Below are positions 1 through 64,000 of a DNA stretch of 64,000 nt, piece by piece. The position numbers and the translations under genes are program-made. Positions within the stretch are counted from its first letter, which is position 1, and each line of letters starts with the position of its first letter. Under the pieces are notes generated by a model. It worked only from the letters and a program-made list of their open reading frames with translations, had not been told where the DNA came from and searched no databases. The DNA lies in contig NZ_MWQY01000006.1 in assembly GCF_002087085.1 (NCBI RefSeq), positions 124,001-188,000 of the forward strand. The letters are read 5' to 3'. The stretch is from Marispirochaeta aestuarii. GTDB lineage: Bacteria; Spirochaetota; Spirochaetia; JC444; Marispirochaetaceae.

Positions 1-451
1 CTTTGTTGTCGACCACGACCCCGCCGCCGATACCGGTCCCGATGGTCAGGTATAAAAAGGTATCGCAGCCCCGTCCGGCACCATAGAGCCCTTCTCCCAG
101 GGCTGCGGCGTTTGTATCCGTGTCGAAACCGACGGGCACATTCATTCTGTTTGTAAAGAATCCGACAATATCGGTATCGGCCCACAGTATCTTAGGCGTC
201 GAGGTAATATTCCCGAAGGTATCTGAAGAAAGATCCAGATCCACCGGACCGAAGGAGCCGATACCCAGGGATGCAATGGGCCCCAGATCCTTTTCGCATC
301 CGCTAAAGAACTCATACGCCCGCATCATGGTCTCTTCCGGTGTTGTCGTGGGGAAACGGGTTTCCCTGAGTATTTCCACCGGTGAGTAGCCGACAGCGCA
401 GACAAATTTTGTACCCCCGGCTTCGATTCCGGCAAGCAGCGGTTTGGACAT
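1..451 (-). CDS. ROK-family sugar kinase (fructokinase-like), 3' end outside the window
   Basis: Only the first 150 codons are present; the gene runs off the left edge. The N-terminus reads MSKPLLAGIEAGGTKFVCAV, the GIEAGGTK phosphate-binding start typical of ROK fructokinases (YdhR/ScrK type). Further on, DTDTNAAALGE and TIGTGIGGGVVVD match the ROK sugar-binding and second phosphate-binding motifs. By family it phosphorylates a hexose, probably fructose, in the cytoplasm; the exact sugar cannot be told from this half. The start ATG at 451 follows AAGGAG at a good distance. The gene is divergent from the tetR-led operon. The zinc-binding part of the ROK signature lies outside the window. Confidence 0.85.
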   Translation of the reverse strand, partial: MSKPLLAGIEAGGTKFVCAVGYSPVEILRETRFPTTTPEETMMRAYEFFSGCEKDLGPIASLGIGSFGPVDLDLSSDTFGNITSTPKILWADTDIVGFFTNRMNVPVGFDTDTNAAALGEGLYGAGRGCDTFLYLTIGTGIGGGVVVDNK

Positions 452-564
452 TATGCACTCCTTTTTACATATCACTTATGGAGCATTCTATCCCGGTTTT
501 CTGATTCTGTCGCGGGGTGCGAAGAACCCACCTCAGGCTCCTCCCGGGTCAAATCCAGCTCAAC

Positions 565-580
565 TTAAACAAAAGTTTAA
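565..580. repeat. 16-bp palindrome upstream of tetR
   Basis: TTAAAC-aaaa-GTTTAA is a perfect 6-bp inverted repeat with a 4-nt centre. It sits between the divergent sugar kinase and tetR, about 60 nt before the tetR start. It has no following T-run, so it is more likely a protein-binding site than a terminator. Which regulator would bind it is unknown. Confidence 0.4.
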
Positions 581-591
581 CACGAAATAGC

Positions 592-638
592 TTGACCATC
601 CCCACAAACATTATTACACATACAGACAGGTTGTATGT
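592..638 (+). promoter_or_regulatory. Promoter and candidate TetR/AcrR operator of the efflux operon
   Basis: A possible -35 TTGACC (592-597) is followed at 17 nt by a weak -10 TACACA (615-620). Overlapping and just downstream is ACATACA-n7-TGTATGT (618-638), a perfect 7-bp inverted repeat. It ends 3 nt before the tetR ATG. The half site ACATACA/TGTATGT resembles the E. coli AcrR operator, which contains TACATACA...TGTATGTA. The position suggests autorepression of tetR and the efflux genes. Confidence 0.6.
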
Positions 639-641
639 ATC

Positions 642-1256
642 ATGAGACGGACCAAGAAAGAAGCAGAACAGACCAAGGAATCCATCTTTCAGGCGGGGAT
701 AGAACTGCTGGCCAAAAAGGGGATTCATGAAACCTCCATGAGCGATATAGCCAGGGCAGCCGGCGTTACGCGGGGGGCCATCTACTGGCACTTCGAGAAC
801 AAGGAGGCCCTCCTGCGGGAGATCCACGGACGACTCCAGAATTTCTATCAGAGCCTGGTGGATGCTGTGCGCAATGATTCAGCTTCCCTTACAGAAAGCC
901 TCAACAAGACAGTACGACAGCTTTTTAAGAAATACCGGAAGGACGCCGCCTTCAGGCGCCTCCAGGACCTGAGTATCAAAATAAGTGTGCTCTATGCAGG
1001 AAATGATTCCATGGCGAATGATATAATTAAAACAGAAGAGCAGGATATCCGGCTCTTCTGTGAGGCCGTTAATGACAGTCCTGTAACCAAAAGTTGTACT
1101 CCTCTACAGCTCTTCATGATAATGGAATCACTGATTGGGGGCCTCCTGATCCGCCAGTACATACGTCAGGAGTTATTAAGCGATGAAGATATAGATGCCG
1201 CCGTGGCTTTCATAGTCAGGGGTTTTTCCGGCATCGGTGAAATTTCAGATAACTAA
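642..1256 (+). CDS. TetR/AcrR-family transcriptional repressor
   Basis: A 204-residue protein of normal TetR length. Residues about 10-60 form the HTH domain: QTKESIFQAGIELLAKKG, then TSMSDIARAAGVTRGAIYWHF, which closely follows the AcrR/TtgR pattern. The C-terminal part is a helical ligand-binding region without recognisable ligand specificity. It is the first gene before the adaptor, RND pump and TolC genes (17 nt to the adaptor), so it probably represses this efflux operon and itself. The palindrome at 618-638 is the expected operator. The RBS is weak (AGG about 11 nt upstream), and the operator lies across the short leader. Confidence 0.9.
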   Translation: MRRTKKEAEQTKESIFQAGIELLAKKGIHETSMSDIARAAGVTRGAIYWHFENKEALLREIHGRLQNFYQSLVDAVRNDSASLTESLNKTVRQLFKKYRKDAAFRRLQDLSIKISVLYAGNDSMANDIIKTEEQDIRLFCEAVNDSPVTKSCTPLQLFMIMESLIGGLLIRQYIRQELLSDEDIDAAVAFIVRGFSGIGEISDN

Positions 1257-1273
1257 ACATCAGGAGAAAACAG

Positions 1274-2338
1274 ATGAATACTAAGCATTTACGAGTGCTG
1301 GCTATTGCAGCACTTTTGGCAGCAGCGCTTACCGGGTGTTCCCGGGAAGCTGAAGAGACAACCCGGAGCATAGACGAAATCCATGCCCAGGAAGGGATTC
1401 CCGTACGGGTTCGGGAATTAAAGCCGGAAACCTTTACGTCCAGACTGGGCTACACATCGTCCCTTACCGGATCGGTGGAGTCCACAGCATCAGCCCTGAT
1501 CGGAGACGTAATCGAGGAAGTTTTGGTTTCGGTTGGAGATTACGTGGAAAAAAACCAGGTTGTCCTGAGCTTTCCGGCGGACAATGCTTCGCTGAATTAT
1601 GAGCAGGTCAGGATCAATTTTGAGAACGCGAAAACCTCCTTCGAACGGATCAGCAGACTCTACACCGCCGAGCAGGGAATCTCCCGGCAGGATTACGACA
1701 ACGCCCGCACCCAGTACGAGATAGCCAAGGCCAACTGGGACACGGTACGGAAAATGAAGGACGTCCGGGCCCCGATCTCCGGGTACCTGACCCGGCTCAA
1801 CGTATTGGAGTCAGACAATGTGAGCCCCGGCGACCCCCTCTTCACGATTTCCAACCACACAAAGCTCAAGAGCACTGTCTGGGTCACCGACCGGGAAATC
1901 GGCAGGATCTCGGTGGGGCAGGAAGCAATCGCCGCCTGGCGGGAACATACTCTTCCCGGACGGGTCATCCAGGTCGATATGGCCATGGACCAGGAACGCA
2001 AGGCCTTTGCAGTAAAACTGGAGTTCGAGAACCCTGATCTTACTGTGCCCAGCGGCATAACCGCGGATATCGGTATTGAGGTCTACTCCAACGACAACAG
2101 CCTTATCGTAGACATGGGAGAGTTTGTAGAGAGCGTCGACGGTCGCTATGTTTTCCTCGCGGAAAACGGTGTCAGTAAACGACGGGAAATCACAACCGGT
2201 CAGCAGGAGGGACTCAAGTTCGAGGTCCTCAGCGGACTGACCCCGGGGGATACCCTGATTACCGAAGGAGTCAACCTGGTCTCCGACGGAAGCAAGATCC
2301 GGATAATCGCCGCCAACGAAAGCGTAGCCAGGCAATAA
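1274..2338 (+). CDS. RND efflux periplasmic adaptor (membrane fusion protein), lipoprotein
   Basis: A 354-residue HlyD/AcrA-type adaptor. The N-terminus is a lipoprotein signal with lipobox LTGC (Cys at about residue 22), so the mature protein is anchored by lipid. A biotinyl-lipoyl-like domain (IGDVIEEVLVSVGDYVEKNQVV), an alpha-helical hairpin (about 110-160) and beta-barrel domains (VRAPISGYLTRLNVLESDNV onward) appear in the normal order. It bridges the RND pump encoded 20 nt downstream and the TolC channel. RBS AGGAGA precedes the ATG. The substrate is not predictable. Confidence 0.92.
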   Translation: MNTKHLRVLAIAALLAAALTGCSREAEETTRSIDEIHAQEGIPVRVRELKPETFTSRLGYTSSLTGSVESTASALIGDVIEEVLVSVGDYVEKNQVVLSFPADNASLNYEQVRINFENAKTSFERISRLYTAEQGISRQDYDNARTQYEIAKANWDTVRKMKDVRAPISGYLTRLNVLESDNVSPGDPLFTISNHTKLKSTVWVTDREIGRISVGQEAIAAWREHTLPGRVIQVDMAMDQERKAFAVKLEFENPDLTVPSGITADIGIEVYSNDNSLIVDMGEFVESVDGRYVFLAENGVSKRREITTGQQEGLKFEVLSGLTPGDTLITEGVNLVSDGSKIRIIAANESVARQ

Positions 2339-2358
2339 GGCGAAAGGAGCCCCATTGT

Positions 2359-5300
2359 ATGATACTCTCTGATTTATCGATTAAACGGCCGGTCATGATA
2401 ACCATGTTCCTGGCCGCTCTTTTACTCTTCGGTGTGATCAGCTTTTTAGGTCTGGCCCTGAACCTGATGCCGGAGATGGATATTCCCTATGTTACCGTCC
2501 AGACGATCTACACCGGAGCAAGTCCCGAGCAGATTGAGGCCCAGATAACCCGGAAGATTGAAGACGAGGTCGGGACAGTCAGCCGCATAAAGAACATCAC
2601 CTCCTACAGTCTGGATTCGGCATCCATCATGATTATCGAGTTCGAACTTGGCAAAGATCCCGACACGGCTACCCGGGAGATCAAGGACAAGGTCGACTCC
2701 ATTATCAACGATCTGCCCGATGAAGCGGACGCCCCGATTGTGGAAAAGGTCGACATAACCGCCTTCCCCATCGTTGAGGTAATCATGGGCGGCAACATTG
2801 AAGCCACTGAACTCAACGAGCTTGCCGACAATGTCGTCAAGGAACGCCTCTCCCGTATCGAGGGAGTCGGATCCGTGAGTTTAAGCGGCGGTAAAGAACG
2901 GGAAATCCGGGTTGAGTTTGACAACCGGGTAGTCTACGAGAAGAATATCTCCCTGACCCAGGTGGGGCAGATCCTGGCGGCGGCCAATTTCAACCTGCCG
3001 GGAGGAAACTTCCAGACCGAAGGCCGGGACTTCTCCGTCCGCATGGAAGGGGAGTTCGAAACCCTGGCGGAGCTCTCTAACCTGGATATCCCCACCTCCG
3101 CAGGAACCTCAAAGCTCAGCAATATAGCCGAGGTCCGGGACACCGGCGCCACAGTCCGGGAACGCACAGTCTTTTTCGATAACAGGCTGAAGGAGCGGGA
3201 CGAAAACACCGTTCGTATCAGCATAATCAAGAGCCCCGACGGCAACGCGGTTGAGGTTGCAGAGGGCGTCCGGGAGGCGCTTCCCGACCTTGTTTCCCAG
3301 CTTCCAGCCGGGGTAAACCTGGAGGTAATCCGGGACGAGTCGGACTTTATTCAGGGGACGGTGGACGATACCCTTTCCAATATTTTAATGGGTATCGGAC
3401 TGACCGCCCTGGTCATCCTCTTCTTCCTGCACGATCTTCGCTCGACTGTTATTGTCGCCCTGGCCATGCCCATGTCGATAATTCCGACCTTTCTGATAAT
3501 GAGCGTAATGGGCATGTCCCTCAACCTTATGTCCCTGATGGGACTTTCCACCGCCGTCGGTGTACTGGTCATGAACTCGGTTGTAGTTCTAGAAAACATC
3601 TTCCGGCATAAAGAGATGGGTCATGATAAGCGGACCGCCGCCGCCAGGGGGACCTCAGAAGTCGTGGTAGCTGTCGTGGCATCCACCATGACCAACGTCG
3701 CGGTTTTTCTACCCATGGCGAACATGAGCGGCATGGCGGGACTCTTTCTTAAAGAGTTCGCTGTTACCGTTGTCATTGCCACCCTCTTTTCCATGCTGAT
3801 CTCCTTTACCCTGACCCCGATGCTGGCCTCGATCCTGCTCCCGGAGCATGACACCAAGAAACACCCCATCGGCCAGCGTCTTGAGGCCTGGTTCAGCGGA
3901 CTGGAATCGGGCTATAAAAGGCTTCTGTCGCTCCTTTTGAAAAGCAAAACCCGCTCTACACTCCTCATAGGCGGAACCCTCGTCGCTTTTGTCGTCACCA
4001 TGCTCCTCTTCAGCAGGGTTCCCTTTGAATTCGCCCCCTTCATGGACCAGGGACAGATCGAAATAAAGGTAGAGCTCCCCGAGGGCAGCAACCTGAGCCG
4101 AAGCGCCAGGACGCTGGAAGCGGTGGAATCGCGGATTGCCGAATTTCCTGAGGTCAAAACCGTTACCACGACCATCGGGTCCCTTTCCCAGATCGACCGG
4201 GGAACAAACCTGGCGGTCATGAGTGTCGCCCTTGCGGACAAGGATGAGCGCGACGCTTCGACGGTGGAACTCGCGGCGGAGTTCAGCGGCCACCTGGCGG
4301 ACATACCCAACGCCAGAATACGGGTGACCCCGGTAAATGGAATGGGAGGAGGAAGAGGATCCCAGGTCTCCTTCTATCTGCAGGGGGAGAATCTGGCCCA
4401 GGTGGAAATATACCGCCAGGAGCTTGTATCCCGTTTACGGCAGATCCCCGGACTCATAAACGTATCCACATCCACGAAACCCGGCACCCCTGAGATTGTC
4501 CTGAGACCTGACAGGATGAAGCTGAGCGAAGCGGGGCTTTCGGTTCAGCAGCTTGCCATGACCATGCGGGCAGCCGTGGAAGGTATGGTTATGACCACCT
4601 TCAAGGAACGGGGACAGGAGTACGATGTGCGGGTCACCCTGAACGACGAGGATGTTTCGGGCATTGAAGAGATAGAAAACATTCTCCTTCCCACGAAGGC
4701 CGGCATATACCCCATATCTCACTTTGCCGAAGTACAGACAGGCAAGGGTATCAACCAGATCCTGAGAGTGAACAAGACAACCTCGGTAGAGTTTACCGGC
4801 GATCTTGCCCCGGGATACGTACTGGGAGAGATTACCGGCAGCATCGACAGTACCGTTGCCAATATGGATATGGAAGAGGGAGTCAGCATGCGCTGGGCTG
4901 GAAACGCCGAGATGCTGCAGGAGACCATCATGGACATGCTCTTTGTCTTTATTCTGGCAGTGGTGCTAACCTACATGCTGCTGGCGGCAATCCTGGAGAA
5001 GTTCGGTCAGCCGGTCCTGATCCTCTCCACTATTCCTCTCTCCCTGATGGGTGTGGTACTGGCTTTTCTGCTCACTGACAAAACCATGAACATGGTCTCC
5101 ATGCTGGCCATCGTAATGCTGGTTGGAATGGTGGTAAACAACGCCATCCTGATCCTGGATTACGCCAATCAGCTCAGGGCCGGGGGAATGAATGTTCACG
5201 ACGCCATACTCGAAGCCGCTCCCACCAAGCTAAAACCCATAATCATGTCCAACCTGGCCACCATGCTGGGCATGCTGCCCATGGCACTGGGAATCGGGGC

Positions 5301-5442
5301 TTCGGGAGCCGAGATGCGTCAGCCCATGGGTATCGTCAGCATCGGTGGACTCTTCGCCGCTACCTTCCTGTCGCTGTTCGTGATACCGGCACTGGAAAAT
5401 TCCATCGAGTCGCGTAAAGTACGACGCGCCAAAAGTACATAA
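2359..5442 (+). CDS. RND-family efflux transporter, inner-membrane pump
   Basis: 1027 residues, the usual AcrB/HAE1 length, starting MILSDLSIKRPVMITMFLAA as many RND pumps do. Two repeats of one membrane helix plus a large periplasmic loop plus a bundle of helices can be followed. The pump normally uses the proton gradient to export drugs, lipids or metabolites. Oddly, the TM4 pair equivalent to AcrB Asp407-Asp408 is Met405-Asn406 (GVLVMNSVVVLENI), and the TM10 lysine (AcrB Lys940) is Asn927 (GMVVNNAILILDY). The classic proton-relay residues are therefore missing. The gene lies in an operon with adaptor and TolC genes. Substrate unknown. Confidence 0.93.
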   Translation: MILSDLSIKRPVMITMFLAALLLFGVISFLGLALNLMPEMDIPYVTVQTIYTGASPEQIEAQITRKIEDEVGTVSRIKNITSYSLDSASIMIIEFELGKDPDTATREIKDKVDSIINDLPDEADAPIVEKVDITAFPIVEVIMGGNIEATELNELADNVVKERLSRIEGVGSVSLSGGKEREIRVEFDNRVVYEKNISLTQVGQILAAANFNLPGGNFQTEGRDFSVRMEGEFETLAELSNLDIPTSAGTSKLSNIAEVRDTGATVRERTVFFDNRLKERDENTVRISIIKSPDGNAVEVAEGVREALPDLVSQLPAGVNLEVIRDESDFIQGTVDDTLSNILMGIGLTALVILFFLHDLRSTVIVALAMPMSIIPTFLIMSVMGMSLNLMSLMGLSTAVGVLVMNSVVVLENIFRHKEMGHDKRTAAARGTSEVVVAVVASTMTNVAVFLPMANMSGMAGLFLKEFAVTVVIATLFSMLISFTLTPMLASILLPEHDTKKHPIGQRLEAWFSGLESGYKRLLSLLLKSKTRSTLLIGGTLVAFVVTMLLFSRVPFEFAPFMDQGQIEIKVELPEGSNLSRSARTLEAVESRIAEFPEVKTVTTTIGSLSQIDRGTNLAVMSVALADKDERDASTVELAAEFSGHLADIPNARIRVTPVNGMGGGRGSQVSFYLQGENLAQVEIYRQELVSRLRQIPGLINVSTSTKPGTPEIVLRPDRMKLSEAGLSVQQLAMTMRAAVEGMVMTTFKERGQEYDVRVTLNDEDVSGIEEIENILLPTKAGIYPISHFAEVQTGKGINQILRVNKTTSVEFTGDLAPGYVLGEITGSIDSTVANMDMEEGVSMRWAGNAEMLQETIMDMLFVFILAVVLTYMLLAAILEKFGQPVLILSTIPLSLMGVVLAFLLTDKTMNMVSMLAIVMLVGMVVNNAILILDYANQLRAGGMNVHDAILEAAPTKLKPIIMSNLATMLGMLPMALGIGASGAEMRQPMGIVSIGGLFAATFLSLFVIPALENSIESRKVRRAKST

Positions 5443-5454
5443 AGGAGATAGAAG

Positions 5455-6753
5455 ATGAAGCGTTTTATCCTGATTCTTACTGCTTTCAGTTTTCTCGCCC
5501 TGGGCCTGCCTGCCCAGGAGCAGAGCATAGATCTGGCGGACTTTCTCTCCCTGGTGGAAAAGAACAGCCTCGACCTTACGGCGGCGGAAACCGACCGGCT
5601 CCTCGCCGAGGCCCAGGAACGCCTGGCAAAATCCGCGATATACCCCATGATCGGCGGCCAGGCAGGCTATACCCGCAACTTTATCGAGATAACCCAGGAC
5701 ATGGGCCCCCTTGGGGAGATTCCCATGAATACGGACAACGAGTTCAGCTTCGGGGTATCCGTCGAGCAAGCTATCTTCGACATGAAGGCCTTCCGCGGTG
5801 TGGAGGCAAGCAGGGAATACCTCAAGCTCACAGGCTCCGCCTACGAAGCTACCCGTCAGGCCATAATGACGGCTGCCAAGAAACTCTTTTACCAGTCCCT
5901 TCTGCTGCAGAAGGTGCTGGAGGTACGGGAGTCCTCCCAGGCGAATGCCTACGATACCTTCCAGGAAACCCGGGCGAAGTTCGAAAACGGAATAGCCTCG
6001 AAGATGGACGTTCTGCGGGCGGAGGTCAACTGGAAGGTTACCATCCCCGAGACCACCCAGGCGGCGAAAAATCTGGATGTCGCCCTGAACAACCTTAAGA
6101 ACATGGCGGGTATAGCCCCGGAAGAGACGATACAGCTTTCCGGCTCCCTTATGGAGTACCCGGAGCTTCCGCCGAAACTGCCGCTCCAGGAGATTCTGAG
6201 CTCCCGTCCGGATTACGAAGCCCTGCTGAACCAGCGTCAGCTTCAGGAGATCAACGTGGCAGCCAAAAGGGCCGAGTTCTATCCCAGCCTTTCCGCCAAT
6301 ATTACCTACGGCTGGCAGGCGGCGAACAACGAGTTCGACTTATCGGATCCCACGGATTCCTTAAGCGCGGGGCTGACGGTGAATATTCCAATCTTTTACG
6401 GAGGAAGCCGCTTTGCCCAGCTGGATCAGGCCAGGCTCGAGCTGGAGCAGACCCATACCAGCATCGCCAAAAAACAGGACGACGTCCGCACCCAGATTGA
6501 ATCCATCCGCCTGAGCCTGAAGGAAGCCTCCGACCGCATCGAGTCCGCCCGGCAGACCCTGAGTACCGCCGAACAGGCCTACGAGATAACCAGCACCTCC
6601 CTGGAAAGCGGTCTCGCTACCCAGCTTGAATTGAAGGATGCCCGCCTGAGCCTGGAAGGGGCCCAGCTCCAGTACTATTCGGCTATTTTCGATTACCTGA
6701 ACGCCTACTTCGACTGGCAGTCCGCTGTCGGCGTAGGAGCGGAACTGCTATAG
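5455..6753 (+). CDS. TolC-family outer membrane efflux channel
   Basis: A 432-residue protein with a cleavable signal peptide (MKRFILILTAFSFLALGLPAQ). Two structural repeats of the TolC fold are visible, each with long amphipathic helices, for example around 120-220 and 330-400, and strand regions such as YPSLSANITYGWQ. It starts 12 nt after the RND pump stop with RBS AAGGAG, so it is translated from the same operon. It forms the outer membrane exit duct for the pump, which supports a two-membrane cell envelope. Confidence 0.92.
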   Translation: MKRFILILTAFSFLALGLPAQEQSIDLADFLSLVEKNSLDLTAAETDRLLAEAQERLAKSAIYPMIGGQAGYTRNFIEITQDMGPLGEIPMNTDNEFSFGVSVEQAIFDMKAFRGVEASREYLKLTGSAYEATRQAIMTAAKKLFYQSLLLQKVLEVRESSQANAYDTFQETRAKFENGIASKMDVLRAEVNWKVTIPETTQAAKNLDVALNNLKNMAGIAPEETIQLSGSLMEYPELPPKLPLQEILSSRPDYEALLNQRQLQEINVAAKRAEFYPSLSANITYGWQAANNEFDLSDPTDSLSAGLTVNIPIFYGGSRFAQLDQARLELEQTHTSIAKKQDDVRTQIESIRLSLKEASDRIESARQTLSTAEQAYEITSTSLESGLATQLELKDARLSLEGAQLQYYSAIFDYLNAYFDWQSAVGVGAELL

Positions 6754-6760
6754 ACAGCGG

Positions 6761-6802
6761 GGGCCGTTTCGGATATTCTTTTCCGCGTCGGCCCTCTTTT
6801 TC
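6761..6802 (+). terminator. Rho-independent terminator after the efflux operon
   Basis: GGGCCG (6761-6766) pairs with CGGCCC (6789-6794) across a 22-nt loop that has a small inner CGG/CCG stem. It is followed by TCTTTTT. It closes the tetR-tolC operon before typA. Confidence 0.6.
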
Positions 6803-6840
6803 GGCCCAACCTACCTTAGTATTCAAGGATACCAGTACAT

Positions 6841-8673
6841 ATGCCCCATCGCGACGCGAGAAACGAAAATTTACGTAACATTGCCATAATAGCCCACGTA
6901 GACCATGGTAAAACAACCCTGGTGGACTCCCTGTTCAAGCAGAGCGGGACCTTCCGAGATGGAAAAGAGACGGAAGAACGGCTCATGGATTCCATGGAAC
7001 TCGAGCGGGAGCGGGGAATCACCATCGCCGCCAAAAACTGCTCGGTCAGCTGGAAGGGCATAAAGATCAATATCCTGGATACCCCGGGGCACGCCGATTT
7101 CGGCGGCGAGGTCGAACGGGCCCTCTCCATGGTGGACGGGGCGATCCTGCTGGTGGACGCCTCCGAGGGTCCCCTGCCCCAGACCCGGTTTGTGCTCTCC
7201 AAGGCGCTGCAGGCGGGCCTCAAGATCATCGTTGTCATCAACAAGATCGACCGCTCCGACGCACGGCCGCTGCAGGTGGCTGACCAGGTGTCGGACCTGC
7301 TTATCGATCTTGACGCCACGGAGGAGCAGCTTGATTATCCCCTGCTCTTTGCCGACGGCCGTGCGGGTATAGCAAAAAATAGCCTCGAGGAGGAGTCCTC
7401 CGACCTGTCGGTACTCTTTGAAGCCATCCTCAGCGAAATCCCCGCCCCGGCCTACGAGTCTGCAGCCCCTTTCCAGATGCTGGTCTCCGACCTCTCCTAC
7501 TCCGACTTTCTGGGACGCCTGATTATCGGCAAGGTGGTCAACGGCAGCGCCCGATCCCGGGAGAGCCTTGTCTGTCTTGGAGAGAAGGACCGCAGAATGC
7601 CGGTGAATGTAAGCAAACTCCAGGTCTATGCGGGCCCGGCCCTGGTGGAAGCTCCGGAGGCCCGGGCGGGAGACATCGTTGTTCTTGCCGGGGTGGATGA
7701 GGTGCATATCGGGGATACCATCTGTACAAAGGAGAACCCCAAAGCCCTGCCCCGGATAACCGTGGACGAGCCTACGGTGGCCATGCGTTTTGCTGCCAAT
7801 ACCTCACCTTTTTCCGGAATGGAGGGTAAATTCGTCCAGTCCAGCAAACTCAAGGAGCGCCTCGAAAAGGAGACCCTCAAGAACGTATCTCTGCAGGTCG
7901 AGAATGCCGCCGACGGCGACGGCTTTATTGTAAAGGGGCGGGGAGAGTTTCAGCTGGCTATCCTGATAGAGACCATGCGCAGGGAAGGTTTCGAACTCTG
8001 CGTCGGCCGTCCGGAGGTAATCTACCGGGAAGAAAAGGGAAAGCGGACCGAACCCATAGAACACCTGGCGGTGGACTGCGAGGAACTCTTCTCGGGCATC
8101 GTCACCGAGAAGCTTTCCAAACGCAAGGGACGCATGGTGAGTTATGTAAATCACGAAAGCGGCCGGGTCCGCCTTGAGTTCAGCGTACCTTCCCGGGCCC
8201 TTATCGGCTACCGGGATGAGTTCCTCACCGATACCAAGGGGACGGGCATCATGAACTCCTATCTTACCGGCTACGAAGAGTACCGGGGAGATTTTCCCCA
8301 GCGCTTTACCGGTTCCCTGGTCTCCGACCGCAGAGGCGAGGCCGTAGCCTACGCCCTCTTCAACCTGGAACCCCGAGGCTCCATGTTTGTAGTTCCCGGC
8401 GACAAGGTCTACGAGGGCATGATCGTGGGAGAGCACAATCGGGAAAACGACCTGAATGTGAACCCCTGCAAAGAGAAGAAACTCTCCAATATGCGGGCAG
8501 CCGGCAAGGACGATAATGTTATCCTCTCTCCCGTCCTGCCCATGACCCTGGAACGGGCTATTCAGTTCATCCGGGAGGATGAGATGGTGGAGGTAACCCC
8601 CAAATCGATCCGCCTCAGAAAGCGTATCCTCGCCGCTTCCAACAGAAAGATCGCGGAAAAACGGGCGGGCTGA
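6841..8673 (+). CDS. typA: TypA/BipA translational GTPase
   Basis: 610 residues, the typical TypA length. The G1 motif is AHVDHGKTTLVDSL, the switch I region reads ERERGITIAAKN, G3 is DTPGHADFGGEVER and G4 is NKIDR, all near-identical to BipA. EF-G-like domains follow, then the BipA-specific C-terminal domain (for example GRGEFQLAILIETMRREGFEL). It binds ribosomes and assists 50S assembly and translation under stress. It has its own gap from the efflux operon, and its stop lies 1 nt from the stop of the convergent metal ATPase gene. Confidence 0.96.
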   Translation: MPHRDARNENLRNIAIIAHVDHGKTTLVDSLFKQSGTFRDGKETEERLMDSMELERERGITIAAKNCSVSWKGIKINILDTPGHADFGGEVERALSMVDGAILLVDASEGPLPQTRFVLSKALQAGLKIIVVINKIDRSDARPLQVADQVSDLLIDLDATEEQLDYPLLFADGRAGIAKNSLEEESSDLSVLFEAILSEIPAPAYESAAPFQMLVSDLSYSDFLGRLIIGKVVNGSARSRESLVCLGEKDRRMPVNVSKLQVYAGPALVEAPEARAGDIVVLAGVDEVHIGDTICTKENPKALPRITVDEPTVAMRFAANTSPFSGMEGKFVQSSKLKERLEKETLKNVSLQVENAADGDGFIVKGRGEFQLAILIETMRREGFELCVGRPEVIYREEKGKRTEPIEHLAVDCEELFSGIVTEKLSKRKGRMVSYVNHESGRVRLEFSVPSRALIGYRDEFLTDTKGTGIMNSYLTGYEEYRGDFPQRFTGSLVSDRRGEAVAYALFNLEPRGSMFVVPGDKVYEGMIVGEHNRENDLNVNPCKEKKLSNMRAAGKDDNVILSPVLPMTLERAIQFIREDEMVEVTPKSIRLRKRILAASNRKIAEKRAG

Positions 8674-8674
8674 G

Positions 8675-10765
8675 TCAGTTTCCTGCCCGATACCGCAGGA
8701 CTCTGGTGGAGTTCAGTACCGCCAGCAGGGCAACCCCGACATCGGCGACAACCGCCAGTCCCATTGAGAGGCTTCCCAGTACCCCGAAAAGCAGGAAAAC
8801 CGCCTTGAAGCCCGCTGCAAACAGTATGTTCTGCCATACTATGCGGCGGGTCCTTCCGGCAATTTCAAGGGCTTCGGGGATGCGGCTCAGCCTGTCGTCC
8901 ATGATAACCAGATCAGCTGCCTCAACCGCGGCATCGGAGCCCAGGCCCCCCATGGCAATCCCCACATCCGCCCGCATGATAACCGGGGCGTCGTTGATAC
9001 CGTCTCCCACGAAGGCGGTGGATCTGCCGGTACTGTCCGCCATGATCCTCTCCAGGTTCTCCACCTTCTCCTCAGGCAGAAGCCCCGCCCTGTAATCGTC
9101 AAGCCCGGTCCCGGCGGCGATCCCTGCAGCCCGGCTCTCATCGTCTCCGGTGAGCATCATGATCCGGCGTATCCCCTGCCGACGCAGTCTCTGAACAGTC
9201 CCGGGAGCCTCATCCTTTATGCTGTCCCCCAGTTCAAAGGATCCGGCATATACACCGCCCACAGCCACATGGACCGCTGAGTCTCCAAAGCCGGAAGGTA
9301 TTTCCACACCCTCCCTGGCAAGCAGTCGTGGCGAGCCTGCCAGAATCTGCTGACCATCGACTTCTGCGCTTATACCATAGCCCTTCTCTTCACGGTATCC
9401 GCCTGTTTGCCAGGAGGCGGGGAGATCTCCCCGGGCTTCCCTGATGGAACGGGCAATGGGATGATTCGAGTGAGATTCCGCGGCGGCAGCGTAATCCAGA
9501 AGCTCCTCCCGGGTGAAGCCCGGGGCGACATGTATTTTCTGCAGCCTGAACTCTCCCCGGGTGAGGGTCCCGGTCTTGTCGAAGACCAGGGTGCCGAGAT
9601 CCTTGAGTGCATCCAGAACCTCCGCCCCTTTTACCAGAATCCTGTGCCGCGAAGCGGCGCCGATCCCCGCGAAGTAGCCCAGGGGGATGGAGACGACCAG
9701 GGCACAGGGACAGGATATGACCAGAACCACCAGGGCCCGGTAGATCCAGGGGCTGAAAGGACCGCCAGTCAGCAGGGGCGGAACCAGAGCGGATGCCAGA
9801 GCAATGGCCACCACCATGGGGGTATAGACCCGGGCAAAGCGGGTTATAAATTTCTCCGTGGGCGATTTCCTGCCAGAAGCCTCTTCCACCAGGCTGAGGA
9901 TCCTGGCGGCGGAACTCTCCCCGAAGGGCCGGGTCGTCCGTATCCGCAGACGACCATCGTCGTTGACGAAGCCCGCGGAGACCTCGCTGCCGGAATCGAC
10001 CCGACGCTGCACCGATTCCCCGGTCAGAGCGGCGGTATCGACGAAGGATGCTCCATCGAGAACGGTCCCGTCCAGAGGGATGGTTTCTCCCGGTCGGACC
10101 TCGATGACCGACCCGACCTCCACCTTCACAGGATCGACGATCACTGTCCCGTCGCCCTGCACAAGCCTGGCGGAGTCGGGACGCAGCTTCATCATTTCGC
10201 GGATCGACCGTCGGGATCCTGCGACAGCCCGATCCTGAAGGGCCTCACCGATGGAATAGAAGAGCATAACCCCCACCGCTTCATGGATTTCACCAATGGC
10301 AATTGCCCCCAGACTGGCAATGGACATCAAAAAGAGCTCGTCGAAAACACGTCCCTTCAGGATGTTGCGAAGGGCCCCATAGAGCACATGGCTGCCGGCA
10401 AGCAGAAAGGCCGGGACCAGCAGGACATGGAGACCCCAGCCGCCAAGCATGCTGTACAGGGTATCCGAGAAAACCAGGCCTGCGGCAAACAGAAGGGCTG
10501 CCAGGCCGATACGGAAGACGGTAAAGCCGGCTCCCTGCGGGACTGATTCCCCGCCTCCGTCCTCTTCATCACGCAGGGAAGCTCCAGGTTCCACCCGGTT
10601 CAATACTTCCCGGGCCTTTATATAACGAGAGGGATCGATCGAGAGGGTTCCGTTGGCAAAATTGAAAACTGCCGTTTCCAGCCCCTCGGTCCTCCGCATC
10701 TCCTCTTCTATGGTATTCGCACACATGGCACAATCCACACCGTCGACACGATACTGTTTGCTCAT
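8675..10765 (-). CDS. Zn/Cd/Pb-exporting P1B-type ATPase
   Basis: 696 residues. An N-terminal heavy-metal-associated domain carries the CxxC ligand pair Cys12/Cys15 (VDCAMCA). Transmembrane helices follow, then the A domain TGES, the metal-binding Cys-Pro-Cys at 352-354 (SCPCALVVS), the phosphorylation site Asp396 (DKTGT) and the HP motif (SNHPIA). CPC with the companion sensor points to Zn, Cd or Pb export (ZntA/CadA class) rather than copper. Its start overlaps the arsR-type gene stop by 4 nt (ATGA), so the two are co-translated. Confidence 0.94.
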   Translation of the reverse strand: MSKQYRVDGVDCAMCANTIEEEMRRTEGLETAVFNFANGTLSIDPSRYIKAREVLNRVEPGASLRDEEDGGGESVPQGAGFTVFRIGLAALLFAAGLVFSDTLYSMLGGWGLHVLLVPAFLLAGSHVLYGALRNILKGRVFDELFLMSIASLGAIAIGEIHEAVGVMLFYSIGEALQDRAVAGSRRSIREMMKLRPDSARLVQGDGTVIVDPVKVEVGSVIEVRPGETIPLDGTVLDGASFVDTAALTGESVQRRVDSGSEVSAGFVNDDGRLRIRTTRPFGESSAARILSLVEEASGRKSPTEKFITRFARVYTPMVVAIALASALVPPLLTGGPFSPWIYRALVVLVISCPCALVVSIPLGYFAGIGAASRHRILVKGAEVLDALKDLGTLVFDKTGTLTRGEFRLQKIHVAPGFTREELLDYAAAAESHSNHPIARSIREARGDLPASWQTGGYREEKGYGISAEVDGQQILAGSPRLLAREGVEIPSGFGDSAVHVAVGGVYAGSFELGDSIKDEAPGTVQRLRRQGIRRIMMLTGDDESRAAGIAAGTGLDDYRAGLLPEEKVENLERIMADSTGRSTAFVGDGINDAPVIMRADVGIAMGGLGSDAAVEAADLVIMDDRLSRIPEALEIAGRTRRIVWQNILFAAGFKAVFLLFGVLGSLSMGLAVVADVGVALLAVLNSTRVLRYRAGN

Positions 10766-11130
10766 GCTTCCTCCAGATAATGTTCCCTGGCGATCTGAAT
10801 CAGGTCCGTCACGTGATCGTCATTCAGCCGGTAATAGACCTGTTTGCCTTCCCTGCGATATGAGACCAGACGCATCACCTTCAGCAGCCGCAGATGGTGG
10901 CTCACCGCCGGAAGACTCATATCCATGATCAGGGCCAGGTCGCAGACGCAGAGTTCCCGCTGGGACAGCAGATAGAGAATCCGTGTGCGGGTCTCATCCG
11001 CCAGGGCCTTGAACAGCTCCGACAGACCTGCGACATCCAGCAGGGAGTCCCTCAGGCTTTCCGCCTCGGCTTTAACGGAGATACCGTATTCTGTACACAA
11101 GTCATTGTTTGTCTGTTTCTGTTCCTTCAT
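10762..11130 (-). CDS. ArsR/SmtB-family metal-sensing repressor (CadC/SmtB-like)
   Basis: 122 residues from the chosen ATG at 11130, which follows AGGTGG with 8 nt spacing. A GTG at 11142 is in frame but lacks an RBS. It has the winged-helix SAVSHHL-type motif (LPAVSHHLRLLKVM). Metal ligands of both known sites are visible: CadC-type alpha3 cysteines 61 and 63 (ELCVCD) plus Cys12 near the N-terminus, and SmtB-type alpha5 ligands Asp104, His106, His117 and Glu120. It should release DNA on Zn or Cd binding and so induce the ATPase translated from the same message. Confidence 0.93.
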   Translation of the reverse strand: MKEQKQTNNDLCTEYGISVKAEAESLRDSLLDVAGLSELFKALADETRTRILYLLSQRELCVCDLALIMDMSLPAVSHHLRLLKVMRLVSYRREGKQVYYRLNDDHVTDLIQIAREHYLEEA

Positions 11131-11147
11131 TCTTATGGCCACCTACG

Positions 11148-11165
11148 ATTAAGCACTTACTTAAT
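11148..11165. promoter_or_regulatory. Candidate operator of the arsR-ATPase operon
   Basis: ATTAAG-n6-CTTAAT is a perfect 6-6-6 inverted repeat 18 nt upstream of the repressor ATG. AT-rich inverted repeats in this position are typical SmtB/CadC binding sites. An AT-rich stretch on the far side (11161-11180) is likely to hold the promoter. Confidence 0.5.
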
Positions 11166-11259
11166 TGATAATATGTATACGCTTCAATGTCAAGTATTTC
11201 ATTTATTGATTAAAGTTCTCAATATCAACACAATAAAAGAACGAACAGGGAGGAGTAAC

Positions 11260-11487
11260 ATGAGTAATGTATGCCGCTGGTATGATCAGACTTCGGGGAT
11301 GAAACGAGCCTGGGACAAGGGGCTTCTGGCTAAAGCATGGATTGATAATTACTGCCTCAACGGAGGAAAAAACTGTGTCCGGAAGCGACGATTCGAAACA
11401 GAAGGCTACGTCTCCCCCGATTACGTTCTTCCCGACGGCACCGTTGATGAAAAGCTGAAGGAAGCCAGGGATAAGGGAATTTTTTAG
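11260..11487 (+). CDS. Small conserved cysteine-containing protein
   Basis: 75 residues starting at ATG 11260 behind a strong RBS (GGGAGGAG). A longer in-frame reading exists upstream, but only this start has an RBS. Three cysteines are present (Cys5, Cys32, Cys39) in the pattern CRWY...YC...NCVR, followed by PDYVLPDGT. From memory this resembles a family of 65-75-residue proteins of archaea and anaerobic bacteria with a C...C...YC...CVRY...LPDG pattern, often misnamed uracil-DNA glycosylase. The usual second Cys is a Ser here (Ser12). Metal or Fe-S binding is plausible but unproven. Its position next to the metal-export operon may be chance. Confidence 0.7.
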   Translation: MSNVCRWYDQTSGMKRAWDKGLLAKAWIDNYCLNGGKNCVRKRRFETEGYVSPDYVLPDGTVDEKLKEARDKGIF

Positions 11488-11514
11488 GCCCACCCCATAT
11501 ACTTGAAATTCTCG

Positions 11515-11544
11515 TTGATAGTCTCCGTTAAGTATGTATATAAT
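11515..11544 (+). promoter_or_regulatory. Sigma-70 promoter of the brnQ-like gene
   Basis: TTGATA (11515-11520), an 18-nt spacer and a perfect TATAAT (11539-11544). The RBS AAGGAG and ATG at 11574 follow. It would drive the carrier and the downstream hydrolase. Confidence 0.75.
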
Positions 11545-11573
11545 GATTCTCAATTACAATAAAGGAGACAAGC

Positions 11574-12887
11574 ATGCACAAAAGATCCCTCCTTCCTTTT
11601 GGCGTTATAGCCATAATCTCGGCGGCAATGTTCTCGTCCCACTTCGGTGTGGGGGACCTGATTTTTCCTCCGATCCTGGGAAGAAACATGGGGACCAACT
11701 GGTTCGTCGCTGCCCTGGGGTATATGCTCATCAACAGCGTCGGGGTATGGCTGGCCTACCTGGCCTGCGCCCATCAGAATAAGTCCCTGACAGGTATTGC
11801 CACCAATATTCTTGGAAACATTGGCGGAAAGATCTATACCGCCATTCCCATACTCATTACCGTCTTCTTTATTCTTCCCCGGGTTTCCAGTGCAACCCAT
11901 GAGATGGCCATAGCCCCGCTTTTGCCGAAGGTTCCCCTGTGGGCCACCCTGGCGGTTTTTTTCCTCCTCAGCCTCTATATTGCGGCTACCAGGGCAAAGG
12001 TAATCGACAAAATCGGAAAAGTCCTGGCACCGCTGTTGATTTTGTTCGTCGTTATTCTGGCAGTGAAAGGAATCTTCACACCCCTGCAGGCTCCCCGGGG
12101 ATCCGCTTCTGCCCCCCTCAAGGAGGGCATGTTGAACGCCTATAACACCATGAATGCGATTGCAGCACTGCTCTTCGGCGGCTGGGTACTCCACGAGTTG
12201 AATATACGAAACATCACGACAAGAGAGGACAAGGACATAAACCTCAACGTCATCGGGATACTGACCGCGATCCTCCTGGGAATAACATCCACGGTGCTGG
12301 TCTACCTGGGAGCATCCTCCGGCGCAGCTTTCCCCGAGGCTGCCATAGGGGTTCTTTCAACCGAAATCGCCAATGGACTTCTGGGAAACCTGGGTCTTTT
12401 CAGCTTTGCACTGATAATGGCCCTGAGCTGTTTAACCACCGCCGCTGCAATAATCTCCATGGCGGGGGATATGTTCTCCGAGATGAGCGGCGGAAAGCTG
12501 AAATATCGACCTATAGTAATCGGTGCCACCATCGCCGGATTTGTACTGGGGCTGGTGGGATTGAGCAGAATCGTCAATTATACGGTCCCCTGGCTGGTTC
12601 TGATGTATCCCTCGATCATAGTCATTATCCTCAGCGGTCTCTTGTATAATTTCGACCGGCTAAAATATGCCGTAAGTGCCGGAGTAGGCCTTGCCCTCCT
12701 CTTCGGACTGGGGGATATGCTCTCTTTCTACGGTCTTACGGACAATGCTATAAGCCGCCTGTCTGCCGCAATGCCCCTGGGAAATCACGGACTGGGATGG
12801 GTGCTGCCTGTTCTTGTCATTATGTTTTTAACCGGGTTCAGCCTGAAAATTCGCGCTTCCCGTACCGGTTCCGGAAAAAACGCATGA
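11574..12887 (+). CDS. BrnQ-like branched-chain amino acid carrier (LIVCS family)
   Basis: 437 residues with about 12 hydrophobic helices. The N-terminal region FGVGDLIFPPILGRNMG matches the BrnQ signature (FGAGNLIFPP..LG). Members are cation-coupled importers of leucine, isoleucine and valine in the inner membrane. The match is at family level and the substrate is inferred. Its own promoter lies at 11515-11544. The stop overlaps the start of the next gene (ATGA, 12884-12887), which suggests coupling to the serine hydrolase. Confidence 0.75.
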   Translation: MHKRSLLPFGVIAIISAAMFSSHFGVGDLIFPPILGRNMGTNWFVAALGYMLINSVGVWLAYLACAHQNKSLTGIATNILGNIGGKIYTAIPILITVFFILPRVSSATHEMAIAPLLPKVPLWATLAVFFLLSLYIAATRAKVIDKIGKVLAPLLILFVVILAVKGIFTPLQAPRGSASAPLKEGMLNAYNTMNAIAALLFGGWVLHELNIRNITTREDKDINLNVIGILTAILLGITSTVLVYLGASSGAAFPEAAIGVLSTEIANGLLGNLGLFSFALIMALSCLTTAAAIISMAGDMFSEMSGGKLKYRPIVIGATIAGFVLGLVGLSRIVNYTVPWLVLMYPSIIVIILSGLLYNFDRLKYAVSAGVGLALLFGLGDMLSFYGLTDNAISRLSAAMPLGNHGLGWVLPVLVIMFLTGFSLKIRASRTGSGKNA

Positions 12888-14014
12888 AAGAACGCCTGCA
12901 GGAATTTCTGCATCGGAAGATTGAGGAAGGGCTGTTTCCCGGAGCACAGCTCCTGGTCGGCCATAAAGGCAGAATCCTTGCCGATCTGAATATGGGCTCA
13001 ATGCTGAAGGGCTCACGGGATCCAAAGGACGCGGTTACCGAAAATACCCTCTTCAACATCGAATCCATTACCAAGGTCATGGTCACTTTGCCCATCGTCT
13101 TCAAACTGATGGAAGAGGGAGAGCTGCGACTGGACGACTGCCTGGTCCGCTATCTCCCGGAATTCGGGACAACGGCCCAGAAAAAAAAGGTGAGAATCCG
13201 GGACCTGTTGAACTTCTCCGGAGGGATTCCCATGGATGACCCCGCGGGTTGCGAGGAAGCAGCTCTTAAAGGGGACCTGGAGAAATCCTGGAAGCTTCAC
13301 TACAGCCAGGACCTGGTTCATCCGCCGGGCACAAAGATCCTCTACAGCGATGTCTCCTGCAGGATTCTCGGAAAGGCCCTGGAAAAACTCATGGGAAAGT
13401 CCCTGGCAGCCGCTGCCTCCGAATGGTTTTTTACTCCCCTGGGAATGAAGAACACGACCTTTACCCCGAAAAACAGGGAATCCTGTGCCGCCACCGGAGT
13501 CTCGGACCGGGGCCGAAGCTTGAGGGGAGAAATCTGCCAGGACCTGGAACACGCCCTCGGCGAGGTCCTCGGCTCGGACGGACTCTTTTCAAACGCCCAT
13601 GACATGTTTGTCTTCTCCCAAATGCTCCTGGAAAAAGGCATCCATAACACACATCGTTTTTTTTCAGACCCAAGCCTGGAGCGAATGACCAGGGGGGTAA
13701 GCAACGCCGGGCTCTTCCAGGAACCTTCATCCTACCTGCAGTATATTGTGGGGGGACCAAAAACCTGGTTCTGGGAGTATGCCCGCTCACCCTTCTCATT
13801 CTTCGGAGATCTTGTATCTGACTCGGCAATCGGCAAGATGGGCGGAGCCGGTACCTTTCTTCTCATCGATCCGGCTTATGACTTGGTCATCGTGTACCTG
13901 ACCAATTACGGCCAGCCGGAACGCTCTCTTGAAGGCGACGAGGGATGGAACACGTTCTTCCGGGATATCGATGTGATGGGATTATGCAACATGGTGTTGG
14001 AGAATCTCGTATAG
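12884..14014 (+). CDS. Serine hydrolase of the beta-lactamase/PBP4* family
   Basis: 376 residues from ATG 12884, which overlaps the carrier stop. The catalytic SxxK motif is Ser61-Ile-Thr-Lys64 (NIESITKVM), and the second motif is Tyr154-Ser-Asp (YSD). The third KTG-like box is not clear; GKMGGAGT (after residue 300) is in the right place. Such proteins (class C beta-lactamase fold) include esterases, D-aminopeptidases and peptidases; true beta-lactamase activity is unlikely. No signal peptide is seen, so it is probably cytoplasmic. Linkage to a branched-chain amino acid carrier hints at peptide or amino-acid-derivative hydrolysis. Confidence 0.85.
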   Translation: MKERLQEFLHRKIEEGLFPGAQLLVGHKGRILADLNMGSMLKGSRDPKDAVTENTLFNIESITKVMVTLPIVFKLMEEGELRLDDCLVRYLPEFGTTAQKKKVRIRDLLNFSGGIPMDDPAGCEEAALKGDLEKSWKLHYSQDLVHPPGTKILYSDVSCRILGKALEKLMGKSLAAAASEWFFTPLGMKNTTFTPKNRESCAATGVSDRGRSLRGEICQDLEHALGEVLGSDGLFSNAHDMFVFSQMLLEKGIHNTHRFFSDPSLERMTRGVSNAGLFQEPSSYLQYIVGGPKTWFWEYARSPFSFFGDLVSDSAIGKMGGAGTFLLIDPAYDLVIVYLTNYGQPERSLEGDEGWNTFFRDIDVMGLCNMVLENLV

Positions 14015-14045
14015 AGAAGAAATCCGGATTCCTGAAGACCGGCTG

Positions 14046-14837
14046 CTACTCCTTTGATGAGACCTGGATAATCCCGATACCCCGCTTTCGCAGAAGATCG
14101 AGGAAGGCCGGATCGGCAGCGTCATCGGTAATCAGGGTATCCACAGCGGAAAGATCACATACATGACCCAATGCCGTCTGCCCCAGCTTGCCGCTGTCGG
14201 AGATAAGCACAACCCGCTTCGCGCAGTCGATCATCCGCTGCTTAACCGATGCCTCCACGATTGTATGGTCAGTAAGGCCTTTCTCGATGGAGACTCCCTT
14301 GACCGAAAGGAACAGAATATCCGCGTTAACGGTATCGAAGAAATTTTCGGCAGGCGAACCTGTCATTGAGCGCGAGGGGCCGTGCACAATCCCTCCGGAG
14401 AGAATCAGCGTCAGTTCCGGAAGCCCCGTCAGTATCTGCGCGGCTTCCAGGGACGAGGTAATAACGGTGATATGTTCCATTTCGCAGAGTTTAACGGCGA
14501 TTTCATAGGCGGTAGTACCCGAACCGATAATCACGGTATCCCCGCTCTGTACCAGTGCGATAGAGGCTCGTGCCAGAGCGCTCTTGACTCCCCGGTTCTG
14601 ACTCAGACGACGGGAAAAAGTAGCCCCGGAGACGCTGGACTGCAGAAGTCCGGCACCGCCCTTGGTACGAAAACAGATCCCCGCTTCCTCCAGGGCAACA
14701 AGGTCCCGCCGGATCGTGTTCTCCGAAACATTGAGCACGCGGCTGAGCTCCGCTACCTTTACCGTATGCCGGGTGGACAGAAACTCCTGAATTTTCAAAA
14801 ACCTGTCCGGCTGCAGAAGTCTGGAATCATCGTTCAT
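14046..14837 (-). CDS. DeoR-family transcriptional regulator
   Basis: 263 residues, the usual DeoR length. The N-terminal HTH (VKVAELSRVLNVSENTIRRD, residues about 25-45) and the following DL..LE..G...R..GGA linker are diagnostic. The C-terminal DeoR-C sensor (GSGTTAYEIA, LILSGGIVHG) usually binds a sugar phosphate. Its target is not obvious because no sugar operon adjoins it. It is convergent with the serine hydrolase, 31 nt away. No autoregulatory palindrome stood out. Confidence 0.92.
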   Translation of the reverse strand: MNDDSRLLQPDRFLKIQEFLSTRHTVKVAELSRVLNVSENTIRRDLVALEEAGICFRTKGGAGLLQSSVSGATFSRRLSQNRGVKSALARASIALVQSGDTVIIGSGTTAYEIAVKLCEMEHITVITSSLEAAQILTGLPELTLILSGGIVHGPSRSMTGSPAENFFDTVNADILFLSVKGVSIEKGLTDHTIVEASVKQRMIDCAKRVVLISDSGKLGQTALGHVCDLSAVDTLITDDAADPAFLDLLRKRGIGIIQVSSKE

Positions 14838-14943
14838 GATGAAGAAGTATAAACCGTCTGCAGTTATGTCATCAATATAAGGGATAAACCACGGTTCACT
14901 GGATTATGACGCGGGAGATACGATATCCGCGCTTCCGAAATCA

Positions 14944-17235
14944 TCAGGCAGTCTCTATGCGCAGCCTCCGTGCAGCCGCAACCATGTTGGTCAGGGAAGG
15001 AATAACCTCTTCCCATTGGCGTGTTTTCAGACCGCAGTCCGGATTGACCCACAGCCGTTCCTCCGGGATCCGCCGGGCGGCCTGCTTCATCAATGCCACA
15101 ATGTGATCCTCCCCGGGGATGTTGGGAGAATGGATATCATAGACCCCTGGACCGATCCCGTTTGGATAGTTGAAACGGTCGAAGACGTCGAGGAGATCCA
15201 TGTCTGAACGGGATGTTTCGATGGTGATTACGTCGGCATCCATATCGGCAATGGAGGCAATAATATCCTTGAACTCCGAGTAGCACATATGGGTATGAAT
15301 CTGGGTTTCATCGGCGACTCCGTTGGCGGTAATCCGGAAGCATTCCACCGCCCAATCCAGGTACTCCTGCCACTCTGATCTGCGCAGGGGGAGCCCTTCC
15401 CGCAGGGCCGCCTCGTCGATCTGTATTATCCGGATACCCGCTTTCTCCAGGTCCAGCACTTCTTTACGGATAGCAAGGGCAAGCTGCCGGCAGGATTCCG
15501 AGCGGGGCTGGTCGTCCCGTACGAAAGACCAGTTGAGAATAGTTACCGGACCTGTCAGCATGCCTTTCATGGGCTTATCAGTCAGTGACTGGGCGTAGGT
15601 GATCCAGTCCACAGTCATGGCTTTCGGGCGGCTGATGTCTCCGAACAGAATCGGCGGTTTAACGCAGCGTGACCCATAGGACTGTACCCAGCCGAAATCG
15701 CTGAAGGTATAACCGTCGAGCTGTTCGCCGAAATACTCCACCATGTCGTTACGCTCCGCCTCACCGTGAACAAGAACATCCAGCCCGAGAGCCTCCTGTT
15801 CACGGACACAACGGGCAATCTCGCGCTGTATCGCATCGGTGTATTCGCTCCGGTTTATCTTCCCGGTTCTGAACTGTCGGCGAACCCGGCGGATTTCCGG
15901 TGTCTGGGGATAGGACCCGATGGTGGTGGTTGGAAATTTCGGCAGCTTCAGCAGCGGGGCCTGGACCGCCGCCCTTACAGGGTAGGAACTTTTACGGCAG
16001 CCCATCTCCGGTCTTATACCCGCCAGGGCCTCGCGTACCGCAGGATTCCTGACCCGGGGAGAATTCTGCCGGGCTTCGACGGCTTCCTGGTTTGAATCCA
16101 GTTCATCCCTGACCGCATCCCGCCCCAGATTGAGGGCCGCGGCCAGGAGGGAGAGTTCTTCCAGCTTCTGCCGGGCGAAGGCAAGCCAGGATTTGATCTC
16201 CCCGTCAAGCTTCTCTTCCCTTTCGAGGTCTGCCGGCACATGCAGCAGCGAGCAGGAGGGTGCTATCCACAGGCGATCGCCGAGATGTTCGGCAAGAGGT
16301 TCAAGCCAGTCCAGCACAGTATTCAGGTCGGTCTTCCAGATATTACGGCCGTTGATCACCCCCAGGGAGAGTATCCGGTCGGACGGAAGTATATGAAGCA
16401 GGGACTCTATGTCGTCACGTCCGTTGACCGCATCCAGATGCAGTCCCGCAACCGGAAGTTCCGCAGCCAGCTCACGGTTTTCCCCCAGCCTGCCGAAATA
16501 GCTTGTCAGCAGCAGTTTTACCGGAGATTCCTTCAGCCCGTCATAGGCTCTGCGAAAGGCATCCTTCCATTCAGCATCGAGCTCGGTAACGAGCACCGGT
16601 TCATCGATCTGCACCCATTCCACCCCCTCTCCTGCAAGCAGCTCCAGCAGCTCCCCATAAACCGGGACAATTCCCGAGAGAAGGTCGAGTTTATCAGACC
16701 CGTCCTTTGTTTTTCCCAGGGAAAGATAGCTAAGGGGCCCCGTAATTACCGGTTTGGCAGTAATCCCCAGGGACTTCACCTCCGCCAGTTCCTGCAACAG
16801 CCGGGAAGCATCCAGTGTAAAGCCGGTATCAGCGCTCAACTCCGGGACTATGTAGTGGTAATTGGTATCGAACCACTTGGTCATTTCGCCGGCATTGATC
16901 CCGGAGAATCCGGCTTTCTCATCCGCAGCCGGAGCAGAACGTCCCCGGGCCACGCGAAAACAGGTATCCAGCATATCGCCGCTGTAGGCCTTCACCCTCT
17001 CTGGGATATTTCCCAGGGTAAAACTCATATCAAGGATCTGATCATAAAAGGAAAAATCACCCAGGGGAATCAGGTCAAGACCCGACTGATCCCGCCAGTG
17101 CCGTCGCCGCAGGTCCGCACCCAGTGTTTTCAGCTCCTTCAGGGAGGATTTCCCCTTCCAGTAGGCTTCCAGACCAATTTTGAGTTCCCGCCCTGCACCG
17201 ATACGGGGATATCCGAGATTATGTTTTTTTACCAT
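14944..17235 (-). CDS. metE: Cobalamin-independent methionine synthase
   Basis: 763 residues, close to E. coli MetE (753). It transfers the methyl group of 5-methyltetrahydropteroyl-polyglutamate to homocysteine. The zinc ligands can be placed at His649 and Cys651 (HTHMCYSEF), Glu673 and Cys734 (NPDCGLKTR). The N-terminal duplicated barrel begins [13 protein letters not shown], as in MetE proteins. RBS AGGAG precedes the ATG. It is divergent from metR across 114 nt, the standard MetR-controlled arrangement. I see no SAM or cobalamin riboswitch in the short leader. Confidence 0.97.
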
Positions 17236-17288
17236 AACAACTCCTGTGCCCGATTATTCATGCAGGGAGTATACTTGCTTATAATCCA

Positions 17289-17311
17289 TGAAGTAAAATG
17301 ATATATTTTCA
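17289..17311. promoter_or_regulatory. Candidate MetR-binding site between metE and metR
   Basis: TGAA (17289-17292) and TTCA (17308-17311) flank an inner AAAAT-gatat-ATTTT inverted repeat. MetR sites in enterobacteria contain TGAA-n5-TTCA; here the spacing is wider (15 nt), so the assignment rests mainly on the divergent metE-metR position. Confidence 0.45.
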
Positions 17312-17349
17312 GTCATACATGCTTTTTATTCATACATAGGAGAACACGT

Positions 17350-18243
17350 ATGGCAGCCATACTTGAACGGATTCACCTGGAGATTTTGCGGGCCGTCCAC
17401 ATCCACGGCTCCCTCACGGCGGCCGCCGGGAAAATGAATCTCACCCAGTCGGCCCTCAGCCACAGCATCCTCAAACTTGAAGATCAGCTGGGTCTTCAGG
17501 TATGGCGCCGGGAAGGACGCCGCCTGTATCCCACCCAGGCGGGGGAGTACCTGCTGAGACTTGCCAACCGCCTTCTGCCCCAGTTTGAACATGCCGAGGA
17601 ACGCTTTGAGCAGTATGCCCGAGGGGAGCGGGGCACCCTGCGCATCGGCATAGAATGTCATCCCTGTTACCAGTGGCTTTTAAAAATCGCCGCCCCCTAT
17701 CTGGCCGCATGGCCTTCGGTGGATCTGGATGTCAAACAGAAGTTTCTCTTCGGCGGTATCGGCGCCCTGTTCAGTTATGATATCGACCTGCTGGTCACCC
17801 CCGACCCGCTGTACAAAAAGGGGCTGCTCTTTGAACCGGTCTTTGATTACGAGCAGGTTCTGGTGGTGGGAGCTGACCATCCGCTGGTCACTGCTGCATA
17901 TGTCGAGCCGGAACAGCTCTCCCGGGAAACACTGATAACCTACCCGGTCGATGTGGAACGACTGGATATCTTTACATGCTTTCTGACCCCTGCCGGAATC
18001 AGTCCCAGGCGGCACAAACTGATTGAAACGACGGAGATAATGCTGCAGATGGTCGCAAGCGGACGGGGTGTGGCAGCTCTGCCCCGCTGGCTGGTGGAAG
18101 AGAATGCCGGAAAATTCCCCGTTTTTCCGGTACGTCTGGGAGAGTCCGGAGTCGATAAGCAGCTTTTTATCGGCATACGTGAGACTGACGCCGATATCGA
18201 CTATGTACAGGCTTTTCTGGAGCAGGCTCGCAGTCAGCAGTAA
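17350..18243 (+). CDS. metR: LysR-type regulator, MetR-like
   Basis: 297 residues. The N-terminal LysR winged helix is clear (LEILRAVHIHGSLTAAAGKM, then TQSALSHSILKLEDQLG). The co-inducer domain starts near residue 95 (GTLRIGIECHPCYQWLLK), and the ECHPCYQWL segment is characteristic of MetR, whose co-inducer is homocysteine. It is divergent from metE, so activation of metE is the expected role. RBS AGGAGA. Confidence 0.93.
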   Translation: MAAILERIHLEILRAVHIHGSLTAAAGKMNLTQSALSHSILKLEDQLGLQVWRREGRRLYPTQAGEYLLRLANRLLPQFEHAEERFEQYARGERGTLRIGIECHPCYQWLLKIAAPYLAAWPSVDLDVKQKFLFGGIGALFSYDIDLLVTPDPLYKKGLLFEPVFDYEQVLVVGADHPLVTAAYVEPEQLSRETLITYPVDVERLDIFTCFLTPAGISPRRHKLIETTEIMLQMVASGRGVAALPRWLVEENAGKFPVFPVRLGESGVDKQLFIGIRETDADIDYVQAFLEQARSQQ

Positions 18244-18250
18244 GAACTGA

Positions 18251-19477
18251 TCAGGATACTACAGGAACACTGTACTCAATCCCCAGCTGACTGCAGAGCT
18301 CCCGCAGGAAAAATCCCACATCGCTGACCACGCCGATTGCCTGGCCCGATCCCCGGTCGGAAAGTTTTGTAACCACCGCCGGATTGATATCCACGCAGAC
18401 TGTTTTTACCCAGGAAGGAGTCATATTCCCCGTTCCGATAGAGTGAAGCATGCTGGAAAGCATCAGCAGCAAGTCCGTCTCTTTCATGATTTCGGCGTAC
18501 TGACGCTGAGCTTCTATCATATCGTTCACGGTTTCCGGCAGCGGGCCGTCATCCCTGATGGAGCCGGCCAGACAGTAGGGGATTCCGGATTTAATCACCT
18601 GATACATGAGACCTCCCGTAAGGTCCCCCGCTTCTATGGCTCCCCGGATTGAACCGTAACCGTAAATACGGTTAATGGCCCGCATGTGATGATTATGTCC
18701 TCCATGGGTGGGTTCCCCGCTTTTCGTATCAACCCCCAGGGAAGTCCCGTAGAAAAAATCCTCCAGATCATGAACCGCTACGGCATTGCCTCCAAGAAAC
18801 CCCTGTATGTAGCCTTCCCGGATCATCGCGGCCAGAGCCTCTTTGCCGCCGGTATGGACAACTACAGGTCCGCAGACAACAACGGTACGTCCGCCTCTCT
18901 CCTTCAGGCGCCTCAGATCTTCCGCTATCCGGGCCGCCGCAACGGCGTAGCTCCGTTCCGAGGAGACATCGTTGGACATGAAGGAAAAACTCTCCGCCTT
19001 TCCTTCGATCCTGGGGGGATAAACACGAACAGAATCGCTGCCGCAGAGGATTTCATCTCCCTTCTTCAGGTCCCGCAGTTTGGTGCATATCAGCCGGTCT
19101 CCGGATCTGACGACAGCCGCGTCCATCCGCTGTTCCTCCACAGGTACCCAGCGTCCTCCCGTAAACACTTCGCTCCGGTGATTGGTGGTGGAGTAAAAGC
19201 CTTCCGGGGCGTGCCTGTCCCGGTCGACAACATGGAATTCCCCTTCACTGGCGCCCTTCTCAAATACACCGAGAGGAGTCAGTTTGGAAAGCAGCAGCTC
19301 TTTCGGCTCCGCTCCGGAAATTGAGATCTCTATTCGGGAAGTATTTTCCGGACGTTTTCCAAAATGAAAATTGTCTATGGTGTAATCAAATCCTTCCGTT
19401 ATAATCAGGTTCAGGATTTCCGAAAGGAGGCCATTGTCTATCAGATGGCCTTCGCTGATAATCGTGAGGGGTTCCAT
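18251..19477 (-). CDS. TIGR00300 / LOR-SDH-domain protein (ornithine cyclodeaminase-type candidate)
   Basis: 408 residues matching the TIGR00300 (LOR/SDH conserved domain) family: GHLIDNGLLSEILN at the start, HHMRAINRIYGYG in the middle and a C-terminal NAD-binding part. Related domains form the C-terminal half of cyanobacterial AgrE/ArgZ, and an archaeal homologue has been reported to convert ornithine to proline. That activity is therefore plausible but not proven here. Its ATG follows directly on the cupin stop (TGA-ATG) with AGGAGG inside the cupin end, so the two are translationally coupled. Its stop lies 8 nt from the metR stop. Confidence 0.8.
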   Translation of the reverse strand: MEPLTIISEGHLIDNGLLSEILNLIITEGFDYTIDNFHFGKRPENTSRIEISISGAEPKELLLSKLTPLGVFEKGASEGEFHVVDRDRHAPEGFYSTTNHRSEVFTGGRWVPVEEQRMDAAVVRSGDRLICTKLRDLKKGDEILCGSDSVRVYPPRIEGKAESFSFMSNDVSSERSYAVAAARIAEDLRRLKERGGRTVVVCGPVVVHTGGKEALAAMIREGYIQGFLGGNAVAVHDLEDFFYGTSLGVDTKSGEPTHGGHNHHMRAINRIYGYGSIRGAIEAGDLTGGLMYQVIKSGIPYCLAGSIRDDGPLPETVNDMIEAQRQYAEIMKETDLLLMLSSMLHSIGTGNMTPSWVKTVCVDINPAVVTKLSDRGSGQAIGVVSDVGFFLRELCSQLGIEYSVPVVS

Positions 19478-19867
19478 TCAGTTCCTCCTGGCTGACTCTG
19501 ATTCATCCTGACGATGGGCTGCCTCCGGCGAGAAGGCTGGAAAACAGACCGAAACATACTCCGTCTCTTCACTGAAGGGATTGGCGTAACGCACCAGGGC
19601 CCCGGCATTAACCTTGATGGACTCTCCGGCGGAGAGTACCATCCGTTCTCCGTTGACGGTGACCTCCTTTTTTCCCCGCAGGACCAGGGTGTACTCATCG
19701 AAATCGGGCCGCTGGGGCGGTTCGCTCCAGCCGGCGGGTGCCACCATGCGGGCAATGCTCAGGGCCTCTTCACCGGAGGAGGCCCTGCCGAAGTGTTCTT
19801 CGATGAGTTTTCCGTCCGTGGTGGGTACAATAAAAGGTTCCGTCTGTATCTGGTATCCCGTGCTCAT
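19478..19867 (-). CDS. Cupin-domain protein
   Basis: 129 residues with one cupin barrel: PPQRPDFDEYTLVLRGKKEV (motif 1 region) and SAGESIKVNAGALVRY (motif 2 region). The metal-binding histidines of classic cupins are largely absent (PDFDEY in place of HxH), so it may bind a ligand without metal. RBS GGAGGA precedes the ATG. It is the first gene of a two-gene operon with the TIGR00300 protein and probably serves the same amino-acid pathway, as sensor or accessory enzyme. Confidence 0.8.
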   Translation of the reverse strand: MSTGYQIQTEPFIVPTTDGKLIEEHFGRASSGEEALSIARMVAPAGWSEPPQRPDFDEYTLVLRGKKEVTVNGERMVLSAGESIKVNAGALVRYANPFSEETEYVSVCFPAFSPEAAHRQDESESARRN

Positions 19868-19894
19868 GATTCCTCCTTGGATTCACCCAGGAAT

Positions 19895-19947
19895 TGTACC
19901 CGGCTTTTCGGCAGAGGAAAAGTGGGTACATTTTCATGATTAATCAT
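19895..19947. repeat. Two inverted repeats between the divergent cupin and DUF1015 genes
   Basis: TGTACCC (19895-19901) and GGGTACA (19924-19930) form a perfect 7-bp inverted repeat. A separate perfect 12-bp palindrome ATGATTAATCAT lies at 19936-19947. Both are just upstream of the cupin gene and are candidate operators. Confidence 0.45.
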
Positions 19948-19967
19948 TTCCATGGGAGTCCTTCTAT

Positions 19968-20007
19968 TTGACTAGAATGCACGATCACTGGTAGTCTCAG
20001 CCTGAGA
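19968..20007 (+). promoter_or_regulatory. Promoter and start-site palindrome of the DUF1015-serC operon
   Basis: TTGACT (19968-19973) with 18-nt spacing to TAGTCT (19992-19997). The -10 overlaps a perfect inverted repeat TCTCAG-c-CTGAGA (19995-20007) at the expected transcription start, a likely repressor site. Confidence 0.55.
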
Positions 20008-20030
20008 TTTACATTGCAAGGAACCCGTTT

Positions 20031-21254
20031 ATGGCATCAATCCGACCCTTTAAGGCCCTGCGGCCGCTGCCGGAGTATGCGGCAAAGCTGGCCAGCGTAC
20101 CCTACGATGTGGTATCCACCCGGGAGGCCCGCAGCCTTGCGGAGGGAAACCGATACAGCTTTCTGCACGTGGTACGCCCGGAGATAGATCTGCCTGATTC
20201 CGTGGATATCCACGACGATGCAGTCTACGAAAAGGCGGCGGAAAACTTCTCCGCCCTTAAAACAGAGGGTGTCCTTGTTCAGGAGAACGAGGCCTCCCTT
20301 TATATTTACCGCCTCGAAATGGACGGCAGGGAGCAGATCGGTATAGCCGGCTGCTGCCTCGTAGACGAGTATGATAACGACACCATCAAAAAACACGAGT
20401 TTACCCGAAAGGCCAAAGAGGACGATCGGGTCCGCCACATGCTGACCCTCAGGGCCCATGCAGGACCGGTGCTGTTAACCTATCGAAGGACAGAACCCCT
20501 CGCCCGTCTGCTGGAACAGGAGAGTTCCGGAACGCCTCTTTTTGATTTTACCGCCGTCGACGGCATCCGCCACACCATCTGGCGCTGTGAAAACCCGGCA
20601 CAGATCCAGGAGGCCTTTCGGGAGGTTCCATCCCTCTACATAGCCGACGGACACCACCGTGCCGCAGGGGCCAGCCGGGTAAAAGCCCATATGCTCGCAC
20701 AGGGAATATCAGCTGACGGATCGGAGGAGTTCAGCAGCTTTCTTACGGTTATTTTTCCGTCGGATCAGCTGAATATCTTTGCCTACAACAAGTATGTACG
20801 GGACCTGGGCGAGAAAACGCCCGGGGAACTTCTATCAGCCCTGAAAGCGGATTTTCTGGTTACTCCCGCCGGCGGAGGATACCCTGAAGCCAGGGGGGAG
20901 ATTCACATGTACCTGGAGAGCAGCTGGTACAGGCTGGCGTTCAAAAACCCGCAGACCGATTCTACAGATCCGGTCTCCGCCCTGGATCTCTCCCGCTTTG
21001 AAAAGCTTCTTCTTGAGCCCATCCTGGGCATCGAGGACCAGCGGAGTTCCCAGCGGATCGACTTTGAAGGGGGGATCGGAAGTCCGGAAAAGCTGGCTGA
21101 ACGGGTAGACCGGGAAGGGGGTACGGCTTTTACCTTTTATCCCGTCAGCGTCGAGGAGCTGATGCGGGTTTCCGACGCCGGAATGGTCATGCCTCCCAAG
21201 TCAACCTGGTTCGCCCCGAAGCTGCGTTCCGGGCTTCTTGTTCATGAGTTCTAA
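20031..21254 (+). CDS. DUF1015-family protein linked to serine biosynthesis
   Basis: 407 residues. The start (IRPFKALRPLPEYAAKLASVPYDVV) and the central KHEFTRKAKEDDRVRHM and ADGHHRAAGA segments are hallmarks of DUF1015. The biochemical function is not established, to my knowledge. In several phyla the gene sits directly before serC, as here (its stop is about 20 nt from the serC start), so a role in serine or 3-phosphohydroxypyruvate metabolism is a reasonable guess. RBS AAGGA, 9 nt from the ATG. Confidence 0.88.
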   Translation: MASIRPFKALRPLPEYAAKLASVPYDVVSTREARSLAEGNRYSFLHVVRPEIDLPDSVDIHDDAVYEKAAENFSALKTEGVLVQENEASLYIYRLEMDGREQIGIAGCCLVDEYDNDTIKKHEFTRKAKEDDRVRHMLTLRAHAGPVLLTYRRTEPLARLLEQESSGTPLFDFTAVDGIRHTIWRCENPAQIQEAFREVPSLYIADGHHRAAGASRVKAHMLAQGISADGSEEFSSFLTVIFPSDQLNIFAYNKYVRDLGEKTPGELLSALKADFLVTPAGGGYPEARGEIHMYLESSWYRLAFKNPQTDSTDPVSALDLSRFEKLLLEPILGIEDQRSSQRIDFEGGIGSPEKLAERVDREGGTAFTFYPVSVEELMRVSDAGMVMPPKSTWFAPKLRSGLLVHEF

Positions 21255-21273
21255 AAACAGAAGGAGAAAAAAG

Positions 21274-22356
21274 ATGAGAAAATACAACTTTTACGCCGGC
21301 CCCTCGACCCTTCCCGTGGAGGTTCTGGAGGAGCTGAAAGAAGAGATAGCCGACTACCACGGAGAAGGCCTCTCGATGATAGAGACCAGTCACCGCAGCC
21401 CCATGTACGACAGGGTCCATGAAGAGACCATCGAGCTTTTTCACGAACTCATGGGAATCCCGGTAAACTACAAGGTTCTCTTCATAGGCGGCGGTGCCAC
21501 CCTGCAGTTCGGTATGGTCCCCATGAACCTGCTGAAACCCGGGACCGTCGGGGAATATGTAAAGAGCGGCAGCTGGGCGGGGAAGGCGATAAGCGATGCA
21601 CGAACCATAGGTCAGGTACGAATACTCTGGGACGGGAAGGATTCAGGCTACACAGCCCTGCCGGACCCCGTATCCCTGAAACCGGGAAATGACGCTGCCT
21701 ATCTCCATCTGACCTCCAACGAAACCATCGGCGGAGTCCAGTGGAAGGCTTTCCCTAAAACCGGCGACATCCCGCTGGTGGCGGACATGTCTTCCGACAT
21801 CCTGAGCAGGACCTTCGATGTCAGGGACTTCGGACTCATCTACGCGGGAGCCCAGAAGAATATCGGCCCGGCAGGAGTTACCGTGGTAATTATCCGGGAT
21901 GACCTGGCCGCCGCATCCCCGGAAAACCTGCCGGCATACCTGCGATACAAAATCCACGCCGAAAAGAACTCCCTCTACAACACCCCGCCGGTTTTTGCGA
22001 TCTATGCGATAAACAAGGTGCTCAGGTGGCTCAAGGCACGGGGAGGAGTCGCGGGAATCGAAAAGCTCAACACACAGAAAGCGGAAGCCATCTACTCGGT
22101 TATCGACGGGAACCCCGGCTTCTACTCATCCCCGGTGGAAAAGAGCGTCAGGTCCCGGATGAACGTCGTGTTCAGGCTTCCCTCTGAGGAGCTGGAAAAA
22201 GAGTTTATTACCAGGGCAAAGGACAAGGGCATGCTGGGCCTCAAAGGCCACCGCGACGTCGGCGGCTGCAGGGCCTCCCTCTATAACGCCCTTCCCCTGG
22301 AGGGAGCCAGGGCTCTGGCCGACTTGATGAAGGACTTCGCCGCCGAAAAAGGCTAA
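21274..22356 (+). CDS. serC: Phosphoserine aminotransferase
   Basis: 360 residues from ATG 21274, chosen because AGAAGGAG lies just upstream and MRKYNFYAGPSTLPVEVL matches SerC N-termini; an earlier in-frame start lacks support. The PLP-binding lysine is Lys195 (AGAQKNIGPAG). It converts 3-phosphohydroxypyruvate and glutamate to phosphoserine. It is co-transcribed with DUF1015; serA and serB are not in the window. Confidence 0.96.
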   Translation: MRKYNFYAGPSTLPVEVLEELKEEIADYHGEGLSMIETSHRSPMYDRVHEETIELFHELMGIPVNYKVLFIGGGATLQFGMVPMNLLKPGTVGEYVKSGSWAGKAISDARTIGQVRILWDGKDSGYTALPDPVSLKPGNDAAYLHLTSNETIGGVQWKAFPKTGDIPLVADMSSDILSRTFDVRDFGLIYAGAQKNIGPAGVTVVIIRDDLAAASPENLPAYLRYKIHAEKNSLYNTPPVFAIYAINKVLRWLKARGGVAGIEKLNTQKAEAIYSVIDGNPGFYSSPVEKSVRSRMNVVFRLPSEELEKEFITRAKDKGMLGLKGHRDVGGCRASLYNALPLEGARALADLMKDFAAEKG

Positions 22357-22432
22357 GGGACGCCCGCCATTTGAATCCCGCCGTGATCATTAGTAGCTTG
22401 TATGTAGTACACGAAACAATCGGGAGGTTACT

Positions 22433-22777
22433 ATGTACGCTACTATTGATCGCGAAACCTTAAAAAAGAAACTCGACAATCACGAAGATATACATCTCAT
22501 AGAAGTTCTGGCGGAAAAGGAGTTCCAGCGTCTCCATATAAAGGGAGCCGAACATATCCAGTTCGGCGAAATCGGTAAAATCGCGAAGCAGCGCTTCAAA
22601 CCTGATGACGAAATCATCGTCTACTGTGCCGACAAGGCGTGCAAAGCCAGTCCCACGGCAGCGAAAAAGCTGGACACCATGGGTTTTACCAATGTGTATG
22701 ATTACGAAGAAGGTAAAAAGGACTGGGTAGAAGCAGGCTATCCTGTCGAGGGCAGGGAAGCGGGCGCACACGCCTAG
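22433..22777 (+). CDS. Single-domain rhodanese-like protein
   Basis: 114 residues, one rhodanese domain. The active-site Cys is Cys65 at the start of the loop CADKAC, with a second Cys70. The loop has six positions, fitting sulfurtransferases rather than phosphatases. No signal peptide, so cytoplasmic. RBS GGGAGG precedes the ATG. The UPF0182 reading frame begins 8 nt after its stop, so they form one transcription unit. Role: persulfide transfer or detoxification; partners unknown. Confidence 0.88.
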   Translation: MYATIDRETLKKKLDNHEDIHLIEVLAEKEFQRLHIKGAEHIQFGEIGKIAKQRFKPDDEIIVYCADKACKASPTAAKKLDTMGFTNVYDYEEGKKDWVEAGYPVEGREAGAHA

Positions 22778-22785
22778 GGGGAAAC

Positions 22786-25628
22786 ATGTATATACTGCTC
22801 TTTTCCCTCATCGTTGCCCTGGGCGCCGGGTCGATTTATCTCGGCATACTTAAACATAAGAAATTACCCGTCGTTACCGGATTGCTTATCCTGATTTCTC
22901 TGGCGGTCTTTATCTGGTTTATGGGATTCTGGGCGGAAAAACTCTGGTTTGAATCCCTGGGATATTCGGAACGCTTCTGGACCGAGTTTTTTGCACGCCT
23001 GGCGAGCGGAGGCTCGTTTCTGCTGTTCGGAGCACTCTTTATCCTTCTCTTCACCTTCTCCATACCGGGAATGGCGCGTACCGTCCGGCTCGTCCTCAGC
23101 GGATTCGGCGCCCTCCTCGGAGTCTTCATCGGTTCGACCCAATGGCAATCGGTGCTGCGATTTTTCAACAGAATAGACTCAGGGATAACTGATCCCCTGC
23201 TCAACATGGATGCATGGTTCTACCTGTTTACGCTGCCCTTTATCGATACAATTTACGGTTTTCTTATAAGCCTCGCTGTTATCAGCCTTATTGTGGGTAT
23301 TATTGCGAGTCTTCCCCGGGGAGCGCATTTCCTGCGGGGAGAATATGGTCAATTGCAGGACGAGACGGGTCCGGGATACGGCAGCGGGCTCATTATTGCC
23401 GCCGCTCTTTTTCTGCTGTTCCTTTCCGCAGGAAAAATACTGGGACGCTTTCACCTGATGTATGCCTACGGCGGTACGGTCAGCGGTCCCGGATGGACGG
23501 ACCACCATATACGGCTGCCGGCACTGCTGATCGCGGCTTTTACAGGAGGCGCCGGAGCTGTGCTGCTGATGATTCCGGCGTTTCGAAATCTCACGGGTAA
23601 ACTGTCGGCCAGGCTCGTGACAAAGCGTCTGCCCCGGGAGATTCACTCCGTTCTTGGATTGTATGGTGGGGTTGCGGTTCTGTGGTTCATGGCCCTTCTG
23701 CTTGCCCCATGGCTCGCCCAGTCTCTGCTGGTCGCCCCGAATGAACTGACCTACGAAAGACCCTACATAGGGTATAACATCGAGTACACCAGGAAAGCCT
23801 TCAAGTTAGACGACATCCGGGAAGAGGAATATCCTGTAGGGGGTGACTTTACCCGTCGCACTGCGGAGGAGAACCGCGGTGTTATCGCCAATACCAGACT
23901 CTGGGACTGGCGGGCTCTGAGTTCCGTCTATCAGCAGTTCCAGGAGATACGTCTCTATTACGAATTCGGCGACATCGATGTAGACCGGTACATGATAAAC
24001 GGCCGCAGGCAGGCGGTAATGGTGGCGGCCCGTGAAATGGAGACCTCGAATCTCCCCGCGGACAGCCGGAACTTCGTGAATACCCGTTTCAAATACACCC
24101 ATGGTTACGGGATAGCCATGAACAATGTCAACGAATTCACCTCCTCGGGACTGCCTGAACTGCTGATCCGGGATATACCGCCTCAAAGCGATATCGCGTC
24201 ACTGCGGGTCGAACGCCCGGAAATCTACTACAGCGAACGCAGCGATTCCCACGTGGTGGTGAACAGCAGTGAAGAGGAGTTCGATTACCCCGAAGGGGAC
24301 AGCAACAGGTACGTCCATTACGAGGGAGACGGTGGAGTCCGGATCAGCAGCCTTTTCCGGAAATTCATTTTCGGGTACCTTTTCGACGGCACCAGTTTCC
24401 TGCTTTCGAGCTATCCCACCGCCGAAAGCCGTATCATGTTTCATCGCAATATACGCGACCGGGTCATGAATCTGGCCCCCTTTCTGGAACTCGACGGTGA
24501 TCCGTATATCGTTCTGGTGAACGGTGAACTGCGCTGGATTATCGATGCCTATACGACAGCTGACTCCTACCCCTACAGTGATCATTTTGTCGATGATCCC
24601 TTCAATCCGGAAAGCGAAGGACCACGGACCAATTTGACGGAAAGCCTTTCAGGTCTTCCGCGGGGCACAAACTATATCCGCAACTCCATCAAAGGGGTTG
24701 TCAATCCCTACAACGGGGACGTTGATTTTTAAGTATACGATAGCGAAGACCCCATTATACGGGTCTGGCAGAGGATATATCCGGAACTCTTCAAAGAAAA
24801 AAACGAGATGCCGGAGGAGCTCCGACAGCATGTCCGCTATCCCGCGGATTTCCTGCAGGTACAGGGAGCGGTATATGCCCGGTATCATATGCGGAACCCT
24901 GAAGTCTTCTACAATCAGGAGGACCTCTGGGTCAGAGCCACGGAGAAGTATTATGATTCCGTCCAGCCCGTCGAACCATACTACATAATGTGGGAGCGAC
25001 CGGGTTCGGATGAACCTGAGTTCATACTGATGCTGCCCTATACACCGAAAAGCAAGCAGGTGCTGATCGGCTGGATCGCCGGGGTCAGCGATCCGGAGAA
25101 CTACGGCGATTCATCGCCTACCGGTTCCCCAAGGAACAACGTATACTCGGACCCCAGCAGATGGAAACGAAGATTGACCAGGACAGCTTCCTTTCCGGGC
25201 AGCTCTCGCTCTGGAACCAGCGGGGTTCAAATGTCATTCGCGGCAATGTGCTGGTCCTGCCGTTAAACGGGACCCTGCTGTATGTGGAACCGATCTACCT
25301 GCAGTCGGAGACGGCGGCGTATCCCGAACTGCGAATGGTTGTACTCATGCATAAAGACACCATGGTCTACGCCGAAACCCTGGATTCAGCCCTGGAAAAA
25401 CTCTATGCCGCAGGATCGGAGGCAGAAGCAGAAACCGGGCAGTCGAAAACGGTAACAGCGACGGCATCAGGGGACGCTTCCGGGAAGGAGAAGCAGGAAC
25501 TGATTCGGCAGGCCGCCGAGGCTTTTGATGCCTATATTCAGAACACCGGCAGCAGCGACTTCGACGCCGCCGCGTCCGAACTCCGGAGACTGCAGAAACT
25601 TCTGAACGAACTCACCGCCCGGGATTGA
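22786..25628 (+). pseudogene. UPF0182 (COG1615) large membrane protein, broken by a stop codon and a frameshift
   Basis: The first 648 codons encode an N-terminal membrane region (about seven helices) and the start of the extracytoplasmic part of UPF0182. They end at an in-frame TAA (24730-24732). The same frame then continues with family-like sequence (VYDSEDPIIRVWQRIYPELF), so the stop replaces what is probably a Tyr codon. Near 25106-25114 the frame shifts: reading resumes as FIAYRFPKEQ...METKIDQD...SLWNQRGSNVIRGN in the next frame, consistent with loss of one T. Together the parts give about 946 residues, a normal family length. Function of intact members is unknown. Confidence 0.85.
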
Positions 25629-25658
25629 GTACCTGCTGTACGGCCATCCGGCTGAGGG

Positions 25659-27068
25659 TCACGCTGCGCCTTCGCCAATACCGAAGAAGCAGAGATAGGT
25701 TCCGTCATTAATCAGTCTCTGCAGATAGACCGCCAGCTCCATCAGGTGGTAATCCCCCCACATGCAGGATTCGCCCCGGGGAACACCGGGGCTGTCCGGC
25801 TCGTGGTCCCAGCCGTTCGGCCTGTGATATACAGCGTGAAGCAGCAGTCCCTGATGATCCCTGTCTTTTGAAAGATAGGGATACCGGAAGAGGGAGCGCG
25901 CAACGGTCAGGCCTGTTTTTACATAGCGTGTTCCTGCTTCGGAATCACCTGAAGAGTCAAGCAGGCGACCAAGCCGCAGCAGGCCCTGGGCGGAAATCGC
26001 TGCTGCGGAACTGTCCACCGGTTCATGGGAATTGAAAGGGTCTGCAGCCTGGTCTCGATACCCCGGCATCTTTGCGAGTCCCGGAGCGCCTGTGTCCCAG
26101 TAGGGGATACCGTCTGTGGGAGTCTCACTGATATAGAAATCCGCCACCGCGGCGGCACATTCCACACATCGGTTTACAACAGACTCTCTGTCGGGAAGCT
26201 GAGGAATCCCGCTTTTCGCTACATACTCATCGGAAAGTCCGGAAAAGAACTCCGCCAGTTCCGCGTAGCCGCAGAGTATCCAGGCCAGTCCCCGGGTCCA
26301 GGTGGAAAAAGGCGAGTACCCCTGCTGCGTCGAAGGACAGCGATAGCTGCCGTTACGGGTGTTGAAAATCGATTCATGAACCACCCTGCCCCGGAGGTCC
26401 CATATATCCCGGCCGCTTCCAAAGTAGACATTGTATCGGGCGGTTGTTTCGGCATGCTGAAGAAGCCTGGTCAGCAGGTCGACCTCCCTGTCCTGCTCCT
26501 CTTTCAGCCGCTGCCCCAGCAGATGCCCCAGAGCCAGAACCCGCAGGGAACGAAGGGTATCGGAAAAAAGGGAGTGGGGACCATTGAAGGAGTAGATATA
26601 ACCCAGGTCCTCTTCGACAGCCGTCCATCGTGAAGCCTGTACCGCCCCGGAAAGCCTGAGGGCCAGTTCATAATAACGACGTTCCCAGGGATTCTCCTCT
26701 ATTTTACCTTCAGCCATAAGCCGCAGGAGGTTGCCGTAGGTACTCACGTTATTGAACCCGTGATCATGAACCCCCGTGTGGCTTACATGGGGCGCCATAT
26801 GGTCGATGGTCCCCTTCCTGCCCAGATCCAGAAACTGCGGATCTCCGGAGGCATCAAACTGGTACAAAGCGTTGCCGAACATAAATCCCTGGGTCCAGTC
26901 CGTCCAGCCCCTGGAGGTATAACGCCCGCCCACGGTAAAGACCGGACTTCCCTGTGCGGGATTCCAGGTCTGAGCCAAACGGAGGATTTTATCCCCGGCG
27001 AGGTTAAAAAAAGCATCCACCCCGGAGGATAAATCCCGGGGTACAATCGAGCTGTCCACCTGTATCAT
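25659..27068 (-). CDS. Glycoside hydrolase, GH88-like unsaturated glucuronyl hydrolase family
   Basis: 469 residues with the alternating helices of an (alpha/alpha)6 barrel. Conserved stretches include TDWTQGFMFGNALYQF, HDHGFNNVSTYGNLLRLM (a likely catalytic Asp) and GYSPFSTWTRGLAWILCGYAEL, which resembles the GH88 QGYADDSAWARGQAW segment. Such enzymes remove the unsaturated uronic acid left at the non-reducing end by polysaccharide lyases. No signal peptide, so it would act on imported oligosaccharides. No lyase or transporter gene adjoins it. Confidence 0.72.
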   Translation of the reverse strand: MIQVDSSIVPRDLSSGVDAFFNLAGDKILRLAQTWNPAQGSPVFTVGGRYTSRGWTDWTQGFMFGNALYQFDASGDPQFLDLGRKGTIDHMAPHVSHTGVHDHGFNNVSTYGNLLRLMAEGKIEENPWERRYYELALRLSGAVQASRWTAVEEDLGYIYSFNGPHSLFSDTLRSLRVLALGHLLGQRLKEEQDREVDLLTRLLQHAETTARYNVYFGSGRDIWDLRGRVVHESIFNTRNGSYRCPSTQQGYSPFSTWTRGLAWILCGYAELAEFFSGLSDEYVAKSGIPQLPDRESVVNRCVECAAAVADFYISETPTDGIPYWDTGAPGLAKMPGYRDQAADPFNSHEPVDSSAAAISAQGLLRLGRLLDSSGDSEAGTRYVKTGLTVARSLFRYPYLSKDRDHQGLLLHAVYHRPNGWDHEPDSPGVPRGESCMWGDYHLMELAVYLQRLINDGTYLCFFGIGEGAA

Positions 27069-27162
27069 TGCTGCAATCTCCCTTCCTTATTTGTCAGTAC
27101 TTCTGCCTTAATCAAAGTATAAACCCCGCAGGGCCTGAGTCAATTTCTTCCCGCTTCGGGAA

Positions 27163-27191
27163 TTGCATCGAAACACCAATAATTCTATACT
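27163..27191 (+). promoter_or_regulatory. Promoter of the binding-protein/diguanylate-cyclase operon, possibly leaderless
   Basis: TTGCAT (27163-27168), a 17-nt spacer and TATACT (27186-27191). The -10 ends only 6 nt before the ATG at 27198, so transcription should start at or next to the start codon. Confidence 0.6.
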
Positions 27192-27197
27192 TCAGGC

Positions 27198-28052
27198 ATG
27201 AAACTTCGCATTTTGCTGTTAACAGCAGCATGTATACTGGGGCTCCAGACCCTGATTCAGGCGGAAACAGTTAAAATCGGGGTTTTTCCTTCCAACGAAC
27301 CGGCAAAACTGTACCAGGTAATGGAATATTTTGGGGACTATCTTTCGGAAAAGACCGGCGACGACATTTCCGTGATCGTCAGTCATGACTATACCGAACT
27401 GGGATTACGTTTCCGGGAGGGGTCCATCGATATTGCCTGGCTCAACACCCTTACCTATGTTCGCCTGAAGTCCGTCATACCCGGAATCCGCTACCTGGCA
27501 ACCTACATGGAACGCAATGAACGGACAGGAGAGATAATTCCCTATTACCGGTCGAATATCGTCAGCCTGAAGTCCTCGGGTTTCTCGTCCCTTGAGGACA
27601 TCAGGGACCGGCTTTTTGCCTTTACCGACCCCTCTTCCACCTCCGGCTACGCCTACCCCAATATGATGCTGAAACAGAGAGGTATTGATCCGGAAAGCTA
27701 TTTCAGGAAGGTGTTTTACCTCAGGCAGCATGACAGGGTAGTCGAAGCCCTGCGCCACGGCTCCATCGCGGCGGGGGCCATATCCGACGGTACCCTGTCT
27801 GCCGCCATTCGCAGATATGGAGATATCTTTACCGTACTTGCAGAATCGGACCCGATTCCCCTCGATGCGATTGTAAGCACGGAAGTCTTCCCTTCCGTAA
27901 AAATCAAGGCATACCGGGACGCCCTGCTTTCCATGCCCGGCGACCATCAATTCCTTCGTGCCATGAAGGAGACTCTCGGATGGAACGCCGCGGGGTTCGC
28001 AGTTCTTGACAATGCTTTCTACGACAGTGTCAGGGAGGCCTTGAAGCAATAG
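27198..28052 (+). CDS. PhnD-like periplasmic phosphate/phosphonate-type binding protein
   Basis: 284 residues with a cleavable signal peptide (cleavage near residue 22, LIQAE). The body follows the PhnD/periplasmic type-2 binding fold: VKIGVFPSNEPAKLYQVMEY, GLRFREGSIDIAWLNTLTYV, and FTDPSSTSGYAYPNMMLKQRGID, the anion-binding loop. No permease or ATPase gene is nearby; instead a membrane diguanylate cyclase begins 1 nt after its stop. It is therefore more likely a sensing subunit than a transporter component. Ligand unknown. Confidence 0.85.
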   Translation: MKLRILLLTAACILGLQTLIQAETVKIGVFPSNEPAKLYQVMEYFGDYLSEKTGDDISVIVSHDYTELGLRFREGSIDIAWLNTLTYVRLKSVIPGIRYLATYMERNERTGEIIPYYRSNIVSLKSSGFSSLEDIRDRLFAFTDPSSTSGYAYPNMMLKQRGIDPESYFRKVFYLRQHDRVVEALRHGSIAAGAISDGTLSAAIRRYGDIFTVLAESDPIPLDAIVSTEVFPSVKIKAYRDALLSMPGDHQFLRAMKETLGWNAAGFAVLDNAFYDSVREALKQ

Positions 28053-28053
28053 G

Positions 28054-29547
28054 ATGTCTTTTCGACAAAACCTTTTTCTGCTTATTTTACTACCCTTCAC
28101 CCTTCTCACGGTACTTCAGATTGGCGGTCTGCAGCAGGTTATCAAACAGATCCGAAAGGCCAGGGAAAGCTACGAGGTTTCGGAGATTCAGACCGTCGCC
28201 TCAAGAATAGAGCTGATGCTTCGGATGATGCAGAATGCGGCGATCAATCTCTCCCGTCCCGAAGAGATCCGAAGGGCCCTTGAACGGGGAGACAACAACA
28301 CCCTCTACGACTGGAGTTCCTCCTTCTCCCAGAGCTTTGACACAATCATATTCAGCGATCAGGACGGCATTGTGGTCGCCAGGGCGCCGGATGAGTTCCG
28401 CTTCGGAGACTCGATAGCCGAACTCCCCTTTTTTACCGAGACCCCCATGGATGAGTGTTATCTTGGAATAGCGGAAATAGACGGGGTAAAGAGTATTGTC
28501 GTTTCCCGGCTTATCAAGAAATACAACGATATCGTGCTGGGTAACGTCACCATTACCATCGCCATAACACGGGAACGACTGGCCTCGCTGGTCCGGGACA
28601 CCAACGAGATACTGCTCAGTCATAAAAACTCCGAACCCGTCAGCTCGAACGAGGCAATCTCCCCTCAGGAGCATGCATATCGGGCGCTTCCCTTCACGGA
28701 AGAATACGCCCCGGTGCTCTCGGGTTTTCGCATAGCCTTCACCGATTACAGTACCTACATACGGCTTCTGGAACTGCAGAGGACCATGACCACCAGCAGC
28801 CTGCTTGCACTCATCATAACCCTGCTTGTTCTGTTTCTGCTGCTGCAGCGGGAGCTTCGTCCCTATTCCTGGATCACGCACTCCCTTATGGACTACGCAG
28901 AACAGAGAATTGATCTTGATGGGACCCGTGAACAGCTGGAAAGGATGCCGAAAAACAACAACCGCGATGCCGGCAGAATTGCCGGGGCCCTGCTGCGGAT
29001 GCTCGAGGCGGTCCAATCCAACCTGAGCCATATCGAGACTATCGCCCAGAAGGACTCCCTGACCGGACTTGCGAATCGTCGCAGTCTCGATTCGCTCCTT
29101 GCAGCGGAGATTGAAAAGGCCCTCCGTTATCGTACTCCCCTTTCGGTCATCCTTCTTGATATCGACCATTTCAAGGAGGTCAATGACAGCTACGGACACC
29201 AGAGCGGAGATACGGTACTCAAACGACTTGCCGCACTCCTTGAAACAAACAGCCGCTCCAGCGATCTGATCGGGCGATGGGGAGGTGAGGAGTTCATGAT
29301 AATATCTCCCGGATCCTCTGCGGAAAAAGCCAGGGTGTATGCGGAAAAACTGCGGGAACTCCTGGAGAAGCAGGAATATTCCGTACAAATACAGGCAACC
29401 GGAAGTTTCGGAATAGCCGAATACAACTTTGGGGAATCAGGTTCAAGCCTGATTGAACGGGCGGACAGGGCCCTCTACCGTGCAAAATCCGGCGGAAGAA
29501 ACAGGGTAGAGCTTGAGCCGCACAATCAGGCGGGAAAATCGGTATAA
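28054..29547 (+). CDS. Membrane-bound diguanylate cyclase (GGDEF)
   Basis: 497 residues. One N-terminal helix (about 7-28), a periplasmic region (about 30-245), a second helix (about 250-270), a linker, then a GGDEF domain. The active site is WGGEEF (about 408-413), a permitted variant, and the I-site Arg-Ser-Ser-Asp lies five residues before it, so it should make c-di-GMP with product inhibition. It is coupled to the PhnD-like gene (1-nt gap). Its last 22 nt overlap the convergent DHH phosphoesterase gene. Confidence 0.93.
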   Translation: MSFRQNLFLLILLPFTLLTVLQIGGLQQVIKQIRKARESYEVSEIQTVASRIELMLRMMQNAAINLSRPEEIRRALERGDNNTLYDWSSSFSQSFDTIIFSDQDGIVVARAPDEFRFGDSIAELPFFTETPMDECYLGIAEIDGVKSIVVSRLIKKYNDIVLGNVTITIAITRERLASLVRDTNEILLSHKNSEPVSSNEAISPQEHAYRALPFTEEYAPVLSGFRIAFTDYSTYIRLLELQRTMTTSSLLALIITLLVLFLLLQRELRPYSWITHSLMDYAEQRIDLDGTREQLERMPKNNNRDAGRIAGALLRMLEAVQSNLSHIETIAQKDSLTGLANRRSLDSLLAAEIEKALRYRTPLSVILLDIDHFKEVNDSYGHQSGDTVLKRLAALLETNSRSSDLIGRWGGEEFMIISPGSSAEKARVYAEKLRELLEKQEYSVQIQATGSFGIAEYNFGESGSSLIERADRALYRAKSGGRNRVELEPHNQAGKSV

Positions 29548-30581
29548 TCCAGCAGGGGTTTCCAGCGTGCATCCTCATGGCCGAGGTGTCTGGCAAAGGA
29601 GTCCACCAGGGATGAAACTACGCGATTTATCTCGCCGGCGGACATTCCCTCCAGGGACAGGACTCCTCCTGCGGACCTGTCGTGTCCCCCGGCGTTATCC
29701 TTTACCAGGGGCAGTTTTTTTATCAGGGCGCCGGCGTTCATCCGCTCGCTGGAAGTTCTGATGGACAGGATCAGGCTCTCCCTGAATATACCCGTGCAGA
29801 GGACGGAGCTGATTCGTTCATGCTTGAGAAAGAAATCCGCCATCTCCGCAATAATTTCGGGATGATAAATCCTCGTCAGATGGGTCGTAATGGTGTTGCG
29901 ATAAATCAGGGCATTATTCAGGGCCCTTCCAAGCTGCAGGAAATAGTAGTGCGGCAGATTGGGATTAACTATTTCACCGTACTTCCGAATACTCGCCTGG
30001 GTATAGACAGTCAGGTAGGCCTGGATATCTTCCGCGGAAGCCTCCCGGTGCATGCTCTGGGTCTCCGAATCGATGGCGTAGGCCAGGGCAGTTGCAATAT
30101 CTGCGGGGACATCGACCCCGGCAGTCTTCAGCAGTTCAACCAGGAGAGTGGCAGTTGCGCCGATCTCCGGATTAATAAGCACCAGGTCTCCAAGGGTATC
30201 CTTGCGCCGGGGGTGGTGATCGATCACGATGGTGCACCTGTCCCTGGCGCTCAGCACGTTGTTTCCCGCCCCGGGCTGTGAATCGATCAGGGCAATGGAA
30301 TCGTAGCGGGAAGGTTTTATACGATTGTACTGCTTAAGATGAATCCCGAGCTTTTTTACCATGGTGCGGTTTTCCGCCCTGGCAATAATACCGGAGTAGG
30401 CAATACTCGAACTGAGCTTGAATTTCTCTTTAAGAAGCAGCTGCAGCGCCGCCCCGGAGGCTATGGCATCGGGGTCCGGATGGGTGTGCAGAAGAATGAG
30501 AAGCTCCTCTTTACCCGCCAGAATATCCTCAAGGCGCTTGAGAACGGACTCCGCATTCCAGCTGTTCTTTCCACCTGGCAT
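29526..30581 (-). CDS. DHH/DHHA1 phosphoesterase, NrnA-like
   Basis: 351 residues. DHH motifs: HTHPDPDAIAS (His34, Asp36, Asp38), a DSQPGAG motif and IDHHPRR. The C-terminal DHHA1 motif is GGHDRSAGG. NrnA-type enzymes cut short oligonucleotides such as pGpG and may dephosphorylate pAp. The order and length fit NrnA rather than RecJ. It lies between two diguanylate cyclase genes, so final breakdown of pGpG from c-di-GMP is an attractive but unproven role. Manganese is the expected cofactor. Confidence 0.85.
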   Translation of the reverse strand: MPGGKNSWNAESVLKRLEDILAGKEELLILLHTHPDPDAIASGAALQLLLKEKFKLSSSIAYSGIIARAENRTMVKKLGIHLKQYNRIKPSRYDSIALIDSQPGAGNNVLSARDRCTIVIDHHPRRKDTLGDLVLINPEIGATATLLVELLKTAGVDVPADIATALAYAIDSETQSMHREASAEDIQAYLTVYTQASIRKYGEIVNPNLPHYYFLQLGRALNNALIYRNTITTHLTRIYHPEIIAEMADFFLKHERISSVLCTGIFRESLILSIRTSSERMNAGALIKKLPLVKDNAGGHDRSAGGVLSLEGMSAGEINRVVSSLVDSFARHLGHEDARWKPLLDYTDFPA

Positions 30582-30684
30582 CAGGACTTTCCGGATCCGA
30601 TTATGAAAAACTTATAGCATGGGAACATCACTTCAAGTATACTATAGCAGACCCGAGAATGAAACCGGTGAGGAACAGAAAGAA

Positions 30685-32130
30685 ATGCGACTGTCTCTGA
30701 AAAACAGACTGCTAATTCTACTCAGTATAACCATGCTCACAGCATTCGTCCTGATAAGCGTTCTGAACTATTCCACCGCGCGAAGGGCCATAACCCACGA
30801 GATAACCAGTTCGTCCCTTCCCCTTCTCAGGGAAAACATCTATTCGGAGATTCGGGAGGATTTTATTCCCTCCATGAATATCGCCTCAATGATGGCCACC
30901 GACTCTTTCCTCAAGAACTGGGCCCTGGCAGGAGAAGAGGATACTGATCAGATCATACAGTATCTGCAGGAAATCAGAGATAAATATACCTATAAATCGA
31001 CGTTCTTTGTCTCCGCATTAACCGGCAGATACTACCACTACGACGGTATTCTGAAAAACATCAGTTCCGAAGACCCCCACGACATCTGGTTCTATGATTT
31101 CATTCGATCCGGGAAGGATTTTGAACTTGATGTGGACAGCGACGAAGCGGCACAAAACCGGCTGACCATTTTCTTCAACTACCGGGTGGAAGATTATAAC
31201 GGGAAGCTTCTGGGCGTAACGGGAGTTGGAATCGTCATGGATGATTTCGCGGGCTACCTTCGGAATCGTCAGGAAAAATACAACAGGCGTATTTTCCTTA
31301 CAGATCACCAGGGCCTCATACAGGCCCATTCAGATACTGCCAAGGTCGAACGCGAGTTCATCACCATAAAACCCGGTATTTCCTCAATCGCCCAGGACAT
31401 ACTCCTGGCCGAAGATACACCCCTGAACGCCACCTATACCGGAGGACACGGAAAAGTCCTTGTAACCTCCCGATATATTCCCGCCATAGACTGGTTCCTG
31501 ATAGTTGAACAGGATGAAAACACCGCCCTCAGCAGCACCCGGGCCGCCCTGATCCGAACCATACTCATCGGAATAGCCGCCTCTCTTCTGATAATTCTGT
31601 TCAGCACCCTTACAATAAACCGCTACCATGCCCGGCTGGAAGAACTTGCAACAACCGACAGTCTTACCGGCTGCGCGAACCGCCGGGAACTTGAAAGACA
31701 GCTTGAACGCCTCCATTACCGGAAGGCCCGCTACGGTTCCGATGTAGCCCTGATAATCATCGACGTGGACAATTTCAAACGCCTGAATGATACCCGGGGA
31801 CACCAGGTGGGAGACCAGGTACTCAAGGTCCTGACGGATACAATTCAGGAAAGCATACGCCCCGATGACACCCTTGCCCGATGGGGGGGAGACGAGTTCG
31901 TGATCCTCATTGAAGACAACCTGAACGCCGCCCGGACCATCGCCGAACGGCTCAGGTATTTCTTCTTCAAAAACTGGACTGAACAGAAACAGGAAGGACC
32001 TGCCATTTCCCTCAGCATGGGTATAGCGGAACTCGGAAATACCGAGGATATCGCCAGCCTGATCCAGAAAGCTGACGGTGCCCTGTACCGTGCAAAACGC
32101 TCCGGAAAGGACAGGATAGAAATCAGCTGA
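30685..32130 (+). CDS. Membrane diguanylate cyclase with extracytoplasmic sensor
   Basis: 481 residues from ATG 30685, chosen for the GAGGA RBS and because a membrane helix follows at once (LLILLSITMLTAFVLISVL). A longer in-frame start at 30619 is possible. A Cache-like sensor (about 45-285) lies between two helices. The GGDEF domain has WGGDEF near 400 and an I-site Arg-Pro-Asp-Asp five residues upstream, so it is probably active. It is divergent from the DHH gene. The sensor ligand is unknown. Confidence 0.9.
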   Translation: MRLSLKNRLLILLSITMLTAFVLISVLNYSTARRAITHEITSSSLPLLRENIYSEIREDFIPSMNIASMMATDSFLKNWALAGEEDTDQIIQYLQEIRDKYTYKSTFFVSALTGRYYHYDGILKNISSEDPHDIWFYDFIRSGKDFELDVDSDEAAQNRLTIFFNYRVEDYNGKLLGVTGVGIVMDDFAGYLRNRQEKYNRRIFLTDHQGLIQAHSDTAKVEREFITIKPGISSIAQDILLAEDTPLNATYTGGHGKVLVTSRYIPAIDWFLIVEQDENTALSSTRAALIRTILIGIAASLLIILFSTLTINRYHARLEELATTDSLTGCANRRELERQLERLHYRKARYGSDVALIIIDVDNFKRLNDTRGHQVGDQVLKVLTDTIQESIRPDDTLARWGGDEFVILIEDNLNAARTIAERLRYFFFKNWTEQKQEGPAISLSMGIAELGNTEDIASLIQKADGALYRAKRSGKDRIEIS

Positions 32131-32187
32131 TCCCGGGCCCTTCTGATTTTGAGAACGATTCATCCCCATAGATTCGATTTCGTGGAT

Positions 32188-32254
32188 AAGGAGGACCGCG
32201 GGTAATCATGACGACGCAGGATATGGGGCAAAGAGTAGTTTTTTGAGTCGCCTT
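32188..32254 (+). repeat. Conserved intergenic element, copy A (candidate structured RNA or dispersed repeat)
   Basis: The core 32191-32244 matches copy B (58078-58131, opposite strand) at about 49 of 54 positions. It includes GAGGACCGCGGG, TGACGACGCAGGATATGG and AGAGTAGTTTTT, identical in both. Flanking arms AAGGAGGAC (32188-32196) and GTCGCCTT (32247-32254) can pair imperfectly. It lies between a diguanylate cyclase gene and sua5. Copy A contains a 12-codon frame (from ATG 32208), but copy B does not keep it, so it is not coding. Confidence 0.7.
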
Positions 32255-32277
32255 TATGATATCTTAACAGAACCACT

Positions 32278-33558
32278 ATGATACACCGAGCACTGGAAAC
32301 CATCCTCCTAGATAACGACTGTATCGGCGGGAACTCTCTTCCCGAAAATCTTTCACAACGGTATCGGATAGCCCTTTACTCCGGGACTGATCCCGATACC
32401 CCGGAGAGCCCACCGGAAGCGGTTTTTCTTATCAGCGACAAGAATGCCCTCCTCGCTGAAGGCGAATCCCGGGGTATTTTCAGCCTTCAGATACTGAACT
32501 CCGAGAATCTTACCCACATGAGCGCAATCCCCCCGGAGCGGCTGGTATTTCACAGTCTCCATGCCGCCGTGGACTGGATACTGAAGCATCCGAACGCGCG
32601 GGAAGACCTTCAGAAGGCCATAGATAAGGGGGCACTTTCCTTGAGGCAGGGAAAACTGACCGCCTTCCCCACCGAGACAGTATACGGACTTGGCGCCGAC
32701 GCGCTGAACCGGGATGCCGTCAAGCTGATATTCAAGGCCAAACAGCGCCCTTTTTACGATCCGCTGATCGTCCACATAAGTGAACTGCAGCAGCTCGACA
32801 CGCTGGTGCTGGAGTTTCCCGAAAAGGCCCGCCGGCTTGCTGAAGCCTTCTGGCCGGGGCCCCTGACCCTGGTATTGAAAAAAGATTCCCGGGTTCCGGA
32901 TATCGTGACCGCCGGACACCCGACGGTGGCAATCCGCATGCCTTCCAACCCCTGGGCCCGGGAACTTATTCACCGGGCGGGGACGCCGGTGGCTGCCCCC
33001 AGCGCCAACCTCTTCGGACGTACAAGCCCGACAACCGCAGCTCACGTGGCTGAACAGCTTTCAGGCAGCTACGAAGTCCTGATAGATGCAGGTGCATGTC
33101 GGGTAGGACTCGAATCCACCGTCCTCTCCCTGGCGGGAGAGCGGCCCCTCCTGCTGCGCAGCGGCGGAGTAAGCCGGGAGCAGATAGAAGAGATTATCGG
33201 CCCGGTGGAAGTCCCGGCAAAAACACGAGCCGGAGACGCCGAGAGTCCGGGGATGCTGCCCAACCATTACGCCCCGGTGACCCCCCTGCTTATGGTAGAA
33301 GATGTTCGTGACTATGCGGAGAACCGGGATATCGGCTGCATCCTGTTTGAGAAGCCGGATATCGACTTCCAAGGCCCCACAGTACAGGTGAGCGGAAACC
33401 GCAACGCGGATGAGATCGCGGTGAATATCTATGCCGCCCTCCGCAGCCTCGACGGGAAGGGCCTGCGCCTGATTGTCTGTGAATGGTGCCCGGAGTCAGG
33501 AATCGGAGCTGCGGTCAACGACCGGCTGACGAAGGCTTCCGCGAAACCTCAGGGATAG
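32278..33558 (+). CDS. Threonylcarbamoyl-AMP synthase (Sua5/YwlC) with an N-terminal extension
   Basis: 426 residues. The YrdC domain begins near residue 115 and carries KLTAFPTETVYGLGADA (126-142), KAKQRPFYDPLIVH, PVAAPSANLFGRTSPTTA and GLESTVL. The Sua5 C-terminal domain follows (SPGMLPNHYAP, then IGCILFE). It makes threonylcarbamoyl-adenylate for tRNA t6A37. Ordinary Sua5 proteins are about 330-350 residues; the first 115 residues here are extra and unrecognised. No clear RBS; a -10 TATGAT lies at 32255-32260. The 3' end overlaps the convergent glycosylase gene by 10 nt. Confidence 0.92.
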   Translation: MIHRALETILLDNDCIGGNSLPENLSQRYRIALYSGTDPDTPESPPEAVFLISDKNALLAEGESRGIFSLQILNSENLTHMSAIPPERLVFHSLHAAVDWILKHPNAREDLQKAIDKGALSLRQGKLTAFPTETVYGLGADALNRDAVKLIFKAKQRPFYDPLIVHISELQQLDTLVLEFPEKARRLAEAFWPGPLTLVLKKDSRVPDIVTAGHPTVAIRMPSNPWARELIHRAGTPVAAPSANLFGRTSPTTAAHVAEQLSGSYEVLIDAGACRVGLESTVLSLAGERPLLLRSGGVSREQIEEIIGPVEVPAKTRAGDAESPGMLPNHYAPVTPLLMVEDVRDYAENRDIGCILFEKPDIDFQGPTVQVSGNRNADEIAVNIYAALRSLDGKGLRLIVCEWCPESGIGAAVNDRLTKASAKPQG

Positions 33559-34046
33559 TTCAACGCAGTGCGTATCTGCCCCCAAGCCGCGAGCTTCCTC
33601 TCAAAGGGTACCGCATGAGCAGGGCTCGTGGACGGAAGTCGTATCAGCTCTATACTCCGGGGAGGGTGAAACTTTCCCTTAAAAAGCGTATAGGCCCTGG
33701 TACCGTTGCAGAAGACGTGGGAAATTCCGGGACAGGAATCAAAAAGGGAGGGAAAATCGTTCAGTTCTTCATCCTGAATATTCTGATCCAGACTTCCCTT
33801 GCGAAAACAGGTACCCACAACGTCCCATAGAGCTATGGAATGACGAAGAAGCATCTCCTTCCGGGCTTCATACTCTGCCGGCAGAGGTTCCCCCAGAAGG
33901 GCGGCCATGAGCGGCCAGAAGGCATTGCGGGGATGGGCGTAGTATTGTCTTCTGCGCAGGGATTCTTCCCCTGGCATGGACCCGAGAATCAGCACCCGGG
34001 GGTTCCGGGGCAGTATCGGTGGAAAGGAGTTGAGACGTTCCGGCAT
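33549..34046 (-). CDS. DNA-deoxyinosine (hypoxanthine) glycosylase, UDG superfamily
   Basis: About 165 residues from the preferred ATG 34046 (MPERLNSFPPILPRNPRVLI); ATGs at 34058 and 34082 are also possible. Motif 1, LILGSMPGEESLRRRQYYAHPRNAFWPLM, and the later VGTCFRKGSLDQNI are typical of the family 6 (HDG) glycosylases, which remove hypoxanthine from DNA. The C-terminal motif RLPSTSPAHA fits the family's LPSTSPA. Upstream in-frame sequence would overlap the divergent patatin gene and is not used. It overlaps sua5 by 10 nt at the 3' end. Confidence 0.9.
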   Translation of the reverse strand: MPERLNSFPPILPRNPRVLILGSMPGEESLRRRQYYAHPRNAFWPLMAALLGEPLPAEYEARKEMLLRHSIALWDVVGTCFRKGSLDQNIQDEELNDFPSLFDSCPGISHVFCNGTRAYTLFKGKFHPPRSIELIRLPSTSPAHAVPFERKLAAWGQIRTALNYP

Positions 34047-34132
34047 CAACTCAAGCATACAGAAAACAGGCAGAAACGTCATTGCCCTGAACTGCGACGA
34101 GGTATATAACAGAAACAGGGAGGAGGGGGAAA

Positions 34133-34903
34133 ATGTTTTCCAAAAAAAAGATCGGCTTGACCCTGAGCGGTGGCGCCGCCCGCGGCTTTGCACATATCGG
34201 TGTATTGAAGGTGCTGCAGGAGAATTCCATACCCATTCATTATGTAACGGGAACAAGTGTGGGTTCCATAGTTGGGGCCCTTATCTGCGGCGGTTACGGA
34301 TGGGAGGAGATCCTGAAGATAGCCCGGGACCTGAAATGGTCGGAGCTTGTCCGTCCCACCCTTTCGGGGATGGGTCTTGTAAAGTCCGACCGTCTGGAGA
34401 ACTTTATTAACGACCTGCTGGGATCTGTGGAGTTCAGGGATCTCGAAATCCCCTTACGGGTAGTCGCTGTGGACCTCAACAGGGCCGAGGAGCTGATCTT
34501 CGATTCAGGTTCCGTGGCACGGGCGGTTCGGGCCAGCTCATCGGTACCGGGGATCTTTGAACCGGTACTGGAAAAAAAGCGGGTTCTGGTGGACGGCGGT
34601 GTAATAAACAACCTGCCCTGTTCCCTTGCCCGGAAGATGGGGGCCCAGAAGGTTATAGCCGTGGACCTGAACGCGAATCCCTCCAACGATCAGCCGCCGG
34701 AGAACCTGCTGGACATTACCTACCGGAGTTTCGCCATAATGCTGAACAACAGCAGTATGGAAGGCCGAAGCAACGCCGACATAGTCATTCAACCGGAGCT
34801 CCATGACTACAACTACCATGACCTTTCGAAGGCCGACGATATGGTTCGCAAGGGGGAGGAAGCCGCTCAGGCTCAGATAAAGCGTTTAAAGCGTCTTCGC
34901 TGA
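34133..34903 (+). CDS. Patatin-like phospholipase (RssA/YlbK type)
   Basis: 256 residues. Oxyanion-hole glycines GLTLSGGAARGFAHIGVL, nucleophile Ser42 in GTSVG and the catalytic Asp in DGGVINNLP are all present, so the Ser-Asp dyad is intact. Family members hydrolyse acyl esters of lipids; no signal peptide, so it is cytoplasmic or membrane-associated. A strong RBS (GGGAGGAGGGGG) precedes the ATG. The gene is convergent with trxB. Confidence 0.93.
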   Translation: MFSKKKIGLTLSGGAARGFAHIGVLKVLQENSIPIHYVTGTSVGSIVGALICGGYGWEEILKIARDLKWSELVRPTLSGMGLVKSDRLENFINDLLGSVEFRDLEIPLRVVAVDLNRAEELIFDSGSVARAVRASSSVPGIFEPVLEKKRVLVDGGVINNLPCSLARKMGAQKVIAVDLNANPSNDQPPENLLDITYRSFAIMLNNSSMEGRSNADIVIQPELHDYNYHDLSKADDMVRKGEEAAQAQIKRLKRLR

Positions 34904-34922
34904 CCCCTTGCCGGAAGTTCGA

Positions 34923-35915
34923 TCAGGTACTCTCCTTCTCAGTCAGGTAACGCTCCGCTTCCAGGGCTGCCATGCATCCCGAACCAGCTGCGGTAACCGC
35001 CTGACGGTACACCTTGTCTTTTACATCTCCGCAGGCGAATACCCCGGGAAGCTCTGTTGCCGTGGAGTCAGGCTTCGCCACCAGGTAGCCGGTCTCGTCG
35101 GTCTTCAGCTGCCCCTGCAGGAAGGCTGTATTGGGGGTATGCCCGACGGCGTAGAAGAGTCCCTTTGCGGGGATATCATAGACCTCGCCGCTCTTGTTGT
35201 TTTTGACCTTGACCCCGCCCAGGAAGCGCATTCCGAATTTGTTCGCTTCCCCCTGGAGGGCCTCGACGGCATTGGTATTCCAGTGAATCTCGATCTTGGG
35301 ATTGTTGAAAACCCTGTCCTGCATTGCCTTGCTTGCCCTGAAAACATCCCGGCGTACCAGCATGTGGACGGATGAACCGAATTTCGACAGATAGCTGGCC
35401 TCTTCACAGGCGGTATCACCGCCGCCTATAACGACAAGGGGCTGGTCCCGGTACATGGGAAGGGCCCCGTCACAGACTGCACAGGCGGAGATACCCTTCT
35501 GCCACAGTTCTTCCTCTCCCTTTATTCCAAGTCTTTTTGCGGTAGCCCCTGTTGCGATGATTACAGTCTCCGTAAGAAACTCCTCGGCACTGTCGCCTGT
35601 TCCCACAATAACCTTTTTTGGGCTGGATTTCAGATCCACGGATTCCACGGTCCTGGTTTCGATACGCGTACCCAGCCGCTGGGACTGCTCCCGCATCCTG
35701 TCCATGAGGACCGGGCCACTGATACCTTCCGGAAAACCGGGATAGTTTTCAACCTCGGTTGTGGTAGTCAGCTGCCCTCCGGCGGCAACTCCGGCGGCCA
35801 TGAATCCTTCAAACATCAAAGGGTGCAGTTCCGCCCTCGCAGCATATATGGCCGCGGTATGTCCGGCAGGTCCCGACCCGATTATGATTACCTTTTCAAC
35901 TTTGTCAGATGCCAT
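34923..35915 (-). CDS. trxB: Thioredoxin reductase
   Basis: 330 residues. FAD-binding [16 protein letters not shown] at the N-terminus, the redox pair Cys145-Ala-Val-Cys148 ([11 protein letters not shown]), NADPH site [10 protein letters not shown] and C-terminal [11 protein letters not shown]. It reduces thioredoxin with NADPH in the cytoplasm. RBS AGGAGG. A promoter (35961-35999) overlaps the end of the upstream lipoprotein gene, so trxB can be transcribed alone. Confidence 0.96.
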
Positions 35916-35960
35916 ACGTGTGTGTTCCTCCTGAATGCTCCCAGGAATAAACCCGGTTTC

Positions 35961-35999
35961 TATATATATAAATATCTTAATATTTATCTAAAATGTCAA
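35961..35999 (-). promoter_or_regulatory. trxB promoter overlapping the lipoprotein gene end
   Basis: On the minus strand a perfect -35 TTGACA (35999-35994) is formed by the last Leu-Thr codons of the lipoprotein gene. The -10 region is very AT-rich (GATATT at 35976-35971 after 17 nt, then TATATATATA). Confidence 0.55.
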
Positions 36000-36500
36000 T
36001 GCCTCAACTATCCTCTCGGCACACCACTCGACAAAATCACGGTCCCAGATATCATATTGATCCGCTTCGTCATTCCCTGACAACTGAAAGCGGCTTCGCC
36101 GATATTCCAGCCTACCCAGGAGTGTTCCAATACGACTGTTATCCCTGTCCATCAGGGATCCTTCAAGGTGGATTTCGTATCGTTTGGAAAGAAATCCCGG
36201 ACTCCTGTCTTCCCGGGACTGAACCTGCGTGCGCAACAGGAGTTTCAGCTCAACCTCGGGACTTCCCGGCGGGCGGAACCTCTTTTCGGTCTCACCGGCA
36301 ATTCTACGGCTGAATTCACTGCTGTCCAGGGCAGAGAAGGATACAGCAGCACCGGGGGACGGTTCTTCGAAGAGCTCCAGAGTAAGCCCGGGTTCACTCC
36401 GCCCGGCTGGAGCTCCGCTGCAGGCAAAAAATACAAGTACCGACATCGTCAACAGTACGGGTATCAGTTTTTGTAAGGTTTTTCCGGAGGATATCTGCAT
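35988..36500 (-). CDS. Hypothetical lipoprotein
   Basis: 170 residues, not recognised. A hydrophobic N-terminal segment (LIPVLLTMSVLVFFACSG) ends in a lipobox FFAC, so it is a predicted lipoprotein. The mature part is hydrophilic with probable beta strands (VELKLLLRTQVQS, KRYEIHLEGSLMDRDNSRIG, GRLEYRRSRFQLSG) and ends DFVEWCAERIVEALTF. The strand pattern resembles small periplasmic assembly or penicillin-binding-protein-activator-type lipoproteins, but I have no firm match. It lies upstream of trxB on the same strand. Confidence 0.7.
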   Translation of the reverse strand: MQISSGKTLQKLIPVLLTMSVLVFFACSGAPAGRSEPGLTLELFEEPSPGAAVSFSALDSSEFSRRIAGETEKRFRPPGSPEVELKLLLRTQVQSREDRSPGFLSKRYEIHLEGSLMDRDNSRIGTLLGRLEYRRSRFQLSGNDEADQYDIWDRDFVEWCAERIVEALTF

Positions 36501-36536
36501 ATCTTAAAGGATACAGCAACTCCAGTTCCCGGGCAA

Positions 36537-37496
36537 CTAGGTAAAACCGCTCACCTTGAGAATGGTCAGGATTACCGTGAGGCTGAGAAAACAGAAGGAG
36601 GTACTGACAAGTATGACACTTCCGGCGGTGTCCCGGTCGGCCCCCATGGCATCGGCCATGGGATAACTCGCCACCGCCGCAGGCGCGCCGGAGAAAACAG
36701 CAAGTATAACCAGGGCTTCACCGTTAAGGCCCAGAATAATTCCGATAATCACCGCAAAAAAAGGCAGAATAAAAAGCTTAAGAAAGGAGCTTATCGCAGC
36801 TACAGGATAATGGCCTCCGGAGCGATATTCCCCCATTGAGCCGCCGATGCCTACCAGTGCCAGGGGCAGAGCGAGACGCTGCAGATAGGTCAGGGCGTCG
36901 GTCAACACCGCGGGAAGGGGAATATGTGCAGAAGAAACCAGAACACCCAGAATAATCGAGGTAATCAGGGGATTGCGGAAACTTTTACCGAGTACGGTAA
37001 AGGCTTTCTTTACAGGGTGGGCATGAACCTCAACATCCTTCCCCAGCAAGGAAAGTACCACCACGCTGGCAAAGTTATGAAGGGGTAAAAAGAAGGCAAT
37101 AAGGAGTGCACCGGCAGGGACCCACTGGGGTCCCAGAATCTGGTCAAGTACAGCCAGCCCGATAATGGCAAAGTTACCCCTCAGGGCACCCTGTACAAAT
37201 GAAGCTTTCTGAGGATCTGACAGGCGCAGTGCTCCGCCCACAAGATACCCCGCTATCGTGGTAAGGATCATTGCTGTTGCAAAGGAGAGAATTTCACGCC
37301 AGGGAAGACCGCTGGAGAAGTCGGCACCGGCGGTGTTCAGAAATACCAGCGCCGGCATGGCCACATAGAAGACAAGCCTGTTGGCGCTGCCGATAAAGGA
37401 ATCATCGACCCACCGAAGCGCAAAGGCCAGGTATCCCAGAAGAAGCACCAGAAAGATCGGTGCTATTTTCAGCAGTATAAGAGTAAGTACAGCCAT
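36537..37496 (-). CDS. AEC-family (auxin efflux carrier-like) permease
   Basis: 319 residues from ATG 37496. An upstream in-frame start would run into trkH (stop at 37519), and MAVLTLILLKIAPIFLVLLLG is a normal AEC beginning. Ten hydrophobic helices in two halves are visible, with conserved FYVAMPALVFLNTA and a C-terminal GAPAAVASYPMADAMGADRD segment. AEC proteins move organic anions such as malate in bacteria. It starts 22 nt after trkH, so it is probably in the trk operon. Confidence 0.85.
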   Translation of the reverse strand: MAVLTLILLKIAPIFLVLLLGYLAFALRWVDDSFIGSANRLVFYVAMPALVFLNTAGADFSSGLPWREILSFATAMILTTIAGYLVGGALRLSDPQKASFVQGALRGNFAIIGLAVLDQILGPQWVPAGALLIAFFLPLHNFASVVVLSLLGKDVEVHAHPVKKAFTVLGKSFRNPLITSIILGVLVSSAHIPLPAVLTDALTYLQRLALPLALVGIGGSMGEYRSGGHYPVAAISSFLKLFILPFFAVIIGIILGLNGEALVILAVFSGAPAAVASYPMADAMGADRDTAGSVILVSTSFCFLSLTVILTILKVSGFT

Positions 37497-37518
37497 GGAA
37501 TCCCGCTGATCAGATCCT

Positions 37519-38973
37519 TTAACGACGCCAGAAAGAGGGAACCAGCAGGACAAGAACCGTATAAACCTCGAGCCTTCCCACGAGCATGGCAATACTCAGA
37601 ACCCACTTTATGTACGGCTCATAAAAGGCATAGTTCATGGTTGGCCCTACCTTCGCAAAACCGGGACCAATATTCCCCACGGTTACCAGAGCGCTGGAAA
37701 ATGATGTAACCAGATCGTATCCCCCGGTTGAGACGACCGCCGTTGTAACCAGAAGGCACAGCATATAGAGGGTAAAAAAGCCCACGACGGTATAGATAAA
37801 ATCTTTGCGTACCGGCTCACCGTTAATACGTACAACATGTACCCCCTTGTGACGAAAGAGGTACTTCATCTCGTTAACGGCCTGCTTAAAGAGGGTAACG
37901 ATTCGTATTACCTTGATACCCCCTCCGGTTGATCCTGAGCAGCCTCCGATAAACATAAGAAAGAAAAGGATATATTTTGAAAACGCCGGCCACAGGTCGA
38001 AGTCGGCGGTGGCGTATCCCGTTGTCGTAAGAACGGTGGCGGACTGAAATCCGGCATAGCGGAGGCTCTCGGCAAAACCCTGATACACGACCTTATTCAG
38101 AGAAAATGCGAGGATCAGGGTCGATCCGCCGAAGATTGCCAGATAAGCCAGAAACTCGGTATTTTTGATCAGGTCCCGGAACCTGCCCTGAAGGGCCCGA
38201 AAGTAGAGTCCGAAGTTCAGACCCGCGGCCACCATAAAAACGGTAATTACGATATCTATGTAGGCTGAGTTGTAGTGCCCGACGCTGGCAGCTTTAGGAG
38301 AGAACCCCCCCGTTGCCAGGGTACCGAAGGTATGGGTCAGGGCATCGAAGAGGTTCATCCCTCCGAACATCAGGAGGGCCGTTTCCAGAACAGTAAGTCC
38401 AAGGTAGATCAGCCAGAGAATCTTGGCGGTCTCCGCGACTTTGGGGCTGATCTTTTCCAGGGTCGGTCCCGGGGATTCAGCCCGCATCAGCTGGGCTCCG
38501 CCGACGCCCAGAATCGGCAGGATTGCCACCGTCAGTACGACGATTCCCATACCCCCAAGCCAGTGGGTAAGGGAACGCCAGAAAAGCAGGGCCGGAGACA
38601 TGGCTTCAATATCCGTAAGGATCGAAGCCCCGGTGGTGGTGAACCCGGAGATCGTCTCAAAAAAAGCGTCGGTATAAGCGGGAATTTCACCGGAAATAAA
38701 AAACGGAAGCGCCCCTATGGCTGAGGCGGCGAGCCAGCTGAGGGTTACCAGAAGGAAGCCCTCCTTGGCCCGCAGATACCGTCGCCTGTAAGGCCGGGTT
38801 GCAAGATAGACCACCACGCAGACCACAACCGTCGGAACTATCGTATAAAGAAATGCAAGAACCACTTCCGTGTTCTGCCCGTAGATCGCGATACCCAGGG
38901 GAATGAACATAAAAAACGAGACAATCGCGATCAGGGCGGAAAGGATATTGAAGATCAGGCTGTACTGAATCAT
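37519..38973 (-). CDS. trkH: Potassium uptake protein, TrkH-type transmembrane subunit
   Basis: 484 residues with the four-fold repeated helix-pore-helix pattern of Trk/Ktr channels. Pore segments can be seen as GFTTTGAS, ATGGFS, LTTTGYAT and VGNIGPG; the glycines of the K+ selectivity filter are kept. The GGCSGSTGGGIKVIR loop is a strong family signature. The start overlaps the trkA stop by 4 nt (38970-38973), so the two subunits are co-translated. Inner membrane K+ import. Confidence 0.95.
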   Translation of the reverse strand: MIQYSLIFNILSALIAIVSFFMFIPLGIAIYGQNTEVVLAFLYTIVPTVVVCVVVYLATRPYRRRYLRAKEGFLLVTLSWLAASAIGALPFFISGEIPAYTDAFFETISGFTTTGASILTDIEAMSPALLFWRSLTHWLGGMGIVVLTVAILPILGVGGAQLMRAESPGPTLEKISPKVAETAKILWLIYLGLTVLETALLMFGGMNLFDALTHTFGTLATGGFSPKAASVGHYNSAYIDIVITVFMVAAGLNFGLYFRALQGRFRDLIKNTEFLAYLAIFGGSTLILAFSLNKVVYQGFAESLRYAGFQSATVLTTTGYATADFDLWPAFSKYILFFLMFIGGCSGSTGGGIKVIRIVTLFKQAVNEMKYLFRHKGVHVVRINGEPVRKDFIYTVVGFFTLYMLCLLVTTAVVSTGGYDLVTSFSSALVTVGNIGPGFAKVGPTMNYAFYEPYIKWVLSIAMLVGRLEVYTVLVLLVPSFWRR

Positions 38974-40376
38974 TTTCCGGTGATCGCTCCCTCGACCTTC
39001 TTGATATCCTCGGTCCGGGCTATAACGAATACCCGGTCGCTCATCTGAAGCATAAAATCTCCGTGGGGCAGAATATGTTCATCCTGCCGGACCACCAGCA
39101 TTATCAGGCTTTGTTTCGGCAGCCGTATATCCTTGATCGTTTTCCCCGCAATGGGAGACCCTTTTTCGATGGAAAATTCGATTATCTCAAAAAGACTGTC
39201 GGAAATACTGTGAATGCTGCGGACATTTCCCCGGCGAATAATCTTGAGAATACTGTTTACCAGGGCGTTGTTCAGACTTACCACCACATCGATGCCCAGT
39301 TCATGGGCCATGTTTACATATCCCCGGCGCTGCACCAGAGCTATGGTCCGGGAGATACCCAGTTTTTTGGCGTACATGGCGGTAATAATATTGAGTTCCT
39401 GGTTACCGGTGGCCGTGAGCAGCAGGTCGTAGCCCTCGATGTCTCCCTCTTCGAGAATCCCTTCACTGGAGATGTCGGCGTTTGTCACGTGGGCATCGGG
39501 ATAACGCTCGATAAGGGCCTTGCACTTATCATAATCCTGCTCGATAAAATGCAGGACCCGGTTCCGTCTCTTTGGTACAAAACGGTTGAGCATCTTCCTG
39601 AAGATACTGCTTCCTTCATCTGTCGGCTGATAGAGCTGGTCCGCAATATAACGGCTTACCTTGCCCCCTCCCACGATGGCTATCCGATGGATGGGGGTTT
39701 TATGACGTCCGTTTATTTCCAGAATCCTGTCCAGTTCCGCTTCGCTTCCCAGCAGATGAAGCTGATCACCGGCAAAGATTACCGTATCCCCGGAGGGAAT
39801 CATGTATTCGTCGTTACGGTTCATAAGGGCTATCAGAAAGTTACTGTCCGTCTCTGCCCGCATAAGACGCACCGGTTTGCCCACAAATGGGGACTCCTCC
39901 GGGACAATGACATCACAGAGCTGCAGGTCCCCCTGATCAAAGAGCAGAATATTGCTCTTTGCCCCCCGTTCAATGGACCGGAGAATTACCCTGGCGGTTT
40001 CGATTTCAGGATTGACGACATGGTTTATGCCAAAGAGCGGGTTCTCCAGCATTCTGGACGCCGAATAGTCCAGGTTCCGTACCCTGGCTATGGTAACAGG
40101 CCTGGAAAACTCCGCCGCCACCAGACCGCAGGAGATCATGTTGATCTCGTCACTGTCGGTAACCGCAACAAAGAAATCCGCATCCTCGATGCCTGCTTCC
40201 CGCAGAACCGCGGGACTGTTTCCTTCATCGTTTATTACATGACAATCAACAGTGTTGGCCAGTTGCTTAGCCACCGCAAGGGATTTCTCAATCACCGTTA
40301 CCTGCTTGTCCTCACTGACAAGCTGACGGGCAAGATTATACCCGACCCGGCCGCCGCCCAGAATAATAATGTTCAT
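38970..40376 (-). CDS. trkA: Trk potassium transport NAD-binding regulator
   Basis: 468 residues, a tandem of two RCK units as in E. coli TrkA. RCK-N 1 (IIILGGGRVGYNLARQLV, ending in the acidic VIEKS), RCK-C 1 near 140-220, RCK-N 2 (RIAIVGGGKVSRYIADQL) and RCK-C 2 at the end. It binds nucleotides and gates TrkH. First gene of trkA-trkH-AEC. It has almost no leader. Confidence 0.95.
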   Translation of the reverse strand: MNIIILGGGRVGYNLARQLVSEDKQVTVIEKSLAVAKQLANTVDCHVINDEGNSPAVLREAGIEDADFFVAVTDSDEINMISCGLVAAEFSRPVTIARVRNLDYSASRMLENPLFGINHVVNPEIETARVILRSIERGAKSNILLFDQGDLQLCDVIVPEESPFVGKPVRLMRAETDSNFLIALMNRNDEYMIPSGDTVIFAGDQLHLLGSEAELDRILEINGRHKTPIHRIAIVGGGKVSRYIADQLYQPTDEGSSIFRKMLNRFVPKRRNRVLHFIEQDYDKCKALIERYPDAHVTNADISSEGILEEGDIEGYDLLLTATGNQELNIITAMYAKKLGISRTIALVQRRGYVNMAHELGIDVVVSLNNALVNSILKIIRRGNVRSIHSISDSLFEIIEFSIEKGSPIAGKTIKDIRLPKQSLIMLVVRQDEHILPHGDFMLQMSDRVFVIARTEDIKKVEGAITGK

Positions 40377-40384
40377 CGCAGGAT

Positions 40385-40413
40385 ACGGTATGACATCCTC
40401 CCCGACCTGTCAA
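40385..40413 (-). promoter_or_regulatory. trkA promoter, near-leaderless
   Basis: Perfect -35 TTGACA (40413-40408), 17-nt spacer, -10 TACCGT (40390-40385). The -10 ends 8 nt before the trkA ATG, so the message would start with little or no leader, and no RBS is seen. Confidence 0.55.
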
Positions 40414-40539
40414 CTAATTAGCCTGACCAATTTTAAGGTTTTCCTAATGCAGGGTCTTCCACTACGCCGCTGAAACAGGAGATTTGCGGTCAGGATTTCA
40501 ATATAGTATTATTCCTGATAGATAAAGGAGGAAAGTCGT

Positions 40540-42135
40540 ATGTTCAGGTCAGTAAAGATTTCCAGCCGCCTTTTATTCCAGATTGTACTGATTATTGCCC
40601 TCACCGCTGTCATTAATTTTGTGTACATCCAGGGAATCGATCGGGTCCGGGATTTCAGCATAGACAAGGGCGGAGAGATTATGCTCTCGGGACAAAAGGA
40701 CAAACTCCAGGTTGCGACCCACAGCGCCGCTGTGGGGCTGGGAACCCTGCTGAAGGACGTTCCAGCCGCCGACTGGAACAATACAATACGTAATTTTGTC
40801 GAAGATATCCGTTATGAAGATGACAAGTCGGGGTACTTCTTTGTCTACCAGGGAACAGTCAATATCGCGCTGCCTCCCAACAAGGCCCTGGTGGGTACTG
40901 ACCTGAAGGATTCTCAGGACGTTAACGGTATCTATTATGTGCGGAGACTTTCCGAGGCCGCAGCCTCAGGCGGGGACTTCGTGGAATACGTTTTTCCCAA
41001 GCCCGGGGCCGGGGATCAGCCCAAACTGGCCTACGCAGAAAGCATTCCCGGCACTGAGCTCTGGATCGGGACAGGGATCTACGTAGACAACATAGAAGCC
41101 GCCCGCGGAGAGATTGACGCCAGTATTGGGGAGATCGCTGAACGCTGGGTCCGGGGGATACTTTTGGGCCTGGGCCTCGTTATTCTGCTGCTGTTTCTGC
41201 CCTTCAGCTTTTTTCTCTACCGGAGCATCACGAGACCCCTGCGGCTTGCCGTGGAGATAACCGAACGGATAGCCGGCGGAGACCTCCGTCAGGATGTACG
41301 GGACTCCGGACGGGACGAGATCGGCACCCTTCTCTCTTCAATCGGCAGGATGCAGCTCAAGCTCCGGGAAGTCGCAGGCTCCATGAAGGAACTGGCCGAA
41401 CGCCTTGCCCAGGGCAGCGCGGAGATCAATGCTTCCGCCCAGCAGGTCTCCACCGGCAACAGCGAACAGGCCGCATCCACTGAAGAGACAAGCTCTTCCA
41501 TGGAGCAGATGGCATCCACGGTGCAGCAGACATCGGAAAATGCCGGACAGACCGAACGTATAGCCCTGAATGCCCGGGACAACGCCCAGAAAGGCGGAGA
41601 GGCAGTGCAGAAAACAATCTCCGCCATGGAGAATATCCTCTCCCGAACGGAATTAATCGAAGGGATTGCCCGTCAGACCAACATGCTGGCCCTGAATGCC
41701 GCCATTGAAGCGGCCCGGGCGGGAGAAGCCGGAAAAGGTTTTGCCGTGGTGGCAGCGGAGGTTCGAAAGCTCGCGGAGCGTTCCCAGGAGGCCGCGGCGG
41801 TTATAACCCGAATTTCCGGCGAAAGCATGGAGGTGTCCCGGGAGGCAGGCAGGGTATTCAACGAGCTTCTTCCCGGTATTGAAAAGACCGCGGATCTAGT
41901 GCAGGAAATCAGCGCCGCCTCCAGGGAACAATCTTCGGGAATAGATCAGGTAAACAATGCCCTGGCCCAGCTGGACCAGACGGTACAGCAGAACGCGGCC
42001 ATTTCTGAAGAGTTGTCCGCCATGGCACGGGAGTTTTCCGACGGAGCGGAGCACCTGAAACAGACAACGGCATTTTTTGTTCTCGACGGGGAGGGAAACC
42101 GGGAATTTGAAGCACTGCCCGGGGCGGAGGACTAA
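40540..42135 (+). CDS. Methyl-accepting chemotaxis protein with Cache sensor
   Basis: 531 residues. Helix 1 (about 10-28), a single-Cache periplasmic domain ([12 protein letters not shown]..., [13 protein letters not shown]), helix 2 (about 205-228), HAMP ([20 protein letters not shown]), then a signalling coiled coil. The hairpin tip [20 protein letters not shown] is canonical and should contact CheA/CheW. No C-terminal CheR-tethering pentapeptide. RBS AAAGGAGG. Single-Cache ligands are commonly small organic acids, but that is only a family trend. The gene stands alone between trkA and the amino acid ABC operon. Confidence 0.95.
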
Positions 42136-42147
42136 ACCGGAATCAGC

Positions 42148-42927
42148 CTATTCAGCCGCCTCCTCGAGCAGCATTTTCCGTAGGAAAAGTTTGATACGGG
42201 GGTGATCGGGATCGCTGAAGAGCTTCTCCGGTGAAGCATCCTCGATAATGCCCCCCTGATCCATGAAAACAACCCGGTCGCAGACGTCCCGGGCAAAGCT
42301 CATCTCGTGGGTTACCACCAGCATGGTCATGTGTTCCCCGGCCAGCTGTTTCAGCACCGCCAGCACCTCGCCCACCAGCTCCGGGTCCAGCGCGCTGGTC
42401 GGTTCGTCGCAGAGCAGAATATCCGGCTTCATGGCCAGTGCCCGGGCAATGGCGACCCGCTGTTTCTGTCCCCCGGAGAGGCGATTCGGATAGGCGTCGG
42501 CCTTGTCCGCAAGCCCTACTTTGGACAGGAGTTCCCGGGCGTAGGGTTCGATTTCGGAACGCCGCAGTCTGTCAACCACCATGGGAGCTTCGATCAGGTT
42601 CTCGATAACGGACTTGTGGGGAAAGAGGTTGAAGTGCTGAAAAACCATTCCGAGCTTCTTGAGCCCGCCTCTGACCTGCTTCTCCGGCAGTTTTACCCTG
42701 TCTCCGTCCTCGACGGCGATTATCCTTTCCCCTTCGATGGCAATCTCTCCACCGTCTATCAGCTCGAGCTGATTTATACAGCGAAGCAGGGTACTCTTTC
42801 CCGACCCCGAAGGACCGATTATGGAGACTACCTCGCCTTTTCGTACCTGGAGGGAGACATCCTTTACCGCGGCGAGTTCGCCGAAATGCTTGGAGACGGA
42901 ACGTATATCCAGATAAAGATCAGTCAT
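42148..42927 (-). CDS. Polar amino acid ABC transporter, ATPase
   Basis: 259 residues. Walker [10 protein letters not shown]-loop [10 protein letters not shown], signature LSGGQKQR, Walker [14 protein letters not shown] and the switch His in [11 protein letters not shown] are all intact. The GlnQ/HisP subtype is clear from the [14 protein letters not shown] stretch. It overlaps the permease gene by 8 nt and completes the binding protein-permease-ATPase order. Confidence 0.95.
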
Positions 42928-43561
42928 AGTAGGCCATCCGTCGCTCCAGGTAGCGGAAAAAGCGAATCACCACCGAAGTCATAAGAAGATAAATCACCGT
43001 TGCCACGGCGAAAGGGATCAGGGTGAAGTCCCGGGTAAAGATCTCCTTGGCGGAGCGCAGGAGCTCTCCCATACCGATAACAACCACCAGGGCGGTGTCC
43101 TTTACCAGAGTGATGGCCTCGTTTGTCGTCGGGGGGAGAACCACCCGGGTAGCCTGGGGCAGAATAATCCGCCTCATGGTCTGCCAGTAGTTCATGTTCA
43201 ATGCCTTCGCCGCTTCATACTGACCGGCACCGATGCTCGAGATTCCGCCCCGGAAGATCTCCATAAAATAGGCGCCGTAATTGAGAACAAAGGTCAGGCC
43301 TGCCGCCATAAAGGGACTTAAGGAAATATTGAAAATCGTCAGCCCGTAGTAGAAAAAAAAGAGCTGCAGCAGCAGTGGTGTCCCCCGGAAGATCCAGCCG
43401 TAGAAGCCCAGAACCCTGTCCAGGCCCCGGGGCCCCGAGACCCTGCCCAGGGCACACAGAACCGCCAGGGGAATGGAAAAGATCAGGGTCACGGCGTATA
43501 TCTGGAGCGTCAGCACACAGCCCCGCAGCAGATGCGCCGTAACCTGAAGAGTATAATCCAA
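42920..43561 (-). CDS. Polar amino acid ABC transporter, permease
   Basis: 213 residues, about five helices, of the HisM/GlnP type. The EAA loop is [22 protein letters not shown] and the N-terminal [20 protein letters not shown] is typical. One permease gene only, so it probably forms a homodimer. It lies 13 nt after the binding protein gene. Confidence 0.94.
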
Positions 43562-43574
43562 AGCTCAAAGCTCC

Positions 43575-44372
43575 CTATTTCTTGACAATCGCTTCGCCGA
43601 ACCACTTGCGGGAAATTTCATCCGCACTTCCGTCAGCCTTCATCTCGTCAAGAACCTTGTCCAGCTCAGCCTTGAGCTGTGTATCGCTCTTTCGGATTCC
43701 GACACCGTAGGTTTCTGCACCGAAGTCTTCAGCCATGACCTCATAGATGCCGGGTTTCTTGGCGATATAATACCGACCGACTATCTCATCGACCACAACG
43801 GCGTCAGTACGCCCGGCGGCAAGGTCCAGCAGAGCTTCCACGTTGTTGGAATACTTCTTGACCTCTTCGAGACTTGCAGCCACATCGGCGTCACTGTTCA
43901 GCGCGACCTCTGCGGATGATCCCATCTGGAGACCCACAACCTTCCCGGCCAGATCGGCCTTGGAAGAGATACCGGAGCCGGCCTGCAGGATTACAATCTG
44001 CCGGTTGTCCAGGTAGGGTTTGGAAAAATTGATCTTTTCCTGCCGGCTTTCGGTAATGGTCATCCCGTTCCAAACCAGGTCGATATCGCCCTTGTTGAGG
44101 CTCAGGATAACACCGTCCCAGTCCACAGGCTTGAATTCCACATCGACTCCCAGCCGTGAGGCAGCCTCTTTTGCCAGATCGATGTCGAACCCGACAATCT
44201 CGTTGGACTCATCCCGAAAACCCATGGGAGGAAAACTGTCGTCCAGTCCCACAATAAGAACACCCCGTTCCCGGATGGCGTCCAGATCAGTAGACTTTTC
44301 CCCGGATCCGCCGGCGAACACGACAGTGCCGCAGATGAGCAGCAGTAATGCCGACCACAGTACTCGCTTCAT
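43575..44372 (-). CDS. Polar amino acid ABC transporter, periplasmic binding protein
   Basis: 265 residues with a signal peptide (MKRVLWSALLLLICGTVVFAG); no Cys at the cleavage site, so soluble in the periplasm. The SBP family 3 pattern is clear: GFDIDLAKEAASRLGVDVEF, WDGVILSLNKGDIDLVWNGMTIT and a later GRTDAVVVDE. The ligand is a polar amino acid or similar compound. First gene of a complete three-gene ABC operon. Confidence 0.95.
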   Translation of the reverse strand: MKRVLWSALLLLICGTVVFAGGSGEKSTDLDAIRERGVLIVGLDDSFPPMGFRDESNEIVGFDIDLAKEAASRLGVDVEFKPVDWDGVILSLNKGDIDLVWNGMTITESRQEKINFSKPYLDNRQIVILQAGSGISSKADLAGKVVGLQMGSSAEVALNSDADVAASLEEVKKYSNNVEALLDLAAGRTDAVVVDEIVGRYYIAKKPGIYEVMAEDFGAETYGVGIRKSDTQLKAELDKVLDEMKADGSADEISRKWFGEAIVKK

Positions 44373-44397
44373 TGAAAACTCCTGTTAGTAATGATTT

Positions 44398-44419
44398 GCG
44401 GGAAATCCTAAAACTACTC
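44398..44419. repeat. Possible rearranged fragment of the intergenic element
   Basis: GCGGGAAATCCT (44398-44409) equals the head of copy B, and CTAAAACTACTC (44408-44419) equals the inverted tail of copy B with one A missing. The two pieces are fused with opposite orientation. It lies upstream of the binding protein gene. Chance cannot be excluded. Confidence 0.35.
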
Positions 44420-44451
44420 CTTTTAGAAGGTCCCTTATATGACAATATCGG

Positions 44452-47400
44452 TTATACACCCTTAGTGCTGCCGGAGGCAAGGGTGGCGTTTCCGCCCAGA
44501 GGGATGATCTCCTTCATGGAATAAACCAGATCCCGGTAATTTTCCGCCGGTTTACGCCAGGAAAAGATATCCTTTTCCATCCTCTGCCGGGCGGATTCCA
44601 GCGTCTCGGGACTTTCTTCACTGTATATCTGGTGGAAACGCTGCATGGCGTCGTAAAATGCCACGGCAGAATAATCAGAGAAAAGAACACCATTACCCCG
44701 AAGAGTACGTTTCTCCTTTACCATACCGTGGACCGTATCACGAAGCCCTCCGGTTGCCCTGGCACAGACAAAACATCCGCAGGCAAAAGCTTCCAGCTGG
44801 CTGATTCCGCCGGGTTCATGCATGGAGGGCATCAGAAAAAGATCCGCCCCCAGCAGGGGAATACGAACATCCTGAAAGCCGATCCCCACGGATACCTGAC
44901 CCGGGAACCAGTCCTTGAGACTCATCAGTCCCCTGGCGATCTCATCTCCCCGTTCGTCTCCGCCGGCTACAGCCCCTCCGATGATTCCCTGGTACCCCAG
45001 AGTGGTGAAAACACCCTCCGAAGCTTCCAGGAGCAGCTGAAATCCCTTCTGCTCCGTAAGACGGTGAATCATTACAAAGAGGGGCGTGTCCGGATCGACC
45101 TGCAGTCCCCGGGTAAGCTGAAGAAGCAGCTTGATTCGCAGACGTTCAAGCAGGCGCCGGCGCCGGCCCTGTTTCAATGCCTCGATTTCCCCGGGGACCA
45201 GTATCTCGGCGTACTTTTCTTCCAGCTGATTCTTTAGCAGAGGGTCCTTTTCTATGCAGGAATACAGGGCGCCGATATTCTTTTCCAGGAATTTCTCTTC
45301 CTCCAGACGCTGCAGAGCCCTCTTTCTGAAATCGCCTCCCACACCGTTATTAATGCCGGAAACATCATGCAGAATCTTTTCCATCCCGTCCGAGGCTATC
45401 TGAATCTGCTTTGCATAACTCGGGGATACGGTAACGACCTTGTTGGCGCTTCGAATCCCGGCGGCCATGCAGTTTATCTTTACCGCTTCCTGGGGATCTT
45501 CGAATCTCCAGTATTCGTGCCCGGCAAGATTGAAGAGCCGGAACAGATCGTTTCCGGCTTCCCAGCGACGGTAGGCATCGAAATACTGCCATCCCCCGTT
45601 GTGGATAATATGGACCAGACTTGCCCGGTCAAAGACCGGTTGACCCGCATAGCGGGGATCGCTGCGGACAATGGCTGAAAAAATACCTGAGTAGGCATCG
45701 TTGGTAAAGATAACCAGCGGATCAAGAGAAAATTCCCGCACCAGCTCCGCAGCGGCCCGGGACAGGGCTACCCTGCGCCGCAGCCGCTCGGCTCCGGTAA
45801 CCCCGTAGTAGAGCCCGTCGAAAAACTCATGATGTTCGAGCAGGTAGTAGCGGATGCCATCCACCATGGCTGTATGGACCCCGGCCTCATACTCCTGATC
45901 CAGTATCCAGAAGCGTACATTCCTGCCGGTATAGCTTACATTGTAGCGTCTGCAGGCCTGCTCCATCTTCTGAACCGACTTTGCGTCCCCCTGTCGATAG
46001 AGAGGGGTAATAACCACCGCGGATTCCCCCATGTTTGCCAGTTCCCGGGGAAGTTCATAGACTACATTCGCCAGTCCTCCGGATTTTGAGAAGGGATCGG
46101 CTTCGGCGGACAGGAATACCAGACTGCCCCCCCGATAGGAGTACTGCAGATATTCTCCGGTCTCCCTGACGGTGGGATCCGCGTCTTTCCGCATATCCGC
46201 CAGATAGGCCCAGACAGGATTTTCACTGTGGTCGGCTTCATCACGCCAGAGATAATAGAGAAAACGCTTAAGCCCGAGACGCAGGGCCTCGGGATTGTCC
46301 TGCATCAGGGGTGCCAGGGTTTTCGAGATATAGGTCGTAAACTCCCTGTAGCTTCCGGCGTGAGCCTTCATCTCGTTATAAAAGAGAGCAGCGGAAACAG
46401 CCGTCCGACTGCCGGCAGAGCAGAGCCGGTAAATCGACTGCCTGAGCAGCTCGGGATAGACCTTTTTACGCTCCTCCGCGGTGCTTATCCGGCGGAGCAC
46501 CAGAACCTTGTAGCGGTCCGTATGTGGAATGAGCATCTCCACCCGGGAATGACGCAGCTCTGCCCCGGTGTACCAGCCGGACATGCCGGTTACTGCAGAG
46601 TAGATCGGGTCAGAAACATGGTAGTAGGCCTCGTCTTCCAGGGGAAGCCGGGGATCATCAAAACGGATGGATGCATTCTCGTCGCGGTCGGCAAAATTGA
46701 AAGCACCGATAAATCCTACTTCGGAATTGAACCGCAGGGCAGCCGCCACCATGGGGTTTCCGGCCCAGACAAGATATGCCGGCCCTCTGTTGTTCCGGTG
46801 TTCGTTGTACAGCTCGGTGTAGAAATCCACCGTTCCGCGATAGGCCTCGCGTTCAAAATCGTTCCAGTTGACATAGATATTATCCAGGAAGACCTTCCAG
46901 GACTCACCTTCGGCACTTCCTTCAAAATCAAGGATTATGCTGCTCAGGAAGCTGGTCAGCATCACTGCAGCCCTGTACCCCCGCCGGCCGAAGGTATTCA
47001 GAGCCCTGCGTTCATCGTGGTTTCCGAGAATCCCGAGCATCTGGGCCCCGGGAGGCAGGATGGATGGAAAATAGTTCTGGTAAATATGGTATATCTCGCG
47101 AACATCCGTCTTTCCATGGATTATATTCTCGCAGATTTTGAAAAGGGATGAATTGTAGGGTACCGTCCCGGTCCTGGAAAGATACTGTTCCCTTCCCCAG
47201 TAACACTCCGCCAGATTAACGAAATACCTCTTTCCAAGATGCCGAAGCAGCCGATGAACCCTCAGGGAAAGGTAATAGTGAAAGGGGACGGCGATCAGTT
47301 CCGCGCAGGAGGAATCATAATAGCTCGTCGTTACCAGGTGATCATATTCCCTGGTATTGTCGATAATATCCCCTTCCACCAGGGACTCACGACTGCGGTA

Positions 47401-49350
47401 TTCTCCGTGAATAAAGGGGTAGTTGTTGCGCTTCATCATGACCGGCACGGCATGGGACGAATCGAAGCGGATGCCGTCTATGTCGTATTTCTCGATAAGG
47501 GTACAGACAGAGTCTGCAAGCCACTGCCAGACGGCGAACTTGCGGTAATTCAGGAGCTTCCCGTCATTCCAACTTCCGTAGCGCCCGTCAGTGGACGCCC
47601 GGACCACCAGATTGCCGCCCTCGTCGTAGGTTCGCACGGCATATTCATCCGGCAGTTCCCGGGAGTGGCGGTTCAGGTGGGGGATGACATCTACAATTAC
47701 CTTTATACCGAGACGGTGGGCTTCAGCCACCAGCGCCGTAAAGGCTTCTTCTCCCCCAAGCTTCGGTTCCAGCTCCGTCATGCTCATGGGCGCAAAGGGC
47801 GAGGGAGACTGCGCCTCCGGCGCCCAGTCTTCACGGTTGCTGCCCCTCTTCTGTGCTCCGAGAATGTAAACCGCGCTTATGTTGTATCGGGTCTTGATGT
47901 CCTCAAGATGGGCAGCCACATCGGTAAAGGTTCCGGTGCGGATTATCTGTCCCCGTTCGTTATATACCATCCCCGGATTTTCGCTGCGCCAGTAGAGCCG
48001 GGTATGACCATGGATATCGGGGAAAATTTCCAGGACCAGTTCCCCGTCAAGATCGGGAAGAACATTTATACGGCCGCTGAGGCCGTCGAGCCAGCGCCCG
48101 CCGTTTTTCAGTTTCCTGAAAACTACCCAGTCATAATTTCCCAGGGTGCGGAACAGGCGGCTCGCCTCGTAGCGTCCTGTCGCAGGATTCTGCCTGAGGG
48201 GCAGATCGGTGTAATCCAGATCACCGTCCAGCACCAGTTCTCCGGAACTCCGGTCTCCGTAGACCCGTACGAAGTAACCGCTCCTGGACTTCGGCAGGCT
48301 GAAACTGAAACGGTGCCTGCTGCCGCTCAGGATAGTTTCGAAGCGGGTTGCCAGGGGTGCGTCATACTCCTTCGGGGCGAAAACACGTTCCAGGGCAATG
48401 TTGGCCCGGTTGCGCACCTCGTGTATATCATGTCCCGAGGCGGCGGTCAGAAGACGGACAACCTCACGAAGGGAGTCTTCCTTGTTGCGGGATTTATACT
48501 CCCTGGCAAGTTTCTCCAGGGTATCGATCCCCCTGCGGCAGTCATCATAATTGAAGAGCCCGGAATCCCCCGGCAGCCTGCTGTCCAGGAGTACCAGGAT
48601 CTGTTCACGCTGCTGAGAGCTGAAGGGCTGTGTTTTACCAGGCAGGGGCTCCGGTCTGGACTGGAAAACCTCCGAGAGGGATATGATCTTGTCCAGCAGC
48701 TGATCCAGAGACCCCTTTTGAGCCTCCGTCAGTCCTTCGGTATGGGTATAGCCTGTCTCGATTGCCCGCTCTTCGATCTTCAGAATCTCGAGGAAAGAGT
48801 GATAATAGGTGTCGTCACCCTCGGCAAGACCAGTAATAACCACATCGAGCAAATTCAGACCGAGATATATGCTCGGCTGTTCCTGCTCCGGTGGTCCGGC
48901 ATTCACGTAACTGAGAAGGGAGGTTTCCGGGGATAGATGGAATATTGTCGGACTTCCGGGGCGTTCCTTGATCAATACGAAACGTCTTCCGGGAAGCAGA
49001 GGATTATTCAGCTGCTGAACGGCACGGTGTACAATAACCAGGGCGTGTAAAAGGCGGGTGGAGATTCTTCCCTGACTGTAAAACCTGCGTTTGACCGACG
49101 GTTCTTTTACCGAAGCTTCATCGATTATTCGGTTTCGAAGGGGAATAAAGGTATCCCAGGTATCTTCCGCCCCGGCAGACTCCAGGGCTCCGGCGGCCAG
49201 ACTTAAATCAGGAATGAAGGCGAACGAACGGAACTGGCTTGCCGCCTCCTGCAACTCATACTCGATATCGGATGCACTGACAAGGCCAAGCTCATCCTCC
49301 CGGAAACGAAGAAGAGCTGACGGCAACAACTCGGAAGGACTCCATCTCAT
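44452..49350 (-). CDS. GH13 alpha-amylase / GT5 glycogen synthase fusion protein
   Basis: 1632 residues. N-terminal helical region (1-340) unrecognised; a beta-rich segment (about 345-450); a GH13 barrel (about 455-900) with region I DVIPHLNRH (554-562), nucleophile Asp630 (GIRFD), acid Glu715 (VNLAE) and Asp779 (GNHDE); a linker; then a GT5 glycogen synthase from 1074, with SKSGGLANVVYELPREL (1088-1104) and the retaining-GT E-x7-E at Glu1512 and Glu1520 (EPGGISQLE). No signal peptide. All catalytic residues seem present. It may remodel and extend an alpha-glucan, such as glycogen, in one polypeptide. Similar pairings are known in fungal alpha-glucan synthases. Confidence 0.9.
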   Translation of the reverse strand: MRWSPSELLPSALLRFREDELGLVSASDIEYELQEAASQFRSFAFIPDLSLAAGALESAGAEDTWDTFIPLRNRIIDEASVKEPSVKRRFYSQGRISTRLLHALVIVHRAVQQLNNPLLPGRRFVLIKERPGSPTIFHLSPETSLLSYVNAGPPEQEQPSIYLGLNLLDVVITGLAEGDDTYYHSFLEILKIEERAIETGYTHTEGLTEAQKGSLDQLLDKIISLSEVFQSRPEPLPGKTQPFSSQQREQILVLLDSRLPGDSGLFNYDDCRRGIDTLEKLAREYKSRNKEDSLREVVRLLTAASGHDIHEVRNRANIALERVFAPKEYDAPLATRFETILSGSRHRFSFSLPKSRSGYFVRVYGDRSSGELVLDGDLDYTDLPLRQNPATGRYEASRLFRTLGNYDWVVFRKLKNGGRWLDGLSGRINVLPDLDGELVLEIFPDIHGHTRLYWRSENPGMVYNERGQIIRTGTFTDVAAHLEDIKTRYNISAVYILGAQKRGSNREDWAPEAQSPSPFAPMSMTELEPKLGGEEAFTALVAEAHRLGIKVIVDVIPHLNRHSRELPDEYAVRTYDEGGNLVVRASTDGRYGSWNDGKLLNYRKFAVWQWLADSVCTLIEKYDIDGIRFDSSHAVPVMMKRNNYPFIHGEYRSRESLVEGDIIDNTREYDHLVTTSYYDSSCAELIAVPFHYYLSLRVHRLLRHLGKRYFVNLAECYWGREQYLSRTGTVPYNSSLFKICENIIHGKTDVREIYHIYQNYFPSILPPGAQMLGILGNHDERRALNTFGRRGYRAAVMLTSFLSSIILDFEGSAEGESWKVFLDNIYVNWNDFEREAYRGTVDFYTELYNEHRNNRGPAYLVWAGNPMVAAALRFNSEVGFIGAFNFADRDENASIRFDDPRLPLEDEAYYHVSDPIYSAVTGMSGWYTGAELRHSRVEMLIPHTDRYKVLVLRRISTAEERKKVYPELLRQSIYRLCSAGSRTAVSAALFYNEMKAHAGSYREFTTYISKTLAPLMQDNPEALRLGLKRFLYYLWRDEADHSENPVWAYLADMRKDADPTVRETGEYLQYSYRGGSLVFLSAEADPFSKSGGLANVVYELPRELANMGESAVVITPLYRQGDAKSVQKMEQACRRYNVSYTGRNVRFWILDQEYEAGVHTAMVDGIRYYLLEHHEFFDGLYYGVTGAERLRRRVALSRAAAELVREFSLDPLVIFTNDAYSGIFSAIVRSDPRYAGQPVFDRASLVHIIHNGGWQYFDAYRRWEAGNDLFRLFNLAGHEYWRFEDPQEAVKINCMAAGIRSANKVVTVSPSYAKQIQIASDGMEKILHDVSGINNGVGGDFRKRALQRLEEEKFLEKNIGALYSCIEKDPLLKNQLEEKYAEILVPGEIEALKQGRRRRLLERLRIKLLLQLTRGLQVDPDTPLFVMIHRLTEQKGFQLLLEASEGVFTTLGYQGIIGGAVAGGDERGDEIARGLMSLKDWFPGQVSVGIGFQDVRIPLLGADLFLMPSMHEPGGISQLEAFACGCFVCARATGGLRDTVHGMVKEKRTLRGNGVLFSDYSAVAFYDAMQRFHQIYSEESPETLESARQRMEKDIFSWRKPAENYRDLVYSMKEIIPLGGNATLASGSTKGV

Positions 49351-49477
49351 ATCTATATAGTATCAGCTGTTTCGCCTGACCGCAAATGGATACTAAAAAT
49401 ATATATGGGAACCTCTAAAAAGGAATCAGGATACCCGACAAACGGAGCAGGACTCAGGCTATCGGATATCCCGAAGC

Positions 49478-49675
49478 TTATTCCTCTTCGTCTTCAGTTT
49501 CAGACTCCAGACTCTCTTCCTCGGGGACAAAGAAGAGGTCCTTCAGGGTTTCTTCATCGGCAATCTGTCCACCGTCGCTGTCGCCTTCCTGTTTTTTCAA
49601 CTTTTTCTCTTCTTTCTTTTTCTTTTTCTCCAGCTCGCGTCTGCGTTTTTCATATGAAAAATGATTTCGTCCCAC
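49478..49675 (-). CDS. Small, highly charged protein, unrecognised
   Basis: 65 residues starting with GTG at 49675 after AAGGAGA. The N-terminal half is a lysine/arginine/glutamate-rich probable helix (EKRRRELEKKKKKEEKKLKK), the C-terminal half is acidic and ends EEESLESETEDEEE. It starts 12 nt beyond the terminator of the RRM gene, so it may be expressed by read-through. The basic segment suggests RNA or ribosome association. I recognise no named family. Confidence 0.65.
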   Translation of the reverse strand: MGRNHFSYEKRRRELEKKKKKEEKKLKKQEGDSDGGQIADEETLKDLFFVPEEESLESETEDEEE

Positions 49676-49686
49676 TGACTCTCCTT

Positions 49687-49716
49687 AAAAGAAAAAGCCA
49701 GGCCATGGGGCCTGGC
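49687..49716 (-). terminator. Terminator between the RRM gene and the small charged gene
   Basis: On the minus strand GCCAGGCC-ccat-GGCCTGGC is a perfect 8-bp stem followed by TTTTTCTTTT. Strong intrinsic terminator after the RRM gene. Confidence 0.85.
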
Positions 49717-49753
49717 TCGTGTATTTCAGTTATTCAATTATTGCGTACTGAAA

Positions 49754-50029
49754 CTAGTACTGAAATCTGCGTTCCCGGGGCTTCCGGTCGTTGGCTTCGC
49801 TGACCCGCAGTTCGCGGCCGTCAAGCTGCTGACCGTTCAGCGCGGAAATCGCCGCTTCAGCGGAATCATCCTCTTCCATTTCGACGAAACCGAATCCCTT
49901 GGACCGGTCAGTGTAGCGGTCAGTGATGATCTTTGCGCTTATTACATTTCCGTACTGCGCGAAGGCCTGATTCAGCTGATCCTCGGTGGTGGAGTAATTA
50001 AGATTACCCACATAAATCTTCTTTGCCAA
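49754..50029 (-). CDS. Single-RRM RNA-binding protein (cold-shock/glycine-rich type)
   Basis: 91 residues starting with TTG at 50029, chosen because AGGAG lies 7 nt upstream and AKKIYVGNLNYSTTEDQL is the standard beginning; the upstream in-frame ATG is inside the leader. RNP2 is KIYVGNL and RNP1 is KGFGFVEM, so RNA binding is expected. The C-terminus is short and basic (RKPRERRFQY). Bacterial proteins of this type are often cold-induced. A long leader (to about 50247) and a strong terminator flank the gene. Confidence 0.93.
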   Translation of the reverse strand: MAKKIYVGNLNYSTTEDQLNQAFAQYGNVISAKIITDRYTDRSKGFGFVEMEEDDSAEAAISALNGQQLDGRELRVSEANDRKPRERRFQY

Positions 50030-50282
50030 TGTTCTGCTCCTCTCATCCGCTATTCCTCGGTGCGGATGACAACAAATATCTGTAACTTTTTGTTCCTTGT
50101 GGAATTCAGACCAGTATCGTAAAGGGAAAATGCAATCGAAAGATCGTCTAAGCAAGAACGAAGGCCGAAAAGCAGTCTAAAACCTTTTAGAAAACCAGCA
50201 CAGTACAAAGAACAACGGCCGGCATAAGCACCGAACGTTTTGGTTACCCGATCATACTAGCAGAGATAGTCACTGCAGTCAA
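50030..50282 (-). promoter_or_regulatory. Promoter and about 218-nt 5' leader of the RRM gene
   Basis: This fills most of the 329-nt gap before the CE7 esterase gene. On the minus strand TTGACT (50282-50277), a 17-nt spacer and TAGTAT (50259-50254) form a good promoter, with the start near 50247. The leader has CTAAAAGGTTTTAG (50189-50176) and a 7-bp hairpin CATCCGC/GCGGATG (50068-50062 with 50050-50044) ending just before the RBS. Such a leader resembles thermosensitive cold-shock leaders. The remaining 50283-50358 holds only the esterase RBS region. Confidence 0.65.
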
Positions 50283-50358
50283 GAGCAAAAAAAACTCTTC
50301 TCATCCCGATATACCTGGGATAGACTGACCATACCGCGCAGATCTCAAGGAGGGGACA

Positions 50359-51330
50359 ATGGCTTTTTACGATCTTTCCAGGGAGGAACTCCACCACTTC
50401 ATGCCGGAGATTCCCGAACCCCCGGACTTTGATCAGTTCTGGTACGAAACCCTGAAGGACACCCGTTCCTGTCCCCTGAATCCCCGTTTTACCCCGGCGG
50501 ATTTCCACCTTACGGAGATCGAAAGTTATGACGTGACCTTCGCCGGTTTTATGGGACAGGAGATAAAAGGCTGGCTTCTGCTCCCGGCCAGCCGCAAAAA
50601 GGATCTGGCCTGCGTGGTCCAGTTCATTGGCTACGGCGGTGGCAGGGGATTCCCCACCGACTGGCTCAGCTGGGCCGCTGCCGGGTATGCGAATCTCATA
50701 ATGGATACCCGGGGACAGGGGTCAAAATGGAGACGCGGGGACACTCCGGACCCGGAAATGCAGGGAAGCAATCCTCATTATCCCGGCTTTATGACCCGGG
50801 GAATCCTCTCCCGGGAAACATATTACTACCGGCGCCTGATAAGCGATGCTGTCCGGGCAATTGAAACAGCACGGACTCACGACGGCATCGACGAAGACAG
50901 AATCATAGTGACAGGAATCAGTCAGGGTGGAGGGCTGGCGATAGCCGCTGCAGCTCTGGACGGAAGGGTTGCTGCAGCCATGCCGGATGTGCCCTTTCTC
51001 TGCCATTTCAGGAGAGCCACAACCATTACCGATATGTCCCCCTACAAGGAGATCGCCGAGTTCTGTCATACCCACAGGGACAGGGAAGATCTGGTTTTCG
51101 AGGTGCTGGACTATTTCGACAACCTGCATTTTGCAAAGCGCGCGGGAATGCCGGCCCTCTTTTCCACATCCCTTATGGACCAGATCTGCCCCCCCTCCAC
51201 GGTCTTTGCCGCATACAACCACTGGAAAGGTAAAAAGCAGATCAGCACCTATACCTTCAACGGTCATGAGGGGGGCGAAGGATACCAGTTTCTCGAACAG
51301 CTCGACTTTCTGAAGGGTCTCGGATTATAG
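50359..51330 (+). CDS. Acetylxylan esterase / cephalosporin-C deacetylase (CE7)
   Basis: 323 residues, the normal CE7 length. Catalytic triad Ser188 (GISQGG), Asp274 (SLMDQICPP) and His303 (NGHEGG). The DTRGQGS motif (116-122) is also a CE7 mark. No signal peptide, so it deacetylates imported xylo-oligosaccharides or other small acetylated sugars in the cytoplasm. RBS AAGGAGGGG. It is convergent with the unrecognised 642-residue gene. Confidence 0.94.
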   Translation: MAFYDLSREELHHFMPEIPEPPDFDQFWYETLKDTRSCPLNPRFTPADFHLTEIESYDVTFAGFMGQEIKGWLLLPASRKKDLACVVQFIGYGGGRGFPTDWLSWAAAGYANLIMDTRGQGSKWRRGDTPDPEMQGSNPHYPGFMTRGILSRETYYYRRLISDAVRAIETARTHDGIDEDRIIVTGISQGGGLAIAAAALDGRVAAAMPDVPFLCHFRRATTITDMSPYKEIAEFCHTHRDREDLVFEVLDYFDNLHFAKRAGMPALFSTSLMDQICPPSTVFAAYNHWKGKKQISTYTFNGHEGGEGYQFLEQLDFLKGLGL

Positions 51331-51350
51331 GCATTCCGGTACCGCAGGTT

Positions 51351-53279
51351 TCATACCAGCCGGCAGCGTTCAACCAGTCTGCTGAAAGCGTCTCTGACTC
51401 CCTCGGGCGGGGCCTCCTCGAGACGGTCAAGAAGATCGTAATACAGGTTCCAGGCCCGCCGTTCACGCTGCCACCGGTGCGCGAGCTCTCCCCGGGGCCC
51501 GCGTTTTCTCTTCAGAATCTCCGGGAGCCGACGGGCAGCCAGTTCAAGTACCTCTTTACGTGCCCCGGGACTCCCCTTGGAGGTATCCACAAGGTGCAGG
51601 GCAAGACGCAGACCTGCGGAGATGGCCGGAGCCGCACTGATAAAACAGCCGGTAAAGGGATCGACCATGGCCTTGGTCATTTTCTGTCCACCCTGCAGAA
51701 ACGACGCATAATCGGAAAAAACCAGGGTACGGACCAGGTCTCCCACATAGGAACCGGCTTTCCCGGCCGTTACCGCCTGGGATGCAAAGGCCTCCTTGTC
51801 GTGACGCATTATCAGCCCGGGCTGGTGCAGGTATCCCAGGCGGGGCGGTCCTTCGGCGGTAAAGGTGGACAGAATATATGCCTGATCCTCAGCACGGCCT
51901 ACAAAGCCCGGGGTAAAGGGGCGGTGCCGCCTGAGACTCTCCAGGAGAATCCCGTTGGTGCCCCCGGTAACGTGGAAACGCTCTATTGCCGAATCTGTTC
52001 CATCGGGCATGCCCTCTTCGCCATAGCGGGTCATCATCTCCGCCCTGGTGGAAACCGCCATGGGGCGCTGTTTGAAAAAGAAGAGATCCTCTCCCGTGGG
52101 AGTCGACTCGGGCCACGGGATATCCGGCGTAAAAAGTCCCCGACGGATGTCTCCTTCATTGACCAGCGCCCCGGCTATCATGCCGAGTTCACACTCTTTT
52201 CCCTGAAAATCCCGCCCATACGCGCCCCACAGGGGCGAAGTGAAAAGCTCGAATGCCGATTTGCCGGTCTCGGCAATCAGTTCCTGCTGGGGAAAAACCT
52301 GATCCAGATCGATCTTGAAGGTACCCCGGATATCCGGGTCCAGCAACACCGACCACAGGGCGGGAAATGCTTTTAAAAAGCTGTAGTGCCTGCCATACTC
52401 TCCATCAACGCCGAAGACTTCCCGCAGCAGGAGCCGTTCTTCGTCCCCGTCAATACAGGGAGCCAGGATATTCAGAATTTCCGCCGTATCGTCCTCGGTA
52501 AAACCGAAAACCTCGAGACCTTCGAGACTTTTTTTCTCTTCTCCAGAAAGAACGGAGCTGAGCCACTCCCCTGCAAGGGGACGCAGATCCCGGTGGGTAA
52601 CGGATATCGAAAGCAGTACTTTTACATGAGAGGCGTCTGCCCCTGGACGCCGTTCCTTCTCCACACCATAGGCCCGGGCAAGTCCCTTTAAACCGTACAG
52701 AACCTCGTTGGATTCCGGAGATGTCCCAAGGGGAACCGGATGGTCGTACCAGTACTGCTGCGGCCCCTTTGCCGCATCCAGGGCTTTTTTACGAAGGGAA
52801 TTATCCGCCGGTACCGGATCTTTTCCGGGCACCGGTACTGTGAGCAGGACATTCGAGGTAAAGAGCATCTCCCTTTCCGGCCTGGTGATGGGAACTTCGG
52901 CGGGGCGCAGGACTTTGATCCGGCGACGTTTCCGCAGTTTGTCGATCTGCGCCCGAGGATCATCGTCCAGATAGAGGGCTTCCGGAAAGAAGACCTTCCA
53001 CAGCAGCCCGGGCCGTTCCTTTATTGAAGCGCCGGAACCCAGAAAACGGACAAGCTCCTCAATGTCCCTGGAGACGCTGCTCTCCTGTAACTGGAGAAAT
53101 TCATCCTCGATACAATCAACCAGCGTCAGAAATGGTTCGGTCAGCGTCTCCCTGGGGGCGGACCCGCTGAGAACCTCGAAAAAGTCATCCGCCCCTCGTG
53201 CGGCTTCGTCACCTCCCGTCTCCACTCCTTCAAGAAGTGCCGGAATCAGAAGAGAAAAAAGCTCTGCAGTTGTAAGCAT
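51351..53279 (-). CDS. Unrecognised 642-residue protein, possible GT-A-type glycosyltransferase
   Basis: I do not recognise the family with confidence. A variable helical N-terminus (1-120) is followed by a region with FTSNVLLTVPV and HPVPLGTSPESNEVLYGLKGL (180-200), then ASHVKVLLSISVTHRDL, KAFPALWSVLL, and FKIDLDQVFP with a DxD at Asp324/Asp326. Further on are GRDFQGKECELGMIAGALVN and FVGRAEDQAYIL (Glu464-Asp465). DxD followed by an acidic ED motif fits a GT-A glycosyltransferase, but this is inference only. No signal peptide or membrane helix. Its neighbour is a CE7 esterase on the other strand. Confidence 0.6.
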   Translation of the reverse strand: MLTTAELFSLLIPALLEGVETGGDEAARGADDFFEVLSGSAPRETLTEPFLTLVDCIEDEFLQLQESSVSRDIEELVRFLGSGASIKERPGLLWKVFFPEALYLDDDPRAQIDKLRKRRRIKVLRPAEVPITRPEREMLFTSNVLLTVPVPGKDPVPADNSLRKKALDAAKGPQQYWYDHPVPLGTSPESNEVLYGLKGLARAYGVEKERRPGADASHVKVLLSISVTHRDLRPLAGEWLSSVLSGEEKKSLEGLEVFGFTEDDTAEILNILAPCIDGDEERLLLREVFGVDGEYGRHYSFLKAFPALWSVLLDPDIRGTFKIDLDQVFPQQELIAETGKSAFELFTSPLWGAYGRDFQGKECELGMIAGALVNEGDIRRGLFTPDIPWPESTPTGEDLFFFKQRPMAVSTRAEMMTRYGEEGMPDGTDSAIERFHVTGGTNGILLESLRRHRPFTPGFVGRAEDQAYILSTFTAEGPPRLGYLHQPGLIMRHDKEAFASQAVTAGKAGSYVGDLVRTLVFSDYASFLQGGQKMTKAMVDPFTGCFISAAPAISAGLRLALHLVDTSKGSPGARKEVLELAARRLPEILKRKRGPRGELAHRWQRERRAWNLYYDLLDRLEEAPPEGVRDAFSRLVERCRLV

Positions 53280-53490
53280 CAGCGATCCTTGTCTTATGCA
53301 GAATACTATCGAATTCTGCGGATAAATTGTCGGGCCATTTCAGGGTATAAGTATAAAGCCTGATCCAGACTCTTTCAAACAGATTACAGGTTTTCTCCAA
53401 AGCATGACCATCGGTGTGCCGGCACAGCGGGCTGCCCGACTGGAGACACCGGAATTATTCTCCCTCCCCCGGGGAGGGGGGGCGAGGCAG

Positions 53491-53520
53491 TTGATCAAAG
53501 GAGGGAATAGCACGTATTCT
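53491..53520 (+). promoter_or_regulatory. Promoter of the small lipoprotein gene
   Basis: TTGATC (53491-53496), 18-nt spacer, TATTCT (53515-53520), start expected near 53527. A GC-rich inverted repeat CCCTCCCC/GGGGAGGG lies just upstream (53462-53478). The rest of the 53280-53550 gap shows nothing recognisable. Confidence 0.5.
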
Positions 53521-53550
53521 TTAGCGCAATCATAACATTTGGAGGTCATG

Positions 53551-53925
53551 ATGAAGCGAGTCGGTCTTTTGCTTATTACTCTTGTATTTGCAGTTTCCTG
53601 TACCACAGCAAGTTTTCAGGGAATGCAGATGACCCGGGAAACTCCGTCGTTCAACGTGGTGGGCGAGTTCGAAAGGACCCTGTCTCAGCACGGGATAATC
53701 GGCGGCTGGTCCGGCGGCAGTCTGATAAAACTTTCGGACAATGATGAACGGATCTTTTCCATAATTTCCGACGAGATTCAGAAGAAAGGCGGGGATGCCG
53801 CCATTGATGTAACCATCGAGTACGGCGCGGGTTTTCTGAATCTTCTGCTGAATGCAATCACTTTCAGCATCTACAATCCCGGAAAGATCGTTATCAAAGG
53901 GACAGTAATCAAATACACAAATTAG
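53551..53925 (+). CDS. Small lipoprotein, unknown function
   Basis: 124 residues from the second ATG of the ATGATG pair, 5 nt after GGAGG; the first ATG is too close to the RBS. Signal MKRVGLLLITLVFAVSC gives a lipobox AVSC. The mature protein has a gly-rich GIIGGWSGGSLIKL segment and a C-terminal part AAIDVTIEYGAGFLNLLLNAITFSIYNPGKIVIKG that looks like beta strands with one hydrophobic stretch. I cannot name a family. It has its own promoter and terminator, so it is a single-gene unit. Confidence 0.8.
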   Translation: MKRVGLLLITLVFAVSCTTASFQGMQMTRETPSFNVVGEFERTLSQHGIIGGWSGGSLIKLSDNDERIFSIISDEIQKKGGDAAIDVTIEYGAGFLNLLLNAITFSIYNPGKIVIKGTVIKYTN

Positions 53926-53946
53926 AGCACCCCAACTCTTGAATTT

Positions 53947-53980
53947 AACCGGCAGCCGGAACTGCCGGTTTTCTTTTCTT
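53947..53980 (+). terminator. Terminator after the small lipoprotein gene
   Basis: AACCGGCAG-ccggaa-CTGCCGGTT, a perfect 9-bp stem, followed by TTCTTTTCTT. Confidence 0.9.
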
Positions 53981-54023
53981 CCGACTATTGGCAGCCCCCT
54001 CTTTTTCCTGTACAAAGCGGAAT

Positions 54024-55205
54024 ATGAGCAGTCCGGATAAACGATTCCTTATTTACCCTGCGGCCTTTATGGTGAACGGCGGCATAACCATGCTGAATTT
54101 CAGCGTAATCTTTTTTATGCGCAGAACCTACGGTACATCCCCCGCACTGGTGGGATGGATGTCCGCATTCTGGGCCTTTGCATATCTGATCGGATGTATC
54201 GGTCTGGGGGGCATAAGCCGCCGGCTCTCCTACCGTCGGGCCCTGCCTCTTGCGACCTCGGTAATGGGGATCTCCACCCTCCTGATCCTGATCATTCCCT
54301 GGGAGATTTCCGCCCTCTTCTGGTATATGCTTTTCGGCCTTATTACCGCCCTTCACTGGCCCCCTCTTATGGGCTGGCTCTCCGAAGGTCTCGAAGGACG
54401 GGACCTGAGCCGGGCGGTGGGGGGGTTCAATCTTGCCTGGAGTACAGGAGCCGGGGCAGGACCCTTTATTGCCGGACTTCTGATTGAACAGAGCCTGCGG
54501 CTCCCCCTTTTGGTCATTGCCCTGCTGTACGGTTTTGTGGCAGTACTCTACATCACCACCTTCAGTCTCTCCCGGCGCAGGAAAAGCAGGATCGCCGATC
54601 TGCCTGAAATTGACCTGCCGAAAATCAAGGACCAGAGCTCGCCCCTCCGTTATGCCGGCTGGATAGGCGTCTCTTCCTCTTACACCCTTCTGGGAGCGCT
54701 TATGTTCATCTTTCCCATGTATGCCGAGGATGTCCTTGGATATGCTGAAAGCTTTACGGGGCTTCTTCTTTTTCTGCGGGGAGCTGTTACCGTGGCAGGT
54801 TTTTACCTGGCCGGAAAGACCATCTTCTGGCACCATAATCCGCTGCAGATAAGTATAAGCCAGCTGCTCCTCGGGGCATGCGCCCTGCTACTCGCCTTCG
54901 CCTTCAGACCGGGAACGTATCTTACGCTGTATATTTTCTTCGGACTGATCTTCGCACTGCAGTACGCCACCAGTATCTTCCACGGGGTTTCCGGTGCCCT
55001 GAACCGGGAACAGCGCATGGCCATTCATGAGGGATCCCTTACCTTCGGAGTGGTGCTGGGCTCCGCAGGGGGAGGGCTTCTATACCAGTGGTTTTCCTTC
55101 CGGTCCGTAATGGTGATGATCGCCCTGGCGGTTGCGGCGGCTTCTTTCGCACAGGTCCTGAGTTACCGGAAGCTTTCCAGGAGCACAAAAAAGGCCGCTT
55201 CCTGA
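54024..55205 (+). CDS. Major facilitator superfamily transporter
   Basis: 393 residues from ATG 54024 (MSSPDKRFLIYPAAFMVNGG); the longer in-frame start begins inside the terminator T-run and is rejected. About 11-12 helices. An MFS pattern is seen in the first half (WMSAFWAFAYLIGCIGLGGISRRLSYRRALP), with the R..YRR loop between helices 2 and 3. The substrate is unknown. Its stop codon lies inside the hairpin that terminates groEL from the other strand. Confidence 0.85.
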   Translation: MSSPDKRFLIYPAAFMVNGGITMLNFSVIFFMRRTYGTSPALVGWMSAFWAFAYLIGCIGLGGISRRLSYRRALPLATSVMGISTLLILIIPWEISALFWYMLFGLITALHWPPLMGWLSEGLEGRDLSRAVGGFNLAWSTGAGAGPFIAGLLIEQSLRLPLLVIALLYGFVAVLYITTFSLSRRRKSRIADLPEIDLPKIKDQSSPLRYAGWIGVSSSYTLLGALMFIFPMYAEDVLGYAESFTGLLLFLRGAVTVAGFYLAGKTIFWHHNPLQISISQLLLGACALLLAFAFRPGTYLTLYIFFGLIFALQYATSIFHGVSGALNREQRMAIHEGSLTFGVVLGSAGGGLLYQWFSFRSVMVMIALAVAAASFAQVLSYRKLSRSTKKAAS

Positions 55206-55225
55206 TAATTCTCAGGAAACGGCCT
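55187..55225 (-). terminator. groEL terminator overlapping the MFS gene end
   Basis: On the minus strand AGGCCG-t-TTCCTGA (from 55225) pairs with TCAGGAA-g-CGGCCT (to 55192), followed by TTTTTT (55192-55187). The last codons and stop of the convergent MFS gene lie in this hairpin. Confidence 0.85.
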
Positions 55226-55249
55226 CGATTACTCAATGCACAGAATTCT

Positions 55250-57162
<1,913 letters not shown>

Positions 57163-57193
57163 TGTGTTTCTCCATGCTTGTAAGAAGATTTAA

Positions 57194-57210
57194 CCTCTTC
57201 ACCGAAGAGG
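57194..57210 (-). other. Hairpin in the groES leader
   Basis: CCTCTTC-acc-GAAGAGG, a perfect 7-bp stem with a 3-nt loop, 32 nt before the groES ATG. No T-run follows, so it is not a terminator. It may affect message stability or translation. Confidence 0.5.
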
Positions 57211-57234
57211 GCTCAGTAATTCTATATGTCTTAA

Positions 57235-57251
57235 AGCAAAAAACGTGCCAA
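57235..57251 (-). promoter_or_regulatory. Sigma-54-type promoter motif upstream of groESL
   Basis: The minus strand reads TTGGCACG-tttt-TTGCT, an exact fit to the sigma-54 consensus TTGGCACG-n4-TTGCW with the correct 10-nt GG-to-GC spacing. Start expected near 57224, giving a leader of about 60 nt. A suboptimal sigma-70 alternative overlaps (TTGGCA, 19 nt, TATAGA). TGCC/GGCA within it could instead form a weak ferritin terminator. Confidence 0.55.
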
Positions 57252-57396
57252 CACGGCATTTTTTTATAATTACCTGCATAATATATAATTATTCGTCGTC
57301 TTTGTCATCAGTTTTTAAAGAAAATATCCCGGGACAGGACAATGTGACACAGGTACGTTTTTTTTCCGTAAAAAGTGTATCAAATTTACTCAGCAG

Positions 57397-57430
57397 TTCT
57401 CCGGAGAAGGATCGTTCCTCCTCCGGAGAA
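57397..57430 (-). other. Long hairpin just after the ferritin gene
   Basis: On the minus strand TTCTCCGGAG (57430-57421) and CTCCGGAGAA (57406-57397) pair perfectly over 10 bp, and the intervening 14 nt contain a further AGGA/TCCT stem with loop acga. No adjacent T-run. It begins 9 nt after the ferritin stop and may protect or process the mRNA end. Confidence 0.6.
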
Positions 57431-57438
57431 GCTTCTTC

Positions 57439-57975
57439 TTAGTCTTCCGCTCCCAGAGGTCCGACAAAACTGGTGGGAATAGTCACAGCCCGGGATTTCA
57501 GTTCCCTGTCGACCATATACAGCCCCGGTCCCTTTGCGCCGGCGGAGATCTCCATCCGGGTAATCATGTCCGAAGCATTCTTTTCTTCCTCGACCTGTTC
57601 GCTCACGTACCACTGCAGGAAGATCCGGCTGGCATAATCCTTCTCATCCTCCGCCAGGGCCACCAGTGAATGTATCGAAGCGGTAACCTTCTTTTCGTGT
57701 TCCAGTGTCTCCTTGAGAACATCCATGGGAGAATCCCAGTTCTCCTGAGGTTTATCAATGGCAAGAAGTACGGGTTTGCTGCCCTGGTCGAAGAGGTACT
57801 CGTAAATTTTCATTGCATGGAACATCTCTTCGTGATACTGAACCATGAACCAGTGGGCAAACCCCTCGAGTCCCTGATCATTGCACCAGGCGGACATAGC
57901 CATGTACAGATACCCCGAGTACATCTCCTTGTTTATCTGCTCATTCAAAGCCTTGCTCATTTTTTCCGAAATCAT
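57439..57975 (-). CDS. ftnA: Bacterial non-haem ferritin
   Basis: 178 residues, FtnA type. Ferroxidase ligands fall at the same numbers as in E. coli FtnA: Glu17, Glu50, His53, Glu94, Gln127, and site C Glu129/Glu130. No haem-binding Met of bacterioferritin is evident. It oxidises and stores iron in a 24-mer in the cytoplasm. RBS AAGGAG. Intergenic element copy B lies 100-160 nt upstream. No clear Fur box was found. Confidence 0.95.
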   Translation of the reverse strand: MISEKMSKALNEQINKEMYSGYLYMAMSAWCNDQGLEGFAHWFMVQYHEEMFHAMKIYEYLFDQGSKPVLLAIDKPQENWDSPMDVLKETLEHEKKVTASIHSLVALAEDEKDYASRIFLQWYVSEQVEEEKNASDMITRMEISAGAKGPGLYMVDRELKSRAVTIPTSFVGPLGAED

Positions 57976-58063
57976 CTGTGTCTCCTTATTCTGAGAATGC
58001 TAATACTGATATGAAAAAATACTCAGGCACAGGGCTGAGGTAAAGATTTTTCAGGAACTGTTA

Positions 58064-58133
58064 TTGAGGACACCGCTAAAAACTACTCTATTTCACCATA
58101 TCCTGCGTCGTCAGGATTTCCCGCGGTCCTCAA
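58064..58133 (-). repeat. Conserved intergenic element, copy B (candidate structured RNA or dispersed repeat)
   Basis: Minus-strand core 58131-58078 matches copy A (32191-32244). Perfect outer arms TTGAGGAC/GTCCTCAA (58133-58126 with 58071-58064) continue through a small bulge into CGC/GCG. Inside is ATCCTG-acgacg-CAGGAT (58117-58100). A second hairpin, AACTCTTG-type 9-bp arms with a 4-nt loop (58153-58132), touches its 5' side. It fills most of the 230-nt gap between the ferritin gene and the upstream hypothetical gene. Confidence 0.7.
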
Positions 58134-58205
58134 CTCTTGTTACCACAAGAGTTTGCGGGCGCTAAAAAATCTTTCCTCCTTGACTATGGAAAAAATACCA
58201 CGTTC

Positions 58206-58772
58206 TTAGAGCTGCCCTTGATTTCTTATCGAGAAGGATCTGCCCAGCACCTTCCAGAGATCCGCCAGAATGGAATTCCCGGCACTGTTGATACCCGCAT
58301 CAAGCAGCACGTCATCCCGGTTACGGCTAAGCCATCGATAAATCCTCGCCGCACCGTCCCGGGGGGAGGTTCCGGCCTTGGCGACGCCTACCAGACCGAG
58401 CATCTCACCCTCGTCAAAGGTTTTGCGAACCTGTCCGAGATCAAGGATGAAACTGCGGCCGAAGGCCCCCCGTTCTATGCTGACACCGCCTTCCTGTACC
58501 GAGGGATTCTCCTGCTTCTTCTGTTGTGTAGCGGGAGGGTTCCGGCGATCCTGTTCCGCCTCCCGGTTGAGCTTTTCCACCCGCTGATTATAAATCAGGG
58601 TATTGGCCTGTTTAATCAGGAACAGCAGGCCGTCCCGGTCAATCTCCCTGATAAGTCCCCGCAGCTCCTTCATAAGCGGCTGCCGCGGATCGTCCTGAAC
58701 CGTTTTTCGGCCTTCTTTTCCGGTTTTCTTTTTCTGTTCCTTTCCAGCCACTACATACCCCCTCTCCGTCAT
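58206..58772 (-). CDS. Hypothetical protein overlapping the GGDEF-EAL gene
   Basis: 188 residues from ATG 58772 (RBS-like GGGAGC); a GTG at 58751 behind AGGGGG is also possible. It overlaps the 3' end of the GGDEF-EAL gene by about 134 nt in another frame. A basic N-terminus is followed by the helical segment LMKELRGLIREIDRDGLLFLIKQANTLIYNQRVEKL, a Gln/Glu-rich linker, and a C-terminal part with LDLGQVRKTFDEGEMLGLVGVA and RIYRWLSRNRDD. I do not recognise a family. It may work with the cyclic-di-GMP protein. Confidence 0.6.
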   Translation of the reverse strand: MTERGYVVAGKEQKKKTGKEGRKTVQDDPRQPLMKELRGLIREIDRDGLLFLIKQANTLIYNQRVEKLNREAEQDRRNPPATQQKKQENPSVQEGGVSIERGAFGRSFILDLGQVRKTFDEGEMLGLVGVAKAGTSPRDGAARIYRWLSRNRDDVLLDAGINSAGNSILADLWKVLGRSFSIRNQGQL

Positions 58773-60603
58773 GGTGATTCTGCTCCCAGAGTACATGCAG
58801 CAGTTCGTCCGCAGTCATGGGTTTGTAATAATAATACCCCTGATGCTGATAACATCCATGCTTTTCCAGATACTCAACATGCTCAAGGTTCTGAACACCC
58901 TCCGCGACGACATCAAGGTCAAGGCTCTTTACCAGATTGATAATCCCCTTGACGATCTTGCGGTTATGTTCCTGGTCCAGACCGCTGATAAAGGTCTGAT
59001 CGATCTTGATTACATCCACCGGAAGTTTTGAGAGATAACTGAAGGAAGAAAATCCTGTACCGAAATCATCGATCATAAAGGTGAGACCCGGAAAACGGGT
59101 TTTAAGATCATTAATTCTCAGCGAGGCGTCCACGGGGTTGCGGATAAAAACACCTTCAGTCATCTCCAGCTTAAGACCCCGGGGATCCACCTTGTACTTC
59201 TCCAGGGCTTCCGCGACCTTGCTCTCGAAAAAGGGATCGTCGAACTGCCGGGGACTAATATTGACGCTTAAATACAGATTCGAGCAGCCATGGCGCTGAA
59301 GATGGCTCAGCATGTGGCAGGCCTTGAGCAGAACCATCGCACCAAGGGGTACGATAATGCCGGTTTCCTCCGCCAGGGTTATAAAATCACCGGGAAGAAC
59401 AAGACCCTCTCCCGGATGCACCCAGCGAACAAGAGCCTCGAATCCCACTATACCGTCTCCGTTCCGATGGATGGGCTGAAAATAGAGAGTAAGCTGGGAT
59501 GCACAGATAGCCGCCCGCAGCCCCTCCTCGAGATGCAGCCTGCGGGTTACCTCCCTGTTCATCTCGGGGGTAAAAAAACGGTAGGTGTTGCCCCGTTCCT
59601 TGGCCCGGTACATGGCAATGTCGGCATTGGATATAAGGAGAGAGATATCGCTGCCGTCATCGGGTATTATGGCAATGCCTATGCTGACCCCGAGACTGAT
59701 ATAGGGCAGATCGGGATTCTCCCGGATTGAATAGGGTCGGCGAATATCGTTGATGATCTTCAGAGCGACAACAGCGGCTTCCCGGGGATCGCGCAGGTGA
59801 GGCAGCAGAATGACGAACTCATCCCCCCCGAACCTGAACACCCCCTCCTTGCGGCGTTCCATCTCCAGGTTCTCCACCCGAAAAATCTGGTCGCTCTCCC
59901 TGAGGCAGTTATGAAGGCGGTGAGTGCATTCCACGAGAATGGAGTCCCCCACGTGGTGCCCCAGGGAATCGTTTACCTTCTTGAAACCGTCAAGGTCCAG
60001 AAAAAGCAGCGCCCCCTTCCGCTCTCCATAGCGGAGGGTCTCGTTCAGGTATTCAGTCAGATAGATATGAAAAAGGTCGCGGTTACCCAGATCAGTGAGT
60101 TTGTCATGATAGGCCAGGTAGCGGAGCTTTCTTTCGGTTTTTTTCCGTTCAGAGATATCCCGGATAATGCAGGGCATAATCCGGCCCTGATTGGTGGACA
60201 CGGAAACCCCGAAGGATATTTCCAGGGGAAGGATCTCATTCCCGGCTGTCTCCCCCAGAAGCTCCATATGGTTACTTATCCCACGTTTCTTCCGTTCTGC
60301 CAGGGAAAGCAGAAAATAACTGCGGATTCTATCCTCAACTCTCCGGAATTCTCCGGGTGGAAAAAGAGCCGCAAAGGAACGGCCGACAATCTTTTTGGGA
60401 GTGGTTTTGAAAATGCCATGTACCTGGGAGTTGGCGTAGACAATACGGAGGTCCTGAGAAACCTGGATTATCACATCAGAAGCTGTTTCCGCCAGGGCCT
60501 GATAGCGACTCTTCAGATCTTCAAGTTCCCTGCGATAGCGGCGGATCTTCTCACTCGGCAAGGAGGCCGGCTCCTCCGGTTTCGCAACCTGCTTTTGTAT
60601 CAT
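58639..60603 (-). CDS. PAS-GGDEF-EAL cyclic-di-GMP protein
   Basis: 654 residues. A coiled coil and PAS domain (about 20-155), then GGDEF (Gly259-Gly-Asp-Glu-Phe263) and EAL (Glu389-Ala-Leu, EALVRW) with EMTEG, DDFGTGFSS, IKID and AEGV motifs. Both catalytic cores look intact. A 14-residue insert (around RVENLEMERRKEG) separates the RESD I-site from GGDEF, so product inhibition may be altered. The EAL fold ends near 608; the basic tail overlaps the next gene. Cytoplasmic, no membrane helix. It may make or break c-di-GMP depending on the PAS signal. Confidence 0.93.
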   Translation of the reverse strand: MIQKQVAKPEEPASLPSEKIRRYRRELEDLKSRYQALAETASDVIIQVSQDLRIVYANSQVHGIFKTTPKKIVGRSFAALFPPGEFRRVEDRIRSYFLLSLAERKKRGISNHMELLGETAGNEILPLEISFGVSVSTNQGRIMPCIIRDISERKKTERKLRYLAYHDKLTDLGNRDLFHIYLTEYLNETLRYGERKGALLFLDLDGFKKVNDSLGHHVGDSILVECTHRLHNCLRESDQIFRVENLEMERRKEGVFRFGGDEFVILLPHLRDPREAAVVALKIINDIRRPYSIRENPDLPYISLGVSIGIAIIPDDGSDISLLISNADIAMYRAKERGNTYRFFTPEMNREVTRRLHLEEGLRAAICASQLTLYFQPIHRNGDGIVGFEALVRWVHPGEGLVLPGDFITLAEETGIIVPLGAMVLLKACHMLSHLQRHGCSNLYLSVNISPRQFDDPFFESKVAEALEKYKVDPRGLKLEMTEGVFIRNPVDASLRINDLKTRFPGLTFMIDDFGTGFSSFSYLSKLPVDVIKIDQTFISGLDQEHNRKIVKGIINLVKSLDLDVVAEGVQNLEHVEYLEKHGCYQHQGYYYYKPMTADELLHVLWEQNHHDGEGVCSGWKGTEKENRKRRPKNGSGRSAAAAYEGAAGTYQGD

Positions 60604-60763
60604 GACATTTTCTCTCTGTCTTTACAGTATACACAATTCAGTGGAAAGCTGCAGTTTTTTTTCCGGAAGATGTTCTCACCAGGACCGGGGGATTTAAAGG
60701 AACCTCAGGTGGTTTTTCTTTTCCTTCCCTTCCGGGAATAGTACCTTGGTAGTGAGGCAGGGC

Positions 60764-61726
60764 ATGATTGAATTCAGAGACCCCGTGGCGGAGCATATAA
60801 AAGCCTTTATCCTCGATGAGACCGCCATGGAGATAGATAACCGGGATTATCCTTCCGATCCGGTGTGGCGGGAATACCGGGAAACCGGCAGCAGAGTCTG
60901 GCTTTACGGTAACGATACCTCCGCACAGGAGGTCTGGACCAGGGACATGGAAGCTGTATACCTCGATACCCCCCTGGTTATCGATGCATTCCGACAGGAT
61001 CACTTTACCGGGCTCACCCTGGAAGCCAACAGCGTCCTCAAGGGCCTTCCGGGGGACGAGCGAATCAAGGAGATCGCCTTCATAATAAACGCCCGCAACG
61101 CGGTGGCGACCTCAAAAAGGTTTGCCGCCCGGGTTTGTGTGGAAATTCCCCTCTTTTCCGACAGCGCATCGGAGATCAGCCAGTACGCCAGACGACTGTA
61201 CCAGGTATGCCCGGAACATCTCCTTCCGGCATTACCCTACAGTTCCGAAGGTATCACGGCTGCTGCTGAACTGCAGAAAGCAGGAATACCGATTATAGTT
61301 CGCACAGAATACAGCCCGCAGCAGGTAAAAAACTCGATCCTCCATGCCTCCCCGAATTATGTAGCCCTTGGGAACTTTCATGATACCCGGGAAGTCCCGA
61401 TGCCCTCAGCACAGGAGCTGCAATCCCTTTTTGACCACCTTGAAAAACCGGAAAAGACAACCCTGATTGCCTGCGGAATGGACAGCGAGGAAAAAATACG
61501 GCGATTCATGGGGTTCCCGATAATCGTGGCGACACCCGAGGCTGTCAGGAATTATCAAAAAAAACCGGTCGCCGGCAAGCAGGGCGTCCCTGCACCCGAA
61601 GCAGAAACCGCCTCCGGAACCCCGGGTATGCAGAACCGGAATGAGCTGCGGGATATCGCCCTTCAGTCCCGGAACGCCTATGATGAGCTTGTACTGATAA
61701 TTAGAAACGCCATTGACTCCAATTAA
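60764..61726 (+). CDS. Transaldolase-like barrel protein lacking the Schiff-base lysine
   Basis: 320 residues from ATG 60764 (GAGG 6 nt upstream); an in-frame TTG at 60746 lacks an RBS. The barrel resembles transaldolase/fructose-6-phosphate aldolase: DTPLVIDAFRQDHFTGLTLEANSVLKG and VCVEIPLFSDSASEISQYARRLYQ. However, the strand that normally reads K-[VIL]-P-x-T is PALPYSSEGITAAAEL, with Ala in place of the catalytic lysine. A classic transaldolase reaction is therefore unlikely. It sits between two GGDEF-EAL genes. Confidence 0.65.
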   Translation: MIEFRDPVAEHIKAFILDETAMEIDNRDYPSDPVWREYRETGSRVWLYGNDTSAQEVWTRDMEAVYLDTPLVIDAFRQDHFTGLTLEANSVLKGLPGDERIKEIAFIINARNAVATSKRFAARVCVEIPLFSDSASEISQYARRLYQVCPEHLLPALPYSSEGITAAAELQKAGIPIIVRTEYSPQQVKNSILHASPNYVALGNFHDTREVPMPSAQELQSLFDHLEKPEKTTLIACGMDSEEKIRRFMGFPIIVATPEAVRNYQKKPVAGKQGVPAPEAETASGTPGMQNRNELRDIALQSRNAYDELVLIIRNAIDSN

Positions 61727-61788
61727 ACTAATAATTCTAAATACTTTACTATAAATGAAAATTAGATTATTATTCCCTGAATACGGAT

Positions 61789-63432
61789 ATGAAGAAAATG
61801 GCCAGAGCAGCTGATCCAGTCACTCCTCACGCTTTTTCCGGGGACCTCTCCCTGGGAATGAGCCTTCTGCTGCTGATGGCAGGCCTCATGACGCCCCTGG
61901 GATTTCCTCTCACTCCCTGGCTAACCTATCCGGTCCTTGTTCTCCCCATGTTCTTTTTCATGCTGAACGGGCTTGTCCGCGGTACGCTGTTCAGCCTGCT
62001 GTTTCTGGGGCTCTTTTATTTTGAGGTCTCCTTTCTGCTGCCCTATTCTTCCTCCGGGGTCTATACAGTGGAGCTGCGGCTGATCTCGGCCATGATCCTG
62101 GTCAACATACCAGCCGCATGGCTGCAGCAGCGCTACAGAAACCGGGGAAACCGTCATCTGGCACGACTCCTCTATTCTGATCAGCTCACCGGCCTGCCGA
62201 ATCGAAATCAGCTGATAAAGGATGTTCAGCATATTCGCACCCCCATACTGTTCCTGATCAATATTGATGACTTCAAGGAGATAAATGATGTTTTCAGTCC
62301 CAAGGCTGGAGACACGATCCTCAGGGAACTTGCAGAGCTGATTCAGTCGGTTATTCGGGATCTTCCCTGCTCATATTACAAACTGACCGCCGATGAATTT
62401 GCCCTGCTCTTCGAGAACTCCGGGGACTTTTCCACCCGGCAGCAGTTGAGCATCCTGGCTGAAACCCTGAGCAGTCGTATTGCGGCCCAGGAGTTCTCCA
62501 TCGACGAAAGCGAGATACGCCTGAGGGTGAGCATAGGTATTGGTGACTCCCGCATAAACGAAAACGACAATGTTCTTGCCCAGGCAGATATGGCCCTGAA
62601 GACGGCGAAAAAGATCCATAAGCCCTACCTCTTCTTTACCCAGACCATCGATACCCGGGAGAATTACCACAAAAACATCCACTCATTGAAGGTATTGACC
62701 GAGGCCCTGGAACATAACAGGATTGTTCCCTACTACATGGCCATAATAAACAGCAACACCGGCCAACCGGAATCCTATGAATGCCTTGCACGACTCATCG
62801 ATCCCGACGGCGTGGTATACCCTCCTCACTTTTTTCTGGAGATCTCAAAAAAGGCACGCCTCTACTCCCTGATTACCCGGATGGTCTTCAGAAAAGCCGC
62901 GGACTACTTTAACGATCTGCCCTATCAGTTCACCGTCAATATCTCCATGGACGATATGGATGACCCCGAAACTGTTTCCACCATTCTGGAAATCCTGGAA
63001 ACCCATCCAAAACTGCATAACCGGGTGATTTTTGAGATTCTTGAGTCGGAAAGCATCAATAATTATCCCCAGGTTATGACCTTTATCCAGCTGGTAAAGA
63101 CCTACGGCTGCAAAATTGCTATTGATGATTTCGGCTCCGGCTACTCCAACTTCGAGAACGTTTCCCGACTGAGGGTGGATTATCTGAAGATAAACGGCGC
63201 CCTTGTCCGCAATATCGTCCGCAGCCCGCAGAACCGCTTCATTGTTGAAAATATCCACAATTTTGCCGTCGGTCTCGGAATAAAGACTGTCGCAGAATAC
63301 GTGGAAGACGAGTCCATCCTGCAGCACCTCAAGCGCATGAAGATTGACTACCTCCAGGGCTATTATTTCGGAGCTCCGGCGGAGGATATCCTGCCCGTTT
63401 CTGAAGACAGATTGCTGCAGACCCTAAAATAG
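61789..63432 (+). CDS. Membrane GGDEF-EAL protein with degenerate cyclase site
   Basis: 547 residues. An N-terminal block of about four membrane helices (20-110), then a GGDEF domain whose motif is LTADEF (about 200-205), so it should not make c-di-GMP but may bind GTP. The EAL domain reads YECLARL instead of EALVRL, keeping the key Glu; EILESE, DDFGSGYSNF and DYLKING-type motifs follow. It may therefore be a phosphodiesterase or a c-di-GMP receptor. AT-rich upstream (61727-61788). It is unlinked to a sensor gene. Confidence 0.9.
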   Translation: MKKMARAADPVTPHAFSGDLSLGMSLLLLMAGLMTPLGFPLTPWLTYPVLVLPMFFFMLNGLVRGTLFSLLFLGLFYFEVSFLLPYSSSGVYTVELRLISAMILVNIPAAWLQQRYRNRGNRHLARLLYSDQLTGLPNRNQLIKDVQHIRTPILFLINIDDFKEINDVFSPKAGDTILRELAELIQSVIRDLPCSYYKLTADEFALLFENSGDFSTRQQLSILAETLSSRIAAQEFSIDESEIRLRVSIGIGDSRINENDNVLAQADMALKTAKKIHKPYLFFTQTIDTRENYHKNIHSLKVLTEALEHNRIVPYYMAIINSNTGQPESYECLARLIDPDGVVYPPHFFLEISKKARLYSLITRMVFRKAADYFNDLPYQFTVNISMDDMDDPETVSTILEILETHPKLHNRVIFEILESESINNYPQVMTFIQLVKTYGCKIAIDDFGSGYSNFENVSRLRVDYLKINGALVRNIVRSPQNRFIVENIHNFAVGLGIKTVAEYVEDESILQHLKRMKIDYLQGYYFGAPAEDILPVSEDRLLQTLK

Positions 63433-63446
63433 GTTACCTTAACAGC

Positions 63447-64000
63447 ATGGTAACAGAAGAAATGATCAAACAGCTGCCCAAGGTGGAGCTTCACGACCAT
63501 CTCGACGGCAGCCTGCGGCCCCGGACCATACTGGAGCTCGCGGAAAAAGAGGGCGTCCAGCTGCCCGCCGCCACCCCCGAAGAGCTGGCAGCCTGGTTTC
63601 ACCGGGGAGCCGACCGGAAGAGCCTCTCCCTCTATCTTGAAGGCTTTGCCTACACAACCGCCCTCATGCAGTCCAGAGAATCCCTGCGCCGGGTGGCCCG
63701 GGAACATATGCATACCCTGGCGGAGGACAACGTTGTCTACGGGGAAATACGTTTTGCCCCCTGTCTGCACCAGAAGCAGGGGTTGAACATTGAAGAGGTG
63801 GTCAAATCGGTTCTCGAAGGACTTGATGAGGGAAGCCAGGAAACCGGCGTAAAATACGGACTGATCCTCTGCGCCATGCGTCACCAGAAGGTCTCTCTGG
63901 AGATTGCCGAACTGGCGGTAGCCTTCCGTTCACGGGGCGTCGTCGGCTTCGATATTGCCGGAGACGAATTCGGGCACCCCCCCAAAAAACATCTCGACGC
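63447..64000 (+). CDS. add: Adenosine deaminase, 3' end outside the window
   Basis: The first 184 codons are present; the gene runs off the right edge. KVELHDHLDGS holds the two zinc histidines (ADA His15/His17 pattern), and GFDIAGDE near the end of the visible part matches the ADA substrate loop. It deaminates adenosine to inosine in purine salvage. Weak RBS (AGGTTA). It starts 14 nt after the GGDEF-EAL stop. Confidence 0.9.
   Translation, partial: MVTEEMIKQLPKVELHDHLDGSLRPRTILELAEKEGVQLPAATPEELAAWFHRGADRKSLSLYLEGFAYTTALMQSRESLRRVAREHMHTLAEDNVVYGEIRFAPCLHQKQGLNIEEVVKSVLEGLDEGSQETGVKYGLILCAMRHQKVSLEIAELAVAFRSRGVVGFDIAGDEFGHPPKKHLD

Follow-up and report, generated by a model that had tools for sequence, protein, structure and literature searches.

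The window, i.e., the whole 64,000-nucleotide stretch of the Marispirochaeta aestuarii genome that was analysed, carries on its minus strand a ferritin gene followed by a groESL operon. The features of this region are collected in Table 1, together with two loci outside the window that share its regulatory elements. The gene order ferritin-groES-groEL is the same in all three Marispirochaeta species (the species of the window, G001 and G002). Among named organisms, Candidatus Marispirochaeta associata stands closest. Each of the three species possesses solo copies of groES and groEL, as is usual in the class Spirochaetia, in addition to the groESL operon. The GroEL protein of the operon forms a separate, deep-branching paralogue, and only the groESL copy of another family member, G003, lies near it, and weakly so; inspection of that copy by eye revealed no sigma-54 site.

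Table 1. Features of the groESL region and of two related loci; positions refer to the window unless a locus number (L) is given.
Feature	Position	Strand	Sequence and basis
groEL, operon copy, 544 aa	55250..56884	-	Open reading frame and orthologues; deep-branching paralogue
groES, operon copy, 88 aa	56896..57162	-	Translation and orthologues
Leader hairpin, approximately +15 to +31	57194..57210	-	CCTCTTC-GGT-GAAGAGG; perfect 7-bp stem
Predicted sigma-54 promoter, -24/-12 boxes	57235..57251	-	TTGGCACGTTTTTTGCT; exact consensus, retained in all three species despite a diverged spacer
Sigma-70-like site, possible basal promoter	57280..57308	-	ATGACA-17-TATATT; 10/12 matches
Proximal enhancer-like site	57335..57351	-	TGTGTCACATTGTCCTG; 10/14 positions; left half-site perfect
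Distal enhancer-like palindrome	57376..57392	-	TGAGTAAATTTGATACA; 11/14 positions
Ferritin gene, upstream neighbour, outside the promoter	57439..57975	-	Pfam Ferritin; order kept in genus
Sigma-54 site of hsp20	L233:4936-4952	+	Ranks among the genome's best sigma-54 sites
hsp20	L233:4997-5452	
RpoD/RpoS-like sigma-factor gene, protein P0001	L352:1195-2064	-	Also at L145, L146 and approximately 44 other loci

The putative promoter of the operon has the form TTGGCACG-N4-TTGCT. With the GC placed at -12, transcription would start at approximately position 57224, which predicts a leader of 62 nt up to the ATG of groES. An earlier note on this DNA had described an exact sigma-54 consensus with correct spacing at about this distance from groES, and its coordinates, strand and sequence are all right. 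It had also suggested a scan of other promoters for the same motif: the exact pattern TGGCACGN4TTGC occurs once in the window and five times in the 4.2-Mb genome, the groES copy included. The groES motif scores 20.3 with a sigma-54 matrix whose weights are approximate, and none of 1.1 million simulated intergenic positions reached a score of 15. When one mismatch is allowed, the pattern becomes frequent (56 occurrences in the genome vs 38 for reversed-pattern controls), as would suit a match to the consensus by chance. Such an origin is hardly credible for the groES site, since it is contradicted by the retention of the boxes in three species with diverged spacers, and by the fixed register of an enhancer pair upstream.

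This promoter of groESL is confined to the three species. Its boxes have the sequences TTGGCACGTTTTTTGCT, TTGGCACATAAATTGCT and TTGGCATACTTCTTGCA and lie 72, 72 and 69 nt, respectively, upstream of the groES ATG. Of the specified positions, 10 of 13 are identical in all three, compared to none of the four spacer positions and 22% of the 80 columns upstream. The conservation before groES in close relatives, proposed earlier as a check of the motif, is thus found in the -24 and -12 boxes, and their maintenance while spacer and upstream flank diverged is what one would expect of a sigma-54 promoter under selection.

Upstream of the boxes lie two enhancer-like palindromes of the type TGTGTCA-N3-TGACACA. 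Their distal and proximal members are located 141 and 100 nt from the sigma-54 site in the window, 140 and 99 nt in G002, and 142 and 101 nt in G001, such that the spacing between them is 41 bp in all three species. The summed score of the pair was reached by none of 2000 shuffles in each of the three species. The pair of the window falls in the range of approximately 80-200 nt expected of activator sites, a position that would suit this role. The proximal site matches the palindrome imperfectly, at 9-10 of 14 positions, and a genome search with this site alone gave counts no higher than chance. An alignment had equated the distal site of G001 with the proximal site of the others; measurement from the sigma-54 site ruled this out and gave the fixed register.

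The earlier note had also considered an overlapping, weak sigma-70 promoter. Two of the species, that of the window and G002, do have a sigma-70-like site, but it lies upstream of the motif and does not overlap it. If this site drove the main transcription of groESL, the sigma-54 site would be minor or unused. Its 10 matches of 12 and its presence in G002 speak for this possibility; yet G001 lacks it, while retaining, like the other two species, the sigma-54 boxes and the enhancer pair, and 0.6 such sites are expected by chance per shuffled region. We therefore consider it unlikely as the main promoter, and it may coexist with the sigma-54 promoter as a basal one. Alternatively, control of the operon might be mainly post-transcriptional, exerted on stability or translation by the leader hairpin, which has no other exact copy in the genome; in this case the type of promoter would carry little weight. 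Indeed, the hairpin and its 5' flank show no differences among the three species, in contrast to the upstream region, most of which has diverged. The predicted folds do not hold the ribosome site in the hairpin, no Rfam family matches it, and the enhancer pair would be left unexplained. As the principal mode of control this is very improbable; the hairpin may add a second layer of control to that of the promoter.

The same combination of elements is found at other stress genes of the class. At locus L233, a perfect GTCA-N3-TGAC lies 143 nt upstream of the sigma-54 site of hsp20. Relatives of this gene (loci L298-L327) were gathered as an independent test, and 29 loci had enough upstream sequence. 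All 29 Spirochaetia loci have a sigma-54 site scoring at least 15 close before the gene, and in 26 of them a match of at least 11/14 to TGTGTCA-N3-TGACACA occurs, vs 1% of shuffles. These enhancer-like sites are also paired, 39-45 bp apart, a range that includes the spacing of the groESL pair. Genes for P0001-type sigma factors show a similar layout, with a sigma-54 site in 44 of 47 loci and an enhancer-like site (at least 10/14) upstream in 46 of 47. As a same-class control, the upstream regions of groEL in Spirochaetia were scored with the sigma-54 matrix, and none of 34 reached 10. The hits in hsp20 and sigma-factor loci, together with the clean groEL controls, indicate that the Marispirochaeta groESL is built like a member of a class-wide regulon. 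Judged by these sequence features, groESL most likely belongs to a sigma-54- and enhancer-dependent chaperone regulon; in view of the promoter and enhancer pair shared with hsp20 and the similar layout of the sigma-factor gene, it was most likely recruited into a class-wide stress regulon of older origin.

The P0001-type sigma-factor gene is often divergent from a solo groES. The enhancer pairs seen at some solo groES controls are those of this divergently oriented neighbour. In the direction of solo groES itself there is no strong sigma-54 site, and the solo groES genes display the promoter TTGACC...GTATATT. In the form TTGACC-N-CGTATATT, it precedes solo groES in 55 of 98 Spirochaetia loci (e.g., L144, L145, L146 and L263) and no groEL, and it perhaps represents a special sigma-factor class.

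A second sigma-70-family gene, at L006:1516 (minus strand), has an exact sigma-54 site and no enhancer site, and its product is the better match to the Borrelia RpoS-like protein (39% vs 32%). The two sigma-70-family proteins that were scored against the RpoH model obtained 179 and 149 bits, compared to a cut-off of 323. Outside the spirochaetes, a sigma-54-like site, TTGGTATGTAAATTGCT, occurs 58 nt before groES in a member of Candidatus Auribacterota (L097), possibly an independent case.

As groESL operons are commonly associated with HrcA and its CIRCE operator, the earlier note had singled out the lack of a CIRCE element at this operon. The element is indeed lacking: in the three species of the genus, the best matches before groES deviate at 5-7 of 18 positions. 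Its absence is nonetheless not special to this operon. HrcA was found neither in the genome of the window nor in any of 60 Spirochaetia genomes, with control genomes positive, and among the regions preceding groES and groEL in Spirochaetia none contains CIRCE with at most three mismatches, compared to 52 matching groES loci of other phyla. Since HrcA is missing from all 60 genomes, the lack of CIRCE is a class trait and uninformative for this particular operon.

The genome contains one rpoN gene, with an open frame, and codes for 15 strong sigma-54 activator proteins, such that both the sigma factor and the enhancer-binding proteins for which the earlier note had recommended a search are present. 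In Bradyrhizobium, groESL is under the control of NifA. By analogy, NifA and sigma-54 might drive the operon here and tie the chaperonin to nitrogen fixation, and one activator of the genome does exceed the NifA family cut-off (563 vs 529 bits). However, the upstream regions of groESL in all three species lack the NifA-type site TGT-N10-ACA, and the sites that they do contain match the hsp20 type of spirochaetes. The parallel with Bradyrhizobium and NifA, drawn in the earlier note, is therefore not borne out, and nitrogen-fixation control appears exceedingly improbable.

Strong sigma-54 sites adjoin many of the activator genes of the genome. Several are situated beside activators with a PrpR_N domain (L027:3108, L028:2497, L222:7277, and L014:2613 and 1516), some of them preceding transport genes, and are likely local catabolic switches. 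Another exact site, at L003:1516 (minus strand), is located 42 nt before the gene for a 292-aa protein. Two activators emerge as candidates for the regulon. The first, at L215:6135-7496, is the orthologue of an Rrp2-type activator in two probable Borrelia genomes (G043 and G021), with 57% identity over approximately 450 aa, and the order DNA polymerase III subunit-histidine kinase-activator is common to the L215 locus and these genomes. The second is the NtrX-like protein of L217:6827-8194, whose gene lies close to rpoN in 18 of 20 genomes and whose recognition helix is near-invariant. No conserved activator gene was found next to the hsp20 operons. The hsp20 gene of a probable Borrelia is preceded by a sigma-54-like site (TTGGTATGGTTTTTGCA, L414:5119-5135, plus strand), where the best enhancer-like site is within chance and does not separate the two candidates. 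As the single activator in the Borrelia stretches matches L215 and the rpoN-linked one is L217, we make no choice between them.

Taken together, the site is very probably a working sigma-54 promoter of the second groESL operon, driven by an activator through the paired enhancers. Sigma-54 control of groESL by an enhancer-binding activator, as put forward in the earlier note, is strongly supported by the rpoN gene, the 15 activators, the promoter kept in three species and the paired sites shared with stress genes. In the mechanism that we propose, an AAA+ activator with a Fis-type helix-turn-helix would occupy the two palindromes, four helical turns apart. Looping of the DNA would then allow it to remodel the sigma-54 RNA polymerase at the -24 and -12 boxes, such that the promoter opens and groESL is induced on demand. 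The solo groES and groEL genes, transcribed from other promoters, would provide the housekeeping supply of chaperonin, with the inducible GroESL on top. The activator would itself be controlled by a signal, presumably protein-folding stress, given that its proposed targets are hsp20, a chaperonin and a sigma factor. The promoter, the enhancer pair, their conservation and shared layout, rpoN and the activator genes are read directly from the sequence; the binding of the activator, its activating role, its identity for all targets and the stress signal are inferred.

The regulation of chaperones in spirochaetes without HrcA and apparently without sigma-32 is poorly known. According to a review of Leptospira sigma factors, sigma-32 is absent from that genus, and sigma-54 is tied to nitrogen and environmental survival (PMC12655853). 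The present analysis suggests a concrete enhancer code, i.e., pairs of TGTGTCA-N3-TGACACA, 39-45 bp apart, combined with -24/-12 boxes, at hsp20, the sigma-factor gene and the spare groESL of one genus. A literature search that covered few subscription papers turned up no account of spirochaetes with hsp20 or groESL in a sigma-54 regulon, and its novelty is thus unproven. A broader and distinctly tentative proposal, which we hold to be possible but somewhat doubtful, is that the Spirochaetia, lacking HrcA and apparently sigma-32, handle protein-folding stress by means of a class-wide activator, paired enhancers and sigma-54. In almost all members such a system would drive hsp20 together with an alternative sigma factor, and in Marispirochaeta also the spare groESL; the Rrp2-RpoN-RpoS pathway of Borrelia would be a reduced offshoot of it.

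Compared with known systems, the arrangement resembles HrcA/CIRCE control in that both concern groESL operons, and differs from it in that HrcA and CIRCE are absent in Marispirochaeta and the other Spirochaetia members examined. The closest parallel among chaperonin operons is the RpoN-dependent groESL3 of Bradyrhizobium (PMC4842269). In both cases, an extra groESL operon is expressed, or predicted to be, from a -24/-12 promoter alongside other chaperonin genes; in the spirochaete, paired palindromes of the hsp20 type replace TGT-N10-ACA. Sigma-54-dependent chaperone genes (groES and grpE) have also been described in Bacteroidota and Planctomycetota (PMC12316311). They share with the present case the placement of chaperones under sigma-54, whereas the accessible part of that survey names those phyla, and not Spirochaetia, for this cluster and describes no paired enhancer code. 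In Marispirochaeta, unlike in the Borrelia pathway, groESL and hsp20 are among the predicted targets and have paired enhancers, and the Rrp2 orthologue is here only a candidate activator. The Rrp2-RpoN-RpoS cascade of Borrelia (PMC12655853) is a spirochaete sigma-54 pathway that feeds an alternative sigma factor. Like Borrelia, Marispirochaeta possesses an Rrp2-like activator and an RpoS-like sigma-factor gene with a sigma-54 site. The enhancer code described above also hints that the RpoN-RpoS cascade of Borrelia goes back to an older context of stress response.
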